DNA of 64,000 bases from Gemmatimonadota bacterium. Lineage in GTDB: Bacteria > Gemmatimonadota > Gemmatimonadetes > Gemmatimonadales > Gemmatimonadaceae. The notes below the pieces were generated by a model. It worked only from the letters and a program-made list of their open reading frames with translations. It was not told where the DNA came from and ran no database searches. Positions within the stretch are counted from its first letter, which is position 1, and every line of letters begins with the position of its first letter. The stretch spans positions 1-64,000 of the forward strand of contig VHBO01000003.1 of NCBI GenBank assembly GCA_016871895.1. The letters run 5' to 3'. Below, piece by piece: positions 1 through 64,000 of the stretch. Both the position numbers and the translations under genes were made by a program.

Positions 1-76
1 TGAGCCACGAGGGCTTCCGCTCCGGCAGCGGCTCGGCGCGGTGTCGCCCCATGATCTGGTAGAGGACCTCGGCCAT
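1..76 (-). CDS. Partial CDS at window edge, possibly lipoyl synthase N-terminus
   Basis: An open frame begins with ATG at 76 and runs off the left edge. The 25 visible residues begin MAEVLYQIMGRH and end with PLPERKPSWL. A basic RKPxWL segment shortly before the radical-SAM core is typical of lipoyl synthase (LipA), and lipoylation genes (LipM-type transferase, gcvH) lie 10-14 kb away, so LipA is the best guess. The CX3CX2C motif would be outside the window, so the call cannot be confirmed here. An AT-rich perfect palindrome lies about 95 bases upstream of the start. Confidence 0.4.
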   Translation of the reverse strand, partial: MAEVLYQIMGRHRAEPLPERKPSWL

Positions 77-168
77 CACGTCACCTGTTGCTGAGGGGGG
101 AGAACGGGTCGCACCGGTAACGGGGGAGGATACGCAGGGGGCTGGTGAAAGGGGAGGGAGGGGTAACT

Positions 169-187
169 TTCAAAATAGTATTTTGAA
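169..187. promoter_or_regulatory. AT-rich perfect palindrome, candidate repressor operator
   Basis: TTCAAAATA and TATTTTGAA form two exact 9-base arms around a central G at 178. The island is strikingly AT-rich in a very GC-rich region. It lies between the divergent genes starting at 76 (minus) and 307 (plus), where a dimeric repressor could act. The regulator is unknown, and a hairpin role is possible but less likely because the stem is weak. Confidence 0.5.
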
Positions 188-208
188 GGGTATCAGAAGT
201 GGGTCCGC

Positions 209-256
209 GCTGAATGCTGAAAGCTGGAGGCTGGAAGCTGACCCCTGACCCCTGAA
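209..256. repeat. Interspersed GCTGAAAGCTGG-type repeat, copy 1
   Basis: A run of imperfect 6-8 base units (GCTGAAT, GCTGAAA, GCTGGAG, GCTGGAA) followed by two CCCCTGA units. Related runs occur at 517-564, 589-650 (inverted), 13743-13786 and 29866-29899. This copy is intergenic, upstream of the small membrane-protein gene at 307. Confidence 0.6.
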
Positions 257-306
257 ACCTCCCCGCCCCCCCCGGCGTATGGAGCGCTGTCCCCACCACC
301 CGACCC

Positions 307-522
307 ATGTTCAGGACGATTCTCATCCTCGGCTTCCTCGCCCTCGCGGCGCTCCTCGCGCTCAAGCTGCTGGTGGCGATCCTCAGCGCGGCCGTCGGGC
401 TCGCGGTCGGGCTGCTGGCGCTCACGATCCCGGCGTTGATGCTCGGGGCGCTGGTGTACGTGGTGTTGGTGGTCTTCGCGCCCGAGCGCGCGGCGGCGCT
501 GCGGGCGCGGTTTGGGGGCTGA
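307..522 (+). CDS. Small hydrophobic membrane protein
   Basis: A 71-residue protein that is nearly all Leu/Ala/Val/Ile from residue 4 to about 58, enough for two membrane helices, with a short basic C-terminus containing RAAALRARFGG. Function is unknown and no family is recognised. The ATG has no strong Shine-Dalgarno motif. Its TGA stop lies at the first unit of an interspersed repeat. Hydrophobic composition and a clean stop make it a likely real gene, but chance ORFs are common in such GC-rich DNA. Confidence 0.5.
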   Translation: MFRTILILGFLALAALLALKLLVAILSAAVGLAVGLLALTIPALMLGALVYVVLVVFAPERAAALRARFGG

Positions 523-564
523 TAGAGGCTTGAGGCTGGAGGCTTGAGGCTGGACGCTGGAAGC
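517..564. repeat. Interspersed GAGGCTGG-type repeat, copy 2
   Basis: Units of GAGGCTT, GAGGCTGG and GACGCTGG follow the stop of the small membrane-protein gene, whose TGA lies in the first unit. The last nine bases (GCTGGAAGC, 556-564) are the exact reverse complement of 615-623 in the inverted copy 3, so the two copies can fold into one long hairpin between the convergent genes. Confidence 0.6.
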
Positions 565-588
565 CAGGCCTGTTGCCCGACCCGATGC

Positions 589-650
589 TGTGAGCTTTCA
601 GCTTTCAGCTTTGAGCTTCCAGCTTTGCGCCTTCAGCCTTCAGCCTCGAG
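589..650. repeat. Interspersed repeat, copy 3 (inverted)
   Basis: Contains GCTTTCAGCTTTCAGC, GCTTCCAGC and CTTCAGCCTTCAGCC, the reverse complement of the units in copies 1 and 2. It overlaps the 3' end of the minus-strand gene at 633: the last codons and TGA stop of that gene (GAG GCT GAA GGC TGA) are made of repeat sequence. Confidence 0.6.
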
Positions 651-1607
651 CCCCTGCACCACCGCCCACCCCAGGAGCGGGATCAGCAGCTCGTGGTGGC
701 CGGTGATCTCGTACCCCGCGCCGCCCGCCAACACCGGGCGCTGCACGACGTTCATCCGCGGGCGGTAGTGCCGTTGCATATCGAAATCGGCCGTCGTGAA
801 GCCGGTCGGGCGGCCGCCGTGCACGTTCCGGGCGACGGTGAGCGCCTTGAGGAAGACCTCGGGCATGATCACGGCGCTCCCTAGGTTCAGGACGACGCCG
901 CCTTGATGGAGATCCTCGCACGACGCGGCGAGGCGCCGGAAGTCGCGGTGGCTCGTGTCGCCGATGGCGGCACCGTCGGCGGCGGGGTGCTGATGGATGA
1001 TTTCGGCGCCGAGTGCGGCGTGCACGGTCACGGGGATCCAGTGCCGGTGCGCGGCAAGGATGATCGACTGCTCGGGGTTCGCGAGGGGGCCGGCGGCTTC
1101 GAGGGCGCGAGCGACTGATTCTCCCATCCCCCAGCCATGCTCTCGCCCCGCGACGAACGCCTCGTTCAACCCGCGTCCCGTCTCCTCGGCCATCCCGAAG
1201 GTGCCATCCTTGAGCCCCGCAGCGACGTCTTCGGAGGTCGCGCCGAAGCGGGCGATTTCGTAGTCGTGGATGGCTACGGAGCCGTTCATCGCGAGGTGCG
1301 TGATCACGCCACGGCGCATCAGGTCAACGAGGATCGGGCCGATCCCGGTCTTCACGACGTGCCCCCCGAGCATCACGATGACGCCACGCTTCGCACGCGC
1401 GGCGCGGACGACAGCGTCGACGACCGCGCGGAAATCCTGCGCCTTGAGGACGTCGGGGAGGGCGCGGAGGAAGGCCCCGAAGGACCGGTCCTCGCCGGGG
1501 GGCAACGCGAAATCCTCGCCACGGACCTTGTTCGGCCGCGTCGCGACGGGGATGGTGCGAACGTCCGCGAGGTCGATCTCGCGCGGGGGACGGCGTTCCG
1601 GTGTCAT
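633..1607 (-). CDS. Deoxyhypusine-synthase-like protein
   Basis: A 324-residue soluble protein. The glycine-rich stretch MLGGHVVKTGIGPILVD (about 79-95), then HLAMNGSVAIHDYE and a GMAEETG motif near 139-144, match the NAD-binding fold of bacterial deoxyhypusine-synthase-like proteins. I do not see the active-site lysine context of true deoxyhypusine synthases, and bacteria lack hypusinated eIF5A, so the substrate is unknown; some bacterial relatives make homospermidine. The ATG overlaps the stop of the upstream DUF3108 gene by four bases (ATGA), placing it last in a GT2-DUF3108-DHS-like operon. Its final codons are written in interspersed-repeat sequence. Confidence 0.6.
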   Translation of the reverse strand: MTPERRPPREIDLADVRTIPVATRPNKVRGEDFALPPGEDRSFGAFLRALPDVLKAQDFRAVVDAVVRAARAKRGVIVMLGGHVVKTGIGPILVDLMRRGVITHLAMNGSVAIHDYEIARFGATSEDVAAGLKDGTFGMAEETGRGLNEAFVAGREHGWGMGESVARALEAAGPLANPEQSIILAAHRHWIPVTVHAALGAEIIHQHPAADGAAIGDTSHRDFRRLAASCEDLHQGGVVLNLGSAVIMPEVFLKALTVARNVHGGRPTGFTTADFDMQRHYRPRMNVVQRPVLAGGAGYEITGHHELLIPLLGWAVVQGLEAEG

Positions 1608-2389
1608 GGCGTGCGGCCTCCGACGGGCGCGGCATCCGCGGTCCATCGATACGACCGCAGGAAGAGGTTGAGCGAACCGATGGACATCCGGGACTTGAGC
1701 TGCACCATCATGCGCTGCGCGTCGTCGGTGAGCCAGAGCTCGGCTTGGCCCCCCTCGGCGAAGATGCCGCTCGTCTTGATGACCGGTTGGATCACGATGG
1801 TGGAGAAGATGCCGGCGGGCACCTGCACCCGCTCCCGGCGGAGCACGCGGATCACCACGGGGTTCCGGTCGGGCTTGAAGTACCGATCGAAGCGGTAGGT
1901 GCGACCGACCTCGAGGGGGACGATGCGGATGAAGTACAGGAAGGAGCCGTCGTCGAGCGGTTCCGCGACGGATGGGAGTTCGCGGTTCTGCTTGTGGACC
2001 TCGCGATAGACGCGCCGCTCGGGGAAGATCTCGAAGGTCCGGAGTCGCTCCCGTCCTCCTTGGTCCTGATCCTGGACGAACCGCAACGCGTTGAGCGTCA
2101 CGACGTCCATCCAGCTCTCGTAGGCGTCGTCGACCTGATAGAAGAAGGTCCCCCCCGAGAGGGAGAACCGCACGTGCCACGCGTCGCGGGCGCGGATGGT
2201 ATCACGCCCGAGCACGGCCATCCGGGCGGTGCCGACCTTCACGGCGCCGAAGCGGACGTCGTACGTGAACTGCTCACCGACCGTGAAGGGGACCGACTTC
2301 TGCTGTGCCGCCACCGGGACCGCACCCCCCATCCCCGCCGCGAGGGCCGCGCCGAGGAGGAGGGCGCCGAAGGCCCGGCGGGGGGTCAC
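1604..2389 (-). CDS. Secreted DUF3108 protein
   Basis: A 261-residue exported protein. A GTG start at 2389 overlaps the upstream glycosyltransferase stop as GTGA, and gives MTPRRAFGALLLGAAL, a normal signal peptide ending near VAAQQ. The mature part begins FTVGEQFTYDVRFGAVKVG and includes a Y-F-I-R-I-V-P-L strand, typical of the beta-rich DUF3108 family found in periplasm or outer membrane. The function of that family is not established. Its position between a GT2 glycosyltransferase and a DHS-like protein, with coupled overlaps on both sides, suggests a cell-envelope role. A longer upstream reading to 2461 lacks a good signal peptide. Confidence 0.75.
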   Translation of the reverse strand: MTPRRAFGALLLGAALAAGMGGAVPVAAQQKSVPFTVGEQFTYDVRFGAVKVGTARMAVLGRDTIRARDAWHVRFSLSGGTFFYQVDDAYESWMDVVTLNALRFVQDQDQGGRERLRTFEIFPERRVYREVHKQNRELPSVAEPLDDGSFLYFIRIVPLEVGRTYRFDRYFKPDRNPVVIRVLRRERVQVPAGIFSTIVIQPVIKTSGIFAEGGQAELWLTDDAQRMMVQLKSRMSIGSLNLFLRSYRWTADAAPVGGRTP

Positions 2390-3153
2390 GTCGCGGGGCG
2401 AATGGCGGGTCGACGCCGCGCCGCCCAGGCGGCCTTGGCGAGGGCCCAGGCGTCGGGCCACGGATCGCGGCGGCTCGCCCGTTGCCGCACGTCGAAGCGA
2501 AGCGGGAGCGGGACGGCCTCGATGCGGCGCGCGTGGGGGGCGGCGGCCTGGAGGAATTCGAGGTTCGCCTGCCAGGGGTCGGGGGTCGTCGCCGTGGGCG
2601 CGTCGCCGGCGACCCGCAGCAGGTCGCGCACCACGGTGATCCGCAGGAGGCGCATCGTGCCGAAGGGGTCGGCGACGCCCGGGATGGTCACGGCGCGCTT
2701 GAGCGGCCAGACGCGCGGGATCCAGCGGACGAGGTCGTGCAACTTGCGGAGCCTCTCCGGGGCGTCGGCGGGGAGGGTCCGTTCCGCGACGACGACATCG
2801 GCGCCCCCCTCGAAGCGCTTCACGAGCTCCGGGATCCCCTCGGGGGATTCGGTGAAGTCGGCCTGCATCAGCAGCACCGCGTCGCGACGCGGGTACCGCG
2901 TGCGGTTCGACGCCTCGCGGAGGAGCGCGTCGACGGCCCGTGCGTACCCGACCCGCCGTGGGCCGCCGATCACGGTGAGCGGGAGCACCTTCGCATACGG
3001 CGCCAGCACCTCGCGCGTGGCGTCGGTGCTCGCGTCATCATAGACGAGGACCTCGTACTCCCGCGGATAGTCCTGGAAGAGTTTCCGCAGGCGCCAGAGG
3101 AGGACCCCGACGGTCTCCCCTTCGTCGAAGGAGGGCAGGCAGACGTACAGCAT
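2386..3153 (-). CDS. Family 2 glycosyltransferase
   Basis: A 255-residue GT-A fold glycosyltransferase. The N-terminus MLYVCLPSFDEGETVG and the YDDASTDAT motif (about 38-46) are the nucleotide-sugar binding signature of GT2 enzymes; QADFTESPEG (about 96-105) supplies the metal-binding DxD-like position. There is no C-terminal membrane segment, so it is probably a soluble or peripheral dolichyl-phosphate-mannose-synthase-like transferase. Acceptor is unknown. It is first in a coupled operon with DUF3108 and DHS-like genes. A TAGCTT hexamer lies six bases before the ATG with no Shine-Dalgarno motif, suggesting a leaderless mRNA. Confidence 0.8.
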   Translation of the reverse strand: MLYVCLPSFDEGETVGVLLWRLRKLFQDYPREYEVLVYDDASTDATREVLAPYAKVLPLTVIGGPRRVGYARAVDALLREASNRTRYPRRDAVLLMQADFTESPEGIPELVKRFEGGADVVVAERTLPADAPERLRKLHDLVRWIPRVWPLKRAVTIPGVADPFGTMRLLRITVVRDLLRVAGDAPTATTPDPWQANLEFLQAAAPHARRIEAVPLPLRFDVRQRASRRDPWPDAWALAKAAWAARRRPAIRPAT

Positions 3154-3159
3154 GTGCGA

Positions 3160-3165
3160 AAGCTA
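3160..3165 (-). promoter_or_regulatory. -10-like hexamer TAGCTT before the GT2 gene
   Basis: TAGCTT on the minus strand is followed by six bases and the ATG at 3153. A transcript from such a -10 would start at or next to the start codon. The same geometry recurs before several other genes in the window. Confidence 0.4.
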
Positions 3166-3204
3166 GCGGGAAGGCTCAGCGGCAGGAGGCCGAGTGCCTC
3201 CCGC

Positions 3205-4773
3205 TCATCCCCTCGCCATCATCCGCCGGATAGGCACCACCAGCAACCCGAGGATCGCCGTCGAGGCGAAGAGGGCGATCGCCGTCCCGGAGAAGACTGC
3301 CGGGGTCTGCTCGAGCTTCGAGGGATCGACGTGCCCACCGACGAGGCCGGCGATGAGGTTGCCGACGGAGGCGGCGAGGAACCAGACGCCCATCATCTGC
3401 CCGACATACCGCCGCGGGGCGAGCTTCGTCATCGACGAGAGGCCGACGGGGCTGAGGCAGAGTTCGCCGAGTGACTGCAGCAGGTAGCTCCCGATCAACC
3501 ACCAGGGCGAGACGAGGAGCGTGCCGCCGCTCGCGACGATCGCATTCGCGGCGCTCACCATCAGCTGGAACCCGAGGCCGGCGAGGGCGAGACCGAGCGC
3601 GAACTTCGTGGGGCTCGAGAGGTCGATGCCGCGCTTCGCGAGCCCGACCCAGAGGGCGGCGAAGGCGGGGGCGAAGAGGATGATGAAGAGGGAGTTCACG
3701 ACCTGGAACCAGGTCGCGGGCATCTCCCAGCCGAAGATATTCCGGTCGGTGAAGTCGTTGGCAAAGAGCTGCAGCGAGGTGGGCGCCTGCTCGAACGCGG
3801 CCCAGAAGATCGCAGCGAAGACGAAAAGGACGAAGATGACCGCGGTGCGCTTCTTCTCGTCGCCGGTGAGTCCGCCGGCGAGGAAGAGATACGCGAAGTA
3901 GACGACGGCGAGGCAGACGAGGACGAAGGTCATCGCCTGCCCGATTACCATCGGATCGAGGGTGACCATCCCGCTCGCGGCGAGGACGAATGCGGCGGCG
4001 AGCGCGGCGAGTCCGATGATGGTCCCGCGCCGGACCCCCGCCTCGCGCCGGGCCTGCACGGCGGGGTCGGGATCACGCACGATGTCCTCGCCAATCGGGC
4101 CGAGCGTGCCGGCGGCGCGCGACCAGAACCAGAGGAAGCCGAAGAGCATCCCGACGCCGGCGGCGCCGAACCCGACGTGCCACCCCACTCGCTCGCCGAG
4201 GTAGCCGGTGACGAGCTGGCCGATGAACGCGCCGGTGTTGATGCCCATATAGAAGATCGAGAAGCCGGCGTCGCGTCGCGCGCCGCCCTCCGGATACAGG
4301 TCACCGACGATCGCGGAGATGTTCGGCTTGAGGAGCCCGGTGCCGAGGACGATGAGGATCAGCCCGAGGAAGAAGAAGGGCTGGCCAGCGCCGCTCCCGG
4401 CGAAGCCGGAGACGCCGATGGCGAGATGCCCACCGGTGATCAGTGCGGCGCCGAGGAGGATCGCGCGGCGCAGACCGAGCCATCGATCGGCGATCCAGCC
4501 GCCGGGGAGCGACGCGAGGTAGACGCTCGCCGCATAGATGCCGACGATCGCCGACGCCTGCGTACGCTCAAGCCCGAAGCCGCCCTCGCTCAGCGCGGCG
4601 GCCATGAAGAGGACGAGGAGGGGACGCAGCCCGTAGTACGAGAAGCGCTCCCACATCTCCGTCATGAAGAGCGTGGAGAGGCCGCGCGGATGACCGAAGA
4701 ACCCGGTGTCGGTCACGTACGGAGCGACCTCGGCGGAGACGGGGGCGGCGGGACGATCGGCGGAGTGAGCCAT
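3205..4773 (-). CDS. POT-family proton-dependent oligopeptide transporter
   Basis: A 522-residue inner-membrane transporter with 12-14 hydrophobic segments. The start region FFGHPRGLSTLFMTEMWERF followed by SYYGLRPLL is the POT/PTR family signature containing the ExxER-type motif that couples peptide uptake to protons; GLLKPNISAIVGDLYPEGGARRD matches the second POT signature. The ATG at 4773 gives a normal POT N-terminus. It probably imports di- and tripeptides, and an oligopeptide ABC importer is encoded just upstream on the same strand with a 104-base gap. Confidence 0.9.
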   Translation of the reverse strand: MAHSADRPAAPVSAEVAPYVTDTGFFGHPRGLSTLFMTEMWERFSYYGLRPLLVLFMAAALSEGGFGLERTQASAIVGIYAASVYLASLPGGWIADRWLGLRRAILLGAALITGGHLAIGVSGFAGSGAGQPFFFLGLILIVLGTGLLKPNISAIVGDLYPEGGARRDAGFSIFYMGINTGAFIGQLVTGYLGERVGWHVGFGAAGVGMLFGFLWFWSRAAGTLGPIGEDIVRDPDPAVQARREAGVRRGTIIGLAALAAAFVLAASGMVTLDPMVIGQAMTFVLVCLAVVYFAYLFLAGGLTGDEKKRTAVIFVLFVFAAIFWAAFEQAPTSLQLFANDFTDRNIFGWEMPATWFQVVNSLFIILFAPAFAALWVGLAKRGIDLSSPTKFALGLALAGLGFQLMVSAANAIVASGGTLLVSPWWLIGSYLLQSLGELCLSPVGLSSMTKLAPRRYVGQMMGVWFLAASVGNLIAGLVGGHVDPSKLEQTPAVFSGTAIALFASTAILGLLVVPIRRMMARG

Positions 4774-4877
4774 AGATGGGCTGGGCGTGGGGGGAGGGCG
4801 GCAGCCTGCGGTCCGACGAGGCACCGCACCGACGCGTGCGATTCGGCAGTCAGGCGTCGGTGGGCGGGTGAGCGCTG

Positions 4878-6410
4878 CTACAAGGGTAGCACCCGAGGGG
4901 CCAGTCGGGCGATGGCGGCGGGGTCGTGCGAGATGAGCAGCAGGGCGAGCCCTCGGGTGTCGCGCAGCCGCTCGAGGAGCGCGAGGACCTGCTCCCGCCG
5001 CTCCGGATCGAGCGAGGCGGTGGGTTCGTCACAGATGAGGAGGTCGGGGCCGGGGCCCAGCGCGCGCGCGATCGCGACGCGCTGCCGCTCCCCGGTCGAG
5101 AGCGTGTCGATGCGCGCGTCGACCAGGGTGGCGGGGAATCCGACCTCGGCGAGCAGCGCCGCCGCCTGCGTCCTCGCCGCCGCGCCGCGCGCGATCCCGT
5201 GCACCTCGAGCCCCTCGGCGACCGCGGCCGATGCGCTCTGGTGCGCCGGCAGCGAGGCGCCCGCATCCTGCGCGACGTGCTGTAGCCGCCGTCGCAGTCG
5301 TCGGAGGGGTTCGCCGTCGATGGCCGCGAGGTCGGTCCCATCGAAGACGACGCGGCCGCGTCGCGTTGGGAGGAGACGGAGGATCGCCTGCGCGAGGGTG
5401 GTCTTCCCGGCGCCGGAGGGCCCGACGACGCCGAGCACCTCGCCGCGCGCGAGCGTGAACGAGAGGTCGCGGAGCACGTCATCCGCTCCGTCGGCGTCCT
5501 CGGCGCCGACGCTCGGCGTATGGTAGCCGACGTGAAGGTGCTCGACGCGGAGGAGCGGCGCGGCGGCGGCGTTGGGACTCGCCGAGGTCGGGCGCGTCGA
5601 GGCGGTGAGCGCGTCGTGCGTCATCGGATCGGCGCCGGCGTCATACGTCGTCGGCGCCGCACGGGTCGAGACGCCGGCCACCGGCGCATCCACCACCGGC
5701 GCATCAGCGAGCCGCCCATCCCGCAGCGAGACCACGGCGTCGCACCTCGCTCGGAGGAGCGCGATGTCGTGCGAGATGAGGAGGAGGGCCGTCCCGTGGT
5801 CGCGCCGGAGGTTCGCCAGTGCATCACCGACGGCGTCTCGGCGTTCGGGGTCGAGCGCGGTGGTCGGCTCGTCGGCGATGAGCACCTCGGGGCGCATCAG
5901 CATCGCCATCGCGAGGAGGACCCTCTGTCGCTGACCGCCGGAGAGCTGATGCGGGAATCGGTCGGCGATCCGATCGGGCGTGGCGAACCCCATCGTCTCG
6001 AGTCCCTCGTGCAACCGACGCGTACTTTCCTGGTCCGTGAGTCCGTGCAGCCGGCCCACCTCGACGATCTGACGCCTCACGCGCAGCGCCGGGTGCAGCG
6101 CGAGCAGCGGCTCCTGGAAGACCATCGCGATCCGGCGGCCGCGGACCGCGGACCAGCCGCGATCATCGAGGTCGTCGAGTCGTAGCGCACCGAGGTGGCG
6201 TTCCGTGCCCTGAGCGTACCGCGCGCCGCGTGGGAGCAGGCCGAGCAGCGCGAGCGCGAGGGTGGTCTTCCCGGCCCCTGAGGGCCCGCAGACACCGAGG
6301 GCTTCGCCGCGGCCCAGCGAGAACTCGATCGCATCGAGCACGAGGCGGCCAGCGCCGGCGAAGGTGACGCCGAGACCGTGAACGCGGAGCGCAGGGAGCG
6401 TCGCGCTCAC
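4878..6410 (-). CDS. Fused tandem ATPase of a peptide ABC importer (DppD-DppF type)
   Basis: A 510-residue protein with two complete ABC ATPase domains. Domain 1 has Walker A GPSGAGKTT (42-50), signature LSGGQRQRV and Walker B VLIADEPTTALD. Domain 2 has Walker A GPSGAGKTT (about 330), a variant signature LSTGERQRV and Walker B LLICDEPTASLD. The two are joined by an Ala/Thr/Pro-rich linker near residues 250-285. It energises the two permeases encoded immediately upstream (ATGA-type overlap at 6407-6410). Such fusions are known in the nickel/peptide family. The second domain is slightly shorter and lacks the C-terminal peptide-family extension. Confidence 0.9.
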   Translation of the reverse strand: MSATLPALRVHGLGVTFAGAGRLVLDAIEFSLGRGEALGVCGPSGAGKTTLALALLGLLPRGARYAQGTERHLGALRLDDLDDRGWSAVRGRRIAMVFQEPLLALHPALRVRRQIVEVGRLHGLTDQESTRRLHEGLETMGFATPDRIADRFPHQLSGGQRQRVLLAMAMLMRPEVLIADEPTTALDPERRDAVGDALANLRRDHGTALLLISHDIALLRARCDAVVSLRDGRLADAPVVDAPVAGVSTRAAPTTYDAGADPMTHDALTASTRPTSASPNAAAAPLLRVEHLHVGYHTPSVGAEDADGADDVLRDLSFTLARGEVLGVVGPSGAGKTTLAQAILRLLPTRRGRVVFDGTDLAAIDGEPLRRLRRRLQHVAQDAGASLPAHQSASAAVAEGLEVHGIARGAAARTQAAALLAEVGFPATLVDARIDTLSTGERQRVAIARALGPGPDLLICDEPTASLDPERREQVLALLERLRDTRGLALLLISHDPAAIARLAPRVLPL

Positions 6411-7222
6411 GGCGCGTCACCGTGGGTTAATCGTTCGGCGACGCGATTGGCGAGGAGGACGGTGCCGACGATCGCGGCGGTGGGGAAGACGACGACCCAC
6501 CACCGGCGGAGCAGATCCCCCTCTGCTTCGGCGATGATGTTCCCCCAGCTCGGGAGGGGCGTCGGGACACCCAACCCGAGATACGAGAGGCCCGACTCCA
6601 GCGGCACGGCGCTCGCGAAGGCGCCGGTGGCGGCGACGGCGAGAGTCGGCGCGAGGGCGGGGAGGAGATGGTGGGTCACCAGCCGCGCCGGCGGGACGCC
6701 GAGGACGATGGCCCCGCGGAGCGCGTCGGTCGCGAGGAGGCGGCGCGTCTCCTGTCGCACGAGCCGTGCGGTGGTCATCCACCCGGTGGCGCCGAGCACG
6801 AGCGCGAGCGCGTCGAGCCGCAGGGCACCGGTGCCGGTGACGACGAGGAGGAGCACGAGGAGGCGCGGCATCGCGAGGAGGGCGTCGGTGCATCGCATCA
6901 GGAACGATTCGCGCCAGCGTCCGGCGAGGGCGGCGCCGAGCCCGACCGCAGTCCCGAGCACGAGCGCGACGCCCGCCGCGAGGAGCGCGACGCCGAGGGT
7001 GTGGCGCGCGCCGACGAGGAACCGGCTCAGCACGTCGCGCGAGAACCCATCGGTGCCGAGGAGGAATTGCGCCGAGGGCGGCTGCCAGGCGAGCCGCTGC
7101 GGGTCGAGCGCCTCCGTCGGCGCGTACGGCGCGAGCGCGGGACCGGCCAGCGTGAGCGCGACGATCCCGCCGACGGTGAGGAGCGTCGTCGCATCGACCC
7201 GATGGCGCTGGGGGCGCGTCAT
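6407..7222 (-). CDS. Peptide ABC importer permease (DppC type)
   Basis: A 271-residue permease with an N-terminal membrane anchor and five further membrane segments. The ATG at 7222 overlaps the upstream permease stop (ATGA) and removes a non-hydrophobic extension. LLGTDGFSRDVLSRFLVGAR is the OppC-family N-terminal motif, and the EAA loop reads near GAIVLGVPPARLVTHHLLPAL (split by the membrane domain fold), contacting the ATPase. SYLGLGVPTPLPSWG is the usual C-terminal family motif. It pairs with the DppB-type permease upstream. Confidence 0.9.
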   Translation of the reverse strand: MTRPQRHRVDATTLLTVGGIVALTLAGPALAPYAPTEALDPQRLAWQPPSAQFLLGTDGFSRDVLSRFLVGARHTLGVALLAAGVALVLGTAVGLGAALAGRWRESFLMRCTDALLAMPRLLVLLLVVTGTGALRLDALALVLGATGWMTTARLVRQETRRLLATDALRGAIVLGVPPARLVTHHLLPALAPTLAVAATGAFASAVPLESGLSYLGLGVPTPLPSWGNIIAEAEGDLLRRWWVVVFPTAAIVGTVLLANRVAERLTHGDAP

Positions 7223-8181
7223 CGGAGCGCCTGCTGGCGCGGATCGGCCCACCGCAGCGCGAGGTCTGCGAGGAGGGTGCCGAGCACGGTGCCGATCGAC
7301 GCGACGAGGACGCCGCCCGCGACGAGTGGATAGTCGCGCGCGAGGACCCCTTCGAAGAGGAGACGCCCCATCCCGGGCCAGGCGAAGATCCGCTCGATGA
7401 CGACGACGCCGCTGACCGCCACGGCGAGGTGGACCCCGGCGAAGGAGAGCACCGGCACGAGGGCGGCACGGAGCGCGTGTCGTCGCGCGAGGCGGTCGTC
7501 CCCCCCCTTGGCGCGCGCGGTCCGCACGAAGGCGTGGTCACGGGTGGCGCGCATCGCGGCGCACTGGAGCCGCGCGGCCGTCGCGGCCACCGGGAGGGCG
7601 AGCGCGAGTGCGGGGAGCGCGAGGTGGTGCACCACATCGAGTAGGCCGCCGAGCCCACGCGGGCCGAACTCGGTGCGCATCCCGCCGATGGGGAAGAGGC
7701 CCCACGCGAGGGCGGGGCCCATCACCGCGAGGAGCGCGAGGAGATAGTCGGGCACCGCGAGCACTATCACGGCGACGCGGTCGACCGCGCGCGCGAGGGG
7801 GTGCTCCGCGTGCCATCCCATCCACGCGCCGAGTGGGACGCCGATGCCGAAGGCGAGGAGCGTGGCGACCGTGATGAGCAGGAGTGTCGCCGGGAGCGTG
7901 GCAGCGAGGGCGTCGGCGACGGGCTGCGACCGCGAGTGCGACCACCCCAGCTCGCCACTGGCGACCTGCCCCACGTAGCGGACGAACTGCTCGGGGATAG
8001 GACGGTCGTACCCGAACGCGGCGCGCTGCGCTTCGCGTTGGGCCGTGGTCAGGCGCGCCGCGTCGAGGTCACGGAAGAAGGGATCACCGGGCGCGAGCCG
8101 GATCAGGGTGAAGCAGGCGCTGACGACGAGGGCGATGACGATCGCCCCGTGGCCGAGCCGAGCCAGCAGCGCCCGTCGCAC
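7219..8181 (-). CDS. Peptide ABC importer permease (DppB type)
   Basis: A 320-residue permease starting with GTG at 8181, three bases after the binding-protein stop. It has an N-terminal helix, the periplasmic LAPGDPFFR-type motif of OppB/DppB proteins, and about six membrane helices. The EAA-like loop is VRTARAKGGDDRLARRHALR and the C-terminal motif ERIFAWPGMGRLLFEGVLARDYPLV is diagnostic of the family. Gene order SBP-DppB-DppC-DppDF, with coupled overlaps, shows one transcript and one importer. Confidence 0.9.
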   Translation of the reverse strand: MRRALLARLGHGAIVIALVVSACFTLIRLAPGDPFFRDLDAARLTTAQREAQRAAFGYDRPIPEQFVRYVGQVASGELGWSHSRSQPVADALAATLPATLLLITVATLLAFGIGVPLGAWMGWHAEHPLARAVDRVAVIVLAVPDYLLALLAVMGPALAWGLFPIGGMRTEFGPRGLGGLLDVVHHLALPALALALPVAATAARLQCAAMRATRDHAFVRTARAKGGDDRLARRHALRAALVPVLSFAGVHLAVAVSGVVVIERIFAWPGMGRLLFEGVLARDYPLVAGGVLVASIGTVLGTLLADLALRWADPRQQALR

Positions 8182-8184
8182 CGG

Positions 8185-9846
8185 TCAGGGGGCGGTCGGT
8201 CGGGCGTCGCGCGCGAGGGCGGGCGCCTCGGGGTCGAGGCGCCAGGAGGGAAGCGTCCGCCACCACGCTTCGGGGCGCCACGTCGGCAACAGGAAGCGTC
8301 GATGCACCGCCGCGACGGGCATCGGTTCGTAGAGCCAGACGGCGGCGGCATCGGCGACGATCACGCGGTAGGCTGCGCGGATGCGGTCGCGCGTGACGAC
8401 GGGATCCGCGCTCGCGAGCCCGTCCGCGACGAGGGAATCAAAGATCGCGCTGGCGTAGCGGCCGCTGTTCTGCCGTCCCCAGCCGGCGCGCGCGCCGCTC
8501 CCCCAGGTGCTCCGGAGGCCTCGCACGCTCGGCGTGGTGCCCCAGCCACCGAAGACGACATCGAAGTCGCCGCCGTCGCGGGCGGCGCCGAACGCCTGCG
8601 CCTCGCGCTTGTCGATCACGAGGTCGACGCCGGCGCGCCGCCACTGCTCCTGCACGAGCACCGCGGCCCGCACGCGGTTCGCGCTCGGTGCGGGGACGAG
8701 GGCGCGGAGGCGGAGCGGTCGACCGTCGCGAAGACGGATCCCGTCGCGCGTGCGGCCCGTCCATCCGAGGGAGTCGAGTGTCCGCGCAGGCGCGAGGGTG
8801 TCGAAGGGGATCGGGGCGATGGTCGTGTCCGCGGTGAACTGCGCGCGGACGAAGGGGCCGAGGAGCGGATGGGCGAGCGAATCGAAGAGGGCGCGGATGA
8901 GGCCCGTGCGGTCGAGCGCCTGCGTGAGCGCCACGCGCACCGCGGGGTCCGCGAGGAGCGGATGCGCCGCCGCCGTGTCGTTCGGCGCACGGAAGTTGAA
9001 CGCGACGAAGGTGTAGTCCCAGCCGTTGTACGGCACGAGCCGCACCTGCGGATACGCCGTCGCGGCCGTGACGTCAGGGGGCGGCAGGAGTTCCCAGACG
9101 TCGGCCTCCTCAGCCCACACCTTCGCGATCCCCGTCGCGGGGTCAGGGGAGATGGTCAGCGCGATCCGGTCGGGGCCCGGTCGGCCGCGGTAATGGTCCT
9201 CGACGGCGCCGAGGACGAGTCGGACCTTCGGTTCGCGCTCGACCAGGCGGTACGGCCCGCTGCCGACAGGGCGCTGCGCGAAGGCGCTCGTCGCGAGACC
9301 GCCGGCGGGGAGCGAATCGAGGAGATGCGATGGCATCGGGTAGACGAGCGAGGCCGAGTAGAGCTGCTCGGCGGACCGCTCGTGGAAGTGGACGCGCGCG
9401 GTGCGCGCATCGACGGCGACGATGGAATCGATGTCCACGACCTCGCCCGCGACGGGGGAGCCGTTCGCCGGGTCGCGGATGAGCGCGAGCCCCGTCACGA
9501 CGTCACGCGCGGTGACGGAAGTGCCGTCGTGCCAGCGGGCCTTGGGGTCGAGGGTGAAGGTGACGGCGAGCGAGTCGGGGCTCCAACGCCACGACGCGGC
9601 GAGGCGCGGGACGAAGCCCGCCTCGCCGAAGGGGTTCAGGTCCGCCCCGATCTCCACGAGCGGGTCGAAGAGCAGCTCGGAGACCATCCGCCCCGTGACG
9701 CTCGTGCGGGTCGGTGGGAGGAAGGGGTCGGGATCCGCCGCCGTCGAGACGATGACCGTTCCGGCGCCGGCGGGGCCGCGGAGCCGATCGCAGGCGGTGA
9801 GGAGGGGCAGGGCCAGGAGCAGGGCACGGAGCGAGCGGCGTGTCAT
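8185..9846 (-). CDS. Peptide ABC importer substrate-binding lipoprotein (SBP_bac_5)
   Basis: A 553-residue extracytoplasmic binding protein. The signal ends in the lipobox LLTAC (about 15-19), so it is lipid-anchored. Family 5 solute-binding features include the MVSELLFDPLVEIGADLNP region, ARWHDGTSVTARDV, GSGPYRL, and ALTQALDRTGLIRALF. It would capture oligopeptides or a related ligand for the permeases encoded downstream; the exact ligand cannot be read from sequence. First gene of the importer operon. Confidence 0.9.
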   Translation of the reverse strand: MTRRSLRALLLALPLLTACDRLRGPAGAGTVIVSTAADPDPFLPPTRTSVTGRMVSELLFDPLVEIGADLNPFGEAGFVPRLAASWRWSPDSLAVTFTLDPKARWHDGTSVTARDVVTGLALIRDPANGSPVAGEVVDIDSIVAVDARTARVHFHERSAEQLYSASLVYPMPSHLLDSLPAGGLATSAFAQRPVGSGPYRLVEREPKVRLVLGAVEDHYRGRPGPDRIALTISPDPATGIAKVWAEEADVWELLPPPDVTAATAYPQVRLVPYNGWDYTFVAFNFRAPNDTAAAHPLLADPAVRVALTQALDRTGLIRALFDSLAHPLLGPFVRAQFTADTTIAPIPFDTLAPARTLDSLGWTGRTRDGIRLRDGRPLRLRALVPAPSANRVRAAVLVQEQWRRAGVDLVIDKREAQAFGAARDGGDFDVVFGGWGTTPSVRGLRSTWGSGARAGWGRQNSGRYASAIFDSLVADGLASADPVVTRDRIRAAYRVIVADAAAVWLYEPMPVAAVHRRFLLPTWRPEAWWRTLPSWRLDPEAPALARDARPTAP

Positions 9847-9883
9847 TAGAACCGGAGTGAGAGGCGACCGCCGTCGGACGGGG

Positions 9884-10738
9884 TCAGCGCCGCCAGACCC
9901 AGGTTGGGTCGGAGAGCGCCTCTAGATGACGCCCGAGCGCCCCACTGGATAACGCTGTAGCGGGCAGAGTGGACAGCGGCCCAAGGCCCTCCTCGAAGGC
10001 GGCCACGACGGCCTGCTCTACCTCGAGCGGGTCGACGTCACGGTTCAGGACGGTCCGGAGGGTCGCGGCGGCGGTCGATGCGGGCGCCAGGGGCACCACC
10101 CTAGGGCCGGCACCCGGGGCGTCGGCAGTGCGTCGAAGGCGCGCGATCCGCGGCTGGTCGTCCGCGAGGAGGATCGACCCGTGCTGCAACCAGGCCCCGT
10201 CATCCCGCCACTGGGCGGAGCCGACGAGCTTGGCCCCGTCGACCACGAGCTCGCCCGCCGAGGGCTCGGCGAAGCAGGGGGCACCGTCGGGCCGCAGCGG
10301 GGTGGACCCCAGCGCGTCAGTGCGCGGCGCGCGCGCGGCCTCGTCGACCGTCACTCCGAGGCGCTGTAGCGCCGCGCGGAGGAGCGCGTTGACCGCGCGA
10401 TACGTCTCGCCGAGGGAGCCCGCGGTGGCGGGGGCAGTGACGGCATAGGTCACCTCGTGGTCGTGTAGGAGGGCCCGCCCACCGGTCGGGCGGCGCACGA
10501 GATCGATCCCCGACTCCCGCAGCGCCCGCACGTCGAAGACGCCGCGACCCCGCTCGTGGCGGCCGAGGGAGAGGGTGGGGCGCTCCCACGCGTAGAGCCG
10601 CAGGGTCGCCTCACCGGTGCGTCGCGCGTGGTCGAGGAGCGCGAGGTCCGTCGCCATATTGGTGAGGCCGTCGCCGGGGCCGGATCGGAGGAGGCGCCAC
10701 GGGAGGGTGCGGAGCGCGGCGAGCGGGGACGCGGACAC
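9884..10738 (-). CDS. LipM-type octanoyltransferase / lipoate-protein ligase family
   Basis: A 284-residue BPL/LPL-fold enzyme. RRPTGGRALLHDHEVTYAV (82-100) is the lipoate/octanoate-binding motif, and GELVVDGAKLVGSAQWR carries the conserved lysine (K170). PCFAEPSAGEL places a cysteine at 155, matching the catalytic cysteine of Bacillus LipM octanoyl-ACP:protein transferase, so transfer of octanoate to GcvH-type carriers is favoured over ATP-dependent lipoate ligation. It lies divergently next to gcvP and near gcvH, which needs lipoylation. GTG start at 10738, with a TACATT hexamer seven bases upstream. Confidence 0.8.
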   Translation of the reverse strand: MSASPLAALRTLPWRLLRSGPGDGLTNMATDLALLDHARRTGEATLRLYAWERPTLSLGRHERGRGVFDVRALRESGIDLVRRPTGGRALLHDHEVTYAVTAPATAGSLGETYRAVNALLRAALQRLGVTVDEAARAPRTDALGSTPLRPDGAPCFAEPSAGELVVDGAKLVGSAQWRDDGAWLQHGSILLADDQPRIARLRRTADAPGAGPRVVPLAPASTAAATLRTVLNRDVDPLEVEQAVVAAFEEGLGPLSTLPATALSSGALGRHLEALSDPTWVWRR

Positions 10739-10745
10739 GTGTTGG

Positions 10746-10751
10746 AATGTA
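10746..10751 (-). promoter_or_regulatory. -10-like hexamer TACATT before the LipM-type gene
   Basis: TACATT on the minus strand is separated by seven bases (CCAACAC) from the GTG at 10738. No Shine-Dalgarno motif is present between them, consistent with a leaderless transcript. Confidence 0.4.
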
Positions 10752-10869
10752 CGGGGCCGGGTGAGGCCTTGTAGTTTTCCATCGCGCCGACTTCCAGCCG
10801 GCCGCGCCGTCCCGCCGTCGTCCCTCCCCCGGTTCGCCGAGGCCCATCGGCCTCGCGAGGTCTCCCTCC

Positions 10870-13743
10870 GTGACGCCTTCCGCGCACCCGCAGCCCGACG
10901 TCTTTCTCTCGCGCCACATCGCGCCCTCCGCCGCCGACCAGCAGGCGATGCTCGAGGCGCTCGGCTTTCCCTCGCTCGACGCGTTCATCGACGACACGAT
11001 CCCGGAGAACATCCGCTTCCGGCGTGCGCTCGCGATCCCCGCGGGGAAGTCGGAGCAGGAGGCGCTCGCCGCCTTCCGCGCCGAGATGAGCGCCAACGAG
11101 GTGCGGCGCTCGTTCATCGGGATGGGCTATTACGACTGCCACACCCCGGCGGTGATCCAGCGCAACATCCTCGAGAACCCGGGGTGGTACACGGCGTACA
11201 CGCCGTACCAGGCGGAGATCGCGCAGGGGCGCCTTGAGGCGCTGCTCAACTATCAGACTGTCGTGAGCGACCTCACCGGGCTTCCGATCGCGAACGCCTC
11301 GCTGCTCGACGAGGGGACCGCGGCCGCCGAGGCGGTGACGATGATCCACGGGCTCGTCGGCAAGGACGGGCGCGATGTCTTCCTGATCGCCGACGACTGC
11401 CATCCGCAGACCATCGAAGTCGTGACGGCGCGCGCCGAGGCGCGTGGCGTCACCGTGCGCGTCCTGGCGCCGGCGGCGATGGCCCCCGATACGACGACCG
11501 CGGGCGTCCTGCTCGCGTATCCCAACACCTTCGGCTCGATTGACGACCATCGCGCGCTCTGCGAGCGGGTGCACGCCGCCGGCGGTCTCGTGATCGTCGC
11601 GACGGACCTCCTCGCGCTGACGCTGCTCGCCCCGCCGGGGGAGTGGGGCGCGGACGTGGCGGTCGGCAACTCGCAGCGCTTCGGCGTGCCCTACGGCTAC
11701 GGCGGCCCGCACGCGGCGTTCTTCGCCACGCGGGATGAGTACAAGCGGCAGATCCCGGGGCGTCTCATCGGCGTTTCGCGGGATTCGTCGGGCAAGCCGG
11801 CGCTTCGGATGGCGCTTCAGACGCGCGAACAGCACATCCGCCGCGAGAAGGCCACCTCGAACGTCTGCACCGCGCAGGTGCTCCTCGCCGTGATGGCGGG
11901 GATGTACGCCGTCTGGCACGGGCCCGACGGCCTCGTGCGGATCGCGCGGCGCGTGCATCACCGTGCTGAGGTCTTCGCCACGGGGGCCAAGGCGCTCGGC
12001 TTCGCCGTGCGGCCCGAGATCTTCTTCGACACCGTCACCGTCGAGGTCGGCGCGAAGCAAGAGACGATCCTCGCCGCGCTCGACCGGGCTGGCATCAACG
12101 TGCGCGTGGTCGATGCGATGACGCTCGGCGTCTCGATGGGGGAGAACACCACCGTCGGCGACCTCGACGACCTGCTCACTGCGTTCAACGGCGGTGCGCC
12201 GCACGGGATCGACCTCGAGGCCGTCGCGGCCGGCGTCGATGCCCGGTACGACGAGCGCTATGCGCGCACCTCGGCGTTCCTCACGCACCCGACCTTCCAT
12301 CGGCACCACGCGGAGCACGAGATGCTCCGCTATATGCGCACCCTCGAGTCGCGCGACCTCTCGCTCACGCACTCGATGATCCCGCTCGGCAGCTGCACGA
12401 TGAAGCTGAATGCGAGCGCCGAGATGTACCCGGTGACCTGGCGCGAGGTCGGCGGGCTCCACCCCTTCGCGCCGCGCACGCAGGCCAAGGGCTTCACCTC
12501 GATGTTCACGCGGCTGGAGCGCGCGCTCGCCGAGGTGACCGGCTTCGCCGCCGTGTCGCTGCAGCCGAACGCCGGCTCGCAGGGTGAGTATGCGGGGCTC
12601 CTCGTGATCCGCGCGTACCATCGGGGGCGTGGACAGGGGCACCGCACCGTCTGCCTCATCCCGCAGTCAGCGCACGGGACCAACCCCGCCTCCGCCGTGA
12701 TGGCGGGGATGAGCGTCGTGGTGGTGAAGACCGATGCGCTCGGCAACATCGATGTGGCCGACCTGCGCGCGAAGGCCGAGCAGCATTCGGCGAACCTCGC
12801 CGCGCTGATGGTGACGTATCCCAGCACGCACGGCGTGTTCGAGGAGAGCATCAAGGACATCTGCGCCATCATCCACGAGCACGGCGGGCAGGTGTACCTC
12901 GACGGCGCGAATATGAACGCGATGGTCGGCCTCTGCCGGCCGGGCGACATCGGCGCGGACGTCTGTCACCTCAACCTGCATAAGACGTTCTGCATCCCGC
13001 ACGGGGGCGGCGGCCCGGGGATGGGGCCGATCGGCGTGGTGGCGCATCTGGCGCCGTACCTGCCGGGCCACGGCGTGGTGCCGACGGGCGGCGCGCAGGC
13101 GATCGGAGCCGTCTCGGCGGCGCCGTGGGGGAGCGCGAGCATCCTCCCCATCTCGATGATGTACATCGACATGATGGGGGGCGAGGGGCTCGCCGAGGCG
13201 ACCAAGGTCGCGATCCTGAACGCGAACTATATGGCGCACCGCCTCCGCGGGCACTTCGAAGTGCTCTACAAGGGGAAGAACGGGCGCGTCGCGCACGAGT
13301 GCATCATCGACACGCGGCCGCTCAAGGCGTCGGCGGGGGTCGAGGTGGAGGATATCGCGAAGCGCCTGATGGATTATGGATTCCACGCACCGACCGTGAG
13401 CTTCCCCGTGGCGGGGACGCTGATGATCGAGCCGACGGAGTCGGAGTCGAAGGCCGAGCTCGACCGGTTCTGCGATGCGATGATCGCCATCCACAGCGAG
13501 ATCCAGGATATCGAGTCCGGGGTGCTGCCGAAGGACGACAACCCGCTGGTGCACGCGCCGCACACGCTCGAAGTGGTGCTCGACGACGCGTGGGCGCGGG
13601 CGTATTCGCGCGAGCGGGCGGCGTTCCCGCTGCCGTGGGTGCGTGCGCGGAAGTTCTGGCCGGCGGTGGGGCGCGTGGAGAGCGCTTTTGGGGACCGGAA
13701 CCTGGTCTGTGCCTGCCCGTCGATCGAGAGCTATTCGGTCTAA
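10870..13743 (+). CDS. gcvP: Glycine dehydrogenase (decarboxylating), P-protein
   Basis: A 957-residue single-chain P-protein, the same length as the E. coli enzyme. It decarboxylates glycine and passes the aminomethyl group to lipoylated GcvH. The PLP lysine is K705 in [19 protein letters not shown]. Other family blocks are SRHIAP (N-terminus), GSCTMKLNA and [19 protein letters not shown] at 10870 is chosen because the first family block begins soon after it. gcvH is convergent downstream; gcvT is not in the window. I see no glycine riboswitch in the 131 bases upstream, only a short hairpin near 10840-10856. The stop codon touches an interspersed repeat. Confidence 0.97.
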
Positions 13744-13786
13744 GCTGAAGGCTGGAGGCTGGAGGCTGGAAGCTGGAAGCTCACAG
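13743..13786. repeat. Interspersed GCTGAAGGCTGG-type repeat, copy 4
   Basis: Five units of GCTGAAG, GCTGGAG and GCTGGAA begin at the last base of the gcvP stop codon (TAAGCTGAAGG). A strong GC hairpin follows 12 bases later. Confidence 0.6.
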
Positions 13787-13798
13787 CGCAAAGCAGAT

Positions 13799-13830
13799 GG
13801 GGGCGCCGCGAACGGATTCGCGGCGCCCCC
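13799..13830. terminator. Bidirectional hairpin terminator between gcvP and gcvH
   Basis: A perfect 14-base stem (GGGGGCGCCGCGAA / TTCGCGGCGCCCCC) with loop CGGA, flanked by an extra T-A pair. It lies between the convergent stops at 13743 and 13899. There is no U-tract, so it may act as an intrinsic terminator of limited strength or as an mRNA end stabiliser. Confidence 0.7.
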
Positions 13831-13898
13831 ATCGTCCTTCGGGTGGCAGGTCAGTCGGCGGTGTCGCCGGCCGCACTCCCCGATCTGGCTCCTCGGGC

Positions 13899-14285
13899 TT
13901 ACTGCCCCAGATGCTTCGCGTAGGCGGCGGCGTCCATCAGCGCTGCGACCGCGGCGGCATCGACCTTCATCTTGATCATCCAGCCGTCGCCGTAGGGATC
14001 GGTGTTCACCAGCGCGGGCTCGTCGGCGAGGCGTGCATTCACCTCGATCACCTCGCCCGCGAGGGGGGTGTACAGCTCGGAGACCGCCTTCACCGCCTCG
14101 ATCGTGCCGAAGGTCTCGTGGTGGCCGAACGCCTTGCCGGCGGAGGGGAGGTCGAGGAAGACGATGTCGCCGAGCTCGCCCTGCGCGTAGTCGGTGATGC
14201 CGACGAGGACGACCGAGGGGTCGGCGGTCGGCTTCACGTATTCGTGATCGGCGGTGTAGCGGAGATCCTGGGGGATCGAGGACAC
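13899..14285 (-). CDS. gcvH: Glycine cleavage system H protein
   Basis: A 128-residue carrier protein. The lipoyl lysine is K66 in ETFGTIEAVKAVSELYTP, and the N-terminus DLRYTADHEYVKP is typical. It shuttles the aminomethyl group between P, T and L proteins. GTG at 14285 is preceded by CGGAG five bases upstream and gives a standard-length protein; the longer frame to 14357 overlaps coaE and is unlike the family. It is convergent with gcvP and downstream of coaE on the minus strand. Confidence 0.95.
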   Translation of the reverse strand: MSSIPQDLRYTADHEYVKPTADPSVVLVGITDYAQGELGDIVFLDLPSAGKAFGHHETFGTIEAVKAVSELYTPLAGEVIEVNARLADEPALVNTDPYGDGWMIKMKVDAAAVAALMDAAAYAKHLGQ

Positions 14286-14331
14286 GCGGGGCTCCGAGCG
14301 GCGGGTGAGGGGTGGTGACGCGGAGGGAAGG

Positions 14332-14943
14332 CTAGGGCGGCGTGGCGGAGGGGTCAAGCAGTCGTGTGACGAGTGCGGCGACCGCGGCCTCGAGCTCGGC
14401 GCGGCTTCCGACGTTCTCGATCACGACGTCGGCGTGCGCGCGCTTCCGTTCCGCGGGCATCTGCGCGGCGATGAGCGCATCGGCTTCCGCCGGATCGATC
14501 CCTCGGTCCCGGATGAGACGGGCGCGGCGGACCGCGACGGGGGCGTCGACGAGCACGATCTCGTCGACCGTGTCCTCGAGTGCCGCCTCGAAGAGGAGCG
14601 GAATGTCGCAGACGATGACCGGAGTGCCCGTCGCCGCGAGCTCGGCGGTGCGCGCGGTACGGCGGGCGGCGATCGCCGGATGGGTGATCGCCTCGAGGGC
14701 GGCGCGCTCGGCGGGGTCGGTGAGGATGCGGCGCCGGAGCGTAGCCCGGTCAAGGGTGCCGTCGGCGGCGAGGATCGCCGGTCCCCAGCGCGCCACGATG
14801 GCGTCGAGGGCGGGGGTCCCCGGGGCGACGACCTCGCGGGCGAGGGCATCGGCGTCGATCACCGGGAGCCCCGCGGCGGCGAGCTCGGCGGCGACAGAGG
14901 ATTTGCCTGCAGCGATGTTTCCGGTGAGGCCGATGATGCGCAT
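14332..14943 (-). CDS. coaE: Dephospho-CoA kinase
   Basis: A 203-residue P-loop kinase that phosphorylates the 3'-hydroxyl of dephospho-CoA in the last step of CoA synthesis. Walker A is GNIAAGKSS (8-16); VIDADALAREVV and the CDIPLLFEAALE block are CoaE signatures. Length is normal. It precedes gcvH by 46 bases on the same strand, so co-transcription is possible. Confidence 0.95.
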   Translation of the reverse strand: MRIIGLTGNIAAGKSSVAAELAAAGLPVIDADALAREVVAPGTPALDAIVARWGPAILAADGTLDRATLRRRILTDPAERAALEAITHPAIAARRTARTAELAATGTPVIVCDIPLLFEAALEDTVDEIVLVDAPVAVRRARLIRDRGIDPAEADALIAAQMPAERKRAHADVVIENVGSRAELEAAVAALVTRLLDPSATPP

Positions 14944-14989
14944 GTGTGCTCGAAAGGTGCGGCGCGGCTCATCATCGTGCCACGCATCC

Positions 14990-15012
14990 TCAATCCCGTC
15001 GTGCGGGATTGA
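14990..15012. terminator. Hairpin between tdk and coaE
   Basis: TCAATCCCG and CGGGATTGA form a perfect nine-base stem with loop TCGTG. It lies in the 180-base gap after the tdk stop (minus strand, ends 15124) and before coaE (start 14943), where it could end the tdk transcript or sit in the coaE leader. Nothing else recognisable is in the gap. Confidence 0.5.
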
Positions 15013-15123
15013 CCCTCCGCGAGCTCCTTGGCGGTGTCTCCTTCACGTGGTGCGGCCGGTCCTCTGGATCCCGGAGGCAGCCGTCCTACTTCCCCGTGAC
15101 CGCGCGCGGTGCCAAGGGTCGCC

Positions 15124-15750
15124 TCACTCCGCGCCGTCGAGCCGGAGCTGCGCCGCCCCCTGCGGCGGCGCCACATCGTGGCAGGCCCGGCACCGCGCCT
15201 CGTACGCCTCCGCCCCGCCCACCATCACCACCGGCGAGTCATAGGCCGCGGGCCGCCCGTCGATCAACCGCTGGTTGCGGCACGCCGGCGCGCCGCACCG
15301 CACGCAGATCGCGTGCAGTTTGTCGACCAGTTCGGCCACGCACATCAGCTGGGGCATCATCCCGAAGGGTTCGCCGCGGAAATCGGTGTCGGTCCCCGCG
15401 AGGATGACACGGCGCCCACGTGCGGCGAGGTCGGTCACGAGCGCGATGATCCCCGCATCGAGGAACTGCACCTCGTCCACTGCGATGACCTGCGCCATCG
15501 GGTCGAGGCGCAGCGCGATCTGCCGCGCCGAGTCGACGGGGACGGCCTCGATGGTCCGCCCGTCGTGGCTGCCGATGGCGTGGATCCCGCCGGCGTAGCG
15601 GTCATCGAGATGCGACTTGAAGACCTGCACGCGCTTCTTCGCGATCACGGCGCGCTTGACGCGCCGGATGAGCTCCTCGCTCTTCCCGCTGAACATCACC
15701 CCGGCGATCACCTCGATCCATCCGCCGGTGGGCTGGAGCCCGCCGTTCAT
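15124..15750 (-). CDS. tdk: Thymidine kinase (type II)
   Basis: A 208-residue salvage enzyme that phosphorylates thymidine. P-loop [11 protein letters not shown] (17-27), [10 protein letters not shown] (Walker B-like) and [12 protein letters not shown] (lasso region) are diagnostic. Two cysteine pairs (CVRCGAPAC and CRACH) provide the structural zinc site. Its ATG overlaps the stop of the helicase-like gene by four bases, so the two are translated together. A pyrimidine phosphorylase gene lies at 37196. Confidence 0.95.
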
Positions 15751-17225
15751 CGCCGCGGCCCCCGATCCCGCGGCGGACCGCTCGGTCGGCCGCCGCGCCG
15801 GTCAGGACCACGATCGGTGCCGCGGTCACGCGGGCCGGCGCTGCGCGGTCCCCCGCGCGGCGCGCCACGAGCGCCTTCGCCGCGAGGGCCATCACCGCGA
15901 GGGCGGTCGCCACGTCCCTCGCCACGCGGACCCGCGCTGCCGCGCGCGCCGAACCCGCCCCGCGGACCGGCGTCGCGGTCCCGTCCGCGCGGGCGGTCCT
16001 CGAAGCGCCGGTCCCCGCCGTCACGTCCACCCTCCCGTCCGCCCTCGCGCCCACCCTCACGTTCGCGCGCCGGAGCGGCCTCCGCGACGACCGCGGGACG
16101 CTCGGGCACGCGTGCCGCCGCGGCGGCGGCGCGCTCCCACAGCCGGAGCGCCGCGGCCGCGATCTCGAGCCCGTCATAGCTCTCGAGCAACGGCTCGAGC
16201 GCGAGCACCTCGCGCGCCGGGAGACCGGCATCGAGGACGGCGCGGAGTTCCGCCCGTCGCCGGCCCTCCGCGCTCCGCGCGCGTGCGACCGCCGCCGACG
16301 CGCCGAAGGGCGCCAGCGGGGCGCCGACCACTCGGCGCAGCGCGGCACGCTGCCGCGCCGGGATCACCGCGACGACCTGTGCGGGCTGCGCCGCGCAGAC
16401 GCTCGCCCAGGCGCTCGCGGTCGGAACGCCGAGCAGCACGACGAGGGCGGCGTGGCTCGGCACGGCGTCCTCCACGACCTGGACGATCGCGCTCTCACCG
16501 TAGCCCGCGGCCACGGCGAAGCGCCGCGTGGCGGCGGCCACGGCGGGATCGGTCGCGAGCACGATCGCCGAGGGCGCGTCGATCTCGTCGAGGATCCCCT
16601 GCAGGGCGCGCCCGTCGCTGGGCGGGGCGATGAGGACCTTCACCGGCACGGCGAGCGCCGTCCCCTCCGCGAGGACGAGGTCGTCGGTGATGCGGCGGGC
16701 CTTGTGCAGATGCCGCTCGAGGATCGCTTCGACGCCGGATGTCGCCTCGAGGGCGGTGAGCCAGCGCGCGGCCCCCTTCGGCACCTCGGCGAGGATGCTG
16801 GCGAGCGCGGCCTCATCGGCCTCGAGCTCGTCCGCGCTCACGAAGCCGAGCTGCGTGACGGTGCCGAGCTTGAGGGCGGTCGCGGCGACCGCGGGGGCGA
16901 GGACCACCGGGGTGCCGATCACGACATCGGCGGTGCCGGGGGCGAGGAGCCGTGTGGCACGCGCCGCGCTCGTCGCGGCGACGATGCGCCGGCCGGCGGC
17001 GGCGGGGAGCGCTGCGAGCGCCTGCGCGACGTCGAGCGTCGCGTCCGCGTCCGGGGTGACCAGGAGGCACTGCACGCCCGCGCCCGGGGTGAGGCGCTCG
17101 AGGGCGGGCACGACGAGCCGGGCGACCCGGGCCCAGTCGGGCGGGAGGAAGTAGGCGGCGGCGGCGCTGCGGACGGCGCCCCTGGGCTCGCGATCGGCGG
17201 AGGTCAACTCGGACTCGGTTGTCAA
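15747..17225 (-). CDS. Degenerate DEAD-box helicase-like protein with RG-rich tail
   Basis: About 492 residues from a TTG at 17225 that follows GATGAGG; upstream in-frame codons lie inside the divergent aminotransferase gene. The fold order looks like a DeaD/CsdA helicase: [32 protein letters not shown] (cf. motif Ib), SADELEADE (130-138, in place of DEAD), [19 protein letters not shown] (in place of SAT), a second domain, and [21 protein letters not shown] as in CsdA-type C-termini. No Walker A GxGKT and no intact DEAD or SAT are present, so ATPase activity is unlikely. Residues 388-492 are a disordered Gly/Arg/Asp tail with many RGG/PRG units, suited to RNA binding. Coupled to tdk. Confidence 0.65.
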
Positions 17226-17328
17226 TGGCGCCTCATCCGGCGCGCGTGGTATCCTTCGGGAGTCGGAAATATAGCGGTCCCCTCCACCGCGTCCCGCATC
17301 GTCCCCACCCGCGCGCCCGAGGTCCCGC

Positions 17329-18528
17329 ATGGCCGACTCGTTCGTCTTCCGCCCCTCCGAGAACATCGCCGCGCTGAAGGAGAGCGCCACCATCGCGGTC
17401 TCGCAGCGGGCCAAGGCGCTCAAGGCTGAAGGGCGCGAGATCATCGATCTCGGGGCGGGGGAGCCGGACTTCGACACGCCGGCGCCGATCCGCGCTGCGG
17501 CCGCCGCAGCGGTCGAGCAGGGCGCGACGCGCTACACCGCGGTCGAGGGAATCCTCCCGTTGCGCGAGGCGATCGCCGCCGACGCCAATCGGGCGTATCG
17601 CGGCCCCGACCGCGTGACCCCGGCGGAGGTCGTCGTCTCCAACGGATCCAAGCAGTCGCTCTACAACGCCTGCGTGGCGCTCTTCGGCCCGGGCGACGAG
17701 GTCCTCGTCCCGACGCCGAGCTGGACGTCGTATTACGAGATGGTGGGGCTCGCCCGCGCGACGGCGGTGGAGGTGCACGGCGACCCCGCGCGCGGCTTCA
17801 AGGTGGACCCGGCGCGCCTCGCGGCACACGCCACGCCGCGCACGCGCGGCCTGATGCTGAACTCGCCGAGTAATCCGACGGGCGGCGTGTATGCGCCCAA
17901 TGAGCTCCGCGCGATCCTCGACCTCGCGGCCGACCGCGGCTGGTGGGTGATCAGCGACGAGATCTATGTGCGGATCTCCTACGACGCGCCCGCGCCCGGC
18001 GCCCTCGACGTCGCCACACGGCGCGACAACCTCGTGGTGGTGAACGGGGTCGCGAAGGCGTATGCGATGACCGGGTGGCGGATCGGGTGGACGATCTCCC
18101 CGGCCCCGCTCGCGAAGGCGATGAACGCGTTCCAGTCACACACGACGTCGAACGCGGCGACGGTCTCGCAGCACGCGGCGCTCGCGGCACTGACGCTGGG
18201 CGCGCCCGTGGAGGCGGAGGTGCAGTCGATGGTCGCGGAGTTCCGGAAGCGGCGTGACGCCGCGCTCCCGATCCTGCGCGGCGCGGGGCTCACCGTGCTC
18301 GAGCCGGCCGGTGCCTTCTACTTCTACATTAAGGCGCCGGGCACCGGCGCCGACGCCGGGGCTGCCTTCTGCACTGCGCTCCTCGAGCGCGAGGGGGTCG
18401 CGATCGTCCCCGGCTCTGCCTTCCGCACCCCCGATTGGGTGCGCGTCTCGTACGCCGCCGCGGAGTCGCAGGTGGTGGAGGCGTGCCGACGCATCGCTCG
18501 GGTCGCCGCCGACATCGGCGTCGGGTGA
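17329..18528 (+). CDS. Class I/II aspartate-type aminotransferase
   Basis: A 399-residue PLP enzyme. The Schiff-base lysine is in NGVAKAYAMTGWRIGW; NSPSNPTGGVY carries the conserved asparagine and VISDEIYVRI the aspartate that contacts the cofactor. Sequence resembles the prokaryotic aspartate aminotransferase subgroup (AspC-like, also used with prephenate). It is transcribed divergently from the helicase-like gene with a 103-base gap that includes an AT-rich patch (GGAAATATAG). A hairpin follows its stop. Confidence 0.9.
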   Translation: MADSFVFRPSENIAALKESATIAVSQRAKALKAEGREIIDLGAGEPDFDTPAPIRAAAAAAVEQGATRYTAVEGILPLREAIAADANRAYRGPDRVTPAEVVVSNGSKQSLYNACVALFGPGDEVLVPTPSWTSYYEMVGLARATAVEVHGDPARGFKVDPARLAAHATPRTRGLMLNSPSNPTGGVYAPNELRAILDLAADRGWWVISDEIYVRISYDAPAPGALDVATRRDNLVVVNGVAKAYAMTGWRIGWTISPAPLAKAMNAFQSHTTSNAATVSQHAALAALTLGAPVEAEVQSMVAEFRKRRDAALPILRGAGLTVLEPAGAFYFYIKAPGTGADAGAAFCTALLEREGVAIVPGSAFRTPDWVRVSYAAAESQVVEACRRIARVAADIGVG

Positions 18529-18536
18529 GTCCCCGA

Positions 18537-18560
18537 TGCGTCCGGTGGCCGCCGGACGCA
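18537..18560. terminator. Hairpin after the aminotransferase gene
   Basis: TGCGTCCGG / CCGGACGCA, a nine-base perfect stem with a six-base loop, begins eight bases after the stop codon. It probably separates the aminotransferase from the DNA-repair operon. There is no U-tract. Confidence 0.55.
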
Positions 18561-18627
18561 GCCTTCCGCTCCCGGGGCGATGGCACGCCACTCCCAGCGT
18601 CGCCGCCCCCGCAGCCAGGAGGCGCGC

Positions 18628-19134
18628 GTGTCGTTGCTGGTGCGGATGGAGACGATGGAAGAAGGGCAGCTCCCGCCGGTCGAAGATCGGTGGGACACCG
18701 ACACCGAGATCCTGACCGCGGCGCTGCGGCCGTCGGTGACGCCGGACGGGCTCTCCGGCTCGATGGACATCGAGGGGACCGACGGCGCGTGGCTGATGCT
18801 CGAGCTGAAGGCGGGACGGCTCGCGTCGGTGGAGGTCGCGGTCTGGCCCGACGTGCATCTCGTGGACGAGCTCGCGCCGCCGGAGGCCGATGGGATCGCG
18901 CGGCTCGCGGTGCCGTTGGCGGACGGGGGGGCGATCGTGACGGCGCTGGAGGTCGATACGCCGCTGGTCGCCGTGGCCGACGAGGCGGAGCGCACGATAC
19001 ACTTCCGCATCGGCCCGCCGCGGGCCACGCGTCCGGTGCGGGTGGGCCGCGACCTGCTGGTCGAGGTCGATGCCCGCTCCGAGATCGCGGGGCTCTGGCT
19101 CCTGAACGTTCCTCCCTCCCCGATGACACTCTGA
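18628..19134 (+). CDS. Hypothetical protein, first gene of the NurA-HerA-SbcDC operon
   Basis: A 168-residue acidic protein of unknown function. The GTG at 18628 is chosen because a perfect AGGAGG (18617-18622) lies five bases upstream, one of the few strong Shine-Dalgarno sites here; an earlier ATG at 18580 has none. The sequence alternates beta-like stretches (GAWLMLELKAGRLASVEVAVW, IHFRIGPP, DLLVEVDA) without cysteines or membrane segments. It lies 32 bases before the NurA-like gene on the same strand, so a role linked to the nuclease complex is inferred from position only. Confidence 0.7.
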   Translation: MSLLVRMETMEEGQLPPVEDRWDTDTEILTAALRPSVTPDGLSGSMDIEGTDGAWLMLELKAGRLASVEVAVWPDVHLVDELAPPEADGIARLAVPLADGGAIVTALEVDTPLVAVADEAERTIHFRIGPPRATRPVRVGRDLLVEVDARSEIAGLWLLNVPPSPMTL

Positions 19135-19166
19135 TCCTCCCGCTGCTGTCCCTCGGGGCGCGCTGA

Positions 19167-20111
19167 ATGCGCGCCGCGATCCGTGCGCTCCGTGCCGCGG
19201 GGGTGGGTGTCGGCGCGGCCGGCGCGCCACTCGAACTCCGGACGACGTTCGACGACACCGCGCCGCGGGTCGAGCCGGTCACCCCGCTCGAGGGGGACCG
19301 GCTCGTGGTGCGCCCCGTGCCGGGCGCCCCCGAACCGGGGGTCCGAGCCTTCCTCGACGGAATCCAACGCTCGCAGGTGGTGGCGCACGTGGGGGCGGTC
19401 CCGCTCGTGCACGGCGTGGTCGCGGCGGCGGTGCGCGTGCGCGAGGCGCGTCGGATGCGCACCTGGGGCGCGGCGCGTCGCCGCGAGGCACTCGTCGTCC
19501 CCGTCGCCGCGCTCGACCACGCGCTCGTTGCGACGCTCGGCGCCGCGGTGCCCCTCGTCGACACCACCGCGGGGGAACCCGCGCCGCCGTCGGGACATCC
19601 GCAGGACCTCGCCGCCCGCGCGCTCACCGCGGTGCAGCGGATGCGCGAGGCGGAGGAGCTCGCCCTCGTCGCGGCCTGGGTGGCCGACGGCGACGGCCCG
19701 CTCCTCGTCGACGGTGGGATCAGCGGCTCCCCCGAGGGCGCGCGCGCCGAGTCGGTGATCGGCGTGGTGAAGTCGCATCGCACCCTCTACGCCGCGCCGT
19801 CGGAGCTCCCGCTCGTGCTCGCCCTGCGCGAAGGGGAGCGCACCAGCGCGGTGGCGCTGCATTCCCCGCGCCGGAACCCCGTCGCCTCCTGGTATCTCCG
19901 GCTCCGCGACCCCGGTGACCGCTCCCCGCTCTTCGGGCTCGTGCGGGTGGAGGTCGCCCCGACGGGGGACCTCACCGCGCGCGCCGATGCCGTCTCGCGC
20001 TGGGTGCTCGCGGAGCGCGCCCCCGTCGCCCTGCCCGATCCGCGGTGGGACGTGATGGTCTACGGCATCCGGGAGTGCGAGGAGTACCTTACGGCCATCC
20101 TTCCCCGTTGA
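19167..20111 (+). CDS. NurA-like nuclease
   Basis: A 314-residue protein. The arrangement fits the NurA fold: RAFLDGIQ with an acidic residue at 64, REAEELALV (E163/E164), LLVDGGISGSPEGA with D182, then GVVKSH (K202), matching the DGS, glutamate, DG and lysine positions of the RNase H-like metal site. A C-terminal MVYGIRECEEYLTAILPR helix corresponds to the final NurA helix. NurA works with the HerA ring translocase to resect DNA ends. The next gene encodes a HerA-like ATPase seven bases downstream, and Mre11/Rad50 homologues follow, which supports the call despite low overall similarity. Confidence 0.65.
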   Translation: MRAAIRALRAAGVGVGAAGAPLELRTTFDDTAPRVEPVTPLEGDRLVVRPVPGAPEPGVRAFLDGIQRSQVVAHVGAVPLVHGVVAAAVRVREARRMRTWGAARRREALVVPVAALDHALVATLGAAVPLVDTTAGEPAPPSGHPQDLAARALTAVQRMREAEELALVAAWVADGDGPLLVDGGISGSPEGARAESVIGVVKSHRTLYAAPSELPLVLALREGERTSAVALHSPRRNPVASWYLRLRDPGDRSPLFGLVRVEVAPTGDLTARADAVSRWVLAERAPVALPDPRWDVMVYGIRECEEYLTAILPR

Positions 20112-20118
20112 GCCTGCC

Positions 20119-22074
20119 GTGACCGCGCCCGTCCTCGGTCGTGTCGTCGCCACCGAGCGACGACCGAACACCCCGCACGAGTTCCACTTCTGGACCGCGC
20201 TCGACGCGCCGGTCGGGGTCGGCACGATCGTGCGCGTCGAGTCGACGCGCCCGGTGAACGGCGTCCTCCCCAGCGTCTATGGTGTGGTGACCGAGGGGTT
20301 CGGCTACACCGATCTGCAGACGCCGCTGCACGATGTGCTCGGCGCGGACGGTGAGCCCGGGGCGAGCGCGACCGCCCCGACGGAGCGCACCGAGATCCGG
20401 CTCTACACCGCGGCGGTGCTCCGGCAGGTGCCCGAGGAGCCGCTGCAGCCCGTGCCGATGGGGACGGTGCACCTCGCCACCGAGGTCGACGTGCAGGCGG
20501 CGCTCCGGATGGACACGTACGTGCAGGGGAGCGACGCGCGCGGGATCCCGGTGGGAGCGTATCGCTCCGGCGGTACCGATGCAGCGGTGCATCTCGACGC
20601 CGACTTCCTCCTCGGTCCCGAGGCGGCGCACCTCGCGATCTCGGGCGTCTCGGGGCTCGCGACCAAGACGAGCGCGGTGCAGTGGCTCCTCGCGAGCATC
20701 TTCACGCATCTCCCCGTGCGGAAGGGGAAGGTCGCGGCGGGCTGCTTCACCGTGAAGGGCCCTGACCTCTGCTTCATCGACCGGCCCGCGACGCGGCTCG
20801 ATCCCGCCGACCGTGCGCTCTACGACGCGCTCGGCGTCCCCGCCGCTCCGTTCGACCGCGTGCGCTACTTCGCGCCCTGGCACGCACGCGGGACGCATCT
20901 GGCGACGCTCCGCACGCACGACGCGCTCGCGGAGAGCGTCACCCCGCTCACCTGGGGGCTGCGCGAGACGCTGCAGTACGCGGAGGTGCTCCTCAGTCGT
21001 GAGGACATCGATGCCAAGGCCGACGCGCTCATCGACTTCATCAAGGAGCGCGTCGTCGACCAGCGCTTCGAGGACAAGCTGCTCGAGGGCACGCACGACG
21101 TGCGCTCGTTCGCCGACCTCGAGCGTTGGTTCCGCGAGCTCCTGCAGGCGATGGAGGCCGGGAATCAGGAGCAGTGGCGGACGCACCACATCGCGACGAT
21201 CCGTAAGGTGCGCAACCGGCTCGGGAACATCTCGACCCGCTGCAAGGGGCTCGTCACCGACGATGGCACGGTGAGCGACCTCCCATTCGGGGCGTTCGAG
21301 GACCGCGCCGTGTATGTGGTGGACGTCGCACAGCTCGAGGAGGACGCGCAGGACCTCGTCTTCGCGCGGATCATCTCGCAGTTGCGTGAGCATCTCGAGA
21401 AGCGCGCGCTCGGCGTGGAGCAGGTCGTCGTCTTCGTCGACGAGCTCAACAAGTACGCGCCCTCCGACGGCGCTGACACCTATGTGCGGCAGATGCTCCT
21501 CGACATCGCCGAGCGTGGGCGGTATCTCGGGCTCGTGCTCTTCGGGGCGCAGCAGTTCCGCTCGCAGGTCCATCGGCGCGTGGTCGGGAACAGCGGGACG
21601 CAGCTCTTCGGGCGGATGGACGCCGACGAGCTCGCGACGCCCGGCTACCAGACCCTCGCCCCGGCGACGAAGGCGCGGCTCGCGACGCTGGAGAAGGGGC
21701 AGCTGATGGTGCGGCATCCGCACTTCGGACAGCCGATCTTCGTGCGCTTCCCGCGGCCCGCGGTGCTCACCGGGCGCGAGGGGGTGGAGCAATTCCCGCC
21801 CGCGGAGGTCCCGACGCTCGAGATGGCGGTGGCGAAGACGCTCCGTCGCCTTGATCCCTCGATCACGGTGGGTCAGGTGCAGGATGTCCTCGCCCTGGCG
21901 GGAGATGATGAGGAGGCGATCCTCCGCGCGCGCAACGTCACGCTCCTCAAGCGGCCGGATAACGTGCTCGCCTTCTTCTCGAAGCAGCTTCGGAAGCGCG
22001 TCGCGCCCGAGGTCGTGGGCGGGCGTGGGCCCGCCCCGCTCCGCACCCCCGCCACGGACGACGAGTACGGCTGA
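20119..22074 (+). CDS. HerA-like DNA translocase ATPase
   Basis: A 651-residue ATPase with a HAS-barrel-like N-terminal beta domain (GRVVATERRPNTPHEFHFW) and a RecA-type motor. The P-loop region is unusual: AISGVSGLATKTSAVQWLL (about 174-192) has TKT where the classic HerA loop has GK[ST], with one extra residue. Walker B is VVVFVDELNKYAP (about 436-448), and LFGAQQFRSQV with a downstream arginine-rich segment matches the HerA/FtsK sensor region. It should form a hexameric ring that drives NurA. GTG start at 20119. A leftover possibility is another DUF87-type ATPase, but position strongly favours HerA. Confidence 0.85.
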   Translation: MTAPVLGRVVATERRPNTPHEFHFWTALDAPVGVGTIVRVESTRPVNGVLPSVYGVVTEGFGYTDLQTPLHDVLGADGEPGASATAPTERTEIRLYTAAVLRQVPEEPLQPVPMGTVHLATEVDVQAALRMDTYVQGSDARGIPVGAYRSGGTDAAVHLDADFLLGPEAAHLAISGVSGLATKTSAVQWLLASIFTHLPVRKGKVAAGCFTVKGPDLCFIDRPATRLDPADRALYDALGVPAAPFDRVRYFAPWHARGTHLATLRTHDALAESVTPLTWGLRETLQYAEVLLSREDIDAKADALIDFIKERVVDQRFEDKLLEGTHDVRSFADLERWFRELLQAMEAGNQEQWRTHHIATIRKVRNRLGNISTRCKGLVTDDGTVSDLPFGAFEDRAVYVVDVAQLEEDAQDLVFARIISQLREHLEKRALGVEQVVVFVDELNKYAPSDGADTYVRQMLLDIAERGRYLGLVLFGAQQFRSQVHRRVVGNSGTQLFGRMDADELATPGYQTLAPATKARLATLEKGQLMVRHPHFGQPIFVRFPRPAVLTGREGVEQFPPAEVPTLEMAVAKTLRRLDPSITVGQVQDVLALAGDDEEAILRARNVTLLKRPDNVLAFFSKQLRKRVAPEVVGGRGPAPLRTPATDDEYG

Positions 22075-22089
22075 GCCGGCCGCGTCGGG

Positions 22090-22141
22090 TGGCGGGACCG
22101 AGTGACGGGACCGGGTGATGGGACCGGGTGACGGGGTGCCC
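22090..22141. repeat. 13-base tandem repeat between herA-like and sbcD genes
   Basis: Four consecutive 13-base units: TGGCGGGACCGAG, TGACGGGACCGGG, TGATGGGACCGGG and TGACGGGGTGCCC (the last decayed). They fill the gap after the HerA-like stop and end four bases before a -10-like TAGATT in front of sbcD. Confidence 0.75.
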
Positions 22142-22144
22142 GGG

Positions 22145-22150
22145 TAGATT
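22145..22150 (+). promoter_or_regulatory. -10-like hexamer TAGATT before sbcD
   Basis: TAGATT is followed by nine bases and the GTG at 22160, allowing a leaderless internal transcript for sbcD-sbcC-GNAT in addition to read-through from the upstream genes. Confidence 0.4.
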
Positions 22151-22159
22151 TCCCGACCC

Positions 22160-23377
22160 GTGCGCCTCCTCCACCTCTCCGACCTCCACCTCGGCTTCCG
22201 GCAGTACCAGCGGCAGACGCCGATGGGAATCAACCAGCGCGAAGCCGACGTCGCGCAGGCGTTCGCGCGCGCGGTGGACCGCATCCTGGCGCTCGCCCCT
22301 GACCTCATCGTGATCGGGGGGGACGTCTTTCATACGGTGCGCCCCACGAACACGGCGATCCTCCACGCCTTCCGGCAGTTCGGGCGACTGGTGCACGGCC
22401 TCCCCGAGACGCCGATCGTGATCGCGGCGGGGAACCACGACATGCCGCGCTCGACGGAGTCGGCGTGCATCCTCCGGCTCTTCGAGCAGGGGTTCGCGCC
22501 CCGCGCCGACGGGGCGCCGCCGATCCTCGTGGCGGACCGCGCGCCGCGGCGGCTGCAGTTCCCGCGGCTCGGCGTCTCCGTGCTCGCGGTCCCCGATCTG
22601 CCTCCGGGGAGCGTCGACCTCGCCCCCGACCCCGAGGCGCGCTACAACGTCCTCGTCCTCCACGGCGAGGTGCAGGGGGTGCTCCCGGCGGCGGGGGGCG
22701 AGGATCGTGCTGCGGCGCAGATCCCCGTCGCCGAGGTCACGCGCGCGGGGTGGGACTACGTGGCGCTCGGGCACTATCACGTGACGACGCGCGTGGCGGA
22801 CCACGTCTGGTACGCCGGCTCCCTCGACTACACGAGCACGAACCCCTGGGGAGAGCTGCGCGAGGAGCGCGCGGCGGGCCTCGCGGGGAAGGGGATGATC
22901 GAGCGCGATCTGCGCACCGGCGCGCACACCGTGCATCCCCTCACCCCGACGCGGCCGCTCCTCGACCTCCCGTCGGTCGATGGGGCCGGCCAGACGGCGA
23001 CCGAGCTCGATGGAGCCATCGCGGCGGCCGTCGCCGGGGTGCCGGGTGGGATCGACGGGGCGATCGTGCGGCTCGTCCTCCGTGACGTCCCGCGGCACGT
23101 GGCGCGGGAACTCGACCACGCCGCGCTCCGCGAGGTCCAGCGGCGCGCGCTGCATTTCCATCTCGACGTGCGCCGACCCGAGTCGGTGCGCCGCGAGGCC
23201 ACGGGAGGTGCGCCCGCGCGCCGCCCGACGTTGACCGACGCGCTGCGGGCGGCGCTCGCCGCGCGCGCGCTCCCGGCCGACGTCCCGCGCGAGGCGCTCG
23301 TGGCGCTGGGGCTCCGGTATCTCGCGGACGCTGAACGAGACGAGGGGGACCGCCTGGTCCCGGGGGGCGAGGGATGA
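22160..23377 (+). CDS. sbcD: SbcD/Mre11-type DNA repair exonuclease
   Basis: A 405-residue calcineurin-like phosphodiesterase. Metal-binding motifs are SDLHLG (7-12), GGDVFH (53-58), GNHD (91-94), LHGEV and GHYH (204-207). A C-terminal capping domain follows. Mre11/SbcD cuts DNA ends and hairpins as a complex with Rad50/SbcC, encoded downstream with an ATGA overlap. The GTG start gives the exact family N-terminus MRLLHLSDLHLG. The upstream NurA and HerA genes make this the archaeal-style arrangement. Confidence 0.95.
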   Translation: MRLLHLSDLHLGFRQYQRQTPMGINQREADVAQAFARAVDRILALAPDLIVIGGDVFHTVRPTNTAILHAFRQFGRLVHGLPETPIVIAAGNHDMPRSTESACILRLFEQGFAPRADGAPPILVADRAPRRLQFPRLGVSVLAVPDLPPGSVDLAPDPEARYNVLVLHGEVQGVLPAAGGEDRAAAQIPVAEVTRAGWDYVALGHYHVTTRVADHVWYAGSLDYTSTNPWGELREERAAGLAGKGMIERDLRTGAHTVHPLTPTRPLLDLPSVDGAGQTATELDGAIAAAVAGVPGGIDGAIVRLVLRDVPRHVARELDHAALREVQRRALHFHLDVRRPESVRREATGGAPARRPTLTDALRAALAARALPADVPREALVALGLRYLADAERDEGDRLVPGGEG

Positions 23378-25833
23378 GGCTCGTCCGTCTGCGACTGCAG
23401 AACTTCCGGCAGCACCTCGACACCACGCTCGAATTCGAACGGGGGCTGACGGGGATTATCGGCCCGAATGGCGCCGGGAAATCGACCATCCTCGAGGCGA
23501 TCGTCTGGGCGCTCTTCGGGGCGCACGCCGCGCGCGGCGGCTCCGACACGATCCGTGCGCTCCGCGCCCCGGCGCGTGCCCCGGTGCGTGTCGAACTCGA
23601 GTTCGAGCTCGCGGGGCATCGGTATCGGGTCCTCCGTGGGCTGACGACGGCGGAGCTCTATCTCGACGGCGCGGACGCGCCGGTGGCGAACTCGGTGCGT
23701 GCGGTGACCGAGATGGTGGGCCGCCGTCTCGGGATGACGCGCGACGAATTCTCGCACACCTACTTCACGGGGCAGAAGGAGCTTGCGCTCATGCAGAATC
23801 TGAGCGCTCCGGATCGTGGGAAGTTCCTCTCGCGTGTGCTCGGCTATGAGCGGCTGCGGCTGGCGCAGAACGCGGCGGAGGAGCGTCGGAAGGCGCTCGC
23901 CGCCGAGCTCGCCGGCGTGCGGAGCGCGCTCCCCGATGCCGAGACGCTGACCCGCGAGCTGACCGAGGCACGCACGGCGCGTGATCGGGCGTCGGCCGAC
24001 GTCGATGCGGCGGCGGTGGCAGGGACCGCGGCGACGGCGGCGCACGAGGCGATCGCGCCGCGCTGGGCGGCGGTGCAGGCGGCGCGCGAGACGCGGGAGC
24101 GGATCGCGCGGGCGATCGCGGGAGTGGATGGGGAAGTACTCGGGCAGGCCGCGGCGTCGACGCGTCTCGCGGCGGACCGCGCGGCGGCGGTCGAGGCGGT
24201 CGCGGCGCTTGTGCCGCTCCGGTCGCGGCTCGATGCGCTCCCCGACGTCCGCGTACGGACCGAGGCGCAGCGTCGTCTTCGCGAGGCGGCGGCCCGTCGG
24301 CGCGCGATCGACGAGCAGCGCGCGATCCTCGAGGCCGACGCGACGGCGTTGCGCGCGGAGCAGGCGCGCCTCGCGGCGGCGGCCGCCGCCGAAGGGGAGC
24401 TCACGCCGCGGCTCGAGGCGGCACGCACCGCGCTCGGTGAGGTGGAGCGCGAGGCGGAACGGCTCCGCACCGGGTGGGTCCGCGACCGGCAGGACGTCGA
24501 CGCGCAGCTACGCGCGCTCCGCGCGCAGTACCTCGAGGTTCGCGAGCAGCGCGACCGGATCGTCGCGCTCGGCGACGCGAGCCCCTGCCCGACCTGCACG
24601 CGCCCGCTCGGCACGCATCTCGCCGACGTCGTCGACGTGCTGGAGTCGCAGATGGCGGCGCTGGAATCCAACGGGACCTATTTCCGTCAGCGCGCGGCCG
24701 AGCTCGAGCCGATGCCGGCAGCGTTGCTCACGCAAGAGGAGGCGCGCCGCGCGCAGGGGGAGGCGCTCGCTGCGCTCGAGCGGGCACGCATCGAGGCGCA
24801 GGGCGCGGCGCGTCAGCACCGCGGGGTCGCCCAAGAGCTCGCGACCAAGACGGCGCTCCTCACCACCCTCGAGGGGGAACGGCGTCAGCTCCCCGAGGGG
24901 TACGACGCGGCCGGGCACGAGGCGCTCGAGTCGGAGTTGGCGGCGTTGGTGCCGCTCGAGCGGGATGCCGCGCGTCTCGTCGCCCAAGCGGATCGGCTCC
25001 CGGCGATCGAGCGCGAGGAGGCGGCGCTCGCGGAGCGGCAGCGTGAGCTCGAGGCGCGGCGTGCGGCGCTCCGGGCGGAGGAGGCGGCACTGCAGCTCCC
25101 GTCTGACGGCGACGCGCCGCTGCAGGCGGCGTACGAGGCGGCGCGGCTCGCGGTGCTCGAGGCGCAGCAACGGCTCGCGACCGCCCGGCTCGCGCGGGCT
25201 ACCGCCGCCGCCGAGGTCGATCGCGCTGCGACGGCGCTGGAGGCCGGCGAGGCGCAGCGGGCCCACGCCGCGCGGCTGGAGGCCGAGCGCCGGCTGCACG
25301 AAGAGCTCGTCCGCGTCTACGGCGATCTCCGGACCGACCTCAATGCGGCGATGCGGCCGGAACTCTCGGAGATCGCCTCGGGGCTGATCAGCGACCTCAC
25401 CGACGCGCGCTACACCGAACTCGACCTCGACGACAAATACCGGATCCAGCTCCTCGAGGAGGGAGTGCCGAAGCCCGTGATCTCCGGTGGCGAGGAGGAT
25501 CTCGCCTTTCTCGTGCTGCGGCTCGCCGTCTCGCAGATGATCGCCGATCGCGCGGGGCAGCGCTTCTCGCTCCTCGTGCTGGACGAGGTCTTCGGTTCCC
25601 TCGACGACGTGCGGCGTCAGGCGGTGGTGTCGCTGCTCCGCTCGATGGAGGACCGGTTCGAGCAGGTGATCGTGATCACGCACATCGACGGGGTGAAGGA
25701 CGGCCTCGACCGCGTCATCACGGTGGGCGTCGACCCCCGGAGCGGGGCGGCAAGCGTCACGACCTCGACGCGCGGCGCGGGCGACGCGGAGGCGTTCGAT
25801 GGCGTCGCAGCGCTCGCGGCGGGATTGGCGTGA
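23374..25833 (+). CDS. sbcC: SbcC/Rad50-type SMC-like ATPase
   Basis: An 819-residue SMC-like protein. Walker A GPNGAGKS (30-37) is at the N-terminus; long coiled-coil arms rich in Ala/Arg/Glu run either side of a zinc hook CPTC (405-408) placed almost exactly mid-protein; the signature SGGEEDLAFL (from 704) and Walker B LLVLDEVFGSLDD (from about 733) close the ATPase head. It tethers DNA ends and regulates SbcD. At 819 residues it is nearer archaeal Rad50 in size than the ~1050-residue E. coli SbcC. Its stop overlaps the next gene as GTGA. Confidence 0.95.
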   Translation: MRLVRLRLQNFRQHLDTTLEFERGLTGIIGPNGAGKSTILEAIVWALFGAHAARGGSDTIRALRAPARAPVRVELEFELAGHRYRVLRGLTTAELYLDGADAPVANSVRAVTEMVGRRLGMTRDEFSHTYFTGQKELALMQNLSAPDRGKFLSRVLGYERLRLAQNAAEERRKALAAELAGVRSALPDAETLTRELTEARTARDRASADVDAAAVAGTAATAAHEAIAPRWAAVQAARETRERIARAIAGVDGEVLGQAAASTRLAADRAAAVEAVAALVPLRSRLDALPDVRVRTEAQRRLREAAARRRAIDEQRAILEADATALRAEQARLAAAAAAEGELTPRLEAARTALGEVEREAERLRTGWVRDRQDVDAQLRALRAQYLEVREQRDRIVALGDASPCPTCTRPLGTHLADVVDVLESQMAALESNGTYFRQRAAELEPMPAALLTQEEARRAQGEALAALERARIEAQGAARQHRGVAQELATKTALLTTLEGERRQLPEGYDAAGHEALESELAALVPLERDAARLVAQADRLPAIEREEAALAERQRELEARRAALRAEEAALQLPSDGDAPLQAAYEAARLAVLEAQQRLATARLARATAAAEVDRAATALEAGEAQRAHAARLEAERRLHEELVRVYGDLRTDLNAAMRPELSEIASGLISDLTDARYTELDLDDKYRIQLLEEGVPKPVISGGEEDLAFLVLRLAVSQMIADRAGQRFSLLVLDEVFGSLDDVRRQAVVSLLRSMEDRFEQVIVITHIDGVKDGLDRVITVGVDPRSGAASVTTSTRGAGDAEAFDGVAALAAGLA

Positions 25834-26795
25834 AAGCGGTCGCACCGCGGCGCCTCGCCGGACCGGTCCCGCTCAGCACGGTGCCGTTGTCGGAGCTGAA
25901 TGCGCTCTTCAGCGACGCGTTCAGCGAGCGGTATCGCCGCGACGGGATGGTCGGGGTCCGCGTGCCGCCGCTGCATCCGCGCGTCTGGGGCTTCGCCTTC
26001 GAGGCGGCGGGGGACGGCGCGATGGCGTGGCGCGACGAGACGGGGGCCTTGGCGGCGTTCAACCTCGCGCACGTCTCCGGTCGCGAGGGATGGATGGGGC
26101 CGTTGGCGGTGCGCGAGGATCTGCAGGGGCAGGGGGTCGGCGGACGGATCGTGGCCGCGGCGGTGCGGCACCTCCGGGAGGCAGGGTGCACGATCATCGG
26201 GCTCGAGACGATGCCGCGCACGATGGACAACATCGGCTTCTACGCCCGCCGTGGGTTCCTCCCCGGGCGCGTCACGGTGACGGTCACGCTCGCCGCGGCA
26301 ACGGGGGATGGTCCCCCCGCGCGGCTCGGGCAGCGGTCCCCCTCGGCGCGCGCAGACGCCTTGAGGGCGTGCACCGCGCTCCTCGACCGACTCCGCCCGG
26401 GCGCCGACTATGCGCGCGAGATCACTGCGACGCTGGCGCACGGCATCGGGGACTGCCTCCTGTTCGAGGATGCCGCGGGCCGGCTCGACGGCTTCGCGCT
26501 CTACCACGATGTCCCGCTCGTGGAGGGTCGGTCGTTGGAGGAGATCCGTGTGCTGAAGGTCGCGCTCGCCGACCGCCGTCAGGTGCCGCGCCTCGCCGCG
26601 GCGGTCGCGGCGCAGGCGCGGGTGAGTGGGGCGTTGCGCGGCGCGCTGCGCGTGCAAGGGGAATACGGGGAGACCTTCGCGGCGCTCGTCGGGGCGGGGG
26701 CGCGCGTCCGGTGGACCGACCTCCGGATGCATCTCGGCGGATGTGAAGAGCCCGCGGCGGGCGCGGGGCTCGTGCTGTCGAACTGGGAGATCTGA
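25830..26795 (+). CDS. GNAT-family acetyltransferase coupled to sbcC
   Basis: A 321-residue protein. The first half is a GNAT domain with the acetyl-CoA loop VREDLQGQGVGGRIV (R/Q-x-x-G-x-G) and GFYARRGFLPG near residue 140. The second half (about 180-321) has a repeated, degenerate GNAT-like layout, so a tandem GNAT is likely. The substrate is unknown. GTG at 25830 overlaps the sbcC stop, so it is translated with Rad50. Whether it modifies the repair complex or is only a passenger cannot be read from sequence. Confidence 0.8.
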   Translation: MKAVAPRRLAGPVPLSTVPLSELNALFSDAFSERYRRDGMVGVRVPPLHPRVWGFAFEAAGDGAMAWRDETGALAAFNLAHVSGREGWMGPLAVREDLQGQGVGGRIVAAAVRHLREAGCTIIGLETMPRTMDNIGFYARRGFLPGRVTVTVTLAAATGDGPPARLGQRSPSARADALRACTALLDRLRPGADYAREITATLAHGIGDCLLFEDAAGRLDGFALYHDVPLVEGRSLEEIRVLKVALADRRQVPRLAAAVAAQARVSGALRGALRVQGEYGETFAALVGAGARVRWTDLRMHLGGCEEPAAGAGLVLSNWEI

Positions 26796-26836
26796 CCGTG
26801 CGCCGTGCCGCTCAGCCCGGCGCGAGCGAGGGCGAC

Positions 26837-26995
26837 CTAGCGCTGCGGCGGCTTCGCGCGGCGGATGGCGCCGAGGACCAGCAGGAAGACCCCGAGCGTG
26901 AGGAGCCCGTGGATGATGCCGGGCGCCTCGAAGGCGAAGGTGCCGGCAGCCCAGAGCACGAGGGCGGCGAGGCCGGCGATGGTCAGGAGATCCAT
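26837..26995 (-). CDS. Small Lmo0937/DUF5670-like membrane protein
   Basis: A 52-residue protein starting at ATG 26995 and ending with TAG at 26837. It begins MDLLTIAGLAALVLWAAG, continues FEAPGIIHGLLTLGVFLLV and ends with a basic tail IRRAKPPQR. Two short membrane helices with a central IIH and a Trp near residue 15 match the widespread tiny DUF5670/Lmo0937 family of unknown function. It is convergent with the GNAT gene, 41 bases away. Confidence 0.75.
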   Translation of the reverse strand: MDLLTIAGLAALVLWAAGTFAFEAPGIIHGLLTLGVFLLVLGAIRRAKPPQR

Positions 26996-27323
26996 GACTG
27001 GGCGGGGCGGGAGGGATCGGATTGACGGTGCGCGGGACGCGACCTACCTTCCCGAAAGATACGTCTCGGGACGGGGCGATTCACTTTTTGAGCCGATAAG
27101 TCCTCCGAAGCGGATCCGACATCTCTGCCGACGCCATGCCCGGACGCCGGGAAGACGGACGTAGGGTGAGGGCCTCATGCATTCGACAGGGCTTCAAAAA
27201 CCTCGCTTCGTTCCACCCTTTGCCGAAGCCTCGTCCCCAGCGGATGGGGCTTCGGTGTTCCCGCCCCGTCGGAACCACCGCCGCGCGGGCGGGGTTCATC
27301 TAGTCCGCCCTCGACCCCATCGC
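26996..27323. other. 328-base intergenic region upstream of the pterin genes
   Basis: No gene or known RNA family is recognised. It holds a lower-GC patch around 27078-27112 and hairpins: CCCGA/TCGGG near 27051-27070; CCGAAG...CTTCGG with an inner CCCCA/TGGGG stem (27223-27255); and CCCGCCC/GGGCGGG (27260-27293). The last two precede the PTPS start by 30-100 bases and could form a leader or attenuator. Confidence 0.4.
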
Positions 27324-27737
27324 ATGTCCGTCGTCCAGATTACCCGAATCGTCCGCTTTAACTGCGCCCATCGCGTCTGGAACCCCGCGCTGAGCGAGGC
27401 GGACAACGCGCGGCTCTTCGGGAAGTGCAACAACCCGAACTGGCACGGACACAACTATACGCTCGAGGTCACCGTCGACGGCCCCGTCGACCCGACCACC
27501 GGTTACGTGGTGAACCTCCGCGACGTGAAGGCGGTCGTGGCGCGCGAGATCGTCGATGTGGTGGACCACAAGAACCTGAATCTCGACGTCCCGTTCATGG
27601 CCGGGACCATCCCGAGCACGGAGAACTTCGTGCTCGCTATCTGGCGCGTGCTCGCGCCGGCCGTCGCCCCCGCACGGCTCGCCCGCCTGAAGCTCTGGGA
27701 GACGGAGAACCAATATGTCGAATACGATGGTCGCTGA
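27324..27737 (+). CDS. 6-pyruvoyl-tetrahydropterin synthase, PTPS-II type
   Basis: A 137-residue T-fold enzyme. Zinc histidines are H16 (FNCAH), H41 and H43 (HGH); the catalytic triad is C35, D81 and H82 (VDHKNLNLD); E126 anchors the pterin. The cysteine and HGH are spaced CX5HGH (CNNPNWHGH), as in animal PTPS, not CX3HGH as in the queuosine enzyme QueD. From memory, all these residues align with the mammalian enzyme with one constant offset. It should convert dihydroneopterin triphosphate to 6-pyruvoyl-tetrahydropterin. It overlaps the GTP cyclohydrolase gene, which makes its substrate. Queuosine synthesis remains a weaker alternative. Confidence 0.85.
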
Positions 27738-28380
27738 GATGATCGCCCACCCCACCAAGCCCATCACCGGCTCCGACCAGTTCGAGGCCGCCCCGCCGAT
27801 CCGCATCGAGAAGATGGCCGAGTTCGAGGGCCTCATCCGCCGCGAGCTCGAGCTCATCGGGGAGGACCCCGATCGCGAGGGACTCCTCAAGACGCCGGAG
27901 CGCGTCGCGAAGGCGATGGCGTGGCTCACGCGCGGCTACGCGATGGACGTCGCTGACGTGGTCGGCGATGCGGTCTTCGAGGAGGCGCACCACTCGATGG
28001 TGATGGTGCGTGACATCGAGTTCTACTCGATGTGCGAGCATCATATGCTCCCCTTCTTCGGTCGGGTGCACATCGCGTACATCCCGAACGGGAAGATCGT
28101 CGGGCTCTCCAAGCTGCCGCGTATTGTCGAGGTATTCGCGCGCCGGTTGCAGGTGCAGGAGCGCCTGACCGAGCAGGTGGCGCAGGCGATCGAGGAGGTG
28201 CTGCGCCCCGAGGGGGTCGGTGTCGTGATTGAGGCCGAGCACCTGTGCATGATGATGCGCGGCGTCGAGAAGCAGGCATCGAGCACGATCACCTCGGCGC
28301 TGCGCGGCAGCTTCCAAGACGACGCGAAGACGCGGGACGAGTTCCTGCGGCTCGCGTACGGGCACACGACGCGGCGGTGA
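27715..28380 (+). CDS. folE: GTP cyclohydrolase I
   Basis: A 221-residue enzyme making 7,8-dihydroneopterin triphosphate from GTP, the common precursor of folate and biopterin. Zinc ligands are C107 and H110 in [12 protein letters not shown] and C178 in [22 protein letters not shown] and the [10 protein letters not shown]-terminal block are family signatures. The ATG at 27715 overlaps the PTPS gene by 23 bases and has GGAG eight bases upstream; an alternative ATG at 27739 lies just after the PTPS stop. Its own stop overlaps the reductase gene as GTGA. Confidence 0.95.
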
Positions 28381-29096
28381 GTCGACCGCTCGCCGGGCGG
28401 AGCGCCCTCGTCACCGGCGCCTCGCGCGGGATCGGCGAGGCATCGGCGCGCGCGCTCGCTGCGCAGGGGGCGCGCGTACTGCTCGTCGCCCGCGGGGCGG
28501 AGCCGCTCGCCGCGCTCGCCGCAGCACTCGGCCCCGGGGCTTCCGCCCATCCGGCCGACCTCGCCGTGCCCGCCGCGGTGACGCAGCTCGCGGAGGAGGT
28601 CACGCGCACCCTCGGCGCCGCCCCCGACATCCTCGTCCACGCCGCTGGGAGCTTTCCCCTCGGCGCGATCGAAGCGACCCCGGATGCGGCCATCGACGAG
28701 GCGCTCGCGCTGAATGTCGCGGCGCCCCTCCGGCTCACGCGCGCCTTCCTGCACGCGATGCGGGTGCGTGGCAGCGGGGACATCGTGACGATCGGGTCGG
28801 TGGCCGACCGGGTGGTGTTCCCCGGGAATGCGCTCTACGGCGCGTCGAAGCACGCCGTGCGCGCGGTGCACGAGACGCTGCGCGCCGAGACGCGCGGCAG
28901 CGGCGTCCGTGCGACGCTGATCTCGCCTGCCGCGACCGACACCGCGCTCTGGGACGCGCACGCCCCGGAGCAGAATCCCAGCTTGCCGTCGCGCACGGAG
29001 ATGTTGCAGGCCGGCGACATCGCCGACGCCGTCGCTTGGGTCGTCACGCGGCCGGCGCACGTGGACGTCGAGGAGCTCCGGCTGGCCCGGAGCTGA
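28377..29096 (+). CDS. Short-chain dehydrogenase/reductase, possible sepiapterin-reductase-like
   Basis: A 239-residue Rossmann reductase. TGASRGIG (13-20) binds NADP(H), HAAG stabilises the core, and the Ser...YGASK catalytic motif follows IGSVADRVV. SDRs have many substrates. Here the gene starts inside the folE stop (GTGA), directly after PTPS and GTP cyclohydrolase I, so reduction of 6-pyruvoyl-tetrahydropterin to tetrahydrobiopterin is the natural inference. No residue visible by eye proves that specificity; a general ketoacyl-type reductase is the alternative. Confidence 0.85.
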
Positions 29097-29113
29097 GCGG
29101 TCCCACTCCACTG

Positions 29114-29872
29114 ATGCGTCTCGAGCTCGCCGAACGGCTCCGCTGCCCCGGAGCGCACGCCCCCACCCCGCTCATCGTCGTCGCGCAGGAGACCGTGGCG
29201 CGCGACCTGCGTCGGGCGATCGTCGGGTGCGCTGTCTGTGGGCTCGAGGCGCGGATCACTGCGGGCGTGCTGACCTTCCCGGACGGGCTCGTCGTGGCGG
29301 GTGTGGCGGGCGCCGAGGGGGCAGCGCGTGCAGGGCGACCGGACCCGAGCGTCGCGGACGATGCCGCCTCCGCCAGCGACGATGCGGCCGCGCCCGCCGA
29401 GGTCGAGGATGCGGCCGCCGCGCTCGAGCGGCTCGTCGCGTTGCTGCATCTCGATGGGCCCGGGGGCGCCGTCCTTCTCGCGGGGCGCTACGCCCGATTC
29501 GCGGCCGCGCTCGAGGTGTCGCACGAGGTCCACGCGGTGGTGCTCGCCTCGGCGCGAGAGGCGCGAGAGGTGCGGGACACCCTCGAGGTGCTGCACGGCG
29601 CGGAGCACCTGAAGATGCCGGCGACACACGACGACGCGCGGGCGATCCCGTTCACCGACGCGACCTTCCGGGCGGCGGCGGTCGAGGCGATGCCGCCGGC
29701 ACTCCTCGACGATCTCGCCCGGGTCGTCACGACCGGCGGGCGCATCGTCGCGTCAGTCGGGACAGAACTGCCGGCGGGCACGCGGGTGCTCGCGCGCGAT
29801 GACCGAGAGTGGGTCGCCGAGCGTGAGGGGGTTGGCGGGGGCGTGGTGGTGCTGAAGAAAGCGCGAAGCTGA
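29114..29872 (+). CDS. Methyltransferase-like protein with N-terminal cysteine motif
   Basis: A 252-residue protein beginning MRLELAERLRCPG and including GCAVCG (about 38-43), together resembling the small zinc-binding header seen before some methyltransferases. After an Ala/Asp-rich linker, the C-terminal half (AVLLAGRYARF, IPFTDATFRAAAVEAMP, LARVVTTGGRIVASVG) follows the beta-strand order of a class I methyltransferase but lacks a clear GxGxG. Function unknown. It starts 17 bases after the reductase and may belong to the pterin operon. Its TGA lies in an interspersed repeat that also forms a terminator hairpin. Confidence 0.6.
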   Translation: MRLELAERLRCPGAHAPTPLIVVAQETVARDLRRAIVGCAVCGLEARITAGVLTFPDGLVVAGVAGAEGAARAGRPDPSVADDAASASDDAAAPAEVEDAAAALERLVALLHLDGPGGAVLLAGRYARFAAALEVSHEVHAVVLASAREAREVRDTLEVLHGAEHLKMPATHDDARAIPFTDATFRAAAVEAMPPALLDDLARVVTTGGRIVASVGTELPAGTRVLARDDREWVAEREGVGGGVVVLKKARS

Positions 29873-29899
29873 AGGCTGAGTCCGCCCTCAGTCTTCAGC
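29868..29899. terminator. Repeat-derived bidirectional hairpin (repeat copy 5)
   Basis: GCTGAAGGCTGAG and CTCAGTCTTCAGC form a 13-base stem with a single G-T mismatch and loop TCCGCC. Both stop codons of the convergent genes (TGA at 29870-29872 and the minus-strand TGA at 29888-29890) lie inside it. The arm sequence equals the interspersed repeat unit at 13743. Confidence 0.65.
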
Positions 29900-31705
29900 A
29901 TAGAGCGCTTCGATCAGCTCCCCGTACGCCTGGCTGATCACCCGGCGACGCACGCTCATCTTCGGTGTCAGCTCCCCGCGCTCGACCGAGAGCTCGTGCT
30001 CGAGGAGACCGATCCGCTTCGGCATCTCGAAGGACGCGAGCCCCGCCAACGCCTGCTGCACTTCCTGCGCGATCTTCTCCGCCACCACCGGCGTCGCGAG
30101 GAGCTCGGATCGGGCGCCCCACGCGAGCCGTTGTTGCGTGGCCCACGCCTCGAGCTGCGTCCAGTCCGGCACCACGAGCACGATCGGGTACCGCCGGCCA
30201 TCACCCAGCATCACGGCCTGCGAGATGAAGAGGTTCAGCTTCAGGAGGTTCTCGATCGGCTGCGGGGCGATGTTCTTCCCGCCCGCGGTCACGATGATGT
30301 CCTTCTCCCGGTCGGTGATGCGGAGGAACCCGCCCTCGACGACGCCGATGTCGCCGGTGTGGAGCCACCCTTCCGCGTCGATCACCTTGGCGGTGTTCTC
30401 GGGCCGCTGGTAGTAGCCCTGCATCACGTGTGGACCGCGCGTGAGGATCTCCCCATCGTCGGCGATCGCCACCTCGACGCCGGGAATCGGCGTGCCGACG
30501 GCGCCGATGCGCAGAGCGTCGAGGGTGTTCATCGTGATGACCGGCGAGGTCTCCGTGAGCCCATATCCCTCGAGGATTGGCAGACCGGCCGCGTGGAAGA
30601 AGGTGTTGATCGCCGGGGCGATCGGGGCCCCCCCAGACACCAGGAACCGGAGCTGTCCCCCGAGACGGGACCGGATCGGCGCGAAGACGAGTCGGTCCGC
30701 GAGACGGGACTGGATGCCGAGGAGCCCGCTGGGGGTTCCGCCGCGCAGACGGGTCATCACCGCGCGCTCTCCGACCCCGCGCGCCCACCGGAAGAGGTGG
30801 GCACGCAGCCCACCCGCGACGAGTGCGCCCTCGACGATCCGGGCGTACATCTTCTCGAAGAGCCGCGGCACGCAGAGCGCGAGCTGCGGTCGGAGCTCCT
30901 CCATATTGGCGCTGATCGACTCCGTGCTCTCCGCGTACGCGATGCTCACCCCGGCGGCGAAGAGGACGTAATCCCCCGTCCGCTCGAGGATGTGCGAGAG
31001 CGGGAGGAAGCTGAGCGCCACATCCCCCGCGCGGAGGTCGAGCTGCCGCCGGAGCGCCGCGCAATTGGAGGCGATGTTCCCGTGCGAGAGCATCACCCCC
31101 TTGGGAAGCCCCGTCGTCCCGGAGGTGTAGATGAGCGTCGCGAGCTCGTCTGGCGCGATCGCGAGGGCGCGCGCCTTCCACGTCGCCGCGCGCTCGCGGC
31201 TGTCCAGGCGTGCGCCCGCGGCCTCGAGTTCCGCGAGCGAGTGGTCCGCGCCGGGCGGGACCGGGTCGGTGAACGAGACGATGCTTCGCAGGGTCTTGAG
31301 AATCGCTCGCACCGACCCGGCCTTCGCCGCCTGCTCCGGCGTCGAGACGAAGAGCACCACGACCCCCGCGTCGTTCAGCGGGTGGATGATCTGCTCGGCC
31401 GGCAGCGTCGGATAGATCGGCACGTCGACGACACCGCTGCAGAGGCAGGCCCAGTCGACGAGCGCCCACTCGGGACGGTTCTCCGACATCAGCCCCACGC
31501 GGTCGCCCCGTCCCACGCCCAGCGTCTCGAGGCCCAGTGCGAGGTGTCGCGCGCGCTCGAGTACCTCCGAGTGCGCGACCGGCTGCCAGACGCCGTTGCG
31601 CTTGCCCTGATACGCGTCTGGTCGGTCGTGCTGCTCGACGGACTCGAAGAAGAGCGCCGTCAGCGTCGAGAAGGGGACGGCGGGGCCGCCCGAGAGCGTC
31701 GTCAT
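29888..31705 (-). CDS. Long-chain acyl-CoA synthetase (AMP-forming)
   Basis: A 605-residue ANL-superfamily enzyme that activates fatty acids. The P-loop is YTSGTTGLPKGV (193-204); EGYGLTETSPV binds AMP; GWLHTGDIG and DREKDIIVTAGGKNIAPQPIE are the hinge and C-terminal signatures, the latter typical of FadD15/FAA-like long-chain synthetases. The ATG at 31705 starts just before the conserved TALFFESVEQHDRPDAY-type head. It is downstream of the ParA-lipoprotein cluster with a 31-base gap. An enoyl-CoA hydratase for beta-oxidation is at 42436. Confidence 0.92.
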   Translation of the reverse strand: MTTLSGGPAVPFSTLTALFFESVEQHDRPDAYQGKRNGVWQPVAHSEVLERARHLALGLETLGVGRGDRVGLMSENRPEWALVDWACLCSGVVDVPIYPTLPAEQIIHPLNDAGVVVLFVSTPEQAAKAGSVRAILKTLRSIVSFTDPVPPGADHSLAELEAAGARLDSRERAATWKARALAIAPDELATLIYTSGTTGLPKGVMLSHGNIASNCAALRRQLDLRAGDVALSFLPLSHILERTGDYVLFAAGVSIAYAESTESISANMEELRPQLALCVPRLFEKMYARIVEGALVAGGLRAHLFRWARGVGERAVMTRLRGGTPSGLLGIQSRLADRLVFAPIRSRLGGQLRFLVSGGAPIAPAINTFFHAAGLPILEGYGLTETSPVITMNTLDALRIGAVGTPIPGVEVAIADDGEILTRGPHVMQGYYQRPENTAKVIDAEGWLHTGDIGVVEGGFLRITDREKDIIVTAGGKNIAPQPIENLLKLNLFISQAVMLGDGRRYPIVLVVPDWTQLEAWATQQRLAWGARSELLATPVVAEKIAQEVQQALAGLASFEMPKRIGLLEHELSVERGELTPKMSVRRRVISQAYGELIEALYAED

Positions 31706-31736
31706 CCTAGGTGCCACGGAGCGGACGCGTCGACAG

Positions 31737-32543
31737 CTACGGTGCGGGGGGTGTGGCGCGCACCAGGAAGCGGACCGGGCTCCCGGGGACCGCGAGTCCG
31801 CCACGTCGCACCTCGGCCAGCACGGTGAAGGAGTCCGTCGGCGTCGGTAGCCGGTTGGCGAAGACGCGGAGCCTCCGCGTCGAGGTCCCGGTGCTCGTCG
31901 TCGTGTCGAGCGCCGAGCGACGCCCGCTCGACGACTGCAACACGGCGAGGGTGGTGTCGCCCATCGCGATGGTGTCGCCCCGGTGGACGGCACGCCAGCG
32001 CACGAGCCACCCGGTGACGTTCGGTGCGGCAGCATTGGTCAGGCTCCGTACCGCCACGGTGAGGTCCCCCGAGACGTTTCCCGCGATGTCGGGGAGCGCG
32101 TAGGCAAGCGTCGCGAGGGTTCCGGTCGTGGCGACGACGGTGTCCGGCGCGGACGTCACGAGTAGGGTGCGCGGTGCGCTCTGCAGGCCGTCGACGAGGG
32201 CATAGACACGGAGGGACCCCGGCCCACGCGACGTGCGTAGCCGGCCGAGGGAATCGATCGTGACGCCGGTGTCCGGAGAGACGAAACGGATCGGCGCGTC
32301 CGCGATCGGCTGCCCGTCGACGTCGTACGCGGTGGCACGGAGCGGCGCGACCTGGCCGGACGCATCGCGGAGCGAGTCCCCCGTGACCACCGCCGGATAC
32401 GGGAAGGCGGTGAAGTCGAGGGCCTGCACCGCGCCGGGCTCGGTGCCAACGGCACCGCACCCCTCTACCAACGTCACCAACGCCGTGGCCAGTGCGAGAG
32501 CCCCGACCGCAACGGGCCGCGCGCGACGCGCCGTCGCGGTCAC
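31737..32543 (-). CDS. Lipoprotein with bacterial Ig-like domains
   Basis: A 268-residue secreted protein. The signal ALALATALVTLVEGC ends in a lipobox (VEGC), so it is membrane-anchored. The mature part is Thr/Val/Asp-rich beta sequence; AYDVDGQPIADAPIRFVSPDTGVTI (spanning about 73-97) is typical of Big/invasin-like Ig modules, which often read DxxGxPVxGxxVxW. Two such modules are likely. GTG start overlaps the ParA-like gene stop (GTGA). Function unknown; the tie to a ParA ATPase is only positional. Confidence 0.7.
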   Translation of the reverse strand: MTATARRARPVAVGALALATALVTLVEGCGAVGTEPGAVQALDFTAFPYPAVVTGDSLRDASGQVAPLRATAYDVDGQPIADAPIRFVSPDTGVTIDSLGRLRTSRGPGSLRVYALVDGLQSAPRTLLVTSAPDTVVATTGTLATLAYALPDIAGNVSGDLTVAVRSLTNAAAPNVTGWLVRWRAVHRGDTIAMGDTTLAVLQSSSGRRSALDTTTSTGTSTRRLRVFANRLPTPTDSFTVLAEVRRGGLAVPGSPVRFLVRATPPAP

Positions 32544-33316
32544 CGGCCGAAGCGGGCCGCGAGCCGCATCGCAAGGTTCACGTACGCCTGCGCGGCAGGA
32601 TCGGCGGGCGCGCGCACCACCGCCGGCTGGCCCGCGGCGAACGCCTCGGCGAGCGCGGGGCTGCGGGGGATCACGAGGTCCAGGAGGAGGTGCGCCGGCA
32701 CCTTTTGTCGCAGGTAGGTCGCGGTCGTCTCGCAGGCCGGGTTGCCGGCCTCGAACATCGTGAGCAGGATCCCGTCGAAGACGAGCCGCGGATGCGTCGC
32801 GACGATGTCCTGCACCCCGCGGAGGATCTGGGGCGTGGTCTGCAACGCGAGCGGTTCCGCCTGCAGCGGGACGAGCACCCGGTCCGCTGCCTGCAGCGCT
32901 GCCCGTGTCACAGGGCCCAGGCCTGGCGGCGTGTCGAGCACCACGACGTCGCAGCGATCACTCGCCTCCGCGACGAGACGCGCGAGTAGGTCTGTCTCTC
33001 CGAAGCGGACCAGGTAGTCGGAATGATCGAGCGCCTCGGAGACACTCCCCGCGAGGACCACGCGCAACCAGGGAAGCGCCGTCGGCAGGAGGATCTCCCG
33101 CAGCGCGCGCGTCCCCGCGAGGTAGTCGGCGAAGCCGTGGATCGGGTGCCCGGGACGGAGCCCCGCGCCGTAGCGCACCGAGCCCTGCGGGTCGACGTCG
33201 ATGAGGAGGGTCTTCAACCCGCGCCGCGCGAAGGCGGCGGCGACGTTCACGGCGGTGGTGGTCTTCCCGACGCCGCCCTTCTGGCTGACGACGGCGATCG
33301 AGGCTCCTGGGGTCAT
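32540..33316 (-). CDS. ParA/Soj-family ATPase
   Basis: A 258-residue deviant Walker ATPase. KGGVGKTT (13-20) with the signature lysine, LLIDVDPQGS (Walker A') and VVLDTPPGLGPVT (Walker B) are intact. No ParB gene or parS-like site is adjacent; instead it sits between a TPR protein and an Ig-like lipoprotein with coupled overlaps on both sides, suggesting an orphan ParA that positions a non-chromosomal cargo. It could still be the chromosomal Soj, but the classic soj-spo0J-gid neighbourhood is absent. Confidence 0.85.
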   Translation of the reverse strand: MTPGASIAVVSQKGGVGKTTTAVNVAAAFARRGLKTLLIDVDPQGSVRYGAGLRPGHPIHGFADYLAGTRALREILLPTALPWLRVVLAGSVSEALDHSDYLVRFGETDLLARLVAEASDRCDVVVLDTPPGLGPVTRAALQAADRVLVPLQAEPLALQTTPQILRGVQDIVATHPRLVFDGILLTMFEAGNPACETTATYLRQKVPAHLLLDLVIPRSPALAEAFAAGQPAVVRAPADPAAQAYVNLAMRLAARFGR

Positions 33317-33762
33317 CCGGCCACCGGGGCAGCGGCATCGCCACCGCGGAGCTGGTCGAGCGTCGCCCGCGCGTGCCCGATGAAACGGTCGGCGTCATCC
33401 CCGCCCGGGGGATGCGCGAGGAATGCCTCGAGGTGTTTAGTCGCGCCCGTGACGTCTCCGCGCTTGACGAGCAGGAAGGCGAGCCCGTAGTGCGCGCCGC
33501 TCGCGGTCGGGTCGATGTCGACCGCCTTCTTGTACGACCGGATCGCCTCCTCGATGCGCCCGATCTTGCTCAGCGCGATCGCCATATTCTGCAGGATGCG
33601 GAGATCGTCGGGTCGCTCCCGCAGCGCGAGCCGATAGCTGGTCACCGCCGCGTCGTAGTCACCTTGACGCTCCAGCACCAACGCCTCGTTCAGATAGTCG
33701 AGGCGCTGCCGGCTGGGTGCGGAGTCAGAACGGCCGCCGAAGAGGCGGTCCCAGAAGGCCAT
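33313..33762 (-). CDS. TPR-repeat protein
   Basis: A 149-residue protein with about three tetratricopeptide repeats: LNEALVLERQGDYDAAVTSYRLAL, NMAIALSKIGRIEEAIRSYKKAV and GLAFLLVKRGDVTGATKHLEAFL, beginning near residues 24, 58 and 92. An N-terminal AFWDRLFGG motif is common in small soluble TPR scaffolds. No signal peptide. It is the first gene of a coupled TPR-ParA-lipoprotein cluster (ATGA overlap with the ParA gene), so it may be an adaptor for that ATPase. Confidence 0.8.
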   Translation of the reverse strand: MAFWDRLFGGRSDSAPSRQRLDYLNEALVLERQGDYDAAVTSYRLALRERPDDLRILQNMAIALSKIGRIEEAIRSYKKAVDIDPTASGAHYGLAFLLVKRGDVTGATKHLEAFLAHPPGGDDADRFIGHARATLDQLRGGDAAAPVAG

Positions 33763-33832
33763 TGCAGGCGGGGCGGTGGGGGGGCGACGCTCGACGGAAG
33801 CTATCGGTCGCCCGGAGGGGCAGCAACGCCGT

Positions 33833-34381
33833 TTAGCTGACGGCGCGGACCGCGGCCTCGTGCCCGCTCCCCTCGAGGATCCGCTCGTGCACCGCCGTCA
33901 GCACCTCGGGGCTGCCCAGGAGGAATCGGCACCCCGCATCGCCGGCGGCGCGACAGGTCACCTCGAGGCAGGCCATCGGTCCGTCCGCGACCCGCCCGAG
34001 GAGGTCTGCGAGCATCCCCGCCGAGAAGAAGCAGCTGGGATGCCGCAGCGCAGGGGCCTCCTCCGCCTCCGCCCAATCCGCCGCCTCGAGGGCCACCACC
34101 GCCTCGCCAAGCGGGATGAAGCGCACCCGTCCCCACTCGGACTCGGCCAGGAAGTCGGTGAGCGCGGCGCGGAAGCGCGAGATCGCGAGGGCCTCGGGAT
34201 GTCCGAGACCGCGCGCGCTGCACCAGCCGTCGAATGCGTCCATCACCCCGCCGCCGCTCGCCGTCCCCGCCTCCTGCAGCGCGCCGGCGAACCCGTCGCC
34301 GAGGTCGCGGATGAGGGCGTGCCGCAGCGCGCGGACGGTCGCGGGAGCGTGCGGGGCAAGGGAGGGATCGAGTGACGACAT
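33833..34381 (-). CDS. V4R-domain protein
   Basis: A 182-residue protein whose C-terminal half has the V4R (4-vinyl reductase) pattern: SCFFSAGMLADLLGRV, then ACLEVTCRAAGDAGCRFLL, with conserved cysteines that in relatives bind a small molecule or metal. V4R domains occur in sensor proteins and in tetrapyrrole synthesis (BchJ). There is no output domain here. The ATG at 34381 lies 29 bases after the ligA stop on the same strand. Ligand and role are unknown. Confidence 0.75.
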   Translation of the reverse strand: MSSLDPSLAPHAPATVRALRHALIRDLGDGFAGALQEAGTASGGGVMDAFDGWCSARGLGHPEALAISRFRAALTDFLAESEWGRVRFIPLGEAVVALEAADWAEAEEAPALRHPSCFFSAGMLADLLGRVADGPMACLEVTCRAAGDAGCRFLLGSPEVLTAVHERILEGSGHEAAVRAVS

Positions 34382-34409
34382 CACGGGAAGCCGGTGGAAG
34401 GAGGTGGGG

Positions 34410-37090
<2,681 letters not shown>

Positions 37091-37195
37091 CGCTCCCTCG
37101 TCTCGTATGCCCGGGGTCGCCCCCGCACGGTTCGCCCATCCCGCGGCCATCGCGGGGCTGCGTCGCATTCTAGCCACCGTCCCCGGAGCGAGCCA

Positions 37196-38542
37196 ATGCG
37201 CGTGACCGACCTGATCGAGCGGAAGCGCGACGGCGGCGCCCTGACGCGGGAGGAGTGGGCGGGGCTGATGCGCTGCTACGCCGCCGGTGACATCCCTGAT
37301 TACCAGATGGCCGCGATGGCGATGGCCGTCTACTTCCGCGGGATGGAGGACGCGGAGACCGAGGGACTCACCGCCGCGATGCTCGAAAGCGGCGACCGGC
37401 TCTCGCTCGCGCACCTCGGGCGCCCTCGGGTCGACAAGCACTCCACCGGCGGGGTCGGGGATAAGGTGTCGCTCGTGCTCGCGCCGCTCGTCGCGGCCTG
37501 CGGCGTCGCCGTTCCGATGATGTCGGGCCGCGCGCTCGGCCATACCGGGGGCACGCTCGACAAGCTCGAGGCGATTCCCGGCTTCCGCACCGACCTTCCG
37601 CGCGACCGCGCCGTCGCGCAGCTCGAACGCCTCGGCGCGGTCCTCATCGGGCAGACGGACGAAATCGCCCCCGCGGACAAGCGGCTCTACGCGTTGCGCG
37701 GGGCGACGGCGACCGTCCCGGCCATCCCGCTCATCGCCGCGAGCATCATGAGCAAGAAGCTCGCGGAGGACCTCACGGGGCTCGTGCTCGATGTCACGAC
37801 CGGCGCGGGGGCCTTCCTCACGCGCCTCGAGGACTCGCTCGCGCTCGCGCGGACGATGATCGCCCTCGGCGAGCGCCGCGGCTGTCGCACCGTCGCGCTG
37901 CTCACGGATATGAACGCCCCGCTCGGCGTCGCCTGCGGGAACGCCGTCGAGGTCGCCGAATCGATCGCCCTGCTCTGTGGGGAGGGCCCCGCCGACGTGC
38001 GCGAGGTCACACTCGCCCTCGCGACGGAGATGCTCCTCGTGGCGGGGCTGACGACGGACGCGACGGCCGCGCGTGCCCGGGCAGAGCGGGCGATCGACTC
38101 GGGGGATGCGCTCGAGATGTTCGGCCGGATCGTCGTGGCGCAGGGGGGGCCGGCGGGCCTCGTGGAGGACCCGGCGGCGCATCTGGCGTCCGCGCCGGTG
38201 CGCCGGGTCCTCGCCGCCGACCGGGACGGCATCGTGCAGCGGGTCGAGCCACGGGCGGTGGGGTCGGCGATCATCACGCTTGGTGGTGGGCGCTCCCGGA
38301 CCACCGATGTCGTGGATCCCGCTGTTGGCGTGCTCGTGCACCGGCGCCCTGGGGCCCGGGTCACCGCGGGCGAACCGCTGCTGACCATCCTCGCCCGCGA
38401 CGAGGCCGGGGCGGGCGCTGCCGCGGCCGAGCTCGCCTCGGCGGTTTCGCTTGCCGACGCGCCCCCGCCCCTCCGGCCCCTGATCTCCCACCGGGTGACC
38501 GCGGCGGGGGTGGAGGAACTCCCCGTGACCGTGGCACATTGA
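37196..38542 (+). CDS. deoA: Pyrimidine-nucleoside / thymidine phosphorylase
   Basis: A 448-residue enzyme that splits thymidine or uridine with phosphate. VDKHSTGGVGDKVSLVLAP is the phosphate-binding signature; SGRALGHTGGTLDKLEAIPG and MNAPLGVACGNAVEV are family blocks, with a C-terminal PYNP domain. Length is close to 440 for the family. ATG at 37196 has GGAG eight bases upstream. Whether it prefers thymidine (DeoA) or is broad (Pdp) is not clear. Thymidine kinase is encoded at 15124. Confidence 0.93.
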   Translation: MRVTDLIERKRDGGALTREEWAGLMRCYAAGDIPDYQMAAMAMAVYFRGMEDAETEGLTAAMLESGDRLSLAHLGRPRVDKHSTGGVGDKVSLVLAPLVAACGVAVPMMSGRALGHTGGTLDKLEAIPGFRTDLPRDRAVAQLERLGAVLIGQTDEIAPADKRLYALRGATATVPAIPLIAASIMSKKLAEDLTGLVLDVTTGAGAFLTRLEDSLALARTMIALGERRGCRTVALLTDMNAPLGVACGNAVEVAESIALLCGEGPADVREVTLALATEMLLVAGLTTDATAARARAERAIDSGDALEMFGRIVVAQGGPAGLVEDPAAHLASAPVRRVLAADRDGIVQRVEPRAVGSAIITLGGGRSRTTDVVDPAVGVLVHRRPGARVTAGEPLLTILARDEAGAGAAAAELASAVSLADAPPPLRPLISHRVTAAGVEELPVTVAH

Positions 38543-38548
38543 TATCCC

Positions 38549-38788
38549 ATGACCTCTGATCAATTCGAGAAGTATGCCGCCCTCGGGGCGAAGGGAGTCG
38601 GCGCCGGGGCCCTCGCGGCTTGGCTCGGCTTCGTGTTCGTGACGCGTCCGGTCTCCACCGGGGGCATCGATCCGACGCTCCATCTGACCCTCAGCGCCGC
38701 GTCGTTCGTACCGTTCGCGATGATCGCGGCGGCGCACTTCTGGTTCAGCCAGCAGCTGACGACCGGCCGCGACGTCGTTCGGGGCTGA
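38549..38788 (+). CDS. Small two-helix membrane protein
   Basis: A 79-residue protein with two hydrophobic segments (about 15-33 and 46-67) separated by TRPVSTGGIDPTLH. Function and family not recognised. It starts six bases after the deoA stop and is followed by a strong hairpin, so it closes the deoA transcript. An aromatic FWFSQQ motif ends the second helix. Confidence 0.65.
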   Translation: MTSDQFEKYAALGAKGVGAGALAAWLGFVFVTRPVSTGGIDPTLHLTLSAASFVPFAMIAAAHFWFSQQLTTGRDVVRG

Positions 38789-38823
38789 CGCCGACCGCCG
38801 GCACGGACCGGTGGAATGTAAAC

Positions 38824-38853
38824 GGGGGGCGCACCGCTGGCGGTGCGCCCCCC
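38824..38853. terminator. Bidirectional hairpin terminator between deoA operon and gyrB
   Basis: GGGGGGCGCACCGC and GCGGTGCGCCCCCC are perfect 14-base arms around TG (functional loop GCTGGC or CTGG). The element lies between the convergent genes ending at 38788 and 38928. Confidence 0.75.
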
Positions 38854-38927
38854 GACGGGCGTAAGGGACGGCGCGTCAGGCGCTGGCGGAACGCCGGCGA
38901 GACCGCGCCCCGTGCCGGCGCCCAGCC

Positions 38928-40979
<2,052 letters not shown>

Positions 40980-41294
40980 TCAGCGCATCAGCTCCCAGCG
41001 GATCTTCGCCACCGGATGCTCGGGCGCCGTCGCGGCGAGCCGCGCGAGGAGCTGGCGCTCCATCAGGGTCAGCTCCTGCATCCAGGCGTGCGTCTTCACC
41101 GCGACCACGAGGGTCCCGTCCGCCGTGAGGAGCCGCGCCTCCGTGACGGCGGCGATCCGCGCGCCCACGGCGGGGCCCCACGCGGCGAGGACGCCGGCGC
41201 GCGCGATCGGCGCATCGAGACCGGTCGCGCGCAGGAGCGCGGCCATCGCCTCACGGATCCCACGCGGCGCCCCCGACCCCTCGCGCGCGGTCAC
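40980..41294 (-). CDS. dciA: DUF721 protein, DciA-type helicase operator
   Basis: A 104-residue protein starting with GTG at 41294, which overlaps the recF stop (GTGA). WGPAVGARIAAVTEARLLTADGTLVVAVKTHAWMQEL (beginning near residue 38) is the DUF721 core, a KH-like domain; LLARLAATAPEHPVAKIRW follows. DciA is the widespread loader/operator of the replicative helicase DnaB in bacteria without DnaC or DnaI. Position between recF and gyrB is the classic one. The name rests on family and neighbourhood. Confidence 0.85.
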   Translation of the reverse strand: MTAREGSGAPRGIREAMAALLRATGLDAPIARAGVLAAWGPAVGARIAAVTEARLLTADGTLVVAVKTHAWMQELTLMERQLLARLAATAPEHPVAKIRWELMR

Positions 41295-42439
41295 GCCGCC
41301 CCCGTCTTCAGCGCGCCGTCGGTGATCGTCCACCTCGCGAGCCGTGTGTACTGCGCCGGAACCTCGTCGGGCCGCGGGACGCAGACGAGATGCTGCCCGG
41401 GGCCGAGCGCGGCGAGGAGGGCGAGGATCCGCCCCGTCCGATGCCGGTCGAGCTCCGCGAAGGGGTCGTCGAGGAGGAGCACGGGGGTGACGCCGGTGGC
41501 GTCGCGGTGCGTCGCCGCCTCGAGGAGCCGCAGCACGATCGCCGCCGTCCGATGCTGCCCCGCCGATCCGACGCTCCGCAGATCGTGGCCGTCGAGCGCC
41601 ATCCCGAGGTCGTCGCGGTGCGGGCCGGCCTGCGTCAGGCCGCGCCGGACGTCGGTCTCACGCTGCCGCTCGAGCTGTTCGGCGATCGCCGCCTCGGGGT
41701 CCTCCGCCTCCGCCGCGGGGCCGACGTAGCGCAGCGTGGGGCGCCCCCGTTCCCCGATCGCGGCGCAGTGCGCGGCGAAGGGATCGGCGGCGGCGTCGAT
41801 CCAGGCGCGCCGCGCCCGCACGAGCGTCCCCCCGTGCCGGGCCAGGGCGGGTTCCCACGCGGCGACCCCGGCCGCGGCGGCACCGCGCCGCACCGCGTCC
41901 CGCAGGGCGGCGTTGCGGCGGGCGAGCGCGCCCCGATACTGGCGGAGCGCCTCGAGATACGCGGGCGCGCTCAGCGCGAGCGTGATGTCGAGGTACCGGC
42001 GTCGCTCCCCCGGCCCCCCCGCGACGAGGTCCACATCCCGCGGCGAGAAGGTCACCGACGGTAACGCGTCGAGCGCCTCGGTGAGCCGCGTCGTCTCCGC
42101 GCCGTCGAGGGTCACGCGCTTCCGCCCCTGTCGATCCACCCCGACGCTCACGCGTTGCACCGACGTCCCCGCGCCGGTCGCGGCGACGCGGAACGCGGGC
42201 GCGCCGTGCCGGATCAGATCGCGGTCCCGCGCGCCACGCACGGAGCGCAGGAGCCGCAGATAAGCGATTGCCTCGAGGAGGTTCGACTTGCCGTGGCCGT
42301 TCTCGCCGACCACCACGACCCCGTCGTCGGGGAACCGCGCATCCACCGCCACGAGATTGCGGAAGTCGCGCACGGCGAGCGTCACCAGCCGCGCCGCGTG
42401 CGGCGCACCAGGCGCGGTGGACGCGGCCGCCGCGCTCAC
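41291..42439 (-). CDS. recF: DNA replication/repair protein RecF
   Basis: A 382-residue SMC-like ATPase that helps load RecA at gaps. Walker A GENGHGKS (45-52), the RNL segment VRDFRNLVAV, QAGPHRDDL, and Walker B with PVLLLDDPFAELD are all present. GTG at 42439 overlaps the crotonase stop (GTGA); the conserved head LVTLAVRDFRN begins 18 residues in. Followed by dciA and gyrB. dnaA and dnaN, which usually precede recF, are replaced here by a crotonase gene. Confidence 0.95.
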   Translation of the reverse strand: MSAAAASTAPGAPHAARLVTLAVRDFRNLVAVDARFPDDGVVVVGENGHGKSNLLEAIAYLRLLRSVRGARDRDLIRHGAPAFRVAATGAGTSVQRVSVGVDRQGRKRVTLDGAETTRLTEALDALPSVTFSPRDVDLVAGGPGERRRYLDITLALSAPAYLEALRQYRGALARRNAALRDAVRRGAAAAGVAAWEPALARHGGTLVRARRAWIDAAADPFAAHCAAIGERGRPTLRYVGPAAEAEDPEAAIAEQLERQRETDVRRGLTQAGPHRDDLGMALDGHDLRSVGSAGQHRTAAIVLRLLEAATHRDATGVTPVLLLDDPFAELDRHRTGRILALLAALGPGQHLVCVPRPDEVPAQYTRLARWTITDGALKTGAA

Positions 42440-43227
42440 GCGCCGCGGAACGCCGGAGCGCGCTTCGCGAGGAAGGCCGCCGTCCCCTCGCGCATATCCT
42501 CCGTCCGGCCCACCGCGCCGAACTGCTCGGCCTCGAATGCGAGCGCGGCGTCCAGCGGGAGGTCGGCCCCGGCGGTCACGGCGGTGATCGCGTGCGCGAG
42601 CGCGAGCGGCCCCTGCGCGACCATCATCTTCGCGAGCGACCGTGCCGCCTCGAGGAGCAACTCCCCAGCGACGACCTCGTTGGCGAGCCCGATGCGGTGC
42701 GCCGTCTCCGCGTCAATCGCCTCCCCGGTGAGGATCAGCTGCAGCGCGCGCCCCTGCCCGACGAGCCGCGGGAGGCGCTGTGTCCCACCATATCCGGGGA
42801 TCAACCCGAGCTTCACTTCGGGGAGCCCGAACTTCGCGTGCGTGCTCGCCACGCGGAGATGGCAGGCGAGCGCGAGCTCGCAGCCGCCGCCGAGCGCGAA
42901 GCCGTTCACCGCCGCGATCACGGGCTTTGCGAGCCGCTCGATGCGCGTGAAGACCGCCGAGCCGTGCGCCGAGACGGCGGCGAGTCCGGCGGGGGTCGCT
43001 GCCGCGGCGGCGATCTCCGCGATGTCGGCCCCGGCCACGAAGGCGCGTCCCGACCCGGTGAGGACGATCGCCCCGACATCGTCGCGCGTCGCCAGCGCGG
43101 CGAACATCCGGTCGAGCTCGTCGATCACCTGCGCATTGAGCGCGTTGAGCTTGTCGGGCCGGTGGATCGTCACCGTCGCGACGCGGTCCGCGACGTCGAG
43201 GAGGAGGAAGGCGAAGGGCGCGGGCAT
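42436..43227 (-). CDS. Enoyl-CoA hydratase (crotonase family)
   Basis: A 263-residue crotonase. GRAFVAGADIAEI and NGFALGGGCELALACHLRVAS form the CoA oxyanion hole; FGLPEVKLGLIPGYGGTQRLPRLVG holds both catalytic glutamates (in LPEVKLG and the preceding GGGCE). It hydrates trans-2-enoyl-CoA in beta-oxidation or a related pathway. GGAG lies seven bases before the ATG at 43227. It is coupled to recF by a GTGA overlap, an unusual partner. Divergent from glpK with a 52-base gap. Confidence 0.93.
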   Translation of the reverse strand: MPAPFAFLLLDVADRVATVTIHRPDKLNALNAQVIDELDRMFAALATRDDVGAIVLTGSGRAFVAGADIAEIAAAAATPAGLAAVSAHGSAVFTRIERLAKPVIAAVNGFALGGGCELALACHLRVASTHAKFGLPEVKLGLIPGYGGTQRLPRLVGQGRALQLILTGEAIDAETAHRIGLANEVVAGELLLEAARSLAKMMVAQGPLALAHAITAVTAGADLPLDAALAFEAEQFGAVGRTEDMREGTAAFLAKRAPAFRGA

Positions 43228-43264
43228 GACCGACTCCGGGCGGCTGGCGGTGGACGGTGCAATC

Positions 43265-43270
43265 TATACG
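43265..43270 (+). promoter_or_regulatory. -10-like element shared between glpK and crotonase promoters
   Basis: TATACG lies nine bases before the glpK ATG at 43280 with no Shine-Dalgarno motif. The reverse strand reads CGTATAGATT, itself -10-like for the divergent crotonase gene, so the same AT core may serve both directions. Confidence 0.4.
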
Positions 43271-43279
43271 TTCTCCCGT

Positions 43280-44773
43280 ATGACCCGACCCCGGACCATC
43301 CTCGCCCTCGATCAGGGCACGACGAGCTCCCGCGCCCTCGTCGTCGCGGCCGATGGCCGCATCCTCGGACGCGGACAGCAGGAGTTCGGCCAGCACTTCC
43401 CGTCGCCGGGCTGGGTCGAGCACGATCCGATGGAGATCTGGTCGACGACCCTCGCGGCGGCGCGTGCGGCGATCGCGATGGCCGGCGTCACCCCGGAGGC
43501 GATCGGGATCACCAATCAGCGCGAGACCCTCGTGGTCTGGGACGCCGTGTCGGGGCAGCCCGTCGCCCCCGCGATCGTCTGGCAGGACCGCCGCACCGCT
43601 GCCCGCTGCGCGACGCTCCGTGCCGACGGATGGGCCCCTCGCATCGAGCAGCTCACCGGCCTCGTCCCCGACCCGTACTTCTCGGCGACGAAGCTCGAAT
43701 GGATCCTCCGTGAGGTCGTCGCGCCACGTGGCCTCGACGTCACGCGGCTCCGCGCGGGGACGATCGACAGCTGGCTGATCTGGCGTCTCACCGACGGGGC
43801 GGTGCACGCGACCGACCCGACGAACGCCTCGCGCACGATGCTCTACGACATCGACGCGCGGGAGTGGAGCCCGCCCCTCCTCGAGCTGTTCGGAGTCCCG
43901 CGCGCGTTGCTCCCCGAGGTCCGCCCCTCCGCGGGCGATTTCGGGGTCGCCGCGGCGGAACATCTCGGGGTCGCGCTCCCGATCCTCGGGGTCGCGGGCG
44001 ACCAGCAGGCGGCGCTCTTCGGGCAGGGGTGCTGGCGGGCGGGGGAGGGGAAGAACACCTACGGCACCGGCGCCTTCCTCCTGCTCAACACCGGCGCGAA
44101 GCGCCCTGTCGGCGGACGGGGGATCCTCACCACCCTCGGCTGCGACGCCGCGGGCCAGCCCGCCTATGCGCTCGAGTCGGCGATCTTCGTCGCGGGGGCG
44201 GCGGTCCAATGGCTGCGTGATGGGCTCGGCCTCCTCGCGGTCGCCTCGGAGAGCGAGGGGATGGCGCGCGCCGTCGAGTCCACCGACGGCGTCTACTTCG
44301 TCCCCGCGCTCACCGGGCTCGGCGCACCGGCGTGGGAGCCGGAGGCGCGCGGCACAATCGTTGGGCTCACCCGCGGGACGCGGCGCGAGCATCTGGTCCG
44401 TGCCGCACTCGAGGCGATGGCCTTCGGCACCGCCGATGTGCTCGACACGATGCGCGGCGTCAGCGGCGCCCCGCTGGACGTCCTTCGCGTCGATGGGGGC
44501 GCCACCGGCAACGACTGGTTGATGCAGTTCCAGGCCGACGTCCTTGGGGTTCACGTCGAGCGGCCCGCGGAGATTGAGACGACGGCACTCGGCGCCGCCG
44601 GGCTCGCGGGGATCACCGCCGGGGTCTGGGCCGATGCCGGCGCCTTCCTCTCGGCGCACGAGTACGCGCGCTTCGCGCCGGCGCCGGCCGGGAACGCTGC
44701 GCGGCGTGGGCTCGGCGGGTGGCGACGCGCCGTTCGGGCCACCGTCGCCTGGGCCCGGGATCGCGCCGACTGA
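43280..44773 (+). CDS. glpK: Glycerol kinase
   Basis: A 497-residue FGGY kinase phosphorylating glycerol to glycerol-3-phosphate. DQGTTSSRALV (11-21) binds ATP; GWVEHDPMEIW, GITNQRETLVVWD, TYGTGAFLLLNTG and LRVDGGATGNDWLMQFQAD are glycerol-kinase blocks. Length is standard. glpF and glpD are not in the window. Its stop overlaps the next gene (TGATG). Probably leaderless (see 43265). Confidence 0.97.
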   Translation: MTRPRTILALDQGTTSSRALVVAADGRILGRGQQEFGQHFPSPGWVEHDPMEIWSTTLAAARAAIAMAGVTPEAIGITNQRETLVVWDAVSGQPVAPAIVWQDRRTAARCATLRADGWAPRIEQLTGLVPDPYFSATKLEWILREVVAPRGLDVTRLRAGTIDSWLIWRLTDGAVHATDPTNASRTMLYDIDAREWSPPLLELFGVPRALLPEVRPSAGDFGVAAAEHLGVALPILGVAGDQQAALFGQGCWRAGEGKNTYGTGAFLLLNTGAKRPVGGRGILTTLGCDAAGQPAYALESAIFVAGAAVQWLRDGLGLLAVASESEGMARAVESTDGVYFVPALTGLGAPAWEPEARGTIVGLTRGTRREHLVRAALEAMAFGTADVLDTMRGVSGAPLDVLRVDGGATGNDWLMQFQADVLGVHVERPAEIETTALGAAGLAGITAGVWADAGAFLSAHEYARFAPAPAGNAARRGLGGWRRAVRATVAWARDRAD

Positions 44774-45099
44774 TGGAACCCGTCGTCCCCATCTTGCTCG
44801 TGCGCCTCGCCTTCGGCGCACCCGCGGAGCGGCCCCCTGACCCCTGGTTCGGTCGGGACAAGGCCGCGCACTTCGCCGTCTCCGCGGTGATCCAGATGGG
44901 GGTCCACGCCGCCCTGCGCTCCGGCGGTCTCGAGTACCGCGCCGCCTCGCGCGGGGCCGGCGTCCTCACGTTCGTCGTCGGCGCGGGGAAGGAGCTCTGG
45001 GACCGCGACCACGGCGGGCACCCCTCGTGGCGTGACCTCGCTGCCGATATCGCCGGCGGGGCGACCGGCGCGGTGGTGGTCCGGCAGACGCGTCCCTGA
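44773..45099 (+). CDS. YfiM/DUF2279-like membrane or periplasmic protein
   Basis: A 108-residue protein. The pattern WFGRDKAAHFAVSAVIQMG ... GVLTFVVGAGKELWDRD ... PSWRDLAADIAGGATGAV matches the YfiM/DUF2279 family, related to VanZ-like proteins, with conserved DKxxHF, GxxKExxD and DLxxDxxGxxxG motifs and three or four short hydrophobic helices. Function unknown. The ATG overlaps the glpK stop. Confidence 0.75.
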   Translation: MEPVVPILLVRLAFGAPAERPPDPWFGRDKAAHFAVSAVIQMGVHAALRSGGLEYRAASRGAGVLTFVVGAGKELWDRDHGGHPSWRDLAADIAGGATGAVVVRQTRP

Positions 45100-45114
45100 G
45101 CCCGGTCCGCCGGG

Positions 45115-45120
45115 TATATT
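45115..45120 (+). promoter_or_regulatory. -10-like hexamer TATATT before ccmE
   Basis: TATATT is followed by six bases (ACCGCT) and the ATG at 45127, the clearest leaderless-type promoter in the window. It would drive the ccmE-ccmF-ccmH-ccmI cluster. Confidence 0.5.
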
Positions 45121-45126
45121 ACCGCT

Positions 45127-45600
45127 ATGCATCCGCGGACGAAGTTCCTCATCGGCGGCCTCATCGTGCTCGGCACCGCCGGCTGGCTCATGGCGGGGAG
45201 CATCAAGGCCACGGCCGTCTACTTCCTGACCCCCGAAGAGCTGCAGGCCAAGGTCCTCGAGGACCCGGGGCTCCGGGAGACCGGCGTGAAGGTCGGCGCC
45301 CGTGTCGTCGCGGGCACGGTCGAGCGTGACTCGAGCGGCAAGCGCGTCGCCTTCGAGATGACCGACGGAAAGGCCACCTACCGCGTCGAGTACGTGGGGC
45401 TCATCCCCGACACCTTCAGCGACTCCGTCGACGTCGTCGTCGAGGGCCGCCTCGGGGCCGATGGCGTCTTCCGCGCGACGACGCTCCTCGCGAAGTGCGC
45501 CTCCCGGTATGAGGCCGCCCCCGAGGGCTACGACACCGCGAAGGTGCACGAGCAGTACCGCGCCACGGGCGCCGCGCCGACCGACACCGCGTCGCGATGA
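45127..45600 (+). CDS. ccmE: Cytochrome c maturation haem chaperone CcmE, CXXXY variant
   Basis: A 157-residue protein with an N-terminal membrane anchor (about 7-24) and an OB-fold beta domain (VGARVVAGTVERD, FEMTDG, VVVEGRLGADGVFRATTLLAKC). CcmE carries haem to apocytochrome. In most bacteria the haem is bound by histidine in an HXXXY motif; here the position is cysteine: C124-A-S-R-Y128. CXXXY CcmE proteins are known from some archaea and Desulfovibrio-type bacteria. The C-terminal YEAAPEGYD matches the family. Its stop overlaps ccmF (ATGA). Confidence 0.88.
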   Translation: MHPRTKFLIGGLIVLGTAGWLMAGSIKATAVYFLTPEELQAKVLEDPGLRETGVKVGARVVAGTVERDSSGKRVAFEMTDGKATYRVEYVGLIPDTFSDSVDVVVEGRLGADGVFRATTLLAKCASRYEAAPEGYDTAKVHEQYRATGAAPTDTASR

Positions 45601-47618
45601 TCCTCGTCGGGGAGCTGTCGCTGTGGATCGCGCTGCTGATGTGCGCGTGGTCCGTCACCCTCAGTTTCGCCGGCGGTGTCACCCGGCGCCCGGAGCTCGT
45701 CGCGTCCGGTGAGCGGGGGCTCTACGCGGGTGTCGGGTTCGTCGTCCTCGCCTCCGCCGGCCTCTGGACCGCGTTGCTGACGAGCGACTTCTCGTTGCGC
45801 TACGTGGCCTCCTTCACGAGCGCGAATCTCCCGACGATCTACAAGATCTCCGCCTTCTGGGGTGGGCAGGCGGGGTCGCTCCTCTTCTGGTGCCTCGTCC
45901 TCGGCGGCTACGCCGCGCTCGCCACCTGGAGCAACCGGGGGCGGAACCGCGAGCTGATGCCCTGGGTCACCGGCACCAACGCTGCCGTCCTACTCTTCTT
46001 CGTGATGGCCACCGCGCTCGCGTCGAATCCGTTCGAACGGCTCGACTGGGTGCCGGCCGATGGGCGCGGTCTCAATCCGCAGCTGCAGAACCCCGCGATG
46101 GCGATCCACCCGCCGTTGCTCTATCTCGGCTACGTCGCGACGGCGATCCCGTTCGCCTTCGCCATCGCCGCACTCGTCACGCGTCGGCTCGACGCCGAGT
46201 GGCTCGGCGCGGTGCGTCGGTGGTCGCTGGTCAGCTGGGTCTTCCTGACGCTCGGGATCGTGATGGGGATGTGGTGGGCGTACGTCGAGCTCGGCTGGGG
46301 CGGCTACTGGATGTGGGACCCGGTCGAGAACGCCTCGCTCCTCCCCTGGCTCACCGGCACGGCGTTCCTCCACTCGATCATGATCCAGGAGAAGCGCGGG
46401 ATGCTCCGGAAGTGGAACGTCACCCTCGTGGTGGGGACGTTCCTGCTCAGCATCCTCGGCACCTTCATCACGCGCTCCGGCGTCATCCAGTCGGTGCACT
46501 CCTTCGCGCAGAGCGCGATCGGCGCCTGGTTCGCGGCCTTCTTCGTCCTTGCGCTCCTCGCGACCATCGCCCTCGTCTCCACGCGGCTCCGCGACCTTGA
46601 GGCGCAGGCGCAGCTCGAGGCGATGATCAGCCGCGAGGCCGCCTTCCTCTACAACAACCTCGTCCTCGTCGGCATCGCGTTCAGCGTCCTCTGGGGGACG
46701 CTCTTCCCGATCCTGAGCGAGGCGGTCCGCGGCACGAAGATCACGGTCGGCGAGTCGTTCTTCAACGCGGTCAACGTCCCGCTCGGGCTGCTCCTCCTCG
46801 CGCTCACCGGTATCGGCCCGCTCATCGCGTGGCGGAAGGCCTCGGTCGAGAACATCCGTCGCCAGTTCGCGGGGCCGGCGGCCTTCGGGCTCCTCGTGGG
46901 CGCGGCACTCCTCGTGCTCGGCATCCGCAAGCTCTCCCCCATCGTCGCGTGGACCCTCGCGGGGTTCGTCGCGGGGACGATCATCCAGGAGTTCTGGAAG
47001 GGCGTCGGCGCGCGGCGGAAGATGTACGACGAGTCGGTCCCGCGGGCCTTCGCGCGGCTCGTCGCGCGCAATCGGCGGCGCTACGGTGGCTACATCGTGC
47101 ACGCGGGGATCGTCATCCTCTTCGCCGCCTTCGCGGGGATGGCGTTCAAGAAGGAGTACGACCTCACGCTCAAGGCCGGTGAGTCGGCGACCGTCGTTGA
47201 TCCCTACGGCACGCGCTGGACCTTCACGAGCGAGGGGCTCTCGGAGTTCAAGGCGCTGAATCGCGACGTCCTCACCCTCGCGCTCCGTCCCGAGGTCGAC
47301 GGTGTCCGCCTCCCGCTGATCACCAGCGAGAAGCGCCAGCACCGGGACTCTCGCGGCGCCCCGACCTTCCAGCCGTCGACGGAGGTCGGGGTTCTCTCGC
47401 AGCAGCGGCAGGATGTGTACGTGGTGCTCGCCGGCGCGATCCGCGAGGACGCCGAGGTGCGGATCAACTTCAATCCGCTCGTCGTCTGGGTCTGGAATGG
47501 CGGGCTGCTGATGGCGATCGGCGGGCTCATCGTGATGTGGCCCGCGGCCGATCGGCGCCGCCGACAGGTGGGGTACGTCGCGGAGCTCGAGCCGCAGGCG
47601 GTCGGGGCCGCGTCGTGA
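45597..47618 (+). CDS. ccmF: Cytochrome c haem lyase subunit CcmF
   Basis: A 673-residue polytopic membrane protein with about 15 helices that attaches haem to apocytochrome c. The WWD domain reads WAYVELGWGGYWMWDPVENA (around residue 223), and conserved haem-ligand histidines occur in NPAMAIHPPLLYLGY, FLHSIMIQEKRG and YIVHAG. GTFITRSGVIQSVHSFAQS is another family block. It is coupled to ccmE and to the next gene by four-base overlaps. ccmABC and ccmG are not in the window. Confidence 0.96.
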   Translation: MILVGELSLWIALLMCAWSVTLSFAGGVTRRPELVASGERGLYAGVGFVVLASAGLWTALLTSDFSLRYVASFTSANLPTIYKISAFWGGQAGSLLFWCLVLGGYAALATWSNRGRNRELMPWVTGTNAAVLLFFVMATALASNPFERLDWVPADGRGLNPQLQNPAMAIHPPLLYLGYVATAIPFAFAIAALVTRRLDAEWLGAVRRWSLVSWVFLTLGIVMGMWWAYVELGWGGYWMWDPVENASLLPWLTGTAFLHSIMIQEKRGMLRKWNVTLVVGTFLLSILGTFITRSGVIQSVHSFAQSAIGAWFAAFFVLALLATIALVSTRLRDLEAQAQLEAMISREAAFLYNNLVLVGIAFSVLWGTLFPILSEAVRGTKITVGESFFNAVNVPLGLLLLALTGIGPLIAWRKASVENIRRQFAGPAAFGLLVGAALLVLGIRKLSPIVAWTLAGFVAGTIIQEFWKGVGARRKMYDESVPRAFARLVARNRRRYGGYIVHAGIVILFAAFAGMAFKKEYDLTLKAGESATVVDPYGTRWTFTSEGLSEFKALNRDVLTLALRPEVDGVRLPLITSEKRQHRDSRGAPTFQPSTEVGVLSQQRQDVYVVLAGAIREDAEVRINFNPLVVWVWNGGLLMAIGGLIVMWPAADRRRRQVGYVAELEPQAVGAAS

Positions 47619-48301
47619 GCCACGGGCCCGCGGACGCCCCGCGCTCGATTGGTACCTCGCTTGCCCCGGACGTCGACGGGGCGCGGCGCACCATCCCGCG
47701 GCGGGCGCTGCTCCGCGGGCTCGGGGCCGTCACCGGCGCGGTCAGCCTCGTGGCCGTCGCGCGTCGCACGCTCGGCGCGCAGGAGACCCCCGCGGCGAAC
47801 TTCGCACCGATGGAGCAGGGGGCGTACCGTCCGACCCTTCGCGACCCCAAGCCCGGCGCGACACCGCAGCTCAGCGAGGCCGAGCGCGATGCGCTCGAGC
47901 ATCGTATCAAGTGCCAGTGCGGGTGCATCCTCGACATCTACACGTGTCGGACGACCGACTTCACCTGTCAGGTCTCGCCGGCGATGCATCGCGACGTGAT
48001 GCGCCTCATCGCCGGGGGATACGACGCGGAGGAGATCCTCGACGCCTTCGTCTCCACGTATGGCGAGGTCGCGCTCACGGCGCCCAAGAAGGAGGGGTTC
48101 AACTGGGCGGGGTATCTGGCGCCCGGCGTCGCGATGGCCACCGGCGCCGTCGCGCTGACGCTCCTGCTCCGGAAGTGGTCGCGTGAGGCGCGGGCCACCG
48201 CGGCAGCTCGGGCGCCGAGCGGTGTTGCCGCCGCCGCGCTTCCGGGCGTCAGCGCTGACGAGCTCGCACGCCTCGACCGCGCCCTGCGCGACGAGAGCTG
48301 A
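47615..48301 (+). CDS. CcmH-like thiol protein with extra cysteines and Tat-like signal
   Basis: A 228-residue protein. GTG at 47615 overlaps the ccmF stop. The head has PRRALLRGLGAVTGAVSLVA (29-48), a twin-arginine-like signal or anchor. The CcmH/CycL fold follows: HRIKCQCGCILDIYTC, AMHRDVMRLIAGGYDAEEILDAFVSTYGE (about 124-152), AYLAP-type region and a membrane helix near 166-190. Normal CcmH has one LRCxxC pair; this protein has C100, C102, C104, C111 and C118. It should reduce apocytochrome cysteines for haem attachment, but the altered motif suggests metal binding or a different thiol chemistry. Confidence 0.75.
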   Translation: MSHGPADAPRSIGTSLAPDVDGARRTIPRRALLRGLGAVTGAVSLVAVARRTLGAQETPAANFAPMEQGAYRPTLRDPKPGATPQLSEAERDALEHRIKCQCGCILDIYTCRTTDFTCQVSPAMHRDVMRLIAGGYDAEEILDAFVSTYGEVALTAPKKEGFNWAGYLAPGVAMATGAVALTLLLRKWSREARATAAARAPSGVAAAALPGVSADELARLDRALRDES

Positions 48302-48303
48302 CG

Positions 48304-48816
48304 ATGACCGCCCTTCTGGTCGGCAGTGGCCTCGCAGTGGCGGCGTTGCTCTACGTCCTGCTGCCGCTCCTGCGCGGCGTCGACGCGGCGGAGATGGTCG
48401 ATGTCGTGGAGCCCTCCGGCGCGGAGCCCGTCGCCGGTGGGATCGAGGCGTTGCGGGAGATCGAGTTCGACCGGGCCACCGGGAAGCTCTCCGACGAGGA
48501 TTACGCCGCGCTGCGGGCGCGCTATGCGCCGCTCGCGCTGGCTGAGTTACGGGCGCGCGAGGGCGCGGCTTCGGCCCCCGTCGCTGGTACCCCGTCGGTC
48601 ACCCTGGACGGCAATGACCCGGTGGAGGCGATGATCGCCCGGGCCCGCGCGCGCGCCTCGAGCTGCGCGACCTGCGGACCGCGTCCGGAGTCGGACGCCC
48701 TCTTCTGTTCCGACTGCGGCTGCACCCTGTTGGCGAGCTGCCTGCGCTGCGGCGCGGCGGTCGAGGCGCCGCAGGCCCGGTTCTGCACCGGGTGCGGCGC
48801 CGCGCTCGCCGCCTGA
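48304..48816 (+). CDS. CcmI-like membrane protein with C-terminal zinc ribbons
   Basis: A 170-residue protein. Residues 3-23 form a membrane helix; IEALREIEFDRATGKLSDEDYAALRARY (47-74) is the conserved CcmI segment after the first helix; and the C-terminus carries zinc-ribbon cysteine pairs (C121/C124, C135/C138, C146/C149, C161/C164). CcmI normally ends in TPR repeats that chaperone apocytochrome c; here they are replaced by zinc ribbons. It starts two bases after the ccmH-like stop, in the same operon. Confidence 0.75.
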   Translation: MTALLVGSGLAVAALLYVLLPLLRGVDAAEMVDVVEPSGAEPVAGGIEALREIEFDRATGKLSDEDYAALRARYAPLALAELRAREGAASAPVAGTPSVTLDGNDPVEAMIARARARASSCATCGPRPESDALFCSDCGCTLLASCLRCGAAVEAPQARFCTGCGAALAA

Positions 48817-48817
48817 C

Positions 48818-50116
48818 TCACATCCGGGGCGTCGCCCCGGTGAGGTAGTCGATCGCGAGCGAACTCATCACGCGCACTCCGTTCGGGAGCGCGGACTCGT
48901 CGGCGAAGAAATAGGGCGAGTGGTTCGGGGCGATCGTGCGCGGGTCCGCCCCGCGCGGGCTGACGCCGAGGAAGAGGAACACCCCCGGGGCCTTCCGCTG
49001 GAAGTACGAGAAGTCCTCCGCGCCCGTGTTCATCGGGGAGCGGGAGACGTTCGTCGCCCCGACCGCCCGCTCGAGCGTGGGGAACATCCGCTGGGTCAGC
49101 GCCTCGTCGTTCGCGGTCACCGGGTAGCCGGAGTCGATCACCACCTCCGCCGTCGCGCCGGCGCTGAGCGCGATCTGTTCCGCCGTCCGCTGCACCGCGG
49201 CGAAGACGAGCCGCTTCTGCGCCTCGCCGAAGGTGCGGATCGTCCCCTCGAGCATCGCGGTGTCGGGGATGATGTTGTTCCGCACGCCGCCGTGGAACAT
49301 CGCGACGGTGACGATCGCCGGGACCTCGGTGATGTTGACCTGGCGGCTCACCACCGTCTGCAACCCCGTCACGATCTGCGCGCCCGTGACGATCGGATCG
49401 ACGCCGCCCCACGGCACCGCCCCGTGGGTCTGCCGCCCGCGCACCTTGATCTTGAACGAGTTCGCCGCGGCCATCGTCGCGCCCTCGCGGACCTGGATCG
49501 TCCCCGCCGGACCCGGCCAGACGTGGAGGCCGAAGACGGCGTCCACCTTCGGGTCATCCATCGCCCCCGCGGCGATCATCGGTTCGGCGCCGCCGGGCCC
49601 TTCCTCCGCCGGCTGGAAGAGGAAGACGACCGTGCCGGGGAGCTGCGCCTTCATCCCCGCGAGCACCTCCGCCGCGCCCATCAGGATCGCGACGTGGTTG
49701 TCGTGCCCGCAGGCGTGCATCACCCCCACTTCCTGCCCGTTGTACTGCGTCCGCACCGTCGACTTGAAGGGGAGGTCCACCATCTCGGTCACGGGGAGCC
49801 CGTCCATATCCGCGCGCAGCGCGACGACCTTCCCGGGGCGCCCGCCGCGGAGGATCCCCACCACGCCGGTGCCGCCCACGCCCGTGCGCACCTCGATCCC
49901 GAGCTTACGCAGATGCGCCGCGACGAGCGCCGCGGTGCGGACCTCCTGCATCCCGAGCTCCGGGTTCGCGTGGATGTCACGGCGCCACGCGACGACCTGC
50001 GGGTTCACCGCGTCGACGCGACGGTCGAGCTCGGCGTAGAGGCGGGAGCCCTGCGCACCGGCGAGACCGGGGAGGGCGAGGGTGGCGATGAGGAGGGCGC
50101 GGCGGGTCGAGGGCAT
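48818..50116 (-). CDS. Secreted M20-family amidohydrolase
   Basis: A 432-residue exported metallohydrolase (signal MPSTRRALLIATLALPGLAG). Metal ligands are in RRDIHANPELGMQE, ALRADMDGLPV, HACGHDNHVAILMG and FQPAEEGPGGA; the C-terminal ligand is in NTGAEDFSYF, all as in hippurate hydrolase and N-acyl-amino-acid amidohydrolases. A dimerisation domain (about 190-300) includes GRQTHGAVPWGGVDPI. Substrate is unknown. It is convergent with the Ccm cluster, one base between stops. Confidence 0.92.
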   Translation of the reverse strand: MPSTRRALLIATLALPGLAGAQGSRLYAELDRRVDAVNPQVVAWRRDIHANPELGMQEVRTAALVAAHLRKLGIEVRTGVGGTGVVGILRGGRPGKVVALRADMDGLPVTEMVDLPFKSTVRTQYNGQEVGVMHACGHDNHVAILMGAAEVLAGMKAQLPGTVVFLFQPAEEGPGGAEPMIAAGAMDDPKVDAVFGLHVWPGPAGTIQVREGATMAAANSFKIKVRGRQTHGAVPWGGVDPIVTGAQIVTGLQTVVSRQVNITEVPAIVTVAMFHGGVRNNIIPDTAMLEGTIRTFGEAQKRLVFAAVQRTAEQIALSAGATAEVVIDSGYPVTANDEALTQRMFPTLERAVGATNVSRSPMNTGAEDFSYFQRKAPGVFLFLGVSPRGADPRTIAPNHSPYFFADESALPNGVRVMSSLAIDYLTGATPRM

Positions 50117-50208
50117 GCGACGGGTGGGTGGAGGGTGGAGCGTCGGAGGAATCCTGCGCCGCGCGGTCGATGGGGGGAAGGGCGGCCGTCGGTGCTCGGG
50201 CGTGCCGC

Positions 50209-51477
50209 TCAGCGGGCGCCGTGCGGGTGGTCGATCGCCTCGGTCACCCGCGCGGCCGTCGCGGCCGCGCTCTCGAGCAGGGGGATCCCCGGGCCGCGGT
50301 ACGATCCACAGAACCAGAGGCGTCGTCCGTGCTGCGCGTGCAGCAGGTCCATCTCCCGCGCCCCGACGAGCGCCGCGCCGTTCACGACGGGGCGCTCGAA
50401 GCGGGCCTGCGCGTGGATCCGCTCCGCCATTGGCGCGACGATCGGATTCCAGGTCTGGAAGACGGCCGGCCCTGACGCGAGCGCTGGCTGCACGCGGTTC
50501 ATCCAGATCGTCGCCATCGGTTTATCGTGCTCCGGCGACGAGATGAGGTTCACCGGGGCCCAGCGACGACGGTCGCGCGGGGCGAGCCGGTCGTCGGTGT
50601 GCACGACGACCTCGCTCGATTCGTATCCGAACCGCTCGAGCGCCTCCCGTTCGCGGCGGTACGACGCGTCGAGCATCCCGACCGCCTGATTCGCCTGCGT
50701 CGCGACGACCACGTGGTCGAAGACCTGCGCCCCGCCCTCCCAGCGCACCCGGACGCCGTCGGGCGCGGGCTCGATGGTCCGGACCGCTACACCGCACCGC
50801 ACCTCGGCCAACGGCTCCGTCAGGCGCCGCACCACCTCCTTCGTGCCGAGCACGACGCGTCGCACCCCACCGAAGGTGAGCCCGCGCGTGAGGTACTCGA
50901 GAATGATGCGCGCGGGATACGCGCGGACCGCGGTCGTGCTGCAGGTGCAGACCGCTGCGAAGGTCGGGATGAGGAAGCCGTCTGCGAAGTCGGCGCCGAT
51001 CCTCGACCGGTCGAGCCACGCACCGAGCGGTTCGTCATCGTCCCGGAGCGCGGCGAGCGCGGCCGGTGCCTTGCGGTAGAAGCGCAGCAGGTCGGCGTTG
51101 ATGCGCCACGCGCGGGCGCCGAAGGGCGGGGCGGGGAGTGGCACGGAGCGCCCGCCGACGATCCAGTTGCGATAGCGGTAGTACGTCTCGCCGCCCAGCA
51201 CGCTGAACGAGCCGGCGTAGTTCGTACGCTCGAGCTGGACGCCGAGCGATTCGTACAGGCGGATCAGCGTCGGGTAGTACCCCTCGTAGATCACGCGGAG
51301 CGGGACGTCGATGCGATGCGTCCGACCGTCGTGCGGGAGGTCGAGGGAGTGGGCGTCCATCCCCGCAACGGCGTGGCGCTCGAGCAGGGTCACGCGATGC
51401 CGTGCGCTCAGCCGCCACGCGGCCGATAGCCCGGCGATCCCGCCACCCACGACCGCCACCTCCATCCCGATCCGCAT
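50209..51477 (-). CDS. FAD-dependent amine-oxidase-like oxidoreductase
   Basis: A 422-residue flavoprotein. VAVVGGGIAGLSAAWRL is the FAD-binding beta-alpha-beta motif, followed by VTLLERHAVAGMDAHS; the C-terminal LWFCGSYRGPGIPLLESAAATAARV closes the flavin site, as in phytoene-desaturase/amine-oxidase proteins of the NAD(P)-binding_8 group. Such genes often accompany cyclopropane-fatty-acid synthase-like genes, but none is adjacent here. ATG at 51477 is chosen because AGGAGG lies ten bases upstream; 51465 and 51501 are alternatives. Confidence 0.85.
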   Translation of the reverse strand: MRIGMEVAVVGGGIAGLSAAWRLSARHRVTLLERHAVAGMDAHSLDLPHDGRTHRIDVPLRVIYEGYYPTLIRLYESLGVQLERTNYAGSFSVLGGETYYRYRNWIVGGRSVPLPAPPFGARAWRINADLLRFYRKAPAALAALRDDDEPLGAWLDRSRIGADFADGFLIPTFAAVCTCSTTAVRAYPARIILEYLTRGLTFGGVRRVVLGTKEVVRRLTEPLAEVRCGVAVRTIEPAPDGVRVRWEGGAQVFDHVVVATQANQAVGMLDASYRREREALERFGYESSEVVVHTDDRLAPRDRRRWAPVNLISSPEHDKPMATIWMNRVQPALASGPAVFQTWNPIVAPMAERIHAQARFERPVVNGAALVGAREMDLLHAQHGRRLWFCGSYRGPGIPLLESAAATAARVTEAIDHPHGAR

Positions 51478-51589
51478 CCGTGCCCGGCCTCCTCGATCCA
51501 TTCATCGCGTCGATCGCGGTGCCCGCGTGGCATCCGCTCGTCGGGAAGATGGGCCACGGACCACGCACGCGCACCCCGGCGTGTCGCGC

Positions 51590-51639
51590 GAGGCGGCGGT
51601 GAGGCGGCGGTGAGGCGACGCGAGGCGGCGTGAGGCGGT
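51590..51639. repeat. GAGGCGGCGGT tandem repeat
   Basis: Five head-to-tail units of 11, 11, 10, 10 and 8 bases (GAGGCGGCGGT, GAGGCGGCGGT, GAGGCGACGC, GAGGCGGCGT, GAGGCGGT) end 13 bases before the permease ATG at 51653, in the divergent gap with the FAD oxidoreductase. Confidence 0.75.
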
Positions 51640-51652
51640 GCATCTTCCCGGG

Positions 51653-52990
51653 ATGTCGACCGATCCCGTGGGATACGCGCGTCGTCTCGGGCTCCCGTCT
51701 GCGACGCTGCTGGTCGTGGGTGGCATCATCGGCTCGGGTGTCTTTCTCAATCCCGCCGTCGTCGCGCAGCGCGTAGGGACCGCGCCCCTTACCCTCCTCG
51801 CGTGGGGACTCGGGGCGGGGATCGCGGTCCTCGGGGCCTTCATCTTCGCAGAACTCGGGGCCCGGCTTCCCGCGGTCGGCGGCGGCTACGCCTATCTACG
51901 TGAGGCGTTCGGGCCGTTGCCCGCCTTCCTCTACGGCTGGGCGTTGCTCCTCGCGATCGCGAGCGGGGCGATCGCCGCCGTCGCCGTCACCTGTGCGAGC
52001 TACCTCGGGTCGCTCGTGGGTCTGCCGGTCACCCTGGTGAAGCCGCTCGCCCTTCTCCTCGTCGCGGGGGTCAGCGTCGTCAATGCGATGGGGATCGCGC
52101 CGGGCGTGCTGCTACAGAACCTGTTCACCGTGGGGAAGCTCGCCGCCATCGCGATGCTCGTGGTCGTGGGCCTCGGGGGGACGACCACCGACGGTGCCGC
52201 GATCGCGGTGCCCACGACGGTCGCACCCGACGGCGTCGTCGACACACTCCGGGCCCTCGCGACCGCGCTCGTCCCCGTCCTCTTCGCCTACGGCGGGTGG
52301 CAGCAGACGAACTTCGTCGCGGAGGAGATGGTCGATCCTCGACGCGACCTGCCGCGCGCCCTTGTCCTCGGCGTGTCGATCGTGGCGGTCGCGTACCTCT
52401 CTGCCAACCTCGCGTATCTCCGGGCGCTCGGCGTCGAGGGGCTCGCCGCGAGCCGTGCCCCCGCCGCGGAGGCGATGGGGCGCGCCGTCGGTGACCTCGG
52501 CCGGGGACTCATCGCCGTCGGGATCACCATCTCGACTGCCGGCTTCCTGAATGTCGTGGTCCTCGTCACCCCGCGGGTCTACCAAGCGATGGCCCGCGAC
52601 GGCGTCTTCTTTCGGGCGCTTGCTCGGTTGCATCCACGGACGCGCGCCCCCGTGGCCGCGATCGCGCTGCAGGCGCTCTGGTCCGGGGCGCTCGTCCTCT
52701 CCGGCGGATACGGCGACCTGCTCGACTGGGTGACCTTCGCCGATTGGATCTTCTTCGGCGCCACCGCCGCCACCCTCTTCGTCTTCCGCCGTCGCGCCGC
52801 GGCGGCAACAGCCCTCGCACCGTTCCATCCCTGGTCGACGGGGCTCTTCATCGTCGCCGCGGGATACGTCGTCGCGGGGGCCGTGCTCTCGAATCCCGTT
52901 AACGCGCTGCGCGGGACGCTGATGCTCGTGGCGGGGGTACCGGTCTATGCGTGGTGGCGGCGCGCCGACGCGCGCGCTCAGCTCGAGTAG
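51653..52990 (+). CDS. APC-family amino-acid permease
   Basis: A 445-residue membrane protein with 12 predicted helices. VVGGIIGSGVFLNPAVVAQ is the helix 1 signature of LAT/APC exchangers, and FAYGGWQQTNFVAEEMVDPRRDLPRAL is the helix 6-7 block of the LAT subgroup. It probably exchanges or imports amino acids; specificity is unknown. The ATG lies just after a tandem repeat. Its 3' end overlaps that of argJ by 13 bases on the opposite strand. Confidence 0.92.
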   Translation: MSTDPVGYARRLGLPSATLLVVGGIIGSGVFLNPAVVAQRVGTAPLTLLAWGLGAGIAVLGAFIFAELGARLPAVGGGYAYLREAFGPLPAFLYGWALLLAIASGAIAAVAVTCASYLGSLVGLPVTLVKPLALLLVAGVSVVNAMGIAPGVLLQNLFTVGKLAAIAMLVVVGLGGTTTDGAAIAVPTTVAPDGVVDTLRALATALVPVLFAYGGWQQTNFVAEEMVDPRRDLPRALVLGVSIVAVAYLSANLAYLRALGVEGLAASRAPAAEAMGRAVGDLGRGLIAVGITISTAGFLNVVVLVTPRVYQAMARDGVFFRALARLHPRTRAPVAAIALQALWSGALVLSGGYGDLLDWVTFADWIFFGATAATLFVFRRRAAAATALAPFHPWSTGLFIVAAGYVVAGAVLSNPVNALRGTLMLVAGVPVYAWWRRADARAQLE

Positions 52991-54147
52991 TAGCTCGCAT
53001 TCTCTTCGATGTAGCCCTTCGTGAGGTCACAGCCGTAGGCCGTCGCCTCCGCGGGGCCCACGCCGAGCGCGATCTCGAGGTCCACGACCTTCGCGGTCAG
53101 TGCCTCCCGCACCACCGCGTCCTCGAAGGCGAGCCGCTCCCCGCCGCGCACTACCTGATGGCCGTTGATCCAGGCGTCGGTCGACGCGGGACGGACGGTG
53201 CAGTCGAAGCACTTGCCGACCGCCATCAGCAGCCGGCCGACGTTGGGGTCGGCGCCGTGGACCATCGTCTTCACGAGCGGCGAGTTCAGCACCGCCTTCG
53301 CGATGAACCGCGCCTCCCGGTCGTCGCGCGCGCCGCGCACGTGGACCCGGAGCAGGTGCTCCGCTCCCTCGCCGTCGCGCCCGAGGATCTCCGTCATCCG
53401 CACGCAGCCGGCCGTCAGCGTCTCGAGGAAAGCCGCCTCGTCGACGGGGCCCGCGAGTCCGTTGGCGAGGATCGCGCAGGTGTCCGACGTGCTCGTGTCG
53501 GTATCGACGCTCAGCATGTTGAACGATCGGCCGATGGCGGTACGCAGCATCGCGTCGAGCGTTGCCGGCGCGATCGCCGCGTCGGTGAAGATGTACGCGA
53601 GCATCGTCGCCATGTTCGGCTCGATCATCCCCGAGCCCTTCGCCACCCAGGTGATCGTCGCGTCACCGACGCTCGCCGAGAGCGCCTTGGGGTGCGTGTC
53701 GGTCGTCATGATCCCCTCGGCGCCGACAAACGGGTCGAGCTGCAGCTCGGCGGCCATCCCGACCACCCCCGCCTCAATCTTCTCGATGGGGAGCGGGACC
53801 CCGATGACACCGGTGGAGCTCACCAGCACGTGGTCCGCGCGGGTGCCGAGCTCCGTCGCCGCGGCCGCGGCCATCCGACGCGCGTTCGCTACGCCGGCGG
53901 CGCCGGTCGCGACGTTGCTCACCTTGCTGTTCGCGATGATGGCCCGCAGCGTGCCCCCGCGGATCGTCTCGCGGCCGAGGATGATCGGCGCGCCCGGGAA
54001 ATGGTTGCGCGTGAACACTGCCGCCGCGGCGGCGTCGACGTCGCTGACGAAGAGCGTGAGGTCCTTGGCGGCGGGCTTGAGTCCGACGTTGCGGCTCGCG
54101 CAGCGGATGCCGCGCGGGAAGCGCGGGGGGGAGTGGAACGTGGTCAT
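52978..54147 (-). CDS. argJ: Ornithine acetyltransferase / glutamate N-acetyltransferase
   Basis: A 389-residue arginine-synthesis enzyme that moves acetyl from N-acetylornithine to glutamate. Autocleavage into two chains occurs before the threonine in IEPNMATML; KGSGMIEPNM, NVATGAAG and the C-terminal LTKGYIEENASYYSS are ArgJ hallmarks. A NAGS-like acetyltransferase gene lies 0.9 kb upstream at 55090. ATG at 54147 follows a TACTTT hexamer by six bases, a leaderless pattern. Confidence 0.96.
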   Translation of the reverse strand: MTTFHSPPRFPRGIRCASRNVGLKPAAKDLTLFVSDVDAAAAAVFTRNHFPGAPIILGRETIRGGTLRAIIANSKVSNVATGAAGVANARRMAAAAATELGTRADHVLVSSTGVIGVPLPIEKIEAGVVGMAAELQLDPFVGAEGIMTTDTHPKALSASVGDATITWVAKGSGMIEPNMATMLAYIFTDAAIAPATLDAMLRTAIGRSFNMLSVDTDTSTSDTCAILANGLAGPVDEAAFLETLTAGCVRMTEILGRDGEGAEHLLRVHVRGARDDREARFIAKAVLNSPLVKTMVHGADPNVGRLLMAVGKCFDCTVRPASTDAWINGHQVVRGGERLAFEDAVVREALTAKVVDLEIALGVGPAEATAYGCDLTKGYIEENASYYSS

Positions 54148-54153
54148 CGGTCG

Positions 54154-54159
54154 AAAGTA
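54154..54159 (-). promoter_or_regulatory. -10-like hexamer TACTTT before argJ
   Basis: TACTTT on the minus strand is followed by six bases (CGACCG) and the argJ ATG at 54147, with no Shine-Dalgarno motif. Confidence 0.4.
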
Positions 54160-54273
54160 AGCGGAGCGGGAAGATACGGGGCTTCCGCCTTCCCTCGCCA
54201 TCGCATTAACGTCGGCGTCGTCGATGCGTCAGATGCTCCGTACGGCGCCGTCGCCCTCACCACAGGAGTCCTT

Positions 54274-55017
54274 GTGATCCGATCGACCACACGTGCCGCC
54301 CTCCCGTTCCTGCTCGTCCCGTTCACCCTCGTCGCGCAGCGTCCACAGCCACCGATGCCGGTGATGCCCCCTGACGCTCCCGGCGCGATGGTCTTCGCGG
54401 TCCCGAACCAGGGCGGACCGGCGGGCGCGGCGGCATACACGTTCGTCACCGCCGGGCCGGGCGGGCGGGCACGTCCCGCTGGGCGCCCGCGCCAGGCTGG
54501 CGTCACGCGGCTGCTCAACTTCCGCCGCCAGCTCGATCTCACCCCGCGTCAGGTGGCGCAGTTCGACTCGATCGAGCGCCTCGTCGTCGCCGAGCAGCGA
54601 GCGGTGATGGAGCGGATGCTTGCCGAGCGCGGCGGGCGGCTAGCGGCGGTTGCCCCGGATTCACTGCGCGCCGGGCGGCAGCGCCTGCAGCCGCAGCTGG
54701 CGCTGCTCCGGCAGCGGGACTCCGTCACCACGGCGGCGGCAGAGCGCCTCCTGACCGACGCCCAGCGCGGCAAGCTCCGAGAGCTCCGGGCGTTTGCCAG
54801 AGGCCGTGCCGCGGGATTGCGGCAGGGGCAGGGTGCGATGCGCGGCGGCACCCGCGGCCTGACACCGATGGCTCCGATGCCACCGATGATGCCGATGCGA
54901 CCGCTGGCACCCGGGCGGGATGGGGAAGAGGTCGACGTGCAGGTCTGGCGTCAGGGCCCGCCGGGCGGGGAGGCGGAAGTCCGCATCGAGCGTCGCCGGC
55001 AGCGGCCGCCCGTCTGA
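54274..55017 (+). CDS. Exported Spy/CpxP-like protein
   Basis: A 247-residue periplasmic protein. GTG at 54274 follows AGGAG by five bases and gives a signal peptide (MIRSTTRAALPFLLVPFTLVAQ). LNFRRQLDLTPRQVAQFDSIERLVV (from about 76) resembles the LTxxQ helices of Spy/CpxP chaperones and metal-resistance proteins, with a second helix around LLTDAQRGKLRELRAF. Between and after are Pro/Met/Arg-rich low-complexity stretches (PMAPMPPMMPMRP). A stress or metal role is inferred from the fold only. Confidence 0.7.
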   Translation: MIRSTTRAALPFLLVPFTLVAQRPQPPMPVMPPDAPGAMVFAVPNQGGPAGAAAYTFVTAGPGGRARPAGRPRQAGVTRLLNFRRQLDLTPRQVAQFDSIERLVVAEQRAVMERMLAERGGRLAAVAPDSLRAGRQRLQPQLALLRQRDSVTTAAAERLLTDAQRGKLRELRAFARGRAAGLRQGQGAMRGGTRGLTPMAPMPPMMPMRPLAPGRDGEEVDVQVWRQGPPGGEAEVRIERRRQRPPV

Positions 55018-55051
55018 TGCACCGCTGACGCACCGCGGTGCACGATCCGAC

Positions 55052-55081
55052 GGGGCCGAGACGCCGTGGCGTCCCGGCCCC
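55052..55081. terminator. Bidirectional hairpin between Spy-like and GNAT genes
   Basis: GGGGCCG pairs with CGGCCCC, then after one A-C mismatch GACGC pairs with GCGTC, making a 12-pair stem. A smaller hairpin TGCACCG/CGGTGCA lies at 55018-55042. Both are between convergent stops at 55017 and 55090. Confidence 0.6.
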
Positions 55082-55089
55082 GCGCGCGT

Positions 55090-55560
55090 TCAGGGGACAA
55101 GTGGCCGCGCGAAGCAGTGCTTCTCGCCGACCTCGATCTCCGTTCGATCCACCTGCTGGTAGCGCGCGATCTTCTCCGGATACGTGCTGAGCGGCACCCG
55201 GTCGAAGCCGCAGTGCAGGAAGAGGTCGTCCGAATACGACACGGCGAAGAGGGTCGCGTAGCCGCGTCGCGCGGCGAGCGCCACCGCTGCCTCGATCAGC
55301 GCGCGCCCGTGCCCGAGGCCGTGCGCCTCCGCCGCGACCGCGAGCGAGATCAGCTCCGCAACGCTCGGGCTGTACTCGTCGAGGGCGACGCAGCCAAGGA
55401 TGCCGCCGTTGGCGTCACGGAGCACGCGATAATCCCCGAGATGGTTCGCGGCGAAGTCCGGGGTGCGGGCGAGCGTCAGCCCCGACCCCGCATACCGGTT
55501 GTTGAGCGAGAGCAGCGACGGGATGTCGGTCTCGTGTGCGACGGTGATACGGGTGGTCAT
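55090..55560 (-). CDS. N-acetylglutamate-synthase-like GNAT
   Basis: A 156-residue acetyltransferase. YSPSVAELISLAVAAEAHG followed by LGHGRALIEAAV is the acetyl-CoA block of stand-alone NAGS enzymes, and LFAVSYSDDLFLHCGF matches their beta-6/7 region. If so it makes N-acetylglutamate, complementing ArgJ, whose gene is 0.9 kb downstream. Its ATG overlaps the stop of an ABC exporter permease (ATGA), so it is last in that operon. Other GNAT substrates cannot be excluded. Confidence 0.8.
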   Translation of the reverse strand: MTTRITVAHETDIPSLLSLNNRYAGSGLTLARTPDFAANHLGDYRVLRDANGGILGCVALDEYSPSVAELISLAVAAEAHGLGHGRALIEAAVALAARRGYATLFAVSYSDDLFLHCGFDRVPLSTYPEKIARYQQVDRTEIEVGEKHCFARPLVP

Positions 55561-57296
55561 CGTTCGACGGCCTCGAGCCGGGTGAGGGCGATACGGAGCG
55601 GGACGATCGTGGCAAGGACGCAGACGAGCGCGGCCGCGCCGAACCAGGGCGCGAGCGACCAGGCGGGCGCCGGCGTGCCGAACGCCTGCGCCGAGAGATA
55701 CCCGTAGACCGGGCGCGCCTCGAGGATGATCACGATCGCGATCAGCGCGATCGACGCCATCATATACAACAGCCCGCCGAAGCTGGTCGGGATCTGCGCG
55801 GCATTCTCCGTCTCGAACTGCGGGAAGAGTGTCCCCATCGCGATCGCGAGGCCGGCGAGCGCCACTGTCAGCAGCGCGATCGTCGCGAGCGAGACGGCAA
55901 TCATGAACGGGCTCACCTGCAGCAGCCAGTCGGTCACGCCCACGATCCCGAGGGCGAGCGCGAGCAGCGGCAACGTCCCCACCCAGAACTTCGACCAGAG
56001 CAGATCCCGCATCCGCAGCGGGCTCGCCTTGAGCAACCAGAGGGTGCGCCCCTCGAGCGAGACCGCCGGAAAGAGGAAGCGCGCCGCCACCGAGGCGAGC
56101 ACGAATCCGGCCAGCACGAGGTTCAAGAAGGGCACCACGTTGCGGAGGAAGAAGGTGATGCCGTCCCCCTGCAGCGGCAGGAACTTGATGTTGTAGACGT
56201 AGACCACGACGAGGACGCCGAGCAGGATGAGCTGCGACCACTGCGTGGTGTCGCGGAAGAAGACGCGCACCTCCTTCAGCAGCAGTTCGCGTCGGAGCAC
56301 GCCCCACGGGCCGAGGAGCCGATGGAGGAGGCCGCGGCCCCGCGCCCGGCCCGCCACACGCTGTCCCCCCTCCTGCGCCTTGCTGTAGCCGCGGAGGTAG
56401 GTGCCGCGGTGGAGCAGGGCCCCGAGGACAACCGCCGCCGCCGCGGTGGTCCAGAGGAGATAGAGCGGGAGCCACGCCGGCTCCCCCGTCAGCTGGCCCA
56501 TCAGCACCTGCTGCGCCCATTCGCTCGGCAGCAGCGGCGAACTCGGCGTCCGCAGCACCGCGACGAACTCGACGAGCGAGCGGAATCCCTCGGGCCGCGC
56601 GAGCCGCTCCGGGCGCACCAGTCGGATGACGAGGACGAGCGCCCCTGCCGAAAGGACCGCGATCACTGAGAGGATGTCGCGCGTCCGACGGGCCGGGAAC
56701 AGGTTCACCACGAGCAGCGTCGCCGCCGCGCCGATGGCGCTCGGCAGGACGAAGTAGGGTAGGAGGACCGCCACGCAGAGGAGCGCGAAGCGCCAGCCGC
56801 TATCGAACACCACGCCGTAAGCGGAGAGCAGCGGCACCGCCACGAGGAGCACCATCCAGCTCGAGGCGACGAGCGTCTCCAGCAGCTTGGCGCCGTAGAC
56901 GCGGAGCCAGTCGACCGGGGCCGCCACGAGCAGGTCGAGGTCCTTCGCGAGAAAGAAGCTCGAGAGCGCGGTGATCACGTTCGAGAGGAGCAGGATCGAT
57001 CCGAAGCCGACGAGGAGCAACCCGAGGAGCTTCCCCGCGAGCACCGGCCCGATCTCCTCGACATGGCGGAAGTACTGGAGCAGGCGATGCAGGACGCCGA
57101 AGATCAGCGCCCAGAAGAGCAGTCCCGTCCCGCTGAGGATCGCCGCGCGGGCGCCACGCCCCCGCTCGCCCCGCGTCGCGCGCGCGCGGGCGGTGAGCCA
57201 CTTCGGGCGGAGGAGCAGCCCGAGCGGTGCGTCGGGCAACACCTCGGGGGCGTCGGAGAGCGAAGGAATAGCCAGCACGGCCGCGCCCTCACGCAT
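55557..57296 (-). CDS. ABC exporter permease (ABC-2 type)
   Basis: A 579-residue membrane protein with about 12 helices in two halves separated by a basic loop near 300-325 (RVAGRARGRGLLHRLLGPWGVLRREL). The pattern of LDLLVAAPVDWLRVYGAKL and LEGRTLWLLKASPLRMRDLLWSKFW, repeated in each half, is typical of two fused ABC-2 permease units. The partner ATPase gene overlaps upstream by eight bases. Exported substrate unknown. Confidence 0.85.
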   Translation of the reverse strand: MREGAAVLAIPSLSDAPEVLPDAPLGLLLRPKWLTARARATRGERGRGARAAILSGTGLLFWALIFGVLHRLLQYFRHVEEIGPVLAGKLLGLLLVGFGSILLLSNVITALSSFFLAKDLDLLVAAPVDWLRVYGAKLLETLVASSWMVLLVAVPLLSAYGVVFDSGWRFALLCVAVLLPYFVLPSAIGAAATLLVVNLFPARRTRDILSVIAVLSAGALVLVIRLVRPERLARPEGFRSLVEFVAVLRTPSSPLLPSEWAQQVLMGQLTGEPAWLPLYLLWTTAAAAVVLGALLHRGTYLRGYSKAQEGGQRVAGRARGRGLLHRLLGPWGVLRRELLLKEVRVFFRDTTQWSQLILLGVLVVVYVYNIKFLPLQGDGITFFLRNVVPFLNLVLAGFVLASVAARFLFPAVSLEGRTLWLLKASPLRMRDLLWSKFWVGTLPLLALALGIVGVTDWLLQVSPFMIAVSLATIALLTVALAGLAIAMGTLFPQFETENAAQIPTSFGGLLYMMASIALIAIVIILEARPVYGYLSAQAFGTPAPAWSLAPWFGAAALVCVLATIVPLRIALTRLEAVER

Positions 57297-58041
57297 CGAG
57301 GACGTCCACGAGGGTGCGCGCCGCCTGCTCCCCGGTGAGCCGGAGGAAGATCTCCTCCAGCCCGCCCGCCCCCTGCTGCGCGCGCAGCTCGGCCATCGTC
57401 CCGATCGCCCGGATCCGCCCCTGGGCGATGATCGCGAGCCGGTCGCAGAGCGATTCCGCCACTTCGAGGGTGTGGGTCGAGAAGATGATCGTGTGCCCGC
57501 GGCGCGTGTACTCGCGGAAGAGGTCCTTCAGGATGCGCGCCGCCTTGGGGTCGAGCCCGACCATCGGCTCGTCGACGACGATGACCGCCGGTCGATGCAC
57601 GAGGGCGCTCGAGATGATCAGCTTCTGCCGCATCCCGTGCGAATAGCTCTCGACGAGCTCGTCGCGCCACGGTTCGAGGTCGAAGAGCGCGAGGAGCTCC
57701 TGCGCCCGCCGGTCGACCGCCGGCCCTTCCTGATCGTAGAGCCCCGCGACGAAGCGCAGGAACTCCATCCCCGTCAGCTTCTCGTAGATGAACGGCCGGT
57801 CGGGGATGAAGCCGAGCGAGGCCTTCGCCCGCACCGGATCCGCGGCGAGGTCGACGCCCGCGATGCGGATCGTCCCCGCGGTCGGGCGCAGGATCCCCGC
57901 GAGCATCCGGAGCGTCGTCGTCTTCCCCGCGCCGTTCGGGCCGAGGAGGCCGAAGAGTTCGCCCGCCGGGACCTGCAGGTCGATCGCATCGACCGCGGTG
58001 AACGCGCCGTAGCGCTTCGTGACCGCGTGGAGTTCGATCAT
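57289..58041 (-). CDS. ABC exporter ATP-binding protein
   Basis: A 250-residue ABC ATPase. Walker A GPNGAGKTT (about 36-44), Q-loop region FIPDRPFIYEKLTGMEFL, signature SYSHGMRQKL and Walker B VIVVDEPMVGLD with the switch histidine in FSTHTLE are present, as in CcmA/NatA-type exporters. The ATG at 58041 overlaps the transglutaminase stop (ATGA). It powers the permease encoded downstream. Confidence 0.93.
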   Translation of the reverse strand: MIELHAVTKRYGAFTAVDAIDLQVPAGELFGLLGPNGAGKTTTLRMLAGILRPTAGTIRIAGVDLAADPVRAKASLGFIPDRPFIYEKLTGMEFLRFVAGLYDQEGPAVDRRAQELLALFDLEPWRDELVESYSHGMRQKLIISSALVHRPAVIVVDEPMVGLDPKAARILKDLFREYTRRGHTIIFSTHTLEVAESLCDRLAIIAQGRIRAIGTMAELRAQQGAGGLEEIFLRLTGEQAARTLVDVLDA

Positions 58042-59624
58042 CGGTTCGGTACGACCTCGAGCTGGAGGGAGCCCATCAGGCGGAGCAGGTCGACCTGGCG
58101 CGCGAGCCCGCCAACGACGAAGCGCAGGTGCGCCGCGTCGGCCGGGAACTGCCCGAAGGTCGGGTCGACTGCGACCCAGTCGCGGAGCCAGACCTCGGGC
58201 CACGCGTGATAGTAGAAATGGCCATCGACGTAGGTGAGTCCCGTCGCGATCCGCGCTGGGAGCCCGACGGCCCGCGCGAGCGCGGTGAAGAGCTGGGCGT
58301 GCTCGTTGCAGTCGCCACGTCGCGTGCGGAGAACCTGCGTCGCGCTGGGGACCGTCACGGCCACCGCCTTCTCGAGCGAGTCGAAGACCCAGCGTGTCAG
58401 CCGTTCGGCGACCACCGCGGGGTCCCGGGCATCCCCGGCGATTCGCACCGCGAGCGCGACGATCGCCGGATCGGTGACCTGCAGCAGGGGTTCGTCGCGC
58501 AGCGTCTCCGCGTGCGTCGCACGGAACCCGGCCGGCGGCGCGGCGAGGCTCCAGTCGGCCCGCAGCGCGGCACGCGGCTCACGTCGGACATCCAGGAAGG
58601 GCGCCGTGAAGCGCTGGCGTCCCCCGTCGAGCGCGAAGCCGGCGACGTCGATCCCGCCGACCCGCACCCGGAGCGCATCGAAGGCCGCCGCCGCGGGGAC
58701 GACGCCGGCGCTCACCGCCGTCGCACGGCGCAGATCGTCGGCGGCACCCGTCGGGGCCGTGGCCGCGGCGACGCGGTCGCGCCGCCAGTTGGTGAAGGCG
58801 AGCTCGAAGGCGGTGCGACGCAGCGTGATGCCGCCCGGCTGTGTCGCCTCGACCACGCGCCCCGTGGCATCGACCCATCCGGTGAAGCCGGGCCCGTCCG
58901 CGCTGGCGAAACGCCAGGCGCGCACGGTGTCGGTGCGCGCCGGCACGAACCGCGAGGTCGTGGCGTCGAACGCCGCGCTGTCGACGACCGTGAACAGCGA
59001 TTCCGCCTCGATGCGGAGTCGGAGTGTCGACGCCGCCATCGTCATCGGGTCAAAGCTCGCGAGGGTGACGAGTCCCCCCACCTTGGGCGGACGCACCAGC
59101 ACGGCCACGGCGGGGATCAGCGCGGGGAGCACCACCGGCCCGCGGACGCGCACCCGCTGCGAGTCGGTCGGCTGGCCGGGCGCCTCCATCGCGAAGACGA
59201 TCGCACTGTCCCCTTCCATCCGGCCCGCGGCCTGCATCGGTGCCACGGGGGTCTCGACGCGCACTTCGAATCCCCGGAGGGCGAGCCCGCGCGACAGGGT
59301 GATCGCGGCGGTCGCGCTTGCGGCGATCGTCTGGCCCGCCACGGGGAGGTCCGCGGTGAACTGGTCGGTCACGAGCACCGTGCTCCGCGTCGTGTCGATT
59401 GTCGTGGACGCGTAGCCGATCGGGTGCCCGTCCTGCTCGACAACGAGGAAGGTCGTACCCGGCGCGAGGCGGAGCGCCGCCTCAGCGAGCCGGTCGGCAT
59501 CTGAGCGCGCGGCGGCGCGCGCGGCGACGAGTCCCACGCCGCTGCCCCACGAGAGGAGCACCAGCGTCGCCAGCAGCGTCCGACAGACCCGGCGCCGTCG
59601 CCGGCCCGCGTCGTCGATTGTCAT
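58038..59624 (-). CDS. Transglutaminase-like protease domain protein
   Basis: A 528-residue protein with an N-terminal membrane anchor (about 15-35), a large beta-rich middle region and a C-terminal transglutaminase-like domain. The triad is C439 (RRGDCNEHAQLF), H473 (FYYHAWPEVW) and D487 (WVAVDPTFGQ), all intact. Such periplasmic proteins are peptidases or crosslinking enzymes. Coupled by ATGA overlaps to the ABC ATPase and to the upstream TPR gene, so a joint envelope function is inferred. Confidence 0.85.
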   Translation of the reverse strand: MTIDDAGRRRRRVCRTLLATLVLLSWGSGVGLVAARAAARSDADRLAEAALRLAPGTTFLVVEQDGHPIGYASTTIDTTRSTVLVTDQFTADLPVAGQTIAASATAAITLSRGLALRGFEVRVETPVAPMQAAGRMEGDSAIVFAMEAPGQPTDSQRVRVRGPVVLPALIPAVAVLVRPPKVGGLVTLASFDPMTMAASTLRLRIEAESLFTVVDSAAFDATTSRFVPARTDTVRAWRFASADGPGFTGWVDATGRVVEATQPGGITLRRTAFELAFTNWRRDRVAAATAPTGAADDLRRATAVSAGVVPAAAAFDALRVRVGGIDVAGFALDGGRQRFTAPFLDVRREPRAALRADWSLAAPPAGFRATHAETLRDEPLLQVTDPAIVALAVRIAGDARDPAVVAERLTRWVFDSLEKAVAVTVPSATQVLRTRRGDCNEHAQLFTALARAVGLPARIATGLTYVDGHFYYHAWPEVWLRDWVAVDPTFGQFPADAAHLRFVVGGLARQVDLLRLMGSLQLEVVPNR

Positions 59625-60514
59625 CGGGCCTGTGCCTCGCGGGCGCGGCGATGATACGCCGCCGCCTCAGTGCTACGACCGAGTCGGTCGAGCACCTTCC
59701 CCATGCCCTTGAGCGCCCGCCAGTGCGACGGATCGATCGCCAACGCCGCCTCGTACGCCTCCAGCGCGCCCCGGAGATCGTCCGTCTGATTCAGCGCCTC
59801 ACCAAGGAAGTAACGACCGGTCACCGAGTGCGGGTCGTCTGCGGTGCCCGACCGGAGTGGCCCGAGGGCATCGCGCCACCGAGCGCGTCGACAGGCGAGC
59901 ACGCCCGTCTGAATCGCGAGCTCCGCCGCCGGCGCGCGGAGCCCTGCCGCATCGCGCAGCTGCCGCTCCGCCTCGGCGTAGCGCTGCAGCGCCCCGAGCA
60001 CGCTCGCCTTGGCGCAGAGGATCAGGGCCCGCCCCGCCCCCGCGGCCTCCGCGGCCTCGAGGACGGCGAGCGCATCGCGCGCGTCGCCACGGCGCTCGAG
60101 ATGCGACGCCCACATCAGCGCGGCGGCGGTGTCGCCTGGCGCGCTCTCGTGGGCGCGCCGCAATGATTCCGGCGTGACCGGCGGTGCCACGGTCGGCGCG
60201 ATCGGTTCGGTCGGCGCCTCTAGCGCCGGACGAGGCGCGCCGGCGTCGATCGCCACGCGGATCGGTTCCACCGGCACCGCGACCGTCGTCGGTCGGTCCT
60301 CGCCGTCGATGCGATCGGCGACGAACCGGGGATCCTCGAGCTCGCTGTCGTCGTACGACCACTCCCCACAAACGGGGGGCTCCCGCACCGTCGTCAGTAC
60401 GATCGCATCGTCGGACCCGTACGATTCCATCGTCAGGAACGACGCCCCCTCGAGCATGCCGAAGGAGAGCTGGGCGGGATCGTCGGACGGACGGGGGGTG
60501 GGGCGCTCGGTCAC
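59621..60514 (-). CDS. TPR-repeat protein
   Basis: A 297-residue protein when started at GTG 60514; a TTG at 60547 is the longer alternative, but it lies next to a TAGATT -10-like hexamer. The first ~110 residues are acidic, low-complexity and unlike known domains. From about 115 it has TPR repeats such as AALMWASHLERRGDARDALAVLEAA, GRYFLGEALNQTDDLRGALEAYEAAL and ALKGMGKVLDRLGRSTEAAAYHRRA (each split by the usual turn). No signal peptide. First gene of the transglutaminase-ABC exporter-GNAT operon. Confidence 0.8.
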   Translation of the reverse strand: MTERPTPRPSDDPAQLSFGMLEGASFLTMESYGSDDAIVLTTVREPPVCGEWSYDDSELEDPRFVADRIDGEDRPTTVAVPVEPIRVAIDAGAPRPALEAPTEPIAPTVAPPVTPESLRRAHESAPGDTAAALMWASHLERRGDARDALAVLEAAEAAGAGRALILCAKASVLGALQRYAEAERQLRDAAGLRAPAAELAIQTGVLACRRARWRDALGPLRSGTADDPHSVTGRYFLGEALNQTDDLRGALEAYEAALAIDPSHWRALKGMGKVLDRLGRSTEAAAYHRRAREAQAR

Positions 60515-60619
60515 GGTGGCGAGGGCGCGGGAGTCGCGATGTCTCAATCTATCCCCGCGGCACCACCCGACGCCGTCCGGCGATCCCCCCGCACGCTCCG
60601 GTGGACCCCGACCCTTCCA

Positions 60620-60640
60620 TTCAGGGGAGGGGCCCCTGAA
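60620..60640. promoter_or_regulatory. Inverted repeat in front of uvrA
   Basis: TTCAGGGG and CCCCTGAA are exact eight-base arms around AGGGG, ending 11 bases before the uvrA ATG. It may be an operator of a damage-response repressor or a leader hairpin. It does not match the LexA boxes I know (CTG-N10-CAG or GAAC-N4-GTTC). Confidence 0.4.
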
Positions 60641-60651
60641 CTTAGGTGACT

Positions 60652-63462
60652 ATGCCCGGTGACTCGCTGATCGTCCGCGGAGCGCGCGAACACAACTTGA
60701 AGGGAATCGATGTCACGATCCCACGCGACCGCCTGACGGTCATCACGGGCCTCTCCGGTAGCGGGAAGTCCTCCCTCGCGTTCGACACGATCTTCGCCGA
60801 AGGCCAACGCCGGTACGTCGAGTCGCTCTCCGCCTACGCCCGGCAGTTCCTGGGGTTGATGGAGAAGCCCGACGTCGATGTAATCGAGGGGCTCTCCCCC
60901 GCCATCTCCATCGAGCAGAAGACCGCCGGGGCGAACCCGCGCTCCACGGTCGGCACGGTTACGGAGATCTACGACTACCTCCGCCTCCTGTACGCGCGCG
61001 CCGGGACCCCGCACTGCCCGCAGTGTGGTCGTGGGGTCGCGCGGCAGACCCCGTCGCAGATCGCCGATGTCGTCCTCGGCTGGCCCGAGGGGACGCGCAT
61101 CGAGGTCCTCGCGCCGCTCGTCCGCGGTCGAAAGGGGGAGTTCCGCGACCTCTTCGAGGACGCCCGTAAGCGGGGCTTCGTTCGCGCCATCGTCGACGGC
61201 GCCGTCATCGAGCTCGCGGATCCGCCGAAGCTCAACCGCCGCGTGAATCACGATGTCGCCATCGTCGTCGACCGCCTCACCGTGCGCGCCGAGGACCGCG
61301 GGCGCCTCACCGACTCGCTCGAGACGGCGCTCCGCCTCGCGAGCGGGCTCGCGCAGGTGGTGCGCCACGACGGAGGGGGCGCCACGCAGCTCTTCTCCGA
61401 GCGCTATGGCTGCCCCGACTGCGGCATCTCGATGCCGGAGCTCGAACCGCGGCACTTCTCCTTCAACTCCCCGTTTGGCGCCTGCCCGGCCTGCTCCGGG
61501 TTGGGCACCACCCGCACCGCGAGCGCGGAGTTGGTGTTAGGGGATCCCTCGATCTCGATCCTCGAGGGGGTCGTCCTCCCGTGGGGAGAACCCGACGGGG
61601 AGCTCCGGCGCGTCATCCTCCCCGGGCTCGCAAAGCACCTGCGCTTCGAGCTCAATACGCCGTGGGGGAAGCTCCCCGATCGTGTGAAGTTCGAGCTCCT
61701 CTTCGGCTCGAAGCAGAAAGGCGAGGACGGCGCGAAGTGGGAGGGGATCCTCGCGAACGTACAGCGGCGGTATCAGGAGACCGGCTCCGACGCGATCCGC
61801 ACCGACCTCGACGCGTATATGGTCGTTACCGAGTGCCCGACGTGTGTCGGCGCGCGGCTCAAGCCCGAGTCACTCGCCGTCACGATCCACGGTCGGACCA
61901 TCGCGGACTTCACCGCCGCCTCCGCCGGCGAGGCCCTCGCCTTCGCCGAGACGGTCCCGATCCGCGAGGCGGGACGCCCGGGGCTCGATCCCGGCATCGC
62001 CGGTCCGATCCTCAAGGAGGTGCGCGAGCGGCTGCGCTTCCTCGTCGACGTGGGGCTCGACTACCTGACCCTCGACCGCGCCGCCGAGTCCCTCTCGGGC
62101 GGCGAGGCGCAGCGCATCCGCCTCGCGACGCAGATCGGCTCCCGGCTCGTCGGCGTGCTCTACATCCTCGACGAGCCGAGCATCGGGCTCCACCAGCGCG
62201 ACAACGCCCGGCTCCTCGGCACCCTCCACCGTCTGCGCGACCTCGGCAACACCGTCCTCGTCGTCGAGCACGACGAGGAGACCATCCGCGAAGCCGACCA
62301 TCTCATCGACCTCGGCCCGGGCGCGGGGAAGCACGGGGGCGAGGTCATCGCGGCCGGCACCGTCGCCGAGGTGATGGCGGTCGAGCGGAGCGTCACCGCG
62401 CAGTATCTCAGCGGGCGGCGCAGCATCCCCACGCCCGCCCGTCGACGCCCCGTCGACCCGGCGCGTGTGCTGCGCATCGAGGGCGCCACCGCGCACAACC
62501 TGAAGGACGTCGACGTCACGATCCCGCTCGGCACCTTCGCCGCCGTCACCGGCGTCTCCGGATCCGGGAAGAGCACCCTCGTCGAGGACATCCTCCAGCG
62601 CGCGCTCGCGCGGCACTTCTACCGGGCGCGCGTCATGCCCGCCGCGCACCGTCGGATCTCGGGGCTGGAGCATCTCGACAAGGTCATCGACATCGATCAG
62701 GCGCCGATCGGCCGGACGCCGCGCTCCAACCCCGCCACCTACACCGGCCTTTTCACCCCGATCCGCGACCTCTTCGCGGAGATGCCGGAGGCGAAGCTCC
62801 GGGGGTACGGCCCCGGCCGCTTCTCGTTCAACGTGAAGGGCGGGCGGTGCGAGACCTGTCAGGGCGATGGCGTGATGCGGATCGAGATGCACTTCCTCCC
62901 CGACGTCTACGTCCCGTGCGAGCAGTGTCGCGGCAAGCGATACAACCGCGAGACCCTCGACGTAAAGTTCCGCGGGATGAGCATCACCGAGGTCCTCGAT
63001 CTCACCGTGGAGGACGCCCTCGCCGTCTTCGAGCATCAGCCGCGCATCCACCAGAAGCTCCGCACGCTGATGGACGTCGGGCTCGGCTACATCCACCTCG
63101 GGCAGAGCGCCACCACGCTCTCCGGCGGTGAGGCGCAGCGCGTGAAGCTCGCGACCGAACTCAGCAAGCGCGACACGGGGCGCACGCTCTACATCCTCGA
63201 TGAGCCGACCACGGGGCTCCACTTCGAGGATGTGCGCGTCCTCCTCGAGGTGCTGCATACCCTCGTCGACCGCGGCAACACCGTCCTCGTCATCGAGCAC
63301 AACCTCGATGTCATCAAGACCGCGGACTGGATCGTCGACCTTGGCCCCGAGGGCGGCACCGGTGGCGGCACCATCGTCGCCACCGGCACACCCGAAGCGG
63401 TCGCGCAGGTGCCGGGGTCACACACCGGCGCCTACCTGCGTCGTCTCCTCGAACGCCCCTGA
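60652..63462 (+). CDS. uvrA: Excinuclease ABC subunit A
   Basis: A 936-residue nucleotide-excision-repair ATPase. Two ABC modules have Walker [10 protein letters not shown] (about 31-39) and GVSGSGKST in the second half, signatures [12 protein letters not shown] and [12 protein letters not shown], and Walker B ILDEPS and ILDEPTTGL. Zinc modules are at CPQC...[12 protein letters not shown] and CETCQGDG...[13 protein letters not shown] at 60652 gives the conserved head [15 protein letters not shown]; an in-frame GTG at 60646 is the alternative. It follows an eight-base inverted repeat. Confidence 0.98.
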
Positions 63463-63477
63463 GCCGGACGCCCCGAT

Positions 63478-64000
63478 ATGGTCTCCCTCCTCGACATCAT
63501 CGGCCCCGTGATGGTGGGCCCCTCCTCCAGCCACACCGCCGGCGCCTGCCGCCTCGGCCGCATCGCCCGCGACCTCGTGGCCGGCACCCCCGAGCAGGCG
63601 CTCATCGAGTTGCACGGCTCCTTCGCACGGACGGGTGAGGGACACGGGACCGACAAAGCGATCGTCGGCGGGCTCCTCGGCTTCCGGCCCGACGACGAAC
63701 GGCTCCGCGACGCCCTCGTGATCATGGAGCGTGAGGGGCTCGACTTCCGCTTCGCGAAGACGACGCTCGGCGACGAGCCCGCGGTGCATCCGAACACCGT
63801 CCGACTCACCGTCACACGCCAGCACCGCCAGCACGTGATGGTCGGTGCCTCCCTCGGCGCCGGGCGCATCCGCGTATCGGAGATCGACGGCTATCCCGTC
63901 GAGGTCGATGGGTCGCACCACGCGATCGTCCTCGTGGCCGAGGACATCCGAGGGTCCATCGCGCGCATCGCGGGGCTCCTCAGCGACGACGGCGTGAACA
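63478..64000 (+). CDS. sdaAB: L-serine dehydratase, iron-sulfur type, beta subunit (partial)
   Basis: An open frame from ATG 63478 runs past the right edge; 174 residues are visible. LLDIIGPVMVGPSSSHTAGACRLGRIAR is the N-terminal signature of the bacterial iron-sulfur serine dehydratase beta domain; GTDKAIVGGLLGF, then an ACT-like start HHAIVLVAEDIRGSIARIAGLL follow. It belongs to the two-subunit (SdaAB/SdaAA) type that deaminates serine to pyruvate. It starts 15 bases after uvrA. Confidence 0.9.
   Translation, partial: MVSLLDIIGPVMVGPSSSHTAGACRLGRIARDLVAGTPEQALIELHGSFARTGEGHGTDKAIVGGLLGFRPDDERLRDALVIMEREGLDFRFAKTTLGDEPAVHPNTVRLTVTRQHRQHVMVGASLGAGRIRVSEIDGYPVEVDGSHHAIVLVAEDIRGSIARIAGLLSDDGVN

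Follow-up and report, generated by a model that had tools for sequence, protein, structure and literature searches.

The NurA-HerA-Mre11-Rad50 machine, which trims DNA breaks, is best known from archaea. Can a bacterium possess the complete set, and could the set do there the work of RecBCD or AddAB? This question was raised by a 64,000-nucleotide stretch of a Gemmatimonadota genome (contig VHBO01000003.1, positions 1 to 64,000; hereafter the window), in which a first-pass annotation had recognized such a cluster. Bacterial NurA-HerA is already known; it has been described as limited to few bacteria and of uncertain role (PMC9960219, PMC12977600), and one review lists several phyla that carry it (PMC8708640). 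One bacterial four-gene cluster is known as well, that of Oceanithermus profundus, where nurA-herA is followed by sbcD-sbcC in the same order as in the window (PMC5448004). The Oceanithermus cluster was reported in a single sentence, for one genus and with no partner genes described, whereas the cluster found in the window is conserved in two families. Within the literature searched, neither the conserved operon nor its partner genes nor its link to RecBCD appears to have been described before.

Organization of the locus

Six open reading frames were confirmed at 18628-26795, all on the plus strand, in agreement with the five consecutive genes and coupled GNAT gene of the first-pass annotation (Table 1). 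The order nurA, herA, sbcD (mre11), sbcC (rad50) occupies 19167-25833, with the gene of a 168-residue DUF2283-type protein (U168) upstream and the GNAT gene downstream. The sbcD stop and the start of sbcC overlap by 4 nt, as do the sbcC stop and the GTG of the GNAT gene, which is translationally coupled. The six reading frames are genes rather than chance occurrences because same-order orthologues recur in numerous genomes, with protein identities as low as about 40%. The conserved neighbourhood includes a seventh gene, coding for an aminotransferase, which was absent from the first-pass annotation.

Table 1. Genes of the conserved neighbourhood in the window
Feature	Coordinates	Strand	Remarks
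Aminotransferase, class I/II (AspAT-like)	17329..18528	+	PF00155 E 6e-71; adjacent in most syntenic loci
U168, DUF2283-family beta-rich protein	18628..19134	+	GTG start, 168 aa; PF10049 via orthologues
NurA nuclease, diverged bacterial branch	19167..20111	+	314 aa; profile and fold matches
HerA ATPase/translocase, D. radiodurans type	20119..22074	+	GTG start, 651 aa; 7f6d_B E 1e-45
SbcD/Mre11 nuclease	22160..23377	+	GTG start, 405 aa; PF00149 E 4e-11
SbcC/Rad50 ATPase	23374..25833	+	819 aa; AAA_23, SMC_N, SbcC_Walker_B and Rad50 models
GNAT acetyltransferase	25830..26795	+	GTG start; PF00583 E 6e-12

Identity of the encoded proteins

Judged by sequence profiles and a structural model, the product of the gene at 19167 is a real NurA that is too diverged for Pfam. 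The Pfam search of the protein itself gave no PF09376 match, and only 5 of 38 homologues matched this family at E values up to 1, one of them above the curated cutoff. Single-sequence searches of Pfam, PADLOC, NCBIfam and PDB found no match either; the family profile alone succeeded, and the only NurA structures that it matched were two bacterial ones, D. radiodurans NurA (7f6d_H, E 6e-19) and T. maritima TM1739 (1zup, E 1e-11). The AF2 model (pLDDT 93) was matched by VIA to drNurA (Z 19.3), SsoNurA (Z 14.4) and PfuNurA (Z 12.4), and the RNase H-like NurA fold was found with Z 19.3, 19.2, 14.4 and 12.4 against four NurA proteins. The earlier NurA call thus stood on the fold and failed on PF09376, a miss that can be ascribed to divergence since the more sensitive profile and fold comparisons identify the protein.

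The conserved NurA residues are D64, E164, D182, K202 and R293. K202 and R293 are invariant in 38/38 sequences and are paired with drNurA K201 and R309 in the profile alignment; D64, present in 90% or more, was equated with drNurA D53 through the conserved FLDG motif. Each of these three drNurA residues is required for nuclease activity (PMC9960219). Nuclease activity and its dependence on HerA are predicted for the window protein. The structural alignment begins at residue 26, the N-terminal region of the model is partly of low confidence, and no N-terminal pin like that of drNurA is evident.

HerA matched D. radiodurans HerA (7f6d_B, E 1e-45) over residues 3-309 and 340-558, an alignment that covers the N-terminal and RecA-like parts. 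Walker A (GVSGLATKTS, 176) and Walker B (VFVDE, 438) are present, the former being a variant identical in type to that of 7f6d. No archaeal HerA was found below E 1 among the solved structures. The basic pore residues R495 and R552 of drHerA are not kept in the window protein, where they align with S449 and a threonine. An R495 equivalent is kept in the outer-family HerA branch; the two arginines are a trait of drHerA and not of the whole family. The PADLOC HerA models match the window protein weakly.

SbcD contains the motifs DLHLG, GGDVFH, GNHD and GHYH and matched TIGR00619 at E 3.5e-19, just under the cutoff of the model. SbcC, encoded by a single-copy gene in this genome, has a zinc hook (CPTC at residue 405) and an ABC head with its signature. 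The identities of all four proteins are therefore supported, and the proposal that a bacterium has the complete NurA-HerA-Mre11-Rad50 set was borne out. The size of Rad50, which had been described as archaeal, is not diagnostic: NurA-HerA-negative relatives keep the same SbcC, and the 819-residue length was rejected as an archaeal trait.

Among the orthologues of U168, 24/30 matched PF10049 at E values up to 1 (best E 1.2e-5), and the window protein itself gave no PF10049 match. Its AF2 model (pLDDT 89) resembles CdiI, an immunity protein from E. coli EC869 (Foldseek 7vmc_C, E 4e-8; VIA Z 15.1). U168 is present in 50 of the 150 genomes. Its candidacy as a dedicated NurA-HerA subunit was weakened by three genomes (G013, G038 and G043) where it adjoins sbcDC without nurA-herA, and by many NurA-HerA-positive genomes without U168. 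In nearly every syntenic locus the GNAT gene is kept 3′ of sbcC.

Conservation of the gene order

Examination of related genomes confirmed that the order nurA-herA-sbcD-sbcC is conserved across two Gemmatimonadota families. HerA was found in 103/150 genomes of the phylum and in 148/179 of the window's own family, with a broad and mostly syntenic distribution. The adjacency of nurA and herA is not universal, as in four genomes (G029, G040, G140 and G006) the two genes are separated by inserts, about 2 to 15 kb long. A rearranged cluster, herA-sbcD-sbcC-nurA, is widespread in Actinomycetota and also occurs in other Gemmatimonadota. Together with the published case of nurA-herA beside sbcDC in Oceanithermus (PMC5448004), this makes the assertion that bacterial sbcDC normally stands alone an overstatement. 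In all six HerA-negative loci examined, the flanking genes are intact, nurA-herA is gone and RecC is present; these loci fall in at least three separate lineages of the SbcDC tree.

Relation to RecBCD, AddAB and AdnAB

The genome of the window is a draft MAG, 96% complete, and the presence of these enzymes was assessed by family searches. They found no PF12705 or PF04257 match and no AddAB, RecBCD or AdnAB in this draft; the sole UvrD-family helicase is UvrD/PcrA, beside serS, and RecJ and RecO are present. The operon apparently encodes the host's only enzyme of the break-trimming class. A HerA-positive relative assembled as a single contig (G129) is also without PF12705 or PF04257. Strong PF12705 matches were found in 10 of the 84 genomes with type-A HerA versus 54 of the 66 others. 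Within the family, a first sample had RecC in 6/6 HerA-negative versus 7/48 HerA-positive genomes (p 7e-5, kinship ignored). The full family of 179 genomes gave 17/31 versus 29/148 (p 2e-4, kinship ignored), and genomes at least 90% complete gave 13/18 versus 17/87 (p 3e-5, kinship ignored). That HerA is lost exclusively with RecC, true in the first sample, fails in the full family (17/31; 13/18 good genomes), the RecC check alone leaving 5 of the 18 good HerA-negative genomes RecC-less. NurA-HerA can coexist with RecBC or AddAB, enzymes that 14 of the 48 HerA-positive genomes of the first sample carry too. The suggestion that the operon may replace RecBCD or AddAB thus gained support from its own genome and from the association of NurA-HerA absence with RecBCD presence.

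Proposed function and alternatives

We consider it probable that the operon is the main DNA-end-processing machine of its host, with the role of RecBCD/AddAB, and that genomes with RecBCD can lose it. In this scheme Mre11-Rad50 (SbcCD) would bind and open broken or blocked DNA ends, and the HerA hexamer would then pump the duplex into the NurA dimer. NurA would degrade the 5′ strand, and in linear foreign DNA perhaps both, and RecFOR would load RecA onto the 3′ single strands left over. The biochemical activity, its polarity, the handover between SbcCD and NurA-HerA and any part played by the DUF2283 and GNAT proteins are those that we infer. RecBCD and AddAB, with which the operon is proposed to share its physiological role, have a motor and nuclease architecture unrelated to NurA-HerA; we know of no chi-like regulation for the latter. 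RecC is enriched among genomes that lack nurA-herA.

Several observations speak against a main role. Mutants of D. radiodurans and T. thermophilus that lack nurA or herA are mildly affected in their survival of damage, or even benefit (PMC9960219). The authors of the work on the T. kodakarensis complex, which degrades both strands, doubt that it has a role in resection (PMC12977600). RecJ is also present in the window's genome, RecBC or AddAB accompanies HerA in the 14 genomes mentioned, and G013, G038 and G043 are seemingly without NurA-HerA, RecBCD and AddAB.

TdpAB and other HerA-nuclease pairs, known as defence systems, likewise combine a motor of the HerA type with a nuclease, NurA-like or other, and to our knowledge they have no link to mre11-rad50. 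It is unlikely that NurA-HerA is chiefly an antiviral DNA-degrading machine of this kind, merely located beside sbcCD. The NurA model does match a TdpAB subunit (Z 13.7), the PADLOC models match HerA, if weakly, an antiviral role was proposed for the archaeal complex (PMC12977600), and the exchange with RecBCD would fit this explanation too, because RecBCD also destroys phage DNA. However, defence systems are patchy and island-borne, whereas 148/179 family genomes carry the pair at the same conserved site among housekeeping genes, and mre11-rad50 accompanies it in either of two gene orders, in other phyla as well.

We also regard as unlikely that NurA-HerA serves repair as an accessory or an attenuator, with RecJ and a helicase responsible for resection as argued for Deinococcus. 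The RecJ and RecO genes, the D. radiodurans deletion phenotypes (PMC9960219) and the apparent viability of G013, G038 and G043 are consistent with it, but an association of HerA absence with RecC inside the family is not predicted of a dispensable accessory.

The archaeal-type label of the first-pass annotation was correct for gene content and not for descent. On sequence, the operon proteins are a bacterial branch whose closest solved relatives are bacterial. The D. radiodurans pair (PDB 7F6D, 7WRW; PMC9960219) is alike in its homologous NurA and HerA, variant Walker A and NurA catalytic D/K/R, and its host, like that of the window, is without RecBCD/AddAB; unlike the window operon, the Deinococcus pair lies apart from mre11-rad50 (PMC8708640). 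The archaeal operon (Sulfolobus, Pyrococcus, Thermococcus) clusters the same four families and shares the NurA fold (Z 12 to 14), but has little sequence similarity to that of the window, which has a RecA/RecFOR context and DUF2283 and GNAT partners. Direct acquisition from archaea, suggested by the identical gene content, is thus very improbable given the affinities with Deinococcus HerA and NurA and Thermotoga NurA and the broad, mostly syntenic presence in Gemmatimonadota.

Much of this phylum has NurA-HerA as a conserved operon, clustered with mre11-rad50; the genomes that bear it mostly lack RecBCD and AddAB, and natural losses tend to carry RecBCD. A wider proposal, which we offer tentatively and with more doubt than confidence, would place the combination of NurA-HerA and Mre11-Rad50 on a par with RecBCD and AddAB, as a third enzyme for end resection in bacteria. 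It would be the standard one in bacteria of the Gemmatimonadales type and in many Actinomycetota, RecBCD and it would be exchangeable, and its dedicated regulators would be the DUF2283 and GNAT proteins. The conserved operon and these natural losses turn the disputed function of NurA-HerA into a testable genetic question, for which cultured Gemmatimonadota or Micromonospora could serve.

Results

Gene content of the operon

The six ORFs claimed in the first-pass annotation, encoding U168, NurA, HerA, SbcD (Mre11), SbcC (Rad50) and a GNAT protein, were all present where they had been placed. They are closely spaced: sbcC overlaps the end of sbcD by 4 nt, as the GNAT gene does that of sbcC. A class I aminotransferase gene lies immediately upstream. 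Identification of the genes is firm; the mechanism of the operon is proposed by homology.

For NurA, no library model matched the 314-aa protein in direct searches, and HMM support was obtained at the level of the family. One homologue within the phylum scores above the curated PF09376 cutoff and is recovered by a profile built from the closer NurA relatives alone (E 2.6e-13). A profile from 38 homologues matches D. radiodurans NurA (drNurA; 7f6d_H, E 6e-19) and T. maritima TM1739 (1zup, E 1e-11). The AlphaFold2 model (pLDDT 93) resembles NurA from Deinococcus (Z 19.3, 264 residues, 3.7 A), Thermotoga (Z 19.2), Sulfolobus (14.4) and Pyrococcus (12.4), and these scores exceed those for Argonaute and EndoV (Z about 9). 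K202 and R293 correspond by alignment to drNurA K201 and R309, and D64 is the counterpart of D53 by its FLDG motif. This matching presumes that the deposited chain carries a 20-residue tag, as deduced from the profile alignment. Each of these drNurA residues is necessary for nuclease activity (PMC9960219).

HerA matches D. radiodurans HerA across both halves (E 1e-45). The two proteins have in common an uncommon Walker A (GVSGLATKTS in the window, GISGVATKTS in D. radiodurans) and the Walker B DELNKYAP. The two pore arginines of D. radiodurans HerA are absent from the window HerA. SbcD and SbcC have the usual catalytic motifs, and the CPTC zinc hook is present.

U168 is a DUF2283 member (24/30 orthologues match). 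Its model adopts the fold of a CdiI immunity protein (7vmc_C, Z 15.1 over 158/168 residues), named as CdiI of E. coli EC869 in PMC9071432. This chromosomal protein would connect DUF2283-type proteins with a toxin-immunity fold; a predicted common fold proves no function. U168 tracks the aminotransferase/sbcDC locus, occurring in three genomes without nurA-herA.

Positions of features in the window and at other family loci
Feature	Locus	Positions	Basis
U168 (168 aa)	window	18628-19134	
nurA	window	19167-20111	
herA	window	20119-22074	
Gap between herA and sbcD	window	22075-22159	
AsnC/Lrp-type-like ORF	L147	6433-6774	by eye
AsnC/Lrp-type-like ORF	L148	8979-9371	by eye
AsnC/Lrp-type-like ORF	L150	8248-8889	by eye
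AsnC/Lrp-type-like ORF	L151	4849-5415	by eye

Conservation and loss

Searches across 150 genomes of the phylum identified HerA in 103 of them and NurA in 86. Conservation of the gene order was borne out: aminotransferase-U168-nurA-herA-sbcD-sbcC-GNAT recurs, with some gaps or absent members, in genomes laid out from several families, and the GNAT gene follows sbcC almost everywhere. In the outer families (other Gemmatimonadota) the order is herA-sbcD-sbcC-nurA. It is also that of most of the best 80 named loci with enough flank (L155-L234; of at least 542, ranked against an outer-family HerA and thus no measure of frequency). These are chiefly from Actinomycetota, including Micromonospora, Actinoplanes, Catellatospora, Dactylosporangium, Acidimicrobiia and Nitriliruptorales. 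A cluster in this order is widespread across Actinomycetota, in Micromonosporaceae, Acidimicrobiia and Nitriliruptorales, as well as in the outer families.

In genomes G140 (L069-L070), G029 (L072), G040 (L071) and G006 (L074), nurA and herA lie apart, with inserts of about 2 to 15 kb between them. In many family members a conserved ORF of ~300 aa (motifs RLDSL, GWI.DAR) lies between herA, or its lost site, and sbcD (L067, L068, L071, L072, L137, L144, L147, L150, L151). It persists even at loci without nurA-herA; the window has just an 85-bp gap there.

Six genomes (G028, G019, G055, G068, G079, G145) keep the aminotransferase, sbcD, sbcC and GNAT genes with nurA-herA absent between them. They are dispersed among HerA-positive genomes in the SbcD+SbcC tree, implying that nurA-herA was probably lost at least three times. 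Three loci (L116, L117, L118; G013, G038, G043) have aminotransferase-U168-sbcD-sbcC, seemingly without NurA-HerA, RecC or strong AddAB. In several family members that lack HerA, the ORF after the aminotransferase gene was recognised by eye as encoding a short protein resembling AsnC/Lrp-type ligand-binding proteins (MITTIVLVQADP...).

RecBCD/AddAB

The first-pass annotation had suggested that NurA-HerA with Mre11-Rad50 perhaps replaces RecBCD/AddAB. Family searches of the window's own genome (a 2.28-Mb draft, 129 contigs, 96% complete) agreed with this, finding no PF12705 nuclease domain and no RecC; its single UvrD-type helicase is UvrD/PcrA. RecJ and RecO were found. Across the phylum, strong PF12705 occurs in 10/84 genomes with type-A HerA versus 54/66 others, a comparison confounded by phylogeny. 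Among 54 same-family genomes, RecC is present in 6/6 HerA-negative versus 7/48 HerA-positive ones. In the full family (n=179) the counts, compiled from search listings, are 17/31 versus 29/148 (p 2e-4), and among good genomes 13/18 versus 17/87 (p 3e-5). A RecB-type helicase-nuclease was confirmed in G055 and G068, with RecC adjoining in G068. The genus of the window includes HerA-negative genomes that carry RecC (G028, G246 and G253), all of them small (1.8 to 2.1 Mb).

Discussion

Archaeal nurA-herA clusters, the structures and activities of Deinococcus NurA-HerA and a four-gene Oceanithermus cluster were already published (PMC2288612, PMC9960219, PMC5448004), and a review lists homologues in Cyanobacteria, Actinobacteria and Firmicutes (PMC8708640). 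Deinococcus-Thermus is still the bacterial example cited in an archaeal structure paper of 2026, which questions a resection role (PMC12977600). The literature searched contained no relevant paper on Gemmatimonadota; priority is uncertain because most subscription papers lie outside it.

The association between absence of HerA and presence of RecC is real, though not absolute. Replacement of RecBCD/AddAB by the NurA-HerA system is supported by comparative genomics, with exceptions.
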